DNA from: Draconibacterium orientale
GTDB taxonomy: Bacteria; Bacteroidota; Bacteroidia; Bacteroidales; JAIFNL01
Assembly: GCA_022729915.1 (NCBI GenBank)
Contig: DZBP01000010.1
Coordinates: 1-39,958, forward strand
Direction of reading: 5' to 3'
Length of the DNA: 39,958 nucleotides
A program made the translations under genes and the position numbers. How positions within the stretch are numbered: position 1 is the first letter of the stretch; every line of letters begins with the position of its first letter. The notes below the pieces were generated by a model, which did no database searches, was not told the origin of the DNA, and saw only the letters and a list, made by a program, of their open reading frames with translations. Shown piece by piece: positions 1 through 39,958 of this stretch.

Positions 1-2265
1 GAAAAGGAACATGAGGGGCATAAGCACGACGAACACAGCGAGCACGACGGGCACGACCATTCCAAAACTTCGAGCCATAACGAAAGTGAAGCAAACCATG
101 AAGAGCACGAAAATAATATTTCCGGTAAAATAAACGAACTTTCCACTAACGGCTCACTCGAAGCCGTTGTGGGAGCTAGTGTTTATTGGGCAGGAACAAC
201 TTCCGGTACGCTGAGCAACGAAAACGGTGAATTTCAACTAACTAAACTAGGCGAAACAAATCGCCTAGTAATTAGTTTTGTGGGTTATTCAAACGACACT
301 ATTTTAATAAACGAATACAATTTTTTGGAGCTAACACTCAAAAAAGGCATAGAAATGGAAGAAATAGATGTGGTTTACAAGCGTAAAACCACTGAAATGT
401 CGTTTACAAATTCCATTAAATTGATGACCATCAATCAAGAAGAACTCAAAAAAGCGGCTTGTTGCAATCTTTCCGAAAGTTTCGATACCAACCCTACGAT
501 TGATGTGAGTTTTACCGATGCAATAACTGGAACAAAACAAATACAAATGCTCGGGTTATCAGGTGCTTATGTGCAAACAACCCGCGAAAATATTCCCGAT
601 GTACGAGGTTTAGCCGTATTGCAAGGTTTAAATTATACCCCTGGTCCATGGATTCAAAGTATTCAACTAAATACCGGAACAGGCAGTGTAATAAATGGTT
701 ACGAAAGTATAACCGGACAAATTAATGTAGAAATTAAAAAACCTCAGGACTCTGAAAGAATTTACCTAAATATTTATGCCAATAGTGAAAATAAAATTGA
801 AGCGAACTTAAATACTCGTATTAAATTTAACGATAAATGGAGCACCGGATTGTTGGTTCATGGAAGTTTTTTGAATACCGAATGGGACATGAATGACGAT
901 AATTTTATTGACCATCCTACTATGAATCAAAAAATTGCACTCAGCAGAACTACTTACCAACACGACGGTTGGCATATCGATTTGGGTTTAAAAGGAACTA
1001 TTTCCGACATCAAAAGCGGACAGCTTTCATCTTTAAACCAAACTAATCTTTGGCAATCGGAAATGAATACCCAACGAATAGAATCGTGGTTGAAAGTAGG
1101 TAAAGTATTAGATTTTGAACAATTTACAAGTTTTGGTTTTCAAACGTCAGTTACTTTGCATCAGCAAGATGCCTTTTTTGGAGCTAGAAATTATGATGCA
1201 AATCAAAACACTTTTTATACCAACTTAATTATCGAAAGAGAACTAAAAGCAAAAGGAAATGAAATTAAAACGGGAATAAGTTTTCAAGCAGACAAACTAA
1301 ATGAAAATGTAGTGGCTTTTGACTATTTGCGCAATGAAAAAGTACCCGGTATTTTTTTAGAGCATACCTATTCTAAAAATCCAAAGTTCACTCTTGTAAC
1401 AGGTTTGCGTGCCGATTTGCATTCCAATTATGGTATTTTTTTTACACCACGCTTACACATACGCTATGCACCTAGCGAACAAACAGTTATAAGACTTTCG
1501 GGCGGAAAAGGTTGGCGTACAGCAAGTATTTTTGCCGAAAATATTGGAATGTTTGCTTCAAACCGAACTATTATTGTACAATCAGAAGATACAGAAAATC
1601 CTTACGGGTTATCGCCGGAAGTTGCTTACAATCTGGGATTTAACTTTGCTCAAACTCTTTATTTGGGAAGCAAAGAGCTTGTAGTAAGTATCGACCTGTA
1701 TCGCACTCAATTTCAAAATAAAATTATAGCAAATTACGACGTTTCACCTCAAGAAATAAATTTTTATAATCTTAAAGGTGAGTCGTTTGCAAATAGTATT
1801 CAAATACAAATAGACCTTGAGTTATTCGAAAATTTTAATACTCGTTTAGCTTATCGTTTCAACGATACAAAAACAAATTTTAATCAAGATCAGCTCGAAA
1901 CCACACCTTTAACATCAACACACAGAGCATTTATCAACATGTCCTATTCAACAAAAAAGGAATGGAATTTTGATTTAACGGTAAATTATCAAGGAAAAAA
2001 ACGTATTCCAAATACCAGCTCAAATCCTGAAATTTACCAATTACAAGAATTTTCGCCAGCGTTTTTCCTTACAAACGGACAAATTAGTAAACATTGGAAA
2101 AAATTTGAACTTTATTTGGGCGTGGAAAATTTATTCAATTTTGTTCAAGAAAACCCAATTATTTCAGTTGAAAATCACGATTCGGAATATTTTGATGCCT
2201 CTTTGATTTGGGGTCCAATTCTGGGAAGAAAAACTTATGGCGGTTTGCGTTTTTTTATAAAATAA
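1..2265 (+). CDS. TonB-dependent receptor, His-rich, 5' end outside window
   Basis: The frame is open from base 1, so the GTG start at 169 in the ORF track is an artefact and the true start lies upstream. The first ~40 codons are rich in His, Asp and Glu (HEGHKHDEH, HDGHDH), a probable metal-binding stretch. Next comes a carboxypeptidase-D-like regulatory domain (GASVYW, then NENGEF), followed by a plug domain with the motif CCNLSESF and TGTKQIQMLGL, and then a 22-strand-type barrel ending in GGLRFFIK. The family is an outer-membrane, TonB-energised importer. In my recollection, receptors with this CCNLSESF plug often sit beside heavy-metal genes in Bacteroidota, which together with the His tract suggests a metal or metal-chelate substrate. 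The substrate is inference; the family call is firm. Confidence 0.9.
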   Translation, partial: EKEHEGHKHDEHSEHDGHDHSKTSSHNESEANHEEHENNISGKINELSTNGSLEAVVGASVYWAGTTSGTLSNENGEFQLTKLGETNRLVISFVGYSNDTILINEYNFLELTLKKGIEMEEIDVVYKRKTTEMSFTNSIKLMTINQEELKKAACCNLSESFDTNPTIDVSFTDAITGTKQIQMLGLSGAYVQTTRENIPDVRGLAVLQGLNYTPGPWIQSIQLNTGTGSVINGYESITGQINVEIKKPQDSERIYLNIYANSENKIEANLNTRIKFNDKWSTGLLVHGSFLNTEWDMNDDNFIDHPTMNQKIALSRTTYQHDGWHIDLGLKGTISDIKSGQLSSLNQTNLWQSEMNTQRIESWLKVGKVLDFEQFTSFGFQTSVTLHQQDAFFGARNYDANQNTFYTNLIIERELKAKGNEIKTGISFQADKLNENVVAFDYLRNEKVPGIFLEHTYSKNPKFTLVTGLRADLHSNYGIFFTPRLHIRYAPSEQTVIRLSGGKGWRTASIFAENIGMFASNRTIIVQSEDTENPYGLSPEVAYNLGFNFAQTLYLGSKELVVSIDLYRTQFQNKIIANYDVSPQEINFYNLKGESFANSIQIQIDLELFENFNTRLAYRFNDTKTNFNQDQLETTPLTSTHRAFINMSYSTKKEWNFDLTVNYQGKKRIPNTSSNPEIYQLQEFSPAFFLTNGQISKHWKKFELYLGVENLFNFVQENPIISVENHDSEYFDASLIWGPILGRKTYGGLRFFIK

Positions 2266-2277
2266 AGACCTACATTT

Positions 2278-2309
2278 TTTGGAAAATTTCAAAAAAAAGC
2301 ATATATTTA
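2278..2309 (+). promoter_or_regulatory. Putative Bacteroidota promoter for the ADP-ribosylglycohydrolase gene
   Basis: TTTG at 2278-2281 is followed after 20 bases by TATATTTA at 2302-2309. This matches the Bacteroidota primary-sigma pattern TTTG-N19-21-TAnnTTTG with one mismatch in the last base. It lies about 50 bases before the ATG at 2359. Confidence 0.4.
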
Positions 2310-2358
2310 CTTGCTCATTTTATTAAAATATATCGCTCTTTTTTGAAATTTTTAAATT

Positions 2359-3312
2359 ATGGAAAATAGAAATTATGCTAAAGATATTTTGCTAGGAGTA
2401 GCCGTGGGTGATGCTTTGGGAGTACCTTTTGAATTCAAAAGCCGAACCACAATTGCCTATCACCCAGCTACCGATATGGTTGGATACGGTACTTATGGGC
2501 AACCAGCCGGCACTTGGTCTGATGACAGCTCGCTTACTTTTTGCTTAGCAGAATCATTGCTCAATGGATTGAGTTATAATGATATAGCACAGAGTTTTAT
2601 TGATTGGTTTTATTACAATCGTTGGACTCCTTATGGCGAAGTGTTTGACGTGGGAAATACCACACAAGTAGCCCTCGAAAGGTTAAAACGTGGTATTGCA
2701 CCGGATTTAGCAGGCGAAAATTCCGAATCCTCTAATGGAAATGGTTCTTTGATGCGTATTTTGCCGCTTTTACTCTACACACACAACAAGCCCATTGATG
2801 CGCGTTTTGAGATTACTAAAAAAATTTCTTCCATTACGCATCGTCATATTCGTTCAATAATTGCCTGTTTTTATTATTTAGAATTTGCTCGTCATCTGCT
2901 CTATGGAGTAGAAAAATTTGAAGCCTATCGACTTCTTCAGACACAAATTCCAGAATTTTTAGTAACAAAAGAAATTCCTTTGAGCGAAATAAAGCCGTTT
3001 GAACGCCTTTTGGAAAAAAATATTTGGCAACTGCGTGAAAGAGAAATAAATTCGTCGGGTTATGTAATAGACTCATTAGAAGCCGCTTTGTGGTGTTTAC
3101 TCACAACAGACAATTATAAGAAAGCAGTTTTGAAAGCAGTAAATTTGGGCGAAGATACCGACACAACGGCTGCAATAGCTGGAGGATTGGCAGGTTTAAT
3201 TTATGGTTGGGAATCAATTCCAGCATTATGGGTGAGTGAGTTAGCTAAAATTGACGATATATTAACTTTAGCATTGCACTTATCTCAAAAATACCAAATG
3301 TCAATAAAATAA
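2359..3312 (+). CDS. ADP-ribosylglycohydrolase (DraG/ARH-like) family protein
   Basis: This 317-residue protein has the family hallmarks in order: an N-terminal LGVAVGDALGVPFEF, the metal-binding WSDDSS motif at residues 53-58, GNGSLMR in the middle, and the C-terminal GEDTDTTAA motif that completes the dinuclear Mg site. The family removes ADP-ribose from proteins or from small ADP-ribosylated molecules. All expected Asp/Thr metal ligands are visible, so it should be active. There is no signal peptide, so it is probably cytoplasmic. It stands alone, transcribed away from the receptor and ending at a strong terminator. The actual substrate cannot be deduced. Confidence 0.92.
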   Translation: MENRNYAKDILLGVAVGDALGVPFEFKSRTTIAYHPATDMVGYGTYGQPAGTWSDDSSLTFCLAESLLNGLSYNDIAQSFIDWFYYNRWTPYGEVFDVGNTTQVALERLKRGIAPDLAGENSESSNGNGSLMRILPLLLYTHNKPIDARFEITKKISSITHRHIRSIIACFYYLEFARHLLYGVEKFEAYRLLQTQIPEFLVTKEIPLSEIKPFERLLEKNIWQLREREINSSGYVIDSLEAALWCLLTTDNYKKAVLKAVNLGEDTDTTAAIAGGLAGLIYGWESIPALWVSELAKIDDILTLALHLSQKYQMSIK

Positions 3313-3370
3313 AAGAAATAGATTAATGTGTAAAATCTAAAAAAAGATTCCAAAACTTTTAAGTTATTCA

Positions 3371-3413
3371 AAAAAAAAAAAACGGCTAAGGTAAAATCTT
3401 AGTCGTTTTTTTT
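3371..3413. terminator. Bidirectional intrinsic terminator between convergent genes
   Basis: AACGGCTAAG (3381-3390) pairs with CTTAGTCGTT (3398-3407), with one G-U pair and a 7-base loop. An A-run precedes it and a T-run follows, so it can stop transcription from both strands. It sits between the stops at 3312 (+) and 3450 (-). Confidence 0.85.
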
Positions 3414-3449
3414 AGTATAAATCAAATGTAATTTCAAAAAAAAGAATAA

Positions 3450-4652
3450 CTAAATATAAGCTAATTCTTCCAAAGCTTCTTTAATTAGCATATAAGTATG
3501 CTCAATATCATTATCCAAACCTACCGAAAAACGAACCAATCCTGGCGAAAGCCCCATTTCCGACTGAGTTTCGGCAGGTACTTCCGATGAGGTACTCGAA
3601 CCCGAATTGCTAAAAAGTGTTTTGAAATAACCCAAGCTAACTGCGAGGTAACCAACCCCTTTGGCTTGCATCAATTCCATTAAACTATCGGCGCGCTCTT
3701 TGGTTTGCATGTTGATAGCTATAATTCCTCCGTAACTAAATTGCGAATTCATCATCGAATTAAGCAATTCGTGTCCAGGGTGTGATTTCAAACCCGGGTA
3801 CGAAACTTGTATGCCAAGCTCAGTAAAGCGATTGGCTAAATACATTGCGTTGTGTCCGTGTTGTTTCATTCTAATGTGCAGAGTATGAAGGTTTTTCAAG
3901 ATTCCAGATGAGCGCAAAGGGTCAAGTGCCGGACCTAATAACATAGCCGTTCCGGAATTTACATTTACCAAGTCATTAATAAATTTAGAATCAGCGCAAA
4001 TAGCTCCAGCTACTAAATCATTTTTCCCATTAATAAACTTGGTCATACTATACACAACTATATGAGCACCAAGCTTATGAGGAGCAAGAATCATGGGTGA
4101 AAAAGTATTATCAACCACTAATTTAATTCCATGTTCATTTGCAATTTTCGCCATTTCAGGAATATCCGATATTTGCAACAATGGATTTGAAATTGATTCG
4201 GTATAAATAAGTTTTGTATTTGGTTTAATAGCTTTTCTAATTTGCTCTAAATTAGTAGGATCAACAAAAGTAACTTCAATATTAAATTTAGGCAAATAAT
4301 TTTTTAAGAAAGCAAAAGTACCTCCGTAAGTAGTCATACTCGAAACAATGTGGTCTCCAGCGTTGCAAAGTTGCAGCATAGTGCAAGTAATTGCAGCCAT
4401 TCCTGAGGCTGTAACCCACGCACTTTCAGTTCCTTCCATAGTAGAAAGTGCATCTGCCAAATATTTATTTGATGGATTCCAATGGCGCGAATACAAAAAA
4501 CAACCTTCTGCAACACCTTCAAAGGTATCGACCATAGTTTTCGCACCTAAAAAAGTAAAGGTCGAAGAATCAGTTATTGAGGGATTTACATCGCCAAACT
4601 CGCCAAATTGTGCAAGATATTGCACTTGGGTTGCTGGATCAAAATTTTTCAT
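3450..4652 (-). CDS. Cys/Met-metabolism PLP-dependent lyase (methionine gamma-lyase/cystathionine lyase type)
   Basis: A 400-residue fold-type I PLP enzyme of the trans-sulfuration family, at the usual length. Visible features are ASGMAAI (PLP phosphate binding, ~82-88), DNTF with Asp181 (contacts the pyridine nitrogen) and SMTKF with Lys205 as the probable Schiff-base lysine. The C-terminal SLGYFKTLFSNSGSSTSSEVP resembles the substrate carboxylate-binding loop of gamma-lyases, with Ser-rich substitutions. The family performs beta/gamma elimination or replacement on methionine, cystathionine, homocysteine or O-acyl-homoserine. Sequence reading alone does not fix which, so no symbol is given. 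It is a single gene with its own promoter-like region and shares the terminator at 3371-3413. Confidence 0.88.
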   Translation of the reverse strand: MKNFDPATQVQYLAQFGEFGDVNPSITDSSTFTFLGAKTMVDTFEGVAEGCFLYSRHWNPSNKYLADALSTMEGTESAWVTASGMAAITCTMLQLCNAGDHIVSSMTTYGGTFAFLKNYLPKFNIEVTFVDPTNLEQIRKAIKPNTKLIYTESISNPLLQISDIPEMAKIANEHGIKLVVDNTFSPMILAPHKLGAHIVVYSMTKFINGKNDLVAGAICADSKFINDLVNVNSGTAMLLGPALDPLRSSGILKNLHTLHIRMKQHGHNAMYLANRFTELGIQVSYPGLKSHPGHELLNSMMNSQFSYGGIIAINMQTKERADSLMELMQAKGVGYLAVSLGYFKTLFSNSGSSTSSEVPAETQSEMGLSPGLVRFSVGLDNDIEHTYMLIKEALEELAYI

Positions 4653-4759
4653 ACGTTCTTGGTTTTATTTAATTTTTCTTGGGTTCAAAGTTTTTGTTAT
4701 GAGTGCTATAAATAATTTTTTTGAGAAATTACACATCTTCATGTACAAACTTTCGGGGG

Positions 4760-4767
4760 CAAATGTA
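4760..4767 (-). promoter_or_regulatory. Putative -7 element of the PLP-lyase gene
   Basis: Minus-strand TACATTTG matches the Bacteroidota -7 consensus TAnnTTTG exactly and lies about 108 bases before the start codon. The nearest TTTG upstream is only 15 bases away, shorter than the usual 19-21, so the call is weak. Confidence 0.35.
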
Positions 4768-4825
4768 TGAATTAATTTAATACAAAATACGAATTATGTT
4801 CAATAACATTTTTGCAAAAAAAGTG

Positions 4826-4920
4826 AAAAAAGTAAAGATTGTAAAGTGAAGGTATTTGCACAAAAAGAAGGAAAAAAAGTAAAAATATATGAATTTCAAT
4901 GTATTTTTTTTCAAAAAAAA
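4826..4920. repeat. Diverged duplicate of the 13236-13345 segment (copy A)
   Basis: AAAGTAAAGATTGTAAAGTG followed by AGGTATTT here corresponds to AAAGTAAAGATTCTAAAGTG followed by AGGTATTT at about 13236. Similarity continues, with gaps, through an A-rich stretch and AAAAATATAT. Both copies lie on the same side (3' side, minus strand) of a SpoIIE gene or remnant, so this looks like the flank of a duplicated locus. Confidence 0.65.
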
Positions 4921-4998
4921 TAAATAATGAATAAAATTAAGATTATATTTTAAAATTATATTATAACTAAAAATAATAAAAAATTAGCACTAAAATTT

Positions 4999-6213
4999 TT
5001 ATAGCTGAAAACCGATAATCAAAATATCATCTACTTGTTTTGTGATTTTTCCAGAACCGTTTTCGGCATCTTTCCACGCAACAAAGGCTTCTTCAAATTT
5101 TTCAGCTTGCTCAGGTAATGCTATTTTTTGAGCATTTAGTTCAATAATCATATTTTTTAGCGCGGTATATCCAAATTTTCGGTTATCCTTGCCCCCAAAT
5201 TGGTCGGCAAAGCCGTCAGAAAAAATATAAAAAACATCACCCTCTTGAAATTCAATATCTGTATTTTCAAAATTACGTTCTTTAGCATAAATTCCTATCG
5301 GATTTTTTACCGATTTAGTTACCAAAAGTTCGCCATCTCTAAGCATGTAAAGTGGATTGTTTGCTCCTGAGAATTGCATTTTTCTATTTTTTAGATTTAC
5401 AATACAAATAGCCATATCCATTCCATCTTTTGAAGTAGATTCTTTGGATTGAGATAACGATTCTTTAACAAGAATTCTCATATTTTCGAGTATTTGTGCG
5501 GCATCTAAGTTGTTGGGTTTAACTGTTTCGTTCAAAAAAGATATTCCTAACATGCTCATAAATGCACCGGGTACACCATGCCCTGTGCAATCAGCTGCTG
5601 CAATTACAAGTGAATCGTCTATTTGTCTTATCCAATAAAAGTCGCCAGAAACAATATCTCTTGGTCGCCAAAAAATAAAATAATTTGGTATTTTTTTGTT
5701 CAAAATTTCTTTTGATGGTAGCAGAGCCGTTTGTATTTTTTGAGCATATTTAATACTATCCGTTACTTCATTGTGGCGTCTTTCTATTTCTTTTTTTAAT
5801 TTGTCAATTCGTTCTTTTTCTTTGTGAATGGCTAAACTTTGTTGCCAAAGTTTTTTGTTTTTTTCGGTAAATTTTTCTTTTTCTATTTCAAGTTCCTCTT
5901 TTTCAGAGATTAAGCTTTTCAATTGAAGCTGAGTATCTATGTTTTTATTTTGGGCTAAAGATTCAGAATCGTTTGTTTTATCACAATTCATGTTTTCAAG
6001 TTTTCGCTTGTAATCGGTCAAAATATAGTTTAGCCGATTGATTTCTTTCTCTGAATCTTTTTTAAGCTCTAAGTGTTTTTTTTCTAATTTTGAATATTTT
6101 TCTGTTGGTTTATTGAATTTTCGCTTCAAAAACCAAAACATAAAAACACTAAAAACGCTTAATACAATTAAGAGAACAGCATAAAAATAGATATTTTCAA
6201 AAAAAGCAAACAT
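4999..6213 (-). CDS. Membrane-anchored SpoIIE-type PP2C protein phosphatase
   Basis: I place the start at the ATG ending at 6213 (MFAFFENIYF, 404 residues) rather than the TTG at 6255, because the TTG immediately follows the upstream stop and the ATG has an A-rich Bacteroidota leader. The protein has one N-terminal membrane helix (~7-27), a long charged coiled coil (~35-155), and a C-terminal SpoIIE/PP2C phosphatase domain. That domain shows GDFYWIRQ, AAADCTGHGVPGAFMS and FSDGFADQFGG, which carry the metal-binding Asp residues. The family dephosphorylates Ser/Thr-phosphorylated proteins, often in partner-switching or stress signalling. It is the last gene of a five-gene minus-strand set and follows the lipoprotein gene by 42 bases. 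A decayed paralogue lies at 13501-13630. Confidence 0.9.
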   Translation of the reverse strand: MFAFFENIYFYAVLLIVLSVFSVFMFWFLKRKFNKPTEKYSKLEKKHLELKKDSEKEINRLNYILTDYKRKLENMNCDKTNDSESLAQNKNIDTQLQLKSLISEKEELEIEKEKFTEKNKKLWQQSLAIHKEKERIDKLKKEIERRHNEVTDSIKYAQKIQTALLPSKEILNKKIPNYFIFWRPRDIVSGDFYWIRQIDDSLVIAAADCTGHGVPGAFMSMLGISFLNETVKPNNLDAAQILENMRILVKESLSQSKESTSKDGMDMAICIVNLKNRKMQFSGANNPLYMLRDGELLVTKSVKNPIGIYAKERNFENTDIEFQEGDVFYIFSDGFADQFGGKDNRKFGYTALKNMIIELNAQKIALPEQAEKFEEAFVAWKDAENGSGKITKQVDDILIIGFQL

Positions 6214-6255
6214 TTTATATTTTTTTAATTTTATAACTATTCGAAAAAAATTCAA

Positions 6256-7461
6256 TTATTCCATCAAAACAGTTCCATCTGTTTTTGTTTTTAGTACAAA
6301 TATATTTTCGACACCAAAACTATTTTTCTTTCCAAGCAACGTTAGCGAGCCCGAATGATTTACAAATACTCCAATACCTGTAGTTCCTTCATTACTACGT
6401 ACTTCGCCTAATTCCGTATAAGTATTATCAGATAACTTAGACCAAGACATACTGAGCTTGTTTAGTTCAAAAATATTGTTAGTTACCACTCCTACAAAAT
6501 AAATATCGCTATTTATTAAGCTAGTAGATAAGCAAATAAATTGTTTGTTTCCGGTATTAATGTCGTAAGTATTTATGCTATTACCTTCAAAATCATATTC
6601 TTGTATCTGATTAGTTCCATTATAATAGCTATTTGTTATAAAAAAATAATGGTCGTTAGCGACAAGCGAATAAGTTAAGTTTCCACTGATATAAACAGAC
6701 ATAGTATCGATAACATTTCCCGTATAGTCGATAGTAAAAATATAGGGTTTATATCCAGATACTGAAAACATTGGCGAATCGAAAATAATGGAAAATTGAT
6801 TGTTTTCGTACCTCAAAACTTTCCAAAATTCATAAGCTTCAGGTATAACAAGTTTTACGTTAGAAAGTAATTCGCCTGATTGTGAATACTTTGAAATTTG
6901 CAAAGTCAATATATTTATAAATGTATTATCGTCCCATTTTGAGTTCTTACTCAAGCAAATAATATTTCCTTGATTATCTTGATATGCGCTGAAATACGAA
7001 AATAAATTTGCTTCATTTTCTGATCCGTCAATTCCATCGATTAAAGGTTTTTGCCAATTAAAAAGCACGTTTCCACTTTGGTCGAACTTGATAAATTGAA
7101 CGTGCTGAATCGTATTTCTGTATTTAACCGAATCGGTATGCACAACCGCTAAAAGAAATTGATTATCAGTAGTTTTATCTAATACAAAATTTGAAATATC
7201 AACTTTTGCTGAGAAATTAAATAATTCGGCAAGTTTGTTTTGCCAAAGAATTTCACCAGAAGAGCTAATTTTTGTCAAATATCTTAATTTTTCGCTTTCG
7301 GTAATCAACACAAAACCATCGTCGGTAATAATAGGAGTAAGTATTGCTTTTTGGCTATATACCAGCAGATTATGTTCGTCGGCTGTTGCTAATGTAATTT
7401 CATATTTTTGGCAAGAAGCTACAAAAAGTGCCATAAGCAACACTATAACTATTTTTTTCAT
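6256..7461 (-). CDS. Lipoprotein with predicted beta-propeller-like repeats, function unknown
   Basis: A 401-residue protein with an N-terminal lipoprotein signal (hydrophobic segment ending LFVASC, lipidated Cys ~17). The rest is beta-rich. Phrases such as TKISSSGEILWQNKL and KFDQSGNVLFNW recur in the style of PQQ/delta-60-like propeller blades. I do not recognise a named family. It lies between the TPR/barrel gene and the SpoIIE phosphatase on the same strand, so it may be an envelope-side component of the same signalling module; that role is inference. Confidence 0.75.
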   Translation of the reverse strand: MKKIVIVLLMALFVASCQKYEITLATADEHNLLVYSQKAILTPIITDDGFVLITESEKLRYLTKISSSGEILWQNKLAELFNFSAKVDISNFVLDKTTDNQFLLAVVHTDSVKYRNTIQHVQFIKFDQSGNVLFNWQKPLIDGIDGSENEANLFSYFSAYQDNQGNIICLSKNSKWDDNTFINILTLQISKYSQSGELLSNVKLVIPEAYEFWKVLRYENNQFSIIFDSPMFSVSGYKPYIFTIDYTGNVIDTMSVYISGNLTYSLVANDHYFFITNSYYNGTNQIQEYDFEGNSINTYDINTGNKQFICLSTSLINSDIYFVGVVTNNIFELNKLSMSWSKLSDNTYTELGEVRSNEGTTGIGVFVNHSGSLTLLGKKNSFGVENIFVLKTKTDGTVLME

Positions 7462-7636
7462 TATTCTGAATTTTACAAAGTTATTATAAAATATTTAGCC
7501 CATCTTACTTTTATTCTGTTGCAATTAAGTAATATATTAATTGGTTTTCAGAACAAATATCCTAATTATTTAATTGAAAAATATTTAAAAAAAGTAGGAT
7601 AATTTTATAAAGAATGTATAATCGGTCAAAATCAAA

Positions 7637-8668
7637 TCAATATTTTGCTTTGATTTTGTAAAAAAACGTATATTTCAATCCAAAAGTATAAGTTGTTGTT
7701 TTGAAATGAAATAAGTCATCAGTGTAGTACATCTGAAATTCATAAGGCGCACTAACACCAATTTCCTTTTTGGTAAAAGGCAAAAGATTCATTGAATTGT
7801 TTGCTTTTAGTGAAAAAGTAAACCTATCGAGCCTATAATCAATTGCTAATCCTAAACTTACACCTACATTATCTACATTTCGATAGTTGTCGGTTTTAAA
7901 TTCAATGTTTAGAAGTTCGTTATTGATATTAGAGAGAACACTTTGGTTAAAATATCCATCAAGATTTCTGGCACGTGTATAAAATACTCCGGTATAAATT
8001 GTTGTATAAAATTTCTTGAATACTTTAAAAGAAGAACTTAATTCAATTGGAAATTTAAGTTCTGAAAAGCGTTCGTCGAAATACAAATAAGTAGTATCAG
8101 AAAACGGAATTTTGCGAGAATATGAAAATTTTGTTGTTGAAATTCCAAAATTTAAATTTAAATATTTGAAGATATTTTTACTTAAATCGACTTGAAAAAG
8201 AGTTGAATTAGACAAAATATATTCTTGTGTATAGTCTGCTTTATCCCAAATTGTGTATCTTTTTATAATTATGGGCTTAATTATAGCTGAACCAACAGTG
8301 AAACCAATTGTTAAACTCGGATAACGTTCAAATTTACTCAGAGCTTCCGAAAACAAAACAGGGTCAGTGGTTTGCGCTTCGTATAATGGTTCTTTTTTTA
8401 AGAAACGATACGTTAATCTATCGGCTTGTTCTATGTTGTCGATTTCGTAATGAGCGGCGGCTAAGTACTTGTATGCCTGAGTTTTTTCACTACCTCTGTA
8501 TTTACATGATTTCATTTTATCTTCCAAAAGCTGAATCGTTTGTTCAAACAAACCTCCATTATAAAGTTCGATAGCTTTTCCTAAATCTTCGCGACAAGTG
8601 GTCTGCGAAAATGCTGAAAAACTAAACGACGAAAATAAAATTAATAAGATATAATTTAATCTTTGCAT
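7637..8668 (-). CDS. Secreted TPR protein with predicted C-terminal outer-membrane beta-barrel
   Basis: A 343-residue protein with a Sec signal peptide (LILFSSFSFSAFSQ, cleavage near residue 22). Residues ~25-110 are helical with TPR-like spacing (LYNGGLFEQTIQLLED, then KYLAAAHYEIDNIEQADRL). From about residue 115 the sequence switches to alternating aromatic/polar strands (SLTIGFTVGS, YRLDRFTFSLKANNS, TYTFGLKYTFFYK), which looks like a small outer-membrane barrel. I know of no characterised homologue. It starts 38 bases after the nSTAND gene stop, which supports cotranscription. A role linking the STAND protein's system to the outer membrane is speculation. Confidence 0.72.
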   Translation of the reverse strand: MQRLNYILLILFSSFSFSAFSQTTCREDLGKAIELYNGGLFEQTIQLLEDKMKSCKYRGSEKTQAYKYLAAAHYEIDNIEQADRLTYRFLKKEPLYEAQTTDPVLFSEALSKFERYPSLTIGFTVGSAIIKPIIIKRYTIWDKADYTQEYILSNSTLFQVDLSKNIFKYLNLNFGISTTKFSYSRKIPFSDTTYLYFDERFSELKFPIELSSSFKVFKKFYTTIYTGVFYTRARNLDGYFNQSVLSNINNELLNIEFKTDNYRNVDNVGVSLGLAIDYRLDRFTFSLKANNSMNLLPFTKKEIGVSAPYEFQMYYTDDLFHFKTTTYTFGLKYTFFYKIKAKY

Positions 8669-8706
8669 AGTTCACTTTTTTTCGATATTTTTAGTCAATC
8701 AAATCT

Positions 8707-11700
8707 CTAACGTTTGATTTCTTCACCAATGTATTTATTCCATTCTTCGGTTGTTAAATCTCTAGTAATGAGTGATTTTACTTTTTCAACATAATTTTTT
8801 AACGAGAGTTCCCAAAACCGCAAACTGCTATCGTAGCACAATGCGTATATTCTGTTATTTTTTATTGAAAGCTTCTTGACGTTTTGTTCGTGATCGCTTA
8901 TAGTTATGGGGCTTGCTTCAAAATCAGTAACCGAATAAAGATTAATGCGTTCATCGTCTGTTGCAATAGCCAAAGTACTTGAATTTTCGTCAAAAACTAA
9001 ATTACTCACTCCTGCCGAACTTGCATAAATTGAAGTTTTAAATGTTATTTTATCGGAAACAGTAAAAACATCAATTACACCATTAGAATATCCAACCGCT
9101 AACAAACTTTGGTCTGGAGAAATTGCGATAGCAGTTGCTCTATTTTTTTTAGTTGAAATATTCTTTTTCTCATAACTATCTAAATCAATTCCAATAATAT
9201 TTCCGTTGTTGCAAGCTGCAAACATCATGTTCTTTTTGGGGACAAAAACAAAATCATTTATTCTTTCTTCAAAAACAATTTCGATAATTAATTTGGGCTT
9301 TTTTTGGTCGAAGCTCCAAATTTTTAAAGCAGGTCCCCTATCAGAAATTGCAATTGTTGAATTACTCAATTTAATAGCTCCACGAATGTAGTCGCTATAA
9401 TCTGGAAATTTTTCTACCTGATTATTTTCGTAATCCCACAGATAAGCTGTTTTGTCTTCGTAACCAATAATGGCATACTTTGCGTCAAGTACATACGATG
9501 AATTTACTGGAATTTTAGACGATAAAGTCTTTGAAACAGAGGGTTTTCCGCCATTAAAATCGTATTTTTGGAGTTTTCCATGTTTTGAAACTAACGTAAT
9601 AAGTCCGTTGAGGCTCATGTTTGTGAAATTTTCTTTCTCAAGCGGGATTATATTTTTTTCGCCCGAATTAAGAATTGCAAAATTCAAGGCTTTATAAATT
9701 TCAGGGTCTTGCTCTGAACCTCCGTAATCTTTATTAAATTTATATGCTTGGTAAGCCAAAAGTAAATTCACTTGTTTATCGTTGTAATTTTGCTTCGATT
9801 TTAATGCTAAAGACTGTGCCATAGCTAAATACGACAAAACATTTGCTCTTTCACGCTCCGACTCGGCAATTTTGCGTTCGTTTTCAGAAAGTAAGCGCAT
9901 TTCTTCGGCTTTATCGCGAGCCAATTTTGCATTTTCGGCTTCTTTTTTTGCATATTCGGAGCTTAATTCGGCAAGAGCACGCATTTTTTGTGCATCGGTT
10001 TTAGCACTATCGGAAAGCAATTTTGCAACCAAAGCTTCGTAAGCATTTAGCTCGGCACGTTTTTTTTCTTCTTCGGCAAGTTCGGTTGCTTTTATGGCTA
10101 TTTCTTTCTGGTCTTCGGCTATTTCTTTTTGTTTTTCAGCCTTCTTTTTTTGTTGTTCTATCAAAACAGCTTGCGTTTCGGCATATTTTCGAGCGGTATT
10201 TGCTAAAAATGCCACACCCGAAAGAGTAACAATTATTATAAGAGCTGCTATAAGTAAAATAGTGCGCAAACGCTGTTGTTTTCTCTTTAGTGCAAGTAAA
10301 TATTTTCTGCTGGCTTGTAAAAATTCAACAATTTCAGAAGAAAGTATTTCGGCATTTTCGAGTTTTTCTTCTTTAGAAAAAGCGTTCATGTCGTACTTTG
10401 CAATCCAATATTTATTTGGTTTGCTTTTGTTGTACCAATCTTCAAAATAGGCAAGTGCACCGGCAGCCAATAAAAAGCCATCGGCTTTGTTGTTGTCTTT
10501 CCACCGGTTTAATTGAATTTGAAAATCTTTCAGATTAGAAAGATTGTCCATTTCTTCGGCTTCCCATTCTTGTAAGTATTTCCAATTTCTAATGAGAGCC
10601 TCGTGTGTAATATCGAACGTGTCGTCAGCCGAAAGATATTGAGTAGCAATATCTTCATCGTTTATAAATGGTCTAACAAAAGTACTGTCTTGCAAACGAT
10701 AAATATTCATTACACCACAAACTATTTCGTAAGAAATGTGAGGAACGTTTATAATTTGAGTTATTTCTCGTAAAGTAATTCGGTTTCTAACGGCTCTTCC
10801 TTCATCTATTTTAGTAAGTGATTTGAAAGCAATTTTAATAATTAATTGAGCATCTGCTTTGGTAATGTTTTGTTTAGCCCAATCAATATTTTGCGAAAAA
10901 TAATCGAACGATTTTTCATACAAAATGTTTGCGTGAGTATTTAAAACATTGGTAAGCATAGGTTTATCGTAGTAAACTTGCCTAAAATCTTCAATTTCTA
11001 AAAGCCAAGCATCAAAATTTTCTCTATCTTCGGCTTTTAAAATTTTACTAGGCATTCCGGCTATTTTGGCTAAATGCAATAAATTAAGTTCTTGATTTCC
11101 ATCGTCAGCTACTTTCCAAAGCCTGTTCATAATGTGCTGAAGCAGTGGAAGTTGGTCAAAACCATTTGGTAAATCGTTAATTAATTTTTCCGAAAGACTT
11201 TTAGAAACTTTTCCACCTGATAAAATGGCAGGTTCTTCGATAATTTGTTGAAGCTCATTCCGCTTCAAACGTGGAACAAAAAACTGGCTAAAGCCAATAA
11301 ATTCGGGTAATCCTTTAAATGCAACACTCTGGCTTATGTAGTCGGAGCGCATAGTAAAAGCTATGTAAATAGGCAAATCGGCTTCGGAAGCTATTCGAGC
11401 TGTTTCGAGCAGTAAGTTGATGGTTGTGTATGCATTAGCCGAAGGTTTATTGTTGCTAAAATTCTCGGAATTGGTAAAAAATTCTTCAAATTGGTCAGCC
11501 AAAATAAATAAATTTGAAGCACTTTGCTTCATTTTTTTTTGCTCTTCTTTGCTTGCATTTATCCACTTTTCTGAATTATAATCGATGTAAAATTTTGATT
11601 CTTTGTAAAGCGAAGTTAAAGCCGAAAAACCATAGCCCAATTCTTCCTCCACAAATGCTGCATCGAGTTCTAAATGCTGCGAAATAGTGCGTGCTAAATT

Positions 11701-11967
11701 TTGCAAAGGACTGCGTTCGGGGCGGAAATCGGTGATGAGCCAATTGCTAAATTTTGCTCTAAAAAATCCAGCTCTTGCATTAGGAATTACGCCTGCATAC
11801 ACCAAGGACGATTTTCCATCGCCAGAAGCTCCGGTTATCATCACAAACTTTTTTTCTTCCAGTTGGCGAATAATTTGCCGAATGTGTACTTCTCTACCTT
11901 TAAAGAAAATGGATTCATTTTCAGTAAAAGGACGCAAACCCGGATATGGACAAATTTTCTTTTCCAC
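8707..11967 (-). CDS. nSTAND1 NTPase with transmembrane helix, coiled coil and WD40-like propeller
   Basis: A 1086-residue STAND-class protein. It opens with CPYPGLRPF (typical of nSTAND1), then FFKGRE and the P-loop GASGDGKSS (46-54). Walker B is LFILADQFEEFF (~153-164), and DITHEALIRNW (452-462) marks the end of the STAND helical region. A strong membrane helix (~569-588, LLIAALIIIVTLSGVAFL) is followed by a Lys/Glu/Ala-rich coiled coil (~592-720), then a C-terminal WD40-like propeller (blades such as ISPDQSLLAVGYSNGVIDVF). STAND proteins act as NTP-driven switches that oligomerise when the sensor region binds a ligand. No effector domain is fused here, so the effector may be the TIR-like protein encoded just upstream (83 bases). 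If N-in, the propeller would lie outside the cytoplasm. Confidence 0.9.
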   Translation of the reverse strand: MEKKICPYPGLRPFTENESIFFKGREVHIRQIIRQLEEKKFVMITGASGDGKSSLVYAGVIPNARAGFFRAKFSNWLITDFRPERSPLQNLARTISQHLELDAAFVEEELGYGFSALTSLYKESKFYIDYNSEKWINASKEEQKKMKQSASNLFILADQFEEFFTNSENFSNNKPSANAYTTINLLLETARIASEADLPIYIAFTMRSDYISQSVAFKGLPEFIGFSQFFVPRLKRNELQQIIEEPAILSGGKVSKSLSEKLINDLPNGFDQLPLLQHIMNRLWKVADDGNQELNLLHLAKIAGMPSKILKAEDRENFDAWLLEIEDFRQVYYDKPMLTNVLNTHANILYEKSFDYFSQNIDWAKQNITKADAQLIIKIAFKSLTKIDEGRAVRNRITLREITQIINVPHISYEIVCGVMNIYRLQDSTFVRPFINDEDIATQYLSADDTFDITHEALIRNWKYLQEWEAEEMDNLSNLKDFQIQLNRWKDNNKADGFLLAAGALAYFEDWYNKSKPNKYWIAKYDMNAFSKEEKLENAEILSSEIVEFLQASRKYLLALKRKQQRLRTILLIAALIIIVTLSGVAFLANTARKYAETQAVLIEQQKKKAEKQKEIAEDQKEIAIKATELAEEEKKRAELNAYEALVAKLLSDSAKTDAQKMRALAELSSEYAKKEAENAKLARDKAEEMRLLSENERKIAESERERANVLSYLAMAQSLALKSKQNYNDKQVNLLLAYQAYKFNKDYGGSEQDPEIYKALNFAILNSGEKNIIPLEKENFTNMSLNGLITLVSKHGKLQKYDFNGGKPSVSKTLSSKIPVNSSYVLDAKYAIIGYEDKTAYLWDYENNQVEKFPDYSDYIRGAIKLSNSTIAISDRGPALKIWSFDQKKPKLIIEIVFEERINDFVFVPKKNMMFAACNNGNIIGIDLDSYEKKNISTKKNRATAIAISPDQSLLAVGYSNGVIDVFTVSDKITFKTSIYASSAGVSNLVFDENSSTLAIATDDERINLYSVTDFEASPITISDHEQNVKKLSIKNNRIYALCYDSSLRFWELSLKNYVEKVKSLITRDLTTEEWNKYIGEEIKR

Positions 11968-12050
11968 TATTATTGTATTTAACTGATTTTAAGCTTATAA
12001 AAAAGGAAAATAGATTGAATCAAATGCAAAGAAAACTTCATAAGTAATTT

Positions 12051-12950
12051 TTAATTTTTAATTGCATCTAAGTGTACTTTTATTTCCAAAGGCATCAATT
12101 CAGCCGAAAGCATCATCGAATTTACATTTGGTATTGCAATATTCTTATTTTCATTGGTTTCTGTTTCTAAATCGCCCAAAAATAAAATAGGCGTTTGAGA
12201 AGAAGCACCTCCGGTTTTGTTCCAAACTTGCTGAACAAAATGAGTTGCCCAATCAGAAGTTCTATTAAAATAAATTACAAGTAACTTGGTCTTAGTCATT
12301 TGATTAGCAATAAAAGTCATGTAATCATCTGGCGAACTCTGAACAATGCCTAATTTTGTAACATCGGCAATATCACTAACCAATTCAATAATTTCATGGG
12401 CTTCATCTTCATCTAATTCATTGTAAATAAAGAAAATATCAGTATCTTTAATGTCTTTTATTTCTTTCTTGTCTGAAAGCATAATCGAGCGAAGGTCTTC
12501 CACAAAAACTACTGGCGACTCATGGTTTGAATACACCATGTTTGACGAAATATTGTTGCGCACAGAGTTAATAAAATCTTCTTGCGAAGCATCTAAAGGC
12601 TTATCAATCAAATCTTGAGGATACCAAATAAATATTTTAGATATTACATTTTCTTTTTGATAATTTTGAGCTACATAAAACTGAAATTCACTCAACGAGG
12701 TTTGTTTTTTATTCTGTATTATTTTCCCATACGAATGCCCTAAAATATGAATAGTGCAATCCGCTTTTTTTACTTCGTCTAATATTCTGTTAGTCAGAAT
12801 TTCATCGTCTATTTCTTCGTAGTTGGCGTTGAGAAAAATTATTTCCATACCAGCTCTGACCAAGATTTTACTCAAAAAATCTTGGGTTGATTTCATTTCT
12901 TCCGACACGTCTGATAAGAAAACTCTAATTGTATCTACGTTTTTCGACAT
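12051..12950 (-). CDS. TIR-like/DUF4062-like protein, probable partner of the nSTAND NTPase
   Basis: A 299-residue soluble protein with two alpha/beta halves. The N-terminal half starts IRVFLSDVSEEM and continues with IIFLNANYEEIDDE and CTIHILGHSYGK, the strand-turn pattern of DUF4062 and TIR-like domains in bacterial STAND systems. The second half (~168-275) repeats a TIR-like pattern (IFFIYNELDEDEAHEII, LLVIYFNRTSDWATHF, PILFLGDLE). No clear catalytic TIR Glu can be assigned by eye, so NADase activity is not claimed. It is the first gene of the minus-strand set. Whether it is effector, adaptor or sensor is unknown. Confidence 0.72.
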   Translation of the reverse strand: MSKNVDTIRVFLSDVSEEMKSTQDFLSKILVRAGMEIIFLNANYEEIDDEILTNRILDEVKKADCTIHILGHSYGKIIQNKKQTSLSEFQFYVAQNYQKENVISKIFIWYPQDLIDKPLDASQEDFINSVRNNISSNMVYSNHESPVVFVEDLRSIMLSDKKEIKDIKDTDIFFIYNELDEDEAHEIIELVSDIADVTKLGIVQSSPDDYMTFIANQMTKTKLLVIYFNRTSDWATHFVQQVWNKTGGASSQTPILFLGDLETETNENKNIAIPNVNSMMLSAELMPLEIKVHLDAIKN

Positions 12951-13043
12951 TTACCTTATTTTTTGTTTGTTTTTGTACAAAACTTTTTAAGCGATATCTA
13001 TTATTTTAGATAACTTCAAAATTAGTTATTTTATTTGTTTTTT

Positions 13044-13051
13044 CAAAGTTA
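13044..13051 (-). promoter_or_regulatory. Putative -7 element upstream of the TIR-like/STAND gene set
   Basis: Minus-strand TAACTTTG at 13051-13044 matches TAnnTTTG exactly, about 93 bases before the ATG ending at 12950. No clear TTTG is found 19-21 bases upstream, only GTTT at about that spacing. It is the best promoter candidate for the five-gene set. Confidence 0.35.
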
Positions 13052-13235
13052 AAAGGCATTAAATATTGTTAAACACTCAAAATATATATATTATTATACT
13101 TACTAATTTATTTTTATTTGAAAAATTAAGGTATTCAAATAATTTAAAATAAAATATTTAACAATTGTATAAAAATAAATAATGTACAAAAAGTTTTTTT
13201 TAAAATTCATTATTAATTTAAAGAGAATCTTTTGT

Positions 13236-13345
13236 AAAAGTAAAGATTCTAAAGTGTAGGTATTTACAGAAAAAAAGATAAAGAAAACAAAAATATATAA
13301 AAATATTAGAGTGTTTTTAAGAAAAAATAATATTAAAATAATAGA
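13236..13345. repeat. Diverged duplicate of the 4826-4920 segment (copy B)
   Basis: This is the second copy of the SpoIIE 3' flank, recognised by AAAGTAAAGATTCTAAAGTG, AGGTATTT and AAAAATATAT in the same order and orientation as at 4826. It lies just left of the SpoIIE remnant at 13501, as expected for a duplicated locus. Confidence 0.65.
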
Positions 13346-13373
13346 TTTAGAATATAATACACAATGTTGTTTA

Positions 13374-13454
13374 GTTAAGATTTATTCTAAAAAGAAAAAT
13401 TCTATTCGCGAAACAGTTCAAAACCGCAAAACGAGTAGAGTTTTCTAACTTAAC
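13374..13454. repeat. 81-bp imperfect inverted repeat
   Basis: GTTAAG (13374-13379) and CTTAAC (13449-13454) bound a segment containing a further weak inverted repeat, CTATTCG/CGAGTAG. It falls in the extra ~90 bases that copy B has relative to copy A, so it may be an insertion or a structured leader. No T-run follows. Confidence 0.35.
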
Positions 13455-13500
13455 TTCATTAATGTAATGTAATGCAATAAAATACAAACGCCAACAAATT

Positions 13501-13640
13501 TTACAACTCAATACCGATAATTAATTAAAGTTTCGTTTCAAAAAACAAAATATAAAAACACTAAAAACGCTTACTACAATTGAGAGAACAGCACAAAAAC
13601 AGCTATTTAAAAAAAAAGCATTATTTATAATTTTTTTATC
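13501..13640 (-). pseudogene. Internally deleted remnant of a second SpoIIE phosphatase gene
   Basis: Minus-strand sequence matches both ends of the intact gene at 4999-6213. The right part (about 13525-13630) is nearly colinear with the membrane-helix codons: the intact SVFSVFMFWFLKRKFN reads SVFSVFIFCFLKRNFN here. The left part (13501-13520) encodes IIGIEL plus stop, aligning with the intact terminus IIGFQL plus stop. About 1.09 kb between them (most of the coiled coil and the whole phosphatase domain) is missing, and an in-frame TAA sits at the junction. Mostly conservative changes in the surviving helix suggest it was once a working gene. Confidence 0.8.
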
Positions 13641-13698
13641 TCAGTAAGTTTTTGTTATTTTGCCGTTTCAAAAATAGAAATTCACTTATTTGAAAATA

Positions 13699-14046
13699 AT
13701 GTTTGCTGAAATTTATATACAAGGACCGCTTTTAGGACTGTTTGCTTTTTTTGCCATTGGTATTTTTCACCCCATAGTAGTCAAAGCTGAATATTATTTC
13801 AGCAAAAAAATAGGTTGGATTTTTTTGCTGTTTGGAGTTATTCTTTCTTCATTTTCACTGTTTGTAGAGGGTTTTTGGAGTTATGTATTGGGTGTTTTTG
13901 GGTTTGCTCTATTCTGGAGTGTGCTGGAAATTATAGAACAACACAAACGAGTTTTGAAAGGCAGAGCCAAGCGAAATCCAAATAGAGTTTACGAACAAAA
14001 AAACGAACAAAAATGGAAACTCTCAATTTTGATGGGATTATTTTAG
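13699..14046 (+). CDS. DUF4491 family small membrane protein (copy 1)
   Basis: I choose the ATG at 13699 (MFAEIYIQG, 115 residues) over the TTG at 13690. The protein has three hydrophobic segments and the family pattern IGIFHPIVVKAEYYFSKKIGW, FWSVLEIIEQ and a Lys/Arg tail (KGRAKRNPNR). It is longer than the usual ~95-100 residues because of a C-terminal extension that runs over the start of the next gene. DUF4491 has no known function and is common in Bacteroidota. It overlaps the next gene by 34 bases in another frame, suggesting translational coupling. Confidence 0.85.
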   Translation: MFAEIYIQGPLLGLFAFFAIGIFHPIVVKAEYYFSKKIGWIFLLFGVILSSFSLFVEGFWSYVLGVFGFALFWSVLEIIEQHKRVLKGRAKRNPNRVYEQKNEQKWKLSILMGLF

Positions 14047-14312
14047 GAGCAGCCAGTTTTTTGATTATCATGATTTCCCGATATTCGTGTATTGCGGGAG
14101 AATATCATTTTACAAAAAAAATATGGAAACTGTTCTTAATTATTGGAATTAGTAGTGTTGCTGCGGCTTTTTACATTCCCAACATGCTCGTTTCAGGCAT
14201 TATTGCTATTTTGGGTTTCTCTTATCTTTGGGGGATTCAGGAAGTTATAGAGCAAGAAGAGAGAGTAGCCAAAGGCTGGTTTCCTAAAAATCCAAAACGA
14301 ACCAATAAATAA
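14013..14312 (+). CDS. DUF4491 family small membrane protein (copy 2)
   Basis: A 99-residue protein with three hydrophobic stretches and the DUF4491 pattern ILGAASFLIIMISRY, GEYHFTKKIWKLF, LWGIQEVIEQEERVAKGWFPKNPKR. It is clearly a paralogue of the preceding gene: the AEYYFSKKIG/GEYHFTKKIW and LEIIEQ/QEVIEQ blocks align. It has the standard family C-terminus, whereas copy 1 is altered. The small gene that follows starts only 6 bases after its stop. Confidence 0.88.
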   Translation: METLNFDGIILGAASFLIIMISRYSCIAGEYHFTKKIWKLFLIIGISSVAAAFYIPNMLVSGIIAILGFSYLWGIQEVIEQEERVAKGWFPKNPKRTNK

Positions 14313-14318
14313 ATTACT

Positions 14319-14675
14319 ATGTTTTTTGTAGGTATTTTTTCTTCTCAAATAGCAACAATATTAATATATCTAGCGATATTCCTTTACTTTTCATTGTCGC
14401 TTGCTAGCCACGAAATGCCACAAAATTTACCATTAATCTTTTCTACTGAAAAGCAAATTGTTTTTGAAGAAAAAATAAATACTGAGCACTTTACAATATT
14501 TTCTTTCGCAAAAGAAAAAAATCAAAAAACAGAAAAACCGTCCTTTTACAAGCTCATTGAGTTTAGCTTATGCCGACTGAAAAATAATAATCACAAACAA
14601 ATACTCGAATCCAAATTAATTTATAGTTACCACCCCGAAAACAGTATTTTCAATCGCCCACCGCCTTGTGCCTAA
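14319..14675 (+). CDS. Small hydrophobic protein of unknown function preceding a TonB receptor
   Basis: A 118-residue ORF with a hydrophobic N-terminal segment (IATILIYLAIFLYFSLSLA; signal or single anchor), a polar Lys-rich middle and a short tail ending NRPPPCA. It starts 6 bases after the DUF4491 stop and lies on the strand of all neighbours, which supports a real gene. I do not recognise the family. Its position before a TonB receptor suggests an accessory of that uptake locus, but that is inference. Confidence 0.55.
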   Translation: MFFVGIFSSQIATILIYLAIFLYFSLSLASHEMPQNLPLIFSTEKQIVFEEKINTEHFTIFSFAKEKNQKTEKPSFYKLIEFSLCRLKNNNHKQILESKLIYSYHPENSIFNRPPPCA

Positions 14676-14735
14676 AAATCTCCAACAGGTAAGACTAATT
14701 AATTCAATATCAATAATTTAATATTCAATACTCAG

Positions 14736-14751
14736 TACAAAGTACTTTGTA
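14736..14751. repeat. 16-bp perfect palindrome ahead of the TonB receptor gene
   Basis: TACAAAGTACTTTGTA is perfectly self-complementary and lies 50 bases before the ATG at 14801, in a stretch with further CTCAGTA/CTCTGTACTTT echoes. It could be a dimeric regulator site. The same ACAAAGTAC core recurs in the hairpin at 16863-16895, so a generic repeat is also possible. Confidence 0.45.
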
Positions 14752-14800
14752 TCAAATACATTGTGCAAACTACTCTGTACTTTAAAAATTCAATCGCAAA

Positions 14801-16846
14801 ATGAAAAAAATCATTATATTATTCCTATTCTTCATTCCTTATGTAGCCAATGCGCAAATAAAGGATACCATTAATTTAGAAGAAGTTACCATTAGTGCCG
14901 ACAAACAAGGTGGCAAATTGCAAAACATTCCCATTAGTGTAACTCATATTGCGTCTAAAAAACTCGAAATTCAGAATATCAACAACTTAACAGATTTGAG
15001 CGCACGCATTCCCAATTTATTTATGCCCGATTACGGTTCGAGGTTAACAACACCAATCTTTATTAGAGGAATTGGTGCTAGAATCAATTCTCCCTCAGTA
15101 GGTTTGTATGTAGATGGTGTTCCTTATTTCGACAAAGGTTCATTTAATTTTGAGTTTTTCAATGTTCAGAAAATTGAAGTGCTGCGTGGACCTCAAGGTA
15201 CTCTTTATGGTAGAAATACCATGGGCGGGTTAATTAAGATTTATACCCTCGAAAATCAAGATTATCCCAATGGTAGTTTTTATTCCGAATATGGAAACTA
15301 CAACCAAATAAAATCTGTTTTGCATTACAACATGCCGATAAGCCCAAACTTAACGCTCTCTTTTGATGGTGCATACACTCACAACGATGGAAATGTTACC
15401 AATAGTTTTACCAACACCAAAGCCGATGAATTAGATACTTATTCAGGGCAACTCAAATTAAATTACAAACCATCGGAAAAGCTGAAAATTACTTTTGCTA
15501 CAAATTTTGAAGACAACGACCAAGCCGGATATCCTTATGCGGTGTACAATGTAGAAACAAAAATAATTTCCGATGTAAATTATGACAAAGCAAGCTCCTA
15601 CAAACGCAAACAAAGCTCCAACGGTTTGAACATAGAATACACTGCTCCTAAATTTGTAATAAACTCCTCTACCAGCTTTCAATACGTTGAAGACCAGCAA
15701 GCGATAGACCAAGACTTTACCAATGCCGCAACGTATTTTGTTACTCAAGACCGAAACCGAAAAACTGTGGCTCAAGAATTTAATATCAACTCAAGCGAAA
15801 AATCGAAAATAAAATGGCTTTTGGGTACTTTCGCTTTTAACGAAGACGAAGATAAGGAAGTAATTGTAAATGTGCTTAGCAACGGAATGATAATGCTCAA
15901 AGATTATGTTCAAATATCCAAAGGAATAGCTTTTTACGGACAAACTACTTTGCCTTTGGGCAAATTTGATTTTACTGCCGGACTGCGTTACGACATGGAA
16001 AAAGCAAATTTAGTGTACAACTACGAACGTACTCTCGCCGGAAATACTTCGCACATCAATGATTTTGACAACAGTCTCAATTTTTCGCAACTGTTGCCAC
16101 GATTTGCCATTAATTTTCATGCAAATGAAAATTTAACAATGTACCATTCTATATCAAAAGGTTACAAAGCCGGAAACTTCAATTCAACCTTCACTCGCGA
16201 CGAAGATATTAGTTTCAAACCAGAGTACAGCATCAATTATGAAATTGGAGTAAAATCATCGTTTTTCAACAGAAAACTAACGGCAAATTTGGCTGCATTT
16301 TACATTGACTGGAAAGACCAACAAATTTACCAACCCGTACCCGAAGGAACAGGTTCAATGCTTAAAAATGCAGGCAAATCATTGAGCAAAGGTATTGAAT
16401 TAGAGATAAATACACGCCCTAGCAAAAATTTTGACATTTGGTTGGGTGTAGGATTAAACGAAGCTAAGTTTGTGGATTACCAACGAGACGAAAACACAAA
16501 TTACGGACAAAATTACATTCCATACATTCCCAAATACACTCTCAATGCAGGAATAAATTATACGGTTTTTGTAAAATCGAAACTTATTAAACAAATTGTA
16601 ATGAATTCAAACTATCAACTGTTTGGCAAATTATACTGGAACGACGACAATGTGGCTTACCAAGATGCTTACGGAATATTGAATGCAAAAATTTCGGTTA
16701 GTTCAAGAATATTCCAATGGGGCTTTTGGGGAAAAAATCTAATTTCGGCTGAATACAATGCCTTTTACTTTGAGGCTTTAGGCAAATCTTATGTACAAAA
16801 AGGAAAACCTATTCAGTTTGGTCTCTTTGCCAAAGTAAATTTCTAA
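14801..16846 (+). CDS. TonB-dependent outer-membrane receptor, candidate porphyrin/heme-precursor or siderophore importer
   Basis: A 681-residue receptor with a signal peptide (FFIPYVANAQ, cleavage ~19), a TonB-box-like EEVTISADK, a plug domain (IPISVTHIASKKLE, FIRGIGARINSPSVGLYVDGVP, VEVLRGPQGTLYGRNTMGG in degenerate form) and a barrel ending in an aromatic residue (LFAKVNF). It lacks the carboxypeptidase-D-like extension of the receptor at 1-2265. Downstream genes encode an MFS permease and two late heme-synthesis enzymes. A porphyrin precursor is therefore the substrate I favour; a ferric siderophore is the main alternative. Confidence 0.9.
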   Translation: MKKIIILFLFFIPYVANAQIKDTINLEEVTISADKQGGKLQNIPISVTHIASKKLEIQNINNLTDLSARIPNLFMPDYGSRLTTPIFIRGIGARINSPSVGLYVDGVPYFDKGSFNFEFFNVQKIEVLRGPQGTLYGRNTMGGLIKIYTLENQDYPNGSFYSEYGNYNQIKSVLHYNMPISPNLTLSFDGAYTHNDGNVTNSFTNTKADELDTYSGQLKLNYKPSEKLKITFATNFEDNDQAGYPYAVYNVETKIISDVNYDKASSYKRKQSSNGLNIEYTAPKFVINSSTSFQYVEDQQAIDQDFTNAATYFVTQDRNRKTVAQEFNINSSEKSKIKWLLGTFAFNEDEDKEVIVNVLSNGMIMLKDYVQISKGIAFYGQTTLPLGKFDFTAGLRYDMEKANLVYNYERTLAGNTSHINDFDNSLNFSQLLPRFAINFHANENLTMYHSISKGYKAGNFNSTFTRDEDISFKPEYSINYEIGVKSSFFNRKLTANLAAFYIDWKDQQIYQPVPEGTGSMLKNAGKSLSKGIELEINTRPSKNFDIWLGVGLNEAKFVDYQRDENTNYGQNYIPYIPKYTLNAGINYTVFVKSKLIKQIVMNSNYQLFGKLYWNDDNVAYQDAYGILNAKISVSSRIFQWGFWGKNLISAEYNAFYFEALGKSYVQKGKPIQFGLFAKVNF

Positions 16847-16862
16847 CAAAATAGTAAAAAAT

Positions 16863-16895
16863 ACAAAGTACAAATTCAAAAATTTTGTACTTTGT
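16863..16895. other. Intergenic hairpin between receptor and MFS genes
   Basis: ACAAAGTACAAA (16863-16874) pairs perfectly with TTTGTACTTTGT (16884-16895) around a 9-base loop. No proper T-run follows, so it is not a convincing terminator. It may set the relative expression of receptor and permease by protecting mRNA ends. Its core matches the palindrome at 14736. Confidence 0.5.
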
Positions 16896-16926
16896 GCTTT
16901 TACCCAATACTTTATAGCAAAAAAAC

Positions 16927-18144
16927 ATGTTCAAACTCAACGATAAATACTTCACACTCCTGAATCTGTATTTAGCACAGTCCATACCCATGAGTTTTTT
17001 TTCAACCGTATTGCCTGTAATTATGCGCATGGAACAGCACTCGCTCACTTCCATCGGACTTATTCAGCTCATCAAATTGCCTTGGATATTAAAATTTCTG
17101 TGGGCGCCCATAATCGACAAAACTTCCGATAATCTAAACAAATACAAACGTTGGATTATTTTATCGGAAATATTTTACGCTTTTGTAATTCTGTGCATTT
17201 CCTTTTTCAGCCTACAAACCAATTTCACAACCATCATTGTACTCATGCTCATTGCCTTTACAGCCTCAGCCACTCAAGATATTGCCACTGATGCCTTTGC
17301 CATTCTCATACTCAAAAAAGAAGAACGAAGTCTTGGAAACAGTATGCAGTCTGCCGGAAGTTTTTTGGGAACTTTGACAGGAAGCGGATTTTTATTGGTT
17401 ATTTATCATTATTGGGGCTGGAATTACTTACTCATTGCCTTAGCCGGATTTGTACTTTTGGCACTCGTACCACTTTACCTTTACAAAACAAAAAACAGAC
17501 AAATAATTGAAACAAAAAGCGAAATCGCGCCCATACGATTCAGCGATATTTTTCTTTTTTTTTCACAAAAAAAACAAGGAAAGCACATTTTCTTTCTCTT
17601 TATTTACTACACCGGAATTATTGGCGTATTAACCATGTTAAAACCATGGTTGGTCGATTTGGGATACGATGTTAAAGAAATTGGATTCATGTCGGGCATT
17701 TATGGAGCAGGAGTAGGCGCGTTGTTTGCATTTCTGGCGGGTTTAGTCATTAAACGAATAGGAAAAAAAAGCAGTTTAATCCTTTTTTCGGCTTTGGCAC
17801 TCGTTACCGTTTCTTATTTTTATATACTAACACTTATTTCTGCCGATTTATTTTTTATTATGGTAGGAATTAGCTTTCTTTGGGGAAGTTATGGAATACT
17901 TTCGGTGCTTATTTACACCATTTCTATGGAAAAAGTGAGAGAAGGACGCGAGGGTACTGATTTTACCATACAAATAGTTCTTACTCATTTAAGTAGTTTA
18001 ATTATTGCCGTTTTGAGTGGAAAATTTGCCCACGCTTTTTCATACAAAACTCTCTTTTTAACAGAAATAATCGTTTCATTACTTGTTCTTATGTATATTA
18101 TTTTTGTTTATACAAAAACAGAAAAAAAAGAAATTTTAAACTAA
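16927..18144 (+). CDS. MFS permease of the RhtX/AmpG (PAT-like) type
   Basis: A 405-residue inner-membrane protein with about 12 hydrophobic segments. Features of the AmpG/RhtX-FptX branch are IKLPWILKFLWAPIIDK near the first loop, TQDIATDAFAI in the fourth helix region, and NSMQSAGSFLGTLTGSG. The branch imports muropeptides (AmpG) or intact siderophores (RhtX/FptX). Lying between a TonB receptor and hemN, it probably completes import of the same ligand across the inner membrane. Only 4 bases separate it from hemN, so cotranscription is near certain. Confidence 0.85.
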   Translation: MFKLNDKYFTLLNLYLAQSIPMSFFSTVLPVIMRMEQHSLTSIGLIQLIKLPWILKFLWAPIIDKTSDNLNKYKRWIILSEIFYAFVILCISFFSLQTNFTTIIVLMLIAFTASATQDIATDAFAILILKKEERSLGNSMQSAGSFLGTLTGSGFLLVIYHYWGWNYLLIALAGFVLLALVPLYLYKTKNRQIIETKSEIAPIRFSDIFLFFSQKKQGKHIFFLFIYYTGIIGVLTMLKPWLVDLGYDVKEIGFMSGIYGAGVGALFAFLAGLVIKRIGKKSSLILFSALALVTVSYFYILTLISADLFFIMVGISFLWGSYGILSVLIYTISMEKVREGREGTDFTIQIVLTHLSSLIIAVLSGKFAHAFSYKTLFLTEIIVSLLVLMYIIFVYTKTEKKEILN

Positions 18145-18148
18145 AAAA

Positions 18149-19513
18149 ATGGACTTATTCAAAAAATACAACGTAGCCATACCACGCTACACCAGCTATC
18201 CTCCGGCAAATTTTTTTCATGCCGATTTTGAGTATGCACAATGCGAACAGCAATTACAGCTTTCCAACAACGAAAAAAAACGCAATCTCTCGTTTTATAT
18301 TCACATTCCGTTTTGTGATAAACTTTGTTACTATTGCGGATGTAATACGTTGATTAGTAATAATAAAGAAAAAATATCCTCTTACGTAGAAAGTCTGAAA
18401 AAAGAAATCTATCTAATGAAAAAATTTCTGGACAAAGACCGGAAAATTTCGCAAATACACTGGGGTGGCGGTACACCCAACTATCTGGCAATAAACCAAG
18501 TACAGGAAATAATGCAGCTGTTTAGTCAAGAATTTGAATGGATAGAAAAAGCCGAAATAGCTATGGAATGCCATCCTGCGCACTTAACTTACGAATACGT
18601 TGACGAACTAATTGAAAGTAAATTTAATAGAATAAGTCTGGGAATTCAAGATTTTGACCCTAAAGTACTCGAAGCCGTGCACCGAAGCGACTCAAAAATT
18701 CCCGTGCCTGAATTGGTAAAATACATCAAAAGCAAAGGCAACATTTCGGTGAATTTGGATTTTATATACGGTTTGCCTTTCCAAGAAGAAGAAAATTTTG
18801 CACAAACCATACAAAAAGCCATTGAAATTTCGCCCGACCGCTTAGTAACATTTTCCTATGCACACGTACCTTGGGTGAAAAAGACACAAGAAAAACTCGA
18901 AAAATTTATTTTGCCCGATGTAAACAAAAAAACCAAACTTTTTGAAATTGCGCACAAATTATTAACCCAAAACGGATACATTTCGATAGGATTAGACCAC
19001 TTTGCCAAGAACGACGATGAATTAAATATTGCGTTAGAAAATAAAACGCTACACCGCAATTTTCAAGGTTATTCCACTTTGGAAACTACCGGACAAGTAT
19101 ATGCGCTGGGCGTGAGCGGAATTAGCCAACTGAGCAACGCCTATTTTCAAAGCACTAAAAACATTGAAAAATACCAAAAAAGCATTGAAAATGGTAAATT
19201 GCCAATAGAAAAAGTATATTTTTTGAACGAAGAAGAAAAAATTATTCGCGAAATAATCGACGAATTGATGTGCAATTTGTACCTAAACTGGGAAAAAATT
19301 GCCAAAAATCATTCAACTACGATTGAAAAAATAAAAGAAATTGTTGAATATTCTGCGGAAGCATTAAAACTATTTGAAGCCGAAAAACTCTTAATTTTTG
19401 ATGAAAATACCATAGAAATAAAACCTTTAGGTCAGTATTTTATCAGAAATATAGTAGCAACATTCGACCCAAAATTAAAGAATACCGACAAACGGTTTTC
19501 TAAAGCGTTATAA
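18149..19513 (+). CDS. hemN: Oxygen-independent coproporphyrinogen III oxidase
   Basis: A 454-residue radical SAM enzyme, close in length to E. coli HemN (457). Visible are RYTSYPP near the N-terminus, the 4Fe-4S motif CDKLCYYCGC (Cys56, Cys60, Cys63), IHWGGGTPNYL, RISLGIQDFD and GLDHFAKNDDEL. It converts coproporphyrinogen III to protoporphyrinogen IX anaerobically. The Tyr/Pro-rich N-terminus and the GLDHFA block favour true HemN over HemW. It follows the MFS gene by 4 bases and precedes hemG by 44 bases, giving two consecutive pathway steps. Confidence 0.93.
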   Translation: MDLFKKYNVAIPRYTSYPPANFFHADFEYAQCEQQLQLSNNEKKRNLSFYIHIPFCDKLCYYCGCNTLISNNKEKISSYVESLKKEIYLMKKFLDKDRKISQIHWGGGTPNYLAINQVQEIMQLFSQEFEWIEKAEIAMECHPAHLTYEYVDELIESKFNRISLGIQDFDPKVLEAVHRSDSKIPVPELVKYIKSKGNISVNLDFIYGLPFQEEENFAQTIQKAIEISPDRLVTFSYAHVPWVKKTQEKLEKFILPDVNKKTKLFEIAHKLLTQNGYISIGLDHFAKNDDELNIALENKTLHRNFQGYSTLETTGQVYALGVSGISQLSNAYFQSTKNIEKYQKSIENGKLPIEKVYFLNEEEKIIREIIDELMCNLYLNWEKIAKNHSTTIEKIKEIVEYSAEALKLFEAEKLLIFDENTIEIKPLGQYFIRNIVATFDPKLKNTDKRFSKAL

Positions 19514-19557
19514 GAAAAAGAAGTAAAAACACCAATCACGTCAAAACCAACTTAAAA

Positions 19558-20895
19558 ATGAAAAAAATAGCAATCATTGGCGCAGGAATAACAGGCTTAG
19601 CTACAGCATATTACCTTCAGAAAAAAGGAATAAATGTAACCATTTTTGAAAGAGAAAACCATATTGGGGGCGTTATAAAAAGCCCCAACGAAAAAGGCTT
19701 TCTTTATGAAACCGGTCCCAACAGCGGCGTTTTATCTTCGCCCGAAATAGTGAACCTATTTGAGGAGTTGAAAGATTTATGCACACTCGACAAAGCCAAT
19801 CATTCTGCGGCACGCCGATTGATTTGGAAAGGAAATAAATGGCACGCTTTGCCTTCGAGTTTGTGGTCGGCTATTGCTACGCCATTGTTTTCGTGGTACG
19901 ATAAATTACGAATTTTAGCAGAGCCTTTCAGAGCCAAAGGAACAAACCCAAACGAAAACCTTGCAGAGTTGGTAAAACGACGAATGGGCAAAAGTTTTCT
20001 TAATTACGCAATCGACCCTTTTATTTTGGGCATTTATGCTGGCGACCCAGCCTATTTAGTGCCACGCTTTGCCTTGCCAAAACTCTACAATTTAGAGCAA
20101 ACCTATGGCAGTTTTATCAAAGGAAGCATACAAAAAGCCAAAATACCCAAAACAGAGGAAGAAAAAAAAGCAACACGTGAAATATTTTCGGTAAAAGGAG
20201 GTTTAGAACAGTTTCCTAAAGCATTGGTTACAAAAATTGGTGACGAAAATATTGTGTTGAATGCAACCAATTTAAGCGTAAGCAAAGCCGAAAACAAATA
20301 TATATTGAACAATAAGTTGTTCGACGAGATTATTAGTACCGTAACAGCCAACGAATTAGAAAATATTTTCAGTTTTCTTCCCAAAGGAGATTTTGAACAC
20401 ATTAAGAACCTACAATATGCCGAAGTAGCCGAAGTAACTCTAGGTTTTGAGAACTGGAACGGCATGAAACTTGATGCTTTTGGCGGTTTAGTGCCTTTTG
20501 GCGAAAACAAAAATATACTGGGCGTACTTTTCATGTCCACACTTTTCAAAAACAGATGTCCCGAAAAAGGAGCTTGGCTTACTATTTTTACTGGCGGCAC
20601 TCGCAAACCCGAACTGGCGAAACTTTCGGACGAAGAGTTAAAAAATAAAATAAAAAACGACCTCATCCAAATGCTTGAAATAAAAGAATTTAAGCCCACT
20701 ATTTTTCACTTAACTCGCTACAAAAGAGCCATTGCACAATATGGCATTGACAGCGAAAACCGTTTAGAAGCCATTCGCAAAATTGAAACAGAAAACAAAG
20801 GAATTCACCTTGCAGGAAGCATTAGAGATGGTGTAGGAATAGCCGATAGAGTGAAACAAGCCAAAGATTTGACAAATTCCATATCGGCTGATTAA
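19558..20895 (+). CDS. hemG: Protoporphyrinogen oxidase, FAD-dependent (HemY type)
   Basis: A 445-residue flavoenzyme. It has an N-terminal dinucleotide-binding fold (IAIIGAGITGLATAYYL, then FERENHIGG), a middle region with KGGLEQFPKAL, and a C-terminal HLAGSIRDGVGIADRVKQA that closes the FAD site. It oxidises protoporphyrinogen IX to protoporphyrin IX, directly after the HemN step. The sequence type is HemY although the gene is commonly named hemG in databases. No ferrochelatase gene follows; the next feature is a MITE-like element. Confidence 0.92.
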   Translation: MKKIAIIGAGITGLATAYYLQKKGINVTIFERENHIGGVIKSPNEKGFLYETGPNSGVLSSPEIVNLFEELKDLCTLDKANHSAARRLIWKGNKWHALPSSLWSAIATPLFSWYDKLRILAEPFRAKGTNPNENLAELVKRRMGKSFLNYAIDPFILGIYAGDPAYLVPRFALPKLYNLEQTYGSFIKGSIQKAKIPKTEEEKKATREIFSVKGGLEQFPKALVTKIGDENIVLNATNLSVSKAENKYILNNKLFDEIISTVTANELENIFSFLPKGDFEHIKNLQYAEVAEVTLGFENWNGMKLDAFGGLVPFGENKNILGVLFMSTLFKNRCPEKGAWLTIFTGGTRKPELAKLSDEELKNKIKNDLIQMLEIKEFKPTIFHLTRYKRAIAQYGIDSENRLEAIRKIETENKGIHLAGSIRDGVGIADRVKQAKDLTNSISAD

Positions 20896-21024
20896 ATGGT
20901 GTCAAATACGCACAAAGTATTTATTTACAATGTATTAATAGAAATTTTTAAATAAGGTACTTTCAAAAGAATTTGCTTTTTTTTTTAAAATTGATTTTAT
21001 TGCAAAGTAAAAATTTGAATTACT

Positions 21025-21180
21025 TAGTGTTTGAAAGAAAACTCAATTATTTTGAAAAAAAGCAAGGTTTAAATCCGTCAGACCGACTTGTTCGGTCTGA
21101 CGGATAAGTACTTACAAGCTCATCGGACAGACCGGACAAGCCGGTCGAACCGATTTTGGGTCGTTTTCTTTCAAACGCTA
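21025..21180. mobile_element. 156-bp MITE-like element with terminal inverted repeats
   Basis: TAGTGTTTGAAAGAAAAC (21025-21042) and its inverse (21163-21180) form 18-bp terminal inverted repeats with one mismatch, both bounded by TA. Inside are two GC-rich hairpins in this AT-rich DNA: a 14-bp stem with loop CTTGT at 21073-21105, and an imperfect one with loop ACAAG at 21122-21154. The second resembles the reverse complement of the first, giving a REP/BIME-like pair. The right end contains the TAG stop of the neighbouring gene. Confidence 0.65.
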
Positions 21181-22356
21181 AATAAACCGAACTAGTAAAC
21201 TTGCAATAATTACAGAAGAAATAGTTACATTAACAAAACCGGCAATTAGCATTTGCGGATAGATATTTTCTAATATAAATTCTTGTTCTTCTTTGGTTTT
21301 GCCCACACTTCTGGCTACTTCGTGTGGAATTATATAGGTTCCGGGAAATCCAAACAAGCACGAAATGCCAATACTTATTGATAAATACTTTGAAAATTTA
21401 AGCTTCTTTCCTACCCAAAACGACATAATCACCATGCCTAAAATACCAAGAAATAAAAAAAATAGGAGAGGAACTAGTGTTATTAAAATATGATGTAGGC
21501 TGATAGAGTTAAACGGTTGAAAAATAACTGATAAGACAGAAACCACGGTAAAACCATACGAATTAGCTTTGTTTAGGCTATCAAATTCTAAAAAACCAAT
21601 CTCTTTGAACAAAAAGCCTAAAAAAAGACAAACAACATATTCATTTATAATATTGTTTGTAAGTTTTGCTACAAAAAAACTTAAAAATGCTGTTGCTATT
21701 ATTTTACTCAAAACAATGGTAGGTGAATCGTATTTTGCAAAAAAAATTCTCAAGAATTTTAACTCAATCACAGAAATTTCTGGTTCATGTATCTTTTTAA
21801 ATTGTGATATTTTAAATCTTTTCATTCTATCTTTAGCTTCTTTTTTTAATAAAAATGATGCAATAGGATAGCCAACAAAACTTGAAAAAGATAAAAGTAA
21901 AGTGGTAAAAATTATAATTTGTTCTAAGTTTTGAGTTTCAGCTACCTTGTGAACCATTAGCGTAGCCACAATTCCGCCTCCAATAGGCGGTATTGCTGAA
22001 AAAACAATGTCAGAATCGTAAAAAAAACTCCCAAAACCAATTACAAAAAAAACAATTCCAATTTCGGCACTTATTGCTACTAAAATAACTTTCCATTGTT
22101 TTTGTAATGTACTTATATTGAGAGTAGTCCCTAAATGAACAATTAAAACCGATACAAGCAAACTTCCTAACTGATAAAGGTTTGAACTTTCAAAAATTGT
22201 AGGTGATAAACCATTAGCAAAGGCGATTATAAAAATAATACTGGAAACCAGCATTATAGACAATATTCCTTTGGTTTTTATCGATACAATTTCACTTAGC
22301 GCAAAAACACCAACTACAATGGTCAATGCTTTTAATCCAATATACACATCTTGCAT
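21178..22356 (-). CDS. Polytopic membrane protein resembling Na+/glutamate symporter (GltS/ESS-like)
   Basis: A 392-residue protein with about 10-11 hydrophobic helices. Features suggesting a symporter fold are LLVSVLIVHLGTTLN followed by a helix, AIPPIGGGIVATLMV (Gly-rich re-entrant-like loop), and FGFPGTYIIPHEVARSVGKT in the second half. The two similar halves suggest an inverted-repeat transporter. The family assignment is by pattern only and the substrate is unknown. Its stop codon TAG lies inside the inverted repeat of the MITE-like element, so insertion may have trimmed the C-terminus. A 105-bp dispersed repeat lies just upstream. Confidence 0.7.
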   Translation of the reverse strand: MQDVYIGLKALTIVVGVFALSEIVSIKTKGILSIMLVSSIIFIIAFANGLSPTIFESSNLYQLGSLLVSVLIVHLGTTLNISTLQKQWKVILVAISAEIGIVFFVIGFGSFFYDSDIVFSAIPPIGGGIVATLMVHKVAETQNLEQIIIFTTLLLSFSSFVGYPIASFLLKKEAKDRMKRFKISQFKKIHEPEISVIELKFLRIFFAKYDSPTIVLSKIIATAFLSFFVAKLTNNIINEYVVCLFLGFLFKEIGFLEFDSLNKANSYGFTVVSVLSVIFQPFNSISLHHILITLVPLLFFLFLGILGMVIMSFWVGKKLKFSKYLSISIGISCLFGFPGTYIIPHEVARSVGKTKEEQEFILENIYPQMLIAGFVNVTISSVIIASLLVRFI

Positions 22357-22687
22357 AAAAACAATATAATTTTAAGCACCCGTGCTATTTTATTTTGAGC
22401 AACCATTTTTGTAATCAAATAATTTTTAAGCACTTGGTAGAATGAAATATGCAATTAAATTTGGTTCACTACTTAACTATTTATCAATACCTAAAATTAA
22501 AAGATAAAGAACCAAAATTTTAGAGCAAATAATTTTCAAATTAAAATAAAATGTTTAATTTTACTCATTATTTTCATGCAAAGAGTCAATAAATATTTAT
22601 TTATTCTTCAATTTACTGTTTATCACAACTTTATATGAAAAAATAATTTTAAAATTTTGTAGCAATACTAATTTTTTTAAAGAAAAA
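22357..22687. other. Divergent intergenic region with a dispersed repeat
   Basis: This stretch separates the minus-strand GltS-like gene from the plus-strand TPR gene. It contains repeat copy 1 at 22371-22476. An inverted repeat TTTGGTTC ... GAACCAAA (22460-22517 approx.) extends past it. The rest is AT-rich, and I see no RNA gene or exact promoter consensus. Confidence 0.6.
22371..22476 (+). repeat. Dispersed ~105-bp intergenic repeat, copy 1
   Basis: It starts TTTAAGCACCCGTGCT, continues TTTTTGTAATCAAAT and TTTAAGCACTTGG, and ends TTTGGTTCACTACTTAA. The same blocks in the same order and spacing occur at four other sites in this window. It ends 14 bases from the start codon of the minus-strand gene. 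Confidence 0.85.
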
Positions 22688-24070
22688 ATGGACGAAAAAC
22701 AACAAAAATTAGAACAATTTATTCGCCAAATATTGGAAATTCAAAATAAAGAAAAATCACCCATTCTAAAAACGAACGACTTGAAAAACATTGTTTTAGA
22801 AATGGGAATGACTGAATCTGACTGGCAATTGATTTCTGACACATTCAATGGGCATGCTTTGCGTGGAAAAGGCTTTTTAGAATACAAAAACTGGGAAGAT
22901 GCAATCAAGGAATTTGAACAAGCGCATACTTTAAATCCTTATAATACAGACATTTTGTACGGATTGGCATTGGCTCATAAAAACTTATGGCATCAAACAA
23001 ATATGTCGTCGCACAAAGCCAGTGCCGAGCAATATGCTAAAATGTGCATCAACATCAATCCACAATATAAAGAGGCAATTGCTCTGATTTCTGAAATTAA
23101 AGTGGCTAAAAATCAAAGTGTTAATTCAAATCAAGCAAAGCAAATAAATTCAAATGAAACTTTGCAAACTACTCCAGTAAAAAATCAAAAACTAGTAATT
23201 ATCATGGTAATTTCTATTTTTATTGCAATTTTTTTTATAGGTATCTTTTTTCTTTTAAATCAATCTAGCGATGCAGATTTACAAGAACCAAGTAACTCTT
23301 ATTCAGAGTTAAAAGAACCTGAAGTAACAATCCCAAATGAAGATATTTCAGAACCACAAATACCTGTAATTTTTGTTGAAAATGAACAATCAAAAGGCTT
23401 GAAATTTATTTTAGATAAAATACAAGCCGACGATTATACAACTTCATACAACGTGAGCGCGAAAGGTTATTTTAAATTGGAAAATATTGAACTAAACGAA
23501 TTAAAAATAAAAGCGGATTTGTTGAATAATGAAGACAAAGTTGTTAGTACGAAAATAATAGAACTGGCGCGTGAGTCGAACAATACGTTGCGAAGTGGCG
23601 ATTTATTGCCTTTTGAGTTTAGTAACTATGAAGAAAACAGCGCGTTACCTCAATTCAAAGCCCTTAGGCTAGCGGTTAGTTATATAGTAAAACAAGAAAG
23701 TAATTTCAAATACGAAGCTTCAAAATCAAAACCTATAAATTGGGCTATTGAAAAACCTACGAATTTTGATATTTCGATTAGAGAGCGTTTGAGCAGTGTT
23801 TCAAAACAGTTCTCTACCGGAATTTTTCACCAGATAGTACTTGAAATAGAAAACACTGGCAACTCAAACATAAAGGTTCTTCAAATTCAAATAGTATGGT
23901 TTGACAAAAAAAATAAGCTGGCAAAAACAGATGAATTTTACATTACCACCGATTCTTACGCACCAATAAAAAGAGGTGATATTAGAATTTACGACCGAAT
24001 GTTTGGTGTTGATAATTTGAATTTAGAGAATTATAAAAGCTATGAAATCAATATTTTAGCAGTAAATTAG
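22688..24070 (+). CDS. Single-pass membrane protein with cytoplasmic TPR region
   Basis: A 460-residue protein without signal peptide. Residues ~50-145 carry TPR-like helices (ALRGKGFLEYKNWEDAIKEFEQAHTLNPY, then AKMCININPQYKEAIALI). A strong membrane helix follows at ~168-190 (VIIMVISIFIAIFFIGIFFLL). The remaining ~270 residues are extracytoplasmic and beta-rich. I recognise no named family for that part. It lies 96 bases before the PD40-OmpA gene on the same strand, so the two may be cotranscribed and span the periplasm together (inference). Confidence 0.75.
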   Translation: MDEKQQKLEQFIRQILEIQNKEKSPILKTNDLKNIVLEMGMTESDWQLISDTFNGHALRGKGFLEYKNWEDAIKEFEQAHTLNPYNTDILYGLALAHKNLWHQTNMSSHKASAEQYAKMCININPQYKEAIALISEIKVAKNQSVNSNQAKQINSNETLQTTPVKNQKLVIIMVISIFIAIFFIGIFFLLNQSSDADLQEPSNSYSELKEPEVTIPNEDISEPQIPVIFVENEQSKGLKFILDKIQADDYTTSYNVSAKGYFKLENIELNELKIKADLLNNEDKVVSTKIIELARESNNTLRSGDLLPFEFSNYEENSALPQFKALRLAVSYIVKQESNFKYEASKSKPINWAIEKPTNFDISIRERLSSVSKQFSTGIFHQIVLEIENTGNSNIKVLQIQIVWFDKKNKLAKTDEFYITTDSYAPIKRGDIRIYDRMFGVDNLNLENYKSYEINILAVN

Positions 24071-24166
24071 CACAAAACAGTTGTTTGTATTTTATAAAAA
24101 AAGCAAAATTCAATAATTTAAAGAAAACAATAAAAACAAATTATTTAACAGCTTAACCAAAGTATA

Positions 24167-26794
24167 ATGAAATTTAAGTATTTATTTATTACATTAATTA
24201 TTCTTTCTAATATTAATTTATTTTCACAAAACAAGTTACAAAATTTAGGAAGCTCTGTAAATTCTAAATTTAGCGAAACGCAGCCTATCATTTCGCCCGA
24301 TGGAACAGAGCTTTATTTTACTAGAAGTAAGAACAGTAGCCGCGACGACGAAGATAGAGATATTTATGTTTCAAAAATATCGAAAACAGGAATTGCTTCT
24401 GGTGCAAAATTGCTCAAAGGTGAATTGAATAATGATGGTTGGAATGCCGTTTGTGGTTTCACTGCCGATGGAAAAACAATGCTTTTAGCCGGAAAATATA
24501 TGCCCGACGGAACTCTCAAAGGTGGATTTTCTACTTCTATAAAAGACGAAAACGGAAATTGGCAAACGCCTGCTCCCATCGTAATGAAAGGTATGACAAT
24601 TGATTACGAAACTCAAACAGCTAGCATTAGTGCCGATGGTAGTGTGATTATTTTTGCTAGCAATATGCCTTTTGGAAAAGAATTTTACGGGCTTTTCGAT
24701 TTGTACATTAGTTTTAAGCAAGAAAATGGCGAGTGGTCTTATCCTAAAAATCTTGGAAAAGCTATAAATTCAACGGCTTACGAAACGGCACCGTTTTTGG
24801 CAGCCGACATGAAAACACTTTATTTTTCATCTGACGGACATACAACTTTGGGCGGAAACGATATTTTTGTTAGCCGAAGAATCGACTCAACATGGACAAA
24901 TTGGAGTTTGCCCGAAAATTTAGGTTCGATTGTAAATACCACTAATTGGGAATCGTATATTTCAGTAACTGCTTCGGGAAAATATGCTTATGTAGGTTCA
25001 ACTAATAAATCTTTAGGTAAAATGGATATTTTTAAAGTTGAGCTAAAGCCAGAGCAAAAACCTGTTGACGATGGTTTGCTTGCTTTTTATTATCAAGGAA
25101 TGATTAAACCTAAAACAAATCATGTAGTTGTAGTTGAAAAAATAGAAATAAAAGAAGTAAATATCAATTTAAATGATGAAAATATAGAAAAAAATGACAT
25201 TACCAAAATTGTAGAAAAAACGGACAAAGCTGAAATAACAGAAAAAGGAATTATTAACCAAGAGGTTGAAACTGTTGAAGCAAAAAAATATACAAGCAAC
25301 GTAATTCCGCTAAATTTAAAATCAACAGGAAAAGCTATAAAGCTCGAAAACTTGGGAACTTTAGTTAATACGGAACTTTCTGAGATGGCTCCTTTGATTT
25401 CTCCCGATGGAAAAACGCTGTACTTTTCGAGAAGTCTGGCTTCGGATTGGAAAAATTTGAACCGCAATATTTTTGTCGCAAATTTAGATGCCAGTGGAAA
25501 TTGGCAATCGGCGCAAAATGCCGGAAAAAGCTTGAATAACAATGGTTGGAACATTGTTTGTGGCATAACTCCTGATGGAAATATGGTACTTCTTACCGGA
25601 AAATATAAGTCGGACGGCACTTTGGGTGGTGGATTTTCAAAAGCGTATTTGACCAAATATGGCTGGAGCCATCCACGTCCGTTAGAAATTGAAAAGTTTC
25701 CAGAACAAGAAGATACTCAATCAGGTACATTAAGTCCAGATGGAAAGGTAATTATTTTTTCGAGTTATTTTAACATTGATGGCGAGTTTTACGGAACGAT
25801 GGATTTGTACATTACTTTTGAAAAGTCTGATGGTACGTGGACTGTTCCTCAAAACATGGGACCCGATATAAACTCGACACAATATGAAACGTCTCCTTTT
25901 TTAGCAGCAGATGGCAAAACCTTATATTTTTCTACCAATGGACATGGCGGGTACGGAAGCCAAGACATTTACGTAACCAAGCGCTTAGATGAAACTTGGA
26001 AAAACTGGTCGAGACCCGAAAATATTGGAGAAGAAGTAAATACTGAAGATTGGGAATCGTATTTTACAGTTTCGGCAGCTGGTGATTTTGCCTATGTTGG
26101 CTCACGAAAAACAACTTTTGGCAAGATGGACATTTTCAAAATTGATTTGAGAAATACTGTAAAACCCGAACCTACTATCATTGTTTCGGGTGAAGTACTT
26201 TCGGCAGAAAATAACCAAGCCATTGCTGCTACAATTAAATACATGTCGCTGAATGACACCTCAATAAACGGAGCCGCCAAAACAAATCCACTTACCGGAA
26301 AATATCAAATAGCTCTTACCACCGGGCATATTTACGGTTTTTTTGCCGAAGCTGAAAATTATTATGGTAAGCATGAAAACATTGACCTCAAAAATCTGGA
26401 AATTTACGACGAAAAAAATGTTACACTTTTGCTAACTCCTTTTAAACAAGGGCAAGTAATGGAGTTGAACAATATTTTCTTTGATATAGGAAAAAGCGAA
26501 TTAAAGCCCGAATCGTTTCCAGAATTAGATAAATTAGCCAACATTTTACTTCAAGACCCATTGGTTGTTATTGAAGTGGGCGGGCATACAGAAATAGGGC
26601 ATTCGGACAAACAACTATCGCAAGACAGAGCCAATGCTGTAAAAAAATATCTTATTGAACATCACAAATTGAGTGAAAAGCGAATAAAAGCAGTAGGTTA
26701 TGCCGATACTCGTCCTAAAACTAGCTCTACAAATACTGACAAACGTGCTCAAAACAGAAGGGTTGAAGTAATTATTTACAAAAAGGACGAATAA
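24167..26794 (+). CDS. OmpA-family protein with two PD40 (WD40-like) propeller regions
   Basis: An 875-residue secreted protein (signal peptide near LSNINLFSQ). It holds two homologous PD40 regions, ~20-310 and ~385-680: KLQNLGSSVNSKFSE...ISPDGTELYF recurs as KLENLGTLVNTELSE...ISPDGKTLYF, and later KMDIFK recurs. A charged linker lies between them. Then come a carboxypeptidase-regulatory-like beta-sandwich (~685-755, VSGEVLSAENNQAI) and a C-terminal OmpA domain (FFDIGKSELKPES, GHTEIG, NRRVEVII). The OmpA domain should bind peptidoglycan, so the protein probably tethers an outer-membrane complex. It resembles PorE of type IX secretion in part, but lacks the TPR start, so PorE is not claimed. 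Confidence 0.88.
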   Translation: MKFKYLFITLIILSNINLFSQNKLQNLGSSVNSKFSETQPIISPDGTELYFTRSKNSSRDDEDRDIYVSKISKTGIASGAKLLKGELNNDGWNAVCGFTADGKTMLLAGKYMPDGTLKGGFSTSIKDENGNWQTPAPIVMKGMTIDYETQTASISADGSVIIFASNMPFGKEFYGLFDLYISFKQENGEWSYPKNLGKAINSTAYETAPFLAADMKTLYFSSDGHTTLGGNDIFVSRRIDSTWTNWSLPENLGSIVNTTNWESYISVTASGKYAYVGSTNKSLGKMDIFKVELKPEQKPVDDGLLAFYYQGMIKPKTNHVVVVEKIEIKEVNINLNDENIEKNDITKIVEKTDKAEITEKGIINQEVETVEAKKYTSNVIPLNLKSTGKAIKLENLGTLVNTELSEMAPLISPDGKTLYFSRSLASDWKNLNRNIFVANLDASGNWQSAQNAGKSLNNNGWNIVCGITPDGNMVLLTGKYKSDGTLGGGFSKAYLTKYGWSHPRPLEIEKFPEQEDTQSGTLSPDGKVIIFSSYFNIDGEFYGTMDLYITFEKSDGTWTVPQNMGPDINSTQYETSPFLAADGKTLYFSTNGHGGYGSQDIYVTKRLDETWKNWSRPENIGEEVNTEDWESYFTVSAAGDFAYVGSRKTTFGKMDIFKIDLRNTVKPEPTIIVSGEVLSAENNQAIAATIKYMSLNDTSINGAAKTNPLTGKYQIALTTGHIYGFFAEAENYYGKHENIDLKNLEIYDEKNVTLLLTPFKQGQVMELNNIFFDIGKSELKPESFPELDKLANILLQDPLVVIEVGGHTEIGHSDKQLSQDRANAVKKYLIEHHKLSEKRIKAVGYADTRPKTSSTNTDKRAQNRRVEVIIYKKDE

Positions 26795-26798
26795 AGAA

Positions 26799-27422
26799 TT
26801 ATTCCAATTCGCCAAGTCCTTCGCGCAAAATATTTATTTCACCTTCCGAACAATCAACAATGGTAGAAGGAATATTTCCACCATAACCACCGTCAATTAC
26901 GCAATCGACAATGTTTTTATATTTTTCGTAAATTAATTCAGGGTCGGTTGCATATTCTACCATCTCATCTTCGTCGTAAATAGACGACGAAAGAATGGGA
27001 TTACCCAAAGCATTTACTATTTCGCGCACAATTTTGTTGTTTGGAATGCGAATTCCGACTGTTTTTTTCTTACTTTTAAAAAGTTTTGGCACTTTTTTGC
27101 TGGCATTTAGTACAAAAGTAAAAGGTCCTGGCAAATTTTTGCGCATAACTTTAAATACATCATTATCAACCTGAACTGCATAATCAGACAAATGACTCAA
27201 ATCGTAGCAAATGAATGAAAAATTTGTTTTTTCCAAATTCACTCCTTTTAGTTGAGCTACCTTTTCAACCGCTTTCGGGTTGTTTATGTCGCAACCCATA
27301 CCATAAACCGTATCGGTCGGATAAATAATAATGCCACCTGAACGCAAAATATCAGCCACTTGATTAACTGTTTTTTCGTTCGGATTTTCTTCATAAAGTT
27401 TTAAAAATAAAGCATTTGCCAT
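26799..27422 (-). CDS. YciO/YrdC/Sua5-type threonylcarbamoyl-AMP synthase-like protein
   Basis: A 207-residue single-domain protein. GGIIIYPTDTVYGMGCDI is the Sua5/YrdC nucleotide-binding signature, followed by LPGPFTFVLNASKKVP, TVGIRIPN and PILSSSI. The family makes threonylcarbamoyl-AMP for tRNA t6A; the YciO branch, to which the length and KGVNLEKTNFSFICYDLSHLS fit better, has a less certain role. Its stop is only 4 bases from the convergent stop of the OmpA gene, with no terminator between. A 105-bp dispersed repeat lies just upstream. Confidence 0.9.
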   Translation of the reverse strand: MANALFLKLYEENPNEKTVNQVADILRSGGIIIYPTDTVYGMGCDINNPKAVEKVAQLKGVNLEKTNFSFICYDLSHLSDYAVQVDNDVFKVMRKNLPGPFTFVLNASKKVPKLFKSKKKTVGIRIPNNKIVREIVNALGNPILSSSIYDEDEMVEYATDPELIYEKYKNIVDCVIDGGYGGNIPSTIVDCSEGEINILREGLGELE

Positions 27423-27445
27423 TTTAAGTCCTCCATTTTGTCATT

Positions 27446-27550
27446 TTTAAGCATCAGTGCTTTTTTTATTGGAGCAAATCTTTTTGTAATCAAATAAATT
27501 TTAAGCACTTGGTAAAACGAAATATACAATTTATTTTGTCTTAGTACTTA
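27446..27550 (+). repeat. Dispersed ~105-bp intergenic repeat, copy 2
   Basis: It shares the blocks TTTAAGCATCAGTGCT, TTTTTGTAATCAAATAA, TTTAAGCACTTGGTAAAACG and the end TTAGTACTTA with the other copies. It fills most of the gap between the M16 peptidase stop (27583) and the YciO-like start (27422). Confidence 0.85.
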
Positions 27551-27582
27551 CATATTTTTTTAACAAAAAAAATTTGCGCTAG

Positions 27583-30453
27583 TTAGATTTCTTCAGTTCT
27601 TTTAATTTTATATAAACTATTTTTATTTATTTTGTGAAATTTTCCAAATTTTTTGAGAATTTTCACATCAAAATGCTTTGGATTTCCAACTAAAGCAATT
27701 GTAATTGGTTTAGTTTTGATGTTTTTCTCATAAAAATTGTAAATCTCATCAAAAGTAATATTTTTGTATTGTTCTAAAAGTGCTTTTGCAGGGTCTTCTT
27801 TGTAACCTTTAAATTCCAAAATATCAATAGTTTGGGCTAGTTCTCTAAAATGTACCGAATTTGTTACCGAAGAATTAATAAGATAAGATTTTATCATATC
27901 CATTTTTTCGGGTTCTTTGGGCATATTTTTAATCAAATCGAGATAAACTTCTATTGCTTGAATCGTTTTTTCGCCTTGAGTTTCTATCGAACCTAAAAAT
28001 TTCACTCTCTCATCGGGGCGCAAAGGCACGGAAAGAGCTCCATCAACGGAATAAGCAAGAGAGCGTTTTTCGCGTATTTCTTGCATTAGCAAACCACTAA
28101 AACCTCCATCAAAATATCGATTGAACGTATGTATTACAGCTATTTCGTCCAAATTTCGCTGGTTAATGTCCATAAAAAACAAAATTCGAGATTGATTTGT
28201 TTTTCCGAATTCAGTAAAAAAAACAGTGTCTTCACTATAATTTACATAATCATTTTTTACTGGCGATTCTGACGGTTTTTGATTCTTTTTGGGTGAAAAT
28301 AAATCGGTAATCAATCGCTGTACTTCTGTTTTAGAAGTTTCGCCTACAAAATAGTATTCTTGCTTATATTTTATGGCTTCTTTAAAAATTTCAATAAATT
28401 GTTCGCTCGAAATGGCTTTTATTTCTTTGTCTTTGTATCGATTGATGTAGGGCGATTTTTCGCCATTTAACACAAAGCTATTCAATGCGTTGAAAACATC
28501 TTCTGGCTTCTTGCCTTTTACTTTGTTCTCAGCTTTCAAATCTTCGTACAAAATATCGAGCTGGTCGTCGTCGAGAACAGGATTTTTGAGCAAATGTGCC
28601 AATAATTTCAATGCTTTTTTCAAGTTTTTTTCAATTCCTTCGAGGTAAACAGTCAAATAACTGTTGCTAGTACTAAAATTGTAAGTACAGCCAATTTTAT
28701 CGAATTCTTCTTTCAACTCATCGAGGCTTAACTCCTCTGTACCAGCATAGTTCATCAATGTACCAGTATATTCGAGCAATGGCATTTTTTTAGTGCCTAT
28801 GCCAAAATAAATGGTAAGCTCAAAAATATCGTTTATCGGATTATTAGTATAAAAAAAGGTAGATTCGCCTATTTTCGTTCGTTGTATATCATTCTGAAAA
28901 TCAATAAATTTTGGATTTAATTCCTCAACTTTAATTTCCTCAATAGCTTTTGCAAATTCAGATATTTCGTTTGAATTTGAATTGATTGCATTCATTTTTT
29001 TAGAAGATTTTTTTTTCTTGGCAGGAAAACCTACACGCGAATAAAAAGCCAGATAATTTTTTCCGAAATAAGCATTCGCTACCCGCACAATCTCTTTTTT
29101 AGTAATTGCCATTATTTCTGAAGGTAACTTGCTGATTTGCTGAATATTTCTATTTTCAACAAAAGCCTCGGCAAGCATTAAACCTTTGTTGCTAACATGC
29201 TCTAGCGTAGTTAGATAATTTCGATAAACTTCGTATTTTACAGCATTGAGCAACCAATCTGGAAAATCGCCTTTTTTGAGTTTCTCTATTTCGGCAAGTA
29301 CTAAATTCTCTGCACTTCTTAGAGTTTGTCTCAAAATTTTTGGCATTGCATAAATCGTGGCTTGCCCATAATCTTGGTAATTGTACAACGAAATATCCGC
29401 ATTAAGTATCTTATTATCAATTCGTAACTTATCAAACAAACCGGTTTCGTTTTCGTTGGTCAAAATCCCTGTAAGTACCTCAAAAACAGTTTCGTCAGGG
29501 TGTCCACATTTAGGTGCTCTAAATCCGAGCATTGCATATCTGATTGGACTCATGCGCACCGAAGCAAATTCTCTTCCTTTAAAATCTTTTTCGATATATT
29601 GTTTACTTTCAGGTATTTGAGCTGATTTTAATTTCCCGAAAGTATTTTGAATCATTTCCAACGCTTTTTGAGTGTCAAAGCCACCTGAAAGGCTCAAAAC
29701 CATATTATTAGCTACATAATAGGTATTGAAAAACTCATACATTTTCTTAAGTGAGGGTTTCTGCAAATGCTGCGTGCTACCTAAAATGGACGCTTGCCCA
29801 TAAGGGTGAACCTTGAAAAAACGCTTGTCGTATTCTTGCATAATGCGTTCATTTTCAGAATCTGCCGCCATGCTTTTTTCTTCCAAAACCACTTCCATTT
29901 CGGCTTGAAATGACCGAAAAACGGGTTCGGTGAATCGATGTGCATTTACTTCCAACCATTTAAATAACTGATTAGAAGGTAGTGAGCTGTAATAAATTGT
30001 ACTTTCAAAACTAGTGTAAGCATTGATATTGAAAGCACCCATTTTGCGCAAAACGGTATTAAACTCATTGCTTATTTCGTATTTTGAGGCATTAACAGAA
30101 ATATTGTTGATGGATTCAACAATGAGTTCTTGTTCTTTTTTTGTTTTTGCGGTTTGTAGTTTTTCAAAATTTTCGACTATTGAATTGATAAAAGGCTTCT
30201 CTTCTAGCCAATTGGTTGTGCCCAATTGAGTAGTTCCTTTGAACAACATATGTTCTTGGTAATGAGCCATTCCGGTAGCTGATTCGGGGTCATTTTTTGC
30301 ACCCACTTTAATACCAATAGCTCCAAAAATTTCCGAAGTATTGTGGTCTTCGTTCAAATAAACGGTAAGTCCGTTTTCTAAAACCACTTCGGTAACTTCT
30401 ACTCCTGATTTGATTGATTTTCCTGAAAATAAACTAAATTTATTTTGCTTCAT
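27583..30453 (-). CDS. M16 family zinc metallopeptidase (two-domain, pitrilysin-like)
   Basis: A 956-residue protein. HYQEH (64-68) is the inverted zinc motif HxxEH, and EVVLEEKS (~187-194) supplies the probable third zinc ligand. Between them is ~120 residues rather than the usual ~75, because of a charged insertion (~85-130). The second half repeats the M16 fold without the zinc motif (INQRNLDEIAVIHTFNRYF, GGFSGLLMQEIREKRSLAYSV), as in single-chain enzymes. No signal peptide is visible, which is unusual for a Bacteroidota M16 protein; it may be cytoplasmic. It degrades peptides; the substrate is unknown. It stands alone on the minus strand. Confidence 0.92.
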   Translation of the reverse strand: MKQNKFSLFSGKSIKSGVEVTEVVLENGLTVYLNEDHNTSEIFGAIGIKVGAKNDPESATGMAHYQEHMLFKGTTQLGTTNWLEEKPFINSIVENFEKLQTAKTKKEQELIVESINNISVNASKYEISNEFNTVLRKMGAFNINAYTSFESTIYYSSLPSNQLFKWLEVNAHRFTEPVFRSFQAEMEVVLEEKSMAADSENERIMQEYDKRFFKVHPYGQASILGSTQHLQKPSLKKMYEFFNTYYVANNMVLSLSGGFDTQKALEMIQNTFGKLKSAQIPESKQYIEKDFKGREFASVRMSPIRYAMLGFRAPKCGHPDETVFEVLTGILTNENETGLFDKLRIDNKILNADISLYNYQDYGQATIYAMPKILRQTLRSAENLVLAEIEKLKKGDFPDWLLNAVKYEVYRNYLTTLEHVSNKGLMLAEAFVENRNIQQISKLPSEIMAITKKEIVRVANAYFGKNYLAFYSRVGFPAKKKKSSKKMNAINSNSNEISEFAKAIEEIKVEELNPKFIDFQNDIQRTKIGESTFFYTNNPINDIFELTIYFGIGTKKMPLLEYTGTLMNYAGTEELSLDELKEEFDKIGCTYNFSTSNSYLTVYLEGIEKNLKKALKLLAHLLKNPVLDDDQLDILYEDLKAENKVKGKKPEDVFNALNSFVLNGEKSPYINRYKDKEIKAISSEQFIEIFKEAIKYKQEYYFVGETSKTEVQRLITDLFSPKKNQKPSESPVKNDYVNYSEDTVFFTEFGKTNQSRILFFMDINQRNLDEIAVIHTFNRYFDGGFSGLLMQEIREKRSLAYSVDGALSVPLRPDERVKFLGSIETQGEKTIQAIEVYLDLIKNMPKEPEKMDMIKSYLINSSVTNSVHFRELAQTIDILEFKGYKEDPAKALLEQYKNITFDEIYNFYEKNIKTKPITIALVGNPKHFDVKILKKFGKFHKINKNSLYKIKRTEEI

Positions 30454-30629
30454 GCCAATATAAAATTGCTTGTAAATACTACAAAATCAAAATGCTTTTA
30501 TAGAAAATGAATTTGCAAAAATAGTGTATTTAAAAACGCTATCAAAATATTGTTTTGATAAAATGGGTGCTACATTCTATTTTAAAGTTGACTAATACTT
30601 TTGATGTAAAATCAATTTCAATTACTTGC

Positions 30630-30733
30630 TAAGCACCAGTGCTATTTTAATTTGAGCAAACCTTTTTGTAATCGAATAGATTTTAAGCACTTGGCAAAAC
30701 GAACTATACAATTTAATTTGGTTCGTAGCTTAA
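30630..30733 (+). repeat. Dispersed ~105-bp intergenic repeat, copy 3
   Basis: Blocks TAAGCACCAGTGCTATTTTA, TTTTTGTAATCGAATA, TTTAAGCACTTGGCAAAACG and TTTGGTTCGTAGCTTAA match the other copies closely. It lies about 177 bases upstream of the M16 peptidase start. Confidence 0.85.
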
Positions 30734-31184
30734 AACTCATTATTCAAACAATTATAGTTCATTATATCAGCTAATTGGTTGCTTAAAAAAACTAAAATTG
30801 AACTAAATTAAAAGCAAAAAAAGTTTCAATTTTTCAAATAGAAGTGATAAATCAAAGAATGAACAGATTTATTAAGCATTTATAATAAGGTAGTTAGAAG
30901 TATATTTTACCAAATTTGAAATAAATTGATAATGTTGCAAAAATTTGGCAAAACCATGGAAAAGTATATTGGTATTTTATTTTATTTTTAAAGTTTTTTT
31001 TTATGTAAAAAATAAATATCTTTAGCTAAAAATAATATCTACATATAAATACCGAGCGATTTCTAACACAATTTGCATTAAAAAAATATATATCTAACTG
31101 ATTTCAGGTAATTTAATTTTGAAAAAATAAAAAACAAAAAAACTTAAATTTAGCATTTTTTAGTACAATTTTATCGAAAAAAAA

Positions 31185-31215
31185 TTGTTTTATTTGTATT
31201 AAAGTTTTAACTTTG
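31185..31215 (+). promoter_or_regulatory. Putative Bacteroidota promoter for the propeller-caspase gene
   Basis: TTG at 31185-31187 is separated by 20 bases from TAACTTTG at 31208-31215, an exact match to TAnnTTTG. It predicts a leader of about 160 bases before the ATG at 31385. Confidence 0.5.
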
Positions 31216-31384
31216 TAGTCAATCAATCAATGTTCTATAAGTTTTTTTTTACCAAACTACTTTTTTAAAATAATGCCAAAGTATTAAAAAAAGCTTTGTC
31301 ATATTTTATATTTAGAACACGCTCTATATGAATATATTTTGTATATTTTGTTATTAAAGTATTATGGTATAAATAATTTAATCT

Positions 31385-33385
31385 ATGTCGAAGAAAACCA
31401 TACTTAGCGTTGTCATTAGTTTACTTGCAATTAATATGCTTGCACAGTATTCGCCAAAATGGCACAAAACAATTGGTACTCAAGGTAACCAAATAGCTGA
31501 ATCTATACTGCAGATTAGCGATGGAAATTATTTGCTTGTTGGAAATTCAAGTACTCAAAGCAACAGTAATTCAGATACTTACAGCCCATACAATTCTAAA
31601 CTAATGCTAGTGAAGCTAGACGAAAAAGGTAATAAAGTATGGGAAACACTCATCGGGTTAGGAAAAAATAATTTCGGAAACTCTGCCGCCGAAACTCACA
31701 ACGGCGATTTTATAGTAGTGGGTGCAAGTAACGATAAAAATGGCGGAATGCACGATTTATGGGTAGTGCGTGCAAACACTAACGGTGAATTTTTGTGGGA
31801 ACAAAAATTTGGAGGTGCTGGTTTAGACGAAGCTTACTGCATAAAAAAGACAAGTGATAGTGGGTTCATTGTTTCTGGTTTAACCGAATCGAAAGGAAAC
31901 GGTGATGCCGATATGTGGGTTTTACGTTTCGATAGATGGGGCAAGCTACTTTGGGACAAAACCTATGGTGGCGCTGGATACGAAGAAGCCCGCTCAATTA
32001 TTGAAACTGCTAATGGCGATTTTATTGTTGCTGGCTGCACAACTTCTGGTGGTGAAGGCAAAAAAGATATTAATTTAATTCGGGTAAATGCTTCTGGCAA
32101 AGAAATTTGGAATAAAAAATACGGTTACGAATACAATGACCTTGCACGAGAGGTAATAGAAACAAGCAATGGCGACATTCTACTGGTTGGTACTTCTGCA
32201 AGCAACGGAGGCCAAAAAACAAATTCAATAGCAATAAGAACCGACTCGAAAGGAGAAGTAATTTGGGAAAAACAATTTGGCAAAACTAACAGAAACATGG
32301 CTTACTCAGTTGTTGAATTGCGCAACAATGAGCTTGTTATAGCAGGTTCTACCTCATCAATCGAAACAGGTTATGACGTTCAATTGATGGTTTTAGATCA
32401 ATTTGGCGACGAAGTTTGGCAACAAGTTTACGGTGGCATTCGATGGGATGAGGCTTTCAGTATCATACAATCTGATGAAAATGTGCTATTTACAGGTTAC
32501 ACAAAGTCTTATCTTGCCAACCAAAGCGATATTTGGACATTTATGCTTGAGCCCGACATTACTCCTCAACAAATTGAAAGTCCGGAGATAATTCCTGCCG
32601 AACAAATTTTTGCCGATGTAGATGATAATATTCCTCAAAGTATTATGAACGGACGCAATACAGTAGCAGTTATTATAGGTATTGAAGATTATAAATATAC
32701 TACAAAAGCTAAATTTGCTGCTCACGATGCTACTATTTTTTACAAATATGCAAAATCTGTTTTTGGCATAGCTGATGAAAATATTCTACTTCTGACGAAT
32801 GAAGAAGCCACAAGCGCTGAATTCAATAAAGCTTTTTTGGAAGGCGGGTGGTTAGAAAGCAAAGTGGATTCAGCCACTGAAATTATTATTTATTATGCTG
32901 GACATGCCGTAACGGACAATAACCCAAGCATTAAAGAGGCTTACCTTGTTCCTTCAGATGTAGATCCAAACTATGCCGATGTGTCGGGTTTTGGAATTAA
33001 TGAGTTGGTAAATTCTTTAGGTAAATTAGGCGCAGTTTCAAGCACCTTGTTTTTTGATGCTTGCTACACCACTATTGCAGGAGAGCTTGCTTACAGAAAT
33101 GTAATAAACCCCAAAACACTGTACAAAGCAAATACCAGTATTCTTTTTGCTACCGATAAAGACGAACCTGCTATTCCTTTTACAAATCAAAACCATGGTT
33201 TGTTTACTTATTACTTGCTCAAAGGTTTATCGGGCGAAGCCAATGGAAGCGATAATAAAATAACTATTGGTGAGTTGCATCAATATGTGAGAGCAAATGT
33301 GAGCTATCAATCGAAAATTTTAAAATCAGAACAAACTCCTCAAATTTACTCTGACCAAAAAGGTAAAGTTTTGGTTGAATTCTAA
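31385..33385 (+). CDS. Secreted beta-propeller protein with C-terminal caspase (peptidase C14) domain
   Basis: A 666-residue protein with a signal peptide (LLAINMLAQ, cleavage ~20). Residues ~25-390 are about seven propeller-like repeats with the pattern W.K.YGG...D.A..I..T.NGD..V.G (for example WDKTYGGAGYEEARSI). Residues ~420-666 form a caspase-like domain with VAVIIGIEDYKY, catalytic His507 in YYAGHA, and catalytic Cys560 in FFDACYT. Both catalytic residues are present, so activity is plausible, probably cleaving after basic or acidic residues as in bacterial orthocaspases. Export to the periplasm or surface means it is not an ordinary cytoplasmic death effector. It has its own promoter and a terminator. 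Confidence 0.9.
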   Translation: MSKKTILSVVISLLAINMLAQYSPKWHKTIGTQGNQIAESILQISDGNYLLVGNSSTQSNSNSDTYSPYNSKLMLVKLDEKGNKVWETLIGLGKNNFGNSAAETHNGDFIVVGASNDKNGGMHDLWVVRANTNGEFLWEQKFGGAGLDEAYCIKKTSDSGFIVSGLTESKGNGDADMWVLRFDRWGKLLWDKTYGGAGYEEARSIIETANGDFIVAGCTTSGGEGKKDINLIRVNASGKEIWNKKYGYEYNDLAREVIETSNGDILLVGTSASNGGQKTNSIAIRTDSKGEVIWEKQFGKTNRNMAYSVVELRNNELVIAGSTSSIETGYDVQLMVLDQFGDEVWQQVYGGIRWDEAFSIIQSDENVLFTGYTKSYLANQSDIWTFMLEPDITPQQIESPEIIPAEQIFADVDDNIPQSIMNGRNTVAVIIGIEDYKYTTKAKFAAHDATIFYKYAKSVFGIADENILLLTNEEATSAEFNKAFLEGGWLESKVDSATEIIIYYAGHAVTDNNPSIKEAYLVPSDVDPNYADVSGFGINELVNSLGKLGAVSSTLFFDACYTTIAGELAYRNVINPKTLYKANTSILFATDKDEPAIPFTNQNHGLFTYYLLKGLSGEANGSDNKITIGELHQYVRANVSYQSKILKSEQTPQIYSDQKGKVLVEF

Positions 33386-33426
33386 CATCTAGGCTTAAAA
33401 AAAGTATTGTCCATTTTCTAAATATA

Positions 33427-33460
33427 AAAATTGCCAAAGTAAAAATACTTTGGCAATTTT
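33427..33460. terminator. Bidirectional intrinsic terminator
   Basis: AAAATTGCCAAAGTA (33427-33441) and TACTTTGGCAATTTT (33446-33460) form a perfect 15-bp stem with a 4-base loop, with A and T runs on each side. It sits between the convergent stops at 33385 and 33465. Confidence 0.88.
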
Positions 33461-33464
33461 GTTT

Positions 33465-34577
33465 CTACAAAAGGTTTAAATATATTTTAAACAATTCAGA
33501 TTCTTCATTTTCCCAATTGTACTCAAGTGCAGCCTTTTCTAAATTCTGTTGCCAAAGTTTGCGCTTCGGCAAATTAGTTAACATTTCGTTCAAAGCCCAA
33601 ACAATTTGGTCATTATCAAAGCCTTCTATACTGATTCCTATTTCATACTTATTCATTATGCTTTGCATTTCCGGCAAATTGGAAATCAAAACGGGTATTT
33701 GAGCTTTTATATAGTCAAATAAACGATTGGGAAGTGAAAAACGATAGCTCAGACCTCTATCTTCAAACAAACTAATACCGACTTGAGCCAACTTTGTATA
33801 TTCAAGTAATTGATTGAAAGGCACTTTTCCAATAAAAATTACTTTTGACTGCAAATTCAAATCCTCTACCTCTTGCATTAATTCTTTGCGAATATCGCCA
33901 TCGCCAATTATCAGAAAAACAGCATCTTCTATCAATTGCATTGCTCTAATGACGTATTCGACTCCTCGCCCCACGTTCAACGCTCCTTGATAAAGAATTA
34001 TTTTTTTGTCTTTTAAATAATGTGGTATTTCAATTTGCGAATCTATAATTTCTTTGGTTGGAAAATTGCGAACTACTTTCATTTCAATTCCGTACAACCT
34101 TTGGTATTCATTGGCAATGGATTGGCAAACAGTGTATGAATTTTTAACTCTGGGTAGAATAAATTGTTCTATTTTAAGCCAAATTTTGCGCACTTTTCGC
34201 CCGATGAGTTCGGGTACTTCGGTAAAATATTCGTGAGAATCGTAAACCAATTTTTTTTGTCGGAATGCTGAGGCAAGATAAACGGGAAGTAGAGTATCTA
34301 AATCATTAGCTACAAATACATTAGCTTTAGAAAAAAGCAAATAAAAAAACAACTTGAGATTGTATTCGGCATAAAATAATGGTCCTTTTCTGAAAAATAG
34401 AAATAAACGAAAAGTTTGGTAATCTCGTGCTTCCAAGCGCGCCGAGCGTTGAAACTTTGCGCCGACTAAACAGACTTTAAAGCCTTGATTAAAAAGAGAT
34501 TGGCACACTTTATTCAGTCTTTGGTCTGAAATTAAATTGTTAGTAACTGCTAAAATTATTTTTTTATTTCTTTGCAT
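33465..34577 (-). CDS. GT4-type glycosyltransferase
   Basis: I place the start at MQRNKKIILAVTNNL (370 residues). The 24-residue extension in the ORF track is hydrophobic and Cys-rich, lacks family similarity and overlaps the promoter area. The protein has the two Rossmann halves of a GT-B enzyme: NDLDTLLPVYLASAF and YDSHEYFTEVPEL in the first, and ILYQGALNVGRGVEYVIRAM, LIIGDGDIRKEL and SLPNRLFDYIKAQIPVLISNLPEM in the second. It transfers a sugar from an activated donor, probably for surface polysaccharide or glycolipid. It is isolated, with no other polysaccharide genes nearby. Confidence 0.88.
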   Translation of the reverse strand: MQRNKKIILAVTNNLISDQRLNKVCQSLFNQGFKVCLVGAKFQRSARLEARDYQTFRLFLFFRKGPLFYAEYNLKLFFYLLFSKANVFVANDLDTLLPVYLASAFRQKKLVYDSHEYFTEVPELIGRKVRKIWLKIEQFILPRVKNSYTVCQSIANEYQRLYGIEMKVVRNFPTKEIIDSQIEIPHYLKDKKIILYQGALNVGRGVEYVIRAMQLIEDAVFLIIGDGDIRKELMQEVEDLNLQSKVIFIGKVPFNQLLEYTKLAQVGISLFEDRGLSYRFSLPNRLFDYIKAQIPVLISNLPEMQSIMNKYEIGISIEGFDNDQIVWALNEMLTNLPKRKLWQQNLEKAALEYNWENEESELFKIYLNLL

Positions 34578-34685
34578 TTTTTTTTGAACAAACAACTGAA
34601 CGCTTAATTGAATTTTGCAACAAAAAAATAAAAAAAATACGGTTTTCAAAAATAATTTTTACTTTTGGTGTTTAATTAAACTAAT

Positions 34686-34790
34686 TAAAGTACAAGTGCT
34701 ATTTTATTTGGAACAAACCTTTTTGTAATCAAATAAATTTTAAGCACTTGGCAAAAAATATACATTAGATTTGGTTCTCTATTTATTTTA
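34686..34790 (+). repeat. Dispersed ~105-bp intergenic repeat, copy 4
   Basis: Blocks GTACAAGTGCTATTTTATTT, TTTTTGTAATCAAATAAATT, TTTAAGCACTTGGCAAAA and GATTTGGTTCTC match the others, though the left arm is more diverged. It lies between the divergent glycosyltransferase and SPOR-lipoprotein genes. Confidence 0.8.
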
Positions 34791-34838
34791 GAAAAAAGAA
34801 CCGAACTTTTAGCTTTTTAACTTTTTAATAATAAATTT

Positions 34839-36479
34839 ATGCAAAGAATAGTTTTATTTTTTTTAATAGGAACACTTGTTTTTGTGTTTTCGTGCCAAGA
34901 AATTTCAGAGAAATTAAGTTCAAAATCAAAACAAAATGAAAATGTGGAGATGGAAAGCGATGAAGAAGAATATGAAGACCTTGATTCGACTGAAATAAAT
35001 GAAAGTAAACAACTTAGCTTTCATGAAGAATTGTATGGCGAAAAAAATAAAGACACTAGCGAAATCTACCAAAAACTTAAAGTAGATGAATTTAACAACG
35101 AAATAGCTAAATTTATAGCTGGTTTAGAGTCAGAAAAATACAAAGAATTGCAAAAAAAGCCTTTTTACGAAACGCACAAATCGAACATAACGCAAGCTTG
35201 GGAAAAAACTGAAGGTGAAGATTTAGAGCCAATTACACGTTGGACTCGCGAAAACCAAATCGCTGGAAATCCGAATTACGAATCGACTGTATTTTATCCA
35301 TTTTCGGGTCCGGATATTTTGTATGCCAACGCATTTTTTCCGTTCGCAAAGAATTATGTACTTGTTGGTCTTGAGCAAATTGGAAGCCTTCCACACATCG
35401 AAAGTCTGTCTGCTGAAATGCTCAATGAATATTTGACCGGAATTCGCGCTTCGCAACGCTACATCAACAAACACGGCTACTACATGACCAAACACATGCA
35501 AGAAGATTTTTCTAAAACCGAACTCAACGGAACGGTTCATCTAATATTGTACTATTTAGCACTCACTAAACATCAAATACTTGGTGTTGAGGAAATTGCG
35601 CTGGATAATTACGGAAATGTTACCGAAAAAAAACTAGGCAATATTAGAGGCGTAAAAGTAGATTTTGCCAACGAAGATTTAAAAAATAAACAAACGGTTT
35701 TCTACTTTAAACTAGATTTGTCGAACGAAAATATTGAGAAAAATCCGGGTTTCTTACGTTTTTTAAGCAACCAGTTTGATTTGAATACTTACATGAAATC
35801 AGCATCTTACATTTTGCACGATTCGCATTTTAGTACGGTTTGTAATTTTGCATTAGACAAAAGCATAAAAATTTTGCAAGACGACACGGGCGTGCCTTTT
35901 TACAAATTTAAAAATTCTACCTTTGATTTGACTTTTTTTGGGAAATATACCAGCACCATCAAAGATTTTAAAAATCATTATCAACCTGAATTGAAAAAAG
36001 CCATTGATGCACAAGAAGTTGCACACGAACTGCCTTTTATAGTTGGTTATAGTTCGTGGTTGGGCGAAACTTTGTTGATTTATGCCAATAAATCGAAAGA
36101 TTCCGAAAACGATGAAGAAGTTTTAGCTCAAAACAATGAAAAAAAGGAAATTACTAAAAAAGAAGTTAAAAAGAAAGAAGAAACAAAATTGGTAACTAAA
36201 ACCGACAATCAAGAGCGAAAATTGGTTTATAAAGTTCAGATTTTATTTTCGTCACGTTATTTCAAAGAAGGTTCGCCCGAATTTAAAGGACTCAAAAACG
36301 TTGGTTATTACCAAGATAATGGTGCTTACAAATACACTATTGGAAATGAAACAAGTGCCGAAGATTGTATAATGCTTAGAAAAAAAGCCCAACAAGCTGG
36401 TTTTGAAGATGCTTTTATTATTGCACTTTTCGATGGAAAACGTATTAGTTTGCATCAAGCAAAGAAAATAAGCAACTAA
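34839..36479 (+). CDS. Lipoprotein with C-terminal SPOR-like domain
   Basis: A 546-residue protein with a lipoprotein signal (LVFVFSCQE, Cys ~20) and then an acidic low-complexity linker (MESDEEEYEDLDS). A large middle domain (~75-420) of unknown family contains NYESTVFYPFSGPDILYAN and FIVGYSSWLGETLL. A Lys/Glu linker (~430-465) leads to a final region (YKVQILFSS...YKYTIGNE...QAGFEDAFIIALFDGKRI) resembling SPOR, which binds denuded peptidoglycan. I expect it in the outer membrane facing the periplasm, possibly at division or remodelling sites. The middle domain may be an enzyme, but no motif is recognised. Confidence 0.8.
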   Translation: MQRIVLFFLIGTLVFVFSCQEISEKLSSKSKQNENVEMESDEEEYEDLDSTEINESKQLSFHEELYGEKNKDTSEIYQKLKVDEFNNEIAKFIAGLESEKYKELQKKPFYETHKSNITQAWEKTEGEDLEPITRWTRENQIAGNPNYESTVFYPFSGPDILYANAFFPFAKNYVLVGLEQIGSLPHIESLSAEMLNEYLTGIRASQRYINKHGYYMTKHMQEDFSKTELNGTVHLILYYLALTKHQILGVEEIALDNYGNVTEKKLGNIRGVKVDFANEDLKNKQTVFYFKLDLSNENIEKNPGFLRFLSNQFDLNTYMKSASYILHDSHFSTVCNFALDKSIKILQDDTGVPFYKFKNSTFDLTFFGKYTSTIKDFKNHYQPELKKAIDAQEVAHELPFIVGYSSWLGETLLIYANKSKDSENDEEVLAQNNEKKEITKKEVKKKEETKLVTKTDNQERKLVYKVQILFSSRYFKEGSPEFKGLKNVGYYQDNGAYKYTIGNETSAEDCIMLRKKAQQAGFEDAFIIALFDGKRISLHQAKKISN

Positions 36480-36530
36480 TTTTGAAACTTTTGCTTAGCT
36501 TTATACTCGATTATTTTTTGTAAAAATTTA

Positions 36531-36560
36531 TTGTTGTATAGCAATTATTTTGTATCTTTG
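36531..36560 (+). promoter_or_regulatory. Putative Bacteroidota promoter for the small repeat lipoprotein gene
   Basis: TTG at 36531-36533 and TATCTTTG at 36553-36560 are spaced 19 bases apart, matching TTTG-N19-TAnnTTTG with a one-base variation in the -33 box. The start codon follows at 36673, so the leader contains the diverged repeat at 36590-36644. Confidence 0.5.
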
Positions 36561-36589
36561 CTCTTAGGTTTTTATATGGAGTTTTTATA

Positions 36590-36644
36590 CTTTATAACCA
36601 CTAGGTAAAACTAAGCATACAACTATTTTTGGTAAACCTACTTA
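36590..36644 (+). repeat. Possible diverged right half of the ~105-bp repeat (copy 6)
   Basis: CACTAGGTAAAACTAAGCAT and the end CCTACTTAA resemble CACTTGGTAAAACGAAATAT and GTACTTA of copy 2. The left half is missing. The match is weaker than among the five full copies. Confidence 0.4.
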
Positions 36645-36672
36645 ATGTTTAACTTTTTTAAAATACGATTTA

Positions 36673-37041
36673 ATGAAAAACCTTATTTTGTTTTTATCTA
36701 TTTTATTTTTAACAGGTTGCGCACAGAAGCGGCTATCGGAACATAAAATAGAACAAGGAGGAATTCCTTACACTAAAGTAAACCGAAACGGAATTAGTTC
36801 GGATTACAAAAATCAGAATTTCGTTTGTTCTGACTCTCACAAGAAAATAAGAAAATCAAAGCGAGCTATCAAAGAATTATCAGATATAGGCTGGCTTTAC
36901 ACAAATCCTGATAATGGCGGTTTTGAGCCGATTAAAAAAGAAAAAAAATCAAAGCGCGCCAATAAAAAATCATCAAACACAGGTTGGATTTATACAAGTC
37001 CCGAAACTGGTGGTTTTGAGCCTATTTTAAAAGAAAATTGA
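36673..37041 (+). CDS. Small lipoprotein with two tandem ~30-residue repeats
   Basis: A 122-residue protein with a lipoprotein signal (ILFLTGCAQ, Cys ~16). The C-terminal half holds two repeats: KSKRAIKELSDIGWLYTNPD followed by NGGFEPI, and KSKRANKKSSNTGWIYTSPE followed by TGGFEPI, separated by a Lys-rich spacer. I recognise no family. The repeats suggest a binding or structural unit that can grow or shrink by duplication. It lies upstream of the WG-repeat gene with a 179-base gap, so cotranscription is uncertain. Confidence 0.75.
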   Translation: MKNLILFLSILFLTGCAQKRLSEHKIEQGGIPYTKVNRNGISSDYKNQNFVCSDSHKKIRKSKRAIKELSDIGWLYTNPDNGGFEPIKKEKKSKRANKKSSNTGWIYTSPETGGFEPILKEN

Positions 37042-37066
37042 AAAAAAAGGATTGTTAAGGCTTAAT

Positions 37067-37130
37067 GAATACGTCCTATTTTGCAAACAATTGATACTAT
37101 GGCTTTCGGTTCGTTAAAATAAACGTATTC
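37067..37130. other. Inverted repeat between the small lipoprotein and WG-repeat genes
   Basis: GAATACGT then TATTTT (37067-37082) pairs with AAAATA then ACGTATTC (37116-37130), interrupted by a small internal loop, around a 33-base loop. It could be a structured leader or a weak terminator; no T-run follows. Confidence 0.3.
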
Positions 37131-37220
37131 GGATATTAGGATACAAACGAATTTCAAACATTTACTTGGTAAATTTATATGAACAAAACTGTACGAGATT
37201 CTATATTTTTATAAAAAACT

Positions 37221-39440
37221 ATGAAACAAAAAATACTTTTTATCCTTATTCTTTGCCTATCTTCTGTTATTACAGCTAATGCGCAAAGTGTAGAATTAAC
37301 GCAAGAAGAGATAAGAAAAATAACCGACTTTGAATTCATTTATCCTTTTAGCGAAAAACTTTCCAAAGTAATGGGGCAAGGCAAATGGGGTTATATCAAT
37401 TATGGTGGCGAAACCAAAATACCTTTGAAATATGACGATGCAGGTTCATTTATTTACGGAGTTGCACGTGTGAGGCAAGGTGCAAAGTTTTCAGCTATTG
37501 ATTTTAATGGAAAACAAATCATGCCTTGGTTTGATTATGTGTATCCTTTTTACAATGGGTTGGCGAAGGTAAAAAATAGAAACGAAGTTGCATTTGTTAC
37601 CAAAGAAGGAAAATTTGCATCAACTTGGTTTGATGATGCTCAAGTGTTTTATTATGGTTTGTACAAAGTAAAAAAAGGTCGCAAATGGGCATTTATGGAC
37701 AAAAACGGCAAAGTTGTTACTCAATGGTACTTCAACCCTGACACTTTGACGGCAAAAGTAAAATTTGACCTTACTTACTCCTACGACCAAACTAGCAAGG
37801 TGGCATTGTTTAATGAAAAAGGTCAACGGATTACCGAACAATTTCCTGGAGTTTTTTTTACGCATAGTTTTGGAAATGCTTCACTTTTCGATTCGCTCAA
37901 GTTTGATAAATATTTAGCTGTTTCAGAACACGGGCTTTACACCGAAAATATTTCGATGGTTAAAAATAAAGACGGAAAATATGCTTTTATTAACGATGCC
38001 GGAACACAAATTTCGGAATGGTACGTGAAAGCCGAAAATTTTTACGAAGGAATGGCTATGGTTATGAAAGCTGAAGGGAAGATGGCATATTTAGGCATTA
38101 ATGGAAAACAAGTTACTCCTTGGGTGGAACGAGTGCACCCCTTTTTCAATCGTTTGGCGATGGTCGAAAACAATAATAAATTTGCTTTTATTGACAAAAC
38201 AGGCGAGTTAGTAACCGATTGGTTCGACTACGCGAGTCCATTTTCTGATGGTTTGGCAAAAGTTAGTTTGAACAAAAAGTGGGGATACATCGATAGCAAC
38301 GGAAAACTTGTAATTCCGCTAATTTACGACGATGCCATATCGTTTTCGTATGGCTTTGCTCGTGTGGAATCGGAAGGTAAGCAATTAGTAATCAACAAGA
38401 GTAATAAAGTTTTGCATGGTGCTTTCGATTATATTTATCGTTTTACCGATTCCATAGCTGCTATTCAAATAGATACACTTTTTGCTTACATCGACCAGAA
38501 AGGTGTGCGCATAACACCTTGGTTGCAAGGAGCTTCTGATTTTACTTACGGCATAGCACGCGTGAGGCTCAACAACAAAGTGGCACTCATCAATAACAAT
38601 GCAAAAGTAATAACACCTTGGTACGAAGTAGCTTACTTTATTCCTCCCCACATTGTATTGGGCGACACGCTGCCCAATGGAAAATTGGGACGATACATTT
38701 TGTTCGATTTGTACAAATACGACAACTTCTTTAATAAATATCCATCGACATTTAATTACGACAATTACACCGAAATGGCTTGGAACTACACCGATAGAGA
38801 GCCCAATATGAGCTGGAACGATGGCTTTTTCAAAGAAGGAATTCAATTAATGTACAAATCGAAAGACGATAAAGTAGGAATAGATAATTTTGAATTAATG
38901 GTGCTTGCCGATTACAACGGCAAACCTATTTCGGCTTGGTACAATTCAGTTTACAAATCCGAAGATGGTTACTTAATGGCTCAAAAAGGTGAAAAATTTG
39001 TAATGATAGATGTATATGGAACAGAAATTTCGCAAGAATATGAGGGAATTTATTACCACAATGTGGATACTTTACTGGTTAAGCATGAGGATAAATTTGC
39101 TTTTATTGATAGAGACCAAAAATTTCTGACACTTTGGTACGAAGAAATTGGCGATTTTGTAGAAGGTTACAGTGTAGTAAAGCTAAACGGCGAATATGCT
39201 TTAATGGCTTCTGATTTTAAAGTTATTTCGGGTTGGTACGAATACATGGATAATTCTTTTACATACCAAATGCGTCGTGTAAAAAAATATGGAAAGTGGG
39301 GAGCAATCGATAATTTGGGTTTTGATGTAGTAGATCCGGTTTATGATGAGGCTGACTTTATTAACGGTTTGCTCAGAGTAAAAAAAGAAAAAGACACGTA
39401 TCTTTTCGATTCAAATAGAAATTTAATAAGGATAGAATAA
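37221..39440 (+). CDS. Secreted WG-repeat protein
   Basis: A 739-residue protein with a signal peptide (CLSSVITANAQ, cleavage ~22), composed almost wholly of ~45-50-residue WG beta-repeats. Units follow the pattern KWGYI...G..V.P..YDDA..F..G.A.V, as in KWGYINYGGETKIPLKYDDAGSF and KWGYIDSNGKLVIPLIYDDAISF. I count roughly fourteen, some degenerate. WG repeats are thought to form scaffolds or binding surfaces; no enzyme domain is present. It is probably periplasmic or surface exposed. The final unit ends close to the stop, so the gene is complete. Confidence 0.9.
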   Translation: MKQKILFILILCLSSVITANAQSVELTQEEIRKITDFEFIYPFSEKLSKVMGQGKWGYINYGGETKIPLKYDDAGSFIYGVARVRQGAKFSAIDFNGKQIMPWFDYVYPFYNGLAKVKNRNEVAFVTKEGKFASTWFDDAQVFYYGLYKVKKGRKWAFMDKNGKVVTQWYFNPDTLTAKVKFDLTYSYDQTSKVALFNEKGQRITEQFPGVFFTHSFGNASLFDSLKFDKYLAVSEHGLYTENISMVKNKDGKYAFINDAGTQISEWYVKAENFYEGMAMVMKAEGKMAYLGINGKQVTPWVERVHPFFNRLAMVENNNKFAFIDKTGELVTDWFDYASPFSDGLAKVSLNKKWGYIDSNGKLVIPLIYDDAISFSYGFARVESEGKQLVINKSNKVLHGAFDYIYRFTDSIAAIQIDTLFAYIDQKGVRITPWLQGASDFTYGIARVRLNNKVALINNNAKVITPWYEVAYFIPPHIVLGDTLPNGKLGRYILFDLYKYDNFFNKYPSTFNYDNYTEMAWNYTDREPNMSWNDGFFKEGIQLMYKSKDDKVGIDNFELMVLADYNGKPISAWYNSVYKSEDGYLMAQKGEKFVMIDVYGTEISQEYEGIYYHNVDTLLVKHEDKFAFIDRDQKFLTLWYEEIGDFVEGYSVVKLNGEYALMASDFKVISGWYEYMDNSFTYQMRRVKKYGKWGAIDNLGFDVVDPVYDEADFINGLLRVKKEKDTYLFDSNRNLIRIE

Positions 39441-39472
39441 ATAAAAACTTGCTGACTAAAAATGTTCAGAAG

Positions 39473-39565
39473 TCATCTGATGAATTTTCAATTGATTTTT
39501 TTAAACGAAGAATCAAATTCAAAAATTCAATTAAACGATTCATCAGATGATTTAACTTTTTTTAT
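39473..39565 (+). terminator. Long hairpin followed by T-run after the WG-repeat gene
   Basis: TCATCTGATGAAT (39473-39485) pairs perfectly with ATTCATCAGATGA (39538-39550), enclosing smaller inverted repeats, and is followed by TTTAACTTTTTTTATTT. The long loop is atypical, so it could be a repeat element used as terminator. Confidence 0.5.
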
Positions 39566-39583
39566 TTAGACAATCCGTACAGC

Positions 39584-39689
39584 TTAAGTAGTGAACCAAA
39601 TTTAATTGTATCGTTTATTTTGCGAAGAGCTTAAAAATTATTTGATTACAAAAATGTTTGTCCCAATTAAAAGAGCACTGGTGCTTAAA
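39584..39689 (-). repeat. Dispersed ~105-bp intergenic repeat, copy 5 (inverted)
   Basis: On the minus strand it reads TTTAAGCACCAGTGCT, ATTTTTGTAATCAAATAA, TTTTTAAGCTCTTCGC and TTTGGTTCACTACTTAA, the same order as copies 1-4 but in the opposite orientation. Both ends stop at the same points as in copy 1, which helps define the unit. Confidence 0.85.
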
Positions 39690-39958
39690 AGGCATAGTTA
39701 CAATTCAATCAATACAATACGCTTTCGTTAATCTATATTTGAAGAGATAATAAAACAAAAAGATTTATTATTTTTGTATTTATAAAAACATAAAACCTTT
39801 TGTTTTACTTATCATTCCAATATCTATAAACCTCTATTTTTAACCACCAAAAACAAACAATTTACACACGTTTTGAAAAAAAACCTCATTTGTTGTACTT
39901 ATGTTGTACCTGTAATTAAATTATGTTTTTAAGCTATTGATTTATAGACTATCGAATT

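Follow-up and report, generated by a model that had tools for sequence, protein, structure and literature searches.

The 39,958-nucleotide stretch of DNA analysed here, referred to as the window, contains a hemG-like gene (19558-20895, plus strand) and a GltS-like gene (21178-22356, minus strand) that converge on a 152-bp element with inverted ends and two GC-rich hairpins. The features recognised at this locus were:

21021-21026, no strand: left target flank TACTTA, of the TANNTA type, as read in the window sequence
21027-21178, no strand: whole non-autonomous element (MITE), 152 bp, with an interior of class B (see below), 96.7% identical to locus L305
21027-21042, plus strand: left terminal repeat GTGTTTGAAAGAAAAC, 16 bp, an exact end present in many copies
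21073-21105, no strand: GC-rich hairpin 1, perfect 14-bp stem, loop CTTGT
21122-21154, no strand: GC-rich hairpin 2, imperfect, loop ACAAG, inverted duplicate of hairpin 1
21163-21178, minus strand: right terminal repeat GCGTTTGAAAGAAAAC, 16 bp
21178-21180, minus strand: TAG stop codon of the GltS-like gene, its TA coming from the target and its G being the first base of the element
21179-21184, no strand: right target flank TAAATA, from which the left flank differs at the two N positions

The two ends, GTGTTTGAAAGAAAAC and GCGTTTGAAAGAAAAC, differ by one mismatch and form, together with their flanks, inverted arms of 23 nt (21020-21042 and 21163-21185) that are 91% identical. An earlier note on this DNA had rightly described terminal inverted repeats with TA outside them, but the 18-bp repeats and the limits 21025-21180 that it gave took in two flanking bases too many on each side, the repeats being 16 bp long and the element spanning 21027-21178. 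The two GC-rich hairpins with loops CTTGT and ACAAG that it had reported as mutually inverted were borne out by the comparison of their sequences: hairpin 1 agrees with the reverse-complemented hairpin 2 at 26 of 33 positions (79%) and with hairpin 2 read directly at 21 of 33, so the pair is inverted relative to each other. The element strand folds with -73.5 kcal/mol, against -33.5 ± 3.8 for dinucleotide shuffles (z -10.5). Within the 152 bp there was no ORF of at least 60 aa, nor any GTAG or CTAC, and Rfam gave only matches far below the gathering scores.

Exact matches to TANNTA plus the end numbered 43 in the window's own genome (G000) and 72 and 23 in two congeners (G001 and G002), and none was found in 38 other genomes of the order. 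From these three genomes 68 distinct complete copies were read, those of G000 being sampled as loci. Behind the same ends lay four unrelated foldback interiors: class A (GCCCC/GGGGC hairpins followed by T runs; G000), class B (CAGACCG hairpins; mostly G001, a few in G002, plus the window copy in G000), class C (CTCTGTG core; mostly G002) and class D (AT-rich, about 120 bp; G001), the assignment having been made by a script that binned a few C copies as D. All four classes fold much better than shuffles. The similarity of the window copy to L305, which is a different locus in G002 with TAAGTA on both sides, extends over 152 bp, and its identity to one class A copy of its own genome is only 61%. 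Because the same ends enclose four or more unrelated inverted-repeat interiors, the interior seems irrelevant to mobility. In kind, the element is an ordinary MITE, as the earlier note had proposed, with many copies, inverted ends, a target duplication, a gene-free interior and, elsewhere, full-length insertion sequences (IS) with matching ends.

Some copies had unusual structures. A head-to-tail pair of elements sharing one TANNTA was seen at L172/L284 (about 4597-4776) and at L099 (about 4443-4703), as if the target duplication of one element had served as the insertion site for the other. Truncated copies in G001 (L164, L159, L177:2428, L181 and L187) retain one of their ends, with the target repeat present to either side, the duplication being kept around an internal deletion in, for example, L159, L177:2428 and L187; at L164 nearly the entire element has been lost, and what remains is one end with a near-complete repeat. 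Internal deletion of foldback elements looks frequent.

TANNTA was present on both sides of 53 of the 68 copies, and in 41 of these 53 the two hexamers were identical direct repeats, whereas shuffled pairings of the flanks produced identical pairs with a mean of 7.4 and a maximum of 17. Among the copies with a non-palindromic left site (n=40), the site was repeated directly in 30 and inversely in 3. The target duplication is thus a true 6 bp (TANNTA) and not TA. The window copy's own flanks (TACTTA/TAAATA) are not identical, so this copy does not itself display the duplication; recombination between copies, or decay, is suggested as the best explanation for differing flanks, here and in like copies. 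Conservation in G001 covers the gene that precedes the GltS-like gene but not the stretch that follows it, a pattern that fits a rearrangement without proving one.

Complete ISNCY-type IS with ends of the form GTGYCTG...GAAAAC directly inside TANNTA were found in other Bacteroidales and in Ca. Brocadia, their transposases being recognised with NF033593, the NCBIfam profile for the ISNCY family (cut-off 325 bits). One end type in Brocadia recurs at contig ends, a sign of a longer repeat, and tracing it led to L414, a complete IS of 1859 bp with ends identical at 18 of 18 positions and a single 491-aa gene, whose transposase scores 433 bits. In Brocadia WS118 the IS coexists with a MITE whose end is exactly that of the window element. 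In the window's order, 5 of 247 genomes contained NF033593 matches above the cut-off. Two such Bacteroidales loci are complete IS, L431 (1849 bp, GTGTCTGAAAGAAAAC at both ends, flanked by TATATA/TATATA) and L432 (1844 bp, the same kind of ends, TATTTA/TATTTA); L434, also above the cut-off, has a variant end and is flanked by TAATTA/TAATTA, and L439, which falls under it, has matching ends and TANNTA flanks that differ. As a control for the Bacteroidales IS, a shuffled strand reached 20 of the 22 end positions in 1 of 1000 cases. The right end of L431 runs on into CTCATCATTTTT, as do class B copies of G001, and apart from this subterminal similarity the match between MITE and IS consists of the short ends and the target. 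On a Methylotuvimicrobium plasmid, a distant relative with one in-frame stop codon has TANNTA followed by GTGYCTGAACG at both sides.

Profile searches found no NF033593 gene in G000, G001 or G002, and no long element between paired ends, that is, no autonomous copy, was present in the stretches of the genus that were read. These assemblies are fragmented, and that of the window (G000) is 83% complete; the mobiliser is therefore missing from the assemblies or lost from these genomes. The genome search that the earlier note had recommended thus recovered the ends in many copies, so that the element is not single-copy, but a full-length transposase with matching ends came to light only outside the genus. 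Several candidates were discarded: these ends are lacking from NF033593-like genes of lower score in G043 and from a second such gene in Brocadia, and DDE_Tnp_1 (PF01609) is absent from several end-rich genomes, with 0 of 30 fetched loci flanked by the ends. At L372 an end-like match beside phage ORFs, with no IS, was taken as chance.

We consider it very likely that the window feature is a non-autonomous foldback MITE whose 16-bp ends are recognised by an ISNCY-type (NF033593) DDE transposase. Our conclusion is that elements of this kind are moved by ISNCY/NF033593 transposases, and we infer that this has happened in this genus and in trans. An ISNCY transposase supplied in trans would bind the GTGYYTG...GAAAAC ends, move or copy the element, insert it at an AT-rich TANNTA and duplicate those 6 bp. 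Where a TAA or TAG stop begins with the last TA of the target, the first base of the element, G, would make TAG, so that the gene would keep its end, as in the case of the GltS-like gene. We give only a small chance to the genus copies having been moved by another transposase whose ends and target happen to coincide with those of ISNCY elements: the failure to find an NF033593 gene in the three genus genomes speaks for it, but between 18 and 22 end and target positions match in independent ISNCY elements of two phyla, and multi-copy genes are commonly missing from assemblies as fragmented as these (250-310 contigs).

We also think it improbable that the element has been domesticated and retained for the transcription termination that its hairpins would provide between genes. 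The window copy does lie between convergent genes, all interior classes fold strongly and T runs come after the class A hairpins; however, the ORFs on either side converge for 9 of 49 copies and in 16 of 104 other neighbouring pairs, hence no enrichment, and a terminator scan of the window copy found none. No ORF contains any of the 49 classified copies. We see no sign of selection as terminators.

A Tc1/IS630-type transposase duplicating TA, which the earlier note had put forward on the basis of the TA directly outside both ends, is very improbable as the mobiliser, as the direct repeats span 6 bp, with both variable positions matching in 41 of 53 copies, and the IS bearing these ends encode ISNCY (NF033593) transposases. 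Equally improbable is a REP/BIME pair whose hairpins a RAYT (Y1) transposase would have spread, the ends being incidental, since this would account for two mutually inverted GC-rich hairpins, but what is common to all copies is the ends and not the hairpins, the interiors differing completely behind them, a target duplication is present in the family and the 152 bp lack CTAC as well as the GTAG in which REPs end (PMC3733652). The likeness to BIMEs that had been drawn from the hairpins is apt as a description of an inverted pair, which both systems have in common, but not as an origin: the window family has conserved outer ends and a 6-bp duplication and no GTAG tag, and its hairpins form the interior of a DDE-type transposable element rather than a RAYT-driven REP pair.

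Mobilisation by an ISNCY-type transposase, the reading we prefer, places the element beside the NF033593 IS, since L414, L431 and L432 share with its family the TANNTA target, the 6-bp duplication and the GTGYCTG...GAAAAC ends; these IS are about 1850 bp long and carry a transposase, whereas the window element is 152 bp long without a transposase gene, and no NF033593 gene was found in the genus. This group may correspond to the ISDol1 group of ISfinder. Correia/ERIC-type MITEs are likewise short and non-coding, with inverted ends, a foldback interior and TA ends, but they duplicate TA, in contrast to the 6-bp TANNTA and ISNCY-type ends of the window family. The IS1202/ISAjo2 family, also made up of ISNCY members and placed in the same ISfinder holding category, differs in having a TnsB-like transposase, ends starting 5'-TGT and duplications of 3-5 or >15 bp or none (PMC10132070). 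The Thiomargarita hupL MITE also has inverted ends of about 19 bp, many copies and a parental IS that is not known; it has 10-bp direct repeats and has been tentatively tied to a PD-(D/E)XK protein (PMC4853749), and we set it apart by description only. Coxiella QMITE1, with repeats of 2-3 nt, does not fit as a relative.

The earlier note had also suggested that the insertion supplied the stop codon of the GltS-like gene and redefined the C-terminus of its protein. The element does supply the G of the TAG, but the homologue in G001 (392 aa, 79% aa identity), which has no element there and a TGA stop, ends in the same ...RFI*, and the protein has therefore not been redefined. Joining the flanks of the window copy predicts TAA at the empty site, to be read with caution as these flanks are not identical repeats. 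An ORF ended at the TA of the target and the G of the element in 5 of 49 copies, versus 1.6% of the available TANNTA sites (binomial P about 0.001), an enrichment calculated from five cases with a simple ORF caller. For three of these five, joining the flanks yields a stop there (with identical flanks in one, L227), and in the other two the flanks mismatch and the empty site is unreadable. Insertion seems to preserve stops rather than to redefine proteins. In G001 a class D copy (L147:1358-1477) lies directly upstream of the GltS-like gene; two interior classes have therefore inserted independently in this neighbourhood.

When species genomes of bacteria and archaea were scanned, the exact ends turned up in Fulvivirga, Saprospiraceae, Ca. 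Brocadia, Ca. Scalindua, Desulfobacula and another Desulfobacteraceae MAG, in which a looser end pattern gave 272, 64, 24, 493, 82 and 75 matches, respectively, against 0-2 per strand for the reversed pattern. Many of the matches outside the genus are short elements with a TANNTA duplication. It seems to us an evenly balanced question whether the elements with TANNTA followed by GTGYYTGNNNGAAAAC belong to a single MITE superfamily of ISNCY transposons, not described before and spanning several phyla (Bacteroidota, Planctomycetota, Desulfobacterota), with interiors that are swapped freely. The end sequences were not found in the literature searched, the coverage of which was incomplete and did not include ISfinder; what appears to be new is that widespread hairpin elements with constant ends and changing interiors can be assigned to ISNCY transposases.

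Other observations were made in these distant genomes. The Scalindua (G046, L322) and Fulvivirga (G045, L312) genomes hold hundreds of ends with no full-length NF033593 gene in their assemblies, and may be orphan MITE populations. L292, L348 and L350 (Desulfobacterota, Planctomycetota) and class D of the genus have a similar central layout, CCTCA..GTA / TAC..CTCCGG, across phyla. Two viral contigs with Mu-like phage genes (L331 and L332) both break 127 bp inside the same end, TANNTA followed by GTGTCTGACAGAAAAC, a shared break that points to a multi-copy element of this type, probably in the phage or its host; as a source of IS they yielded none.

With these results, a poorly characterised IS category can be recognised by its end, its target and a duplication of 6 bp, and one testable mobiliser class is linked to many hairpin repeats of anammox bacteria, sulfate reducers and Bacteroidota that had lacked an explanation. 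The stop codons show a simple, harmless landing of a transposon, the target giving TA and the element G. If the proposed assignment is true, the mobiliser of the genus would be an NF033593 IS bounded by GTGTYTGAAAGAAAAC, and if the cross-phylum superfamily is real, a host lineage could gain new families of hairpin repeats behind constant ends.
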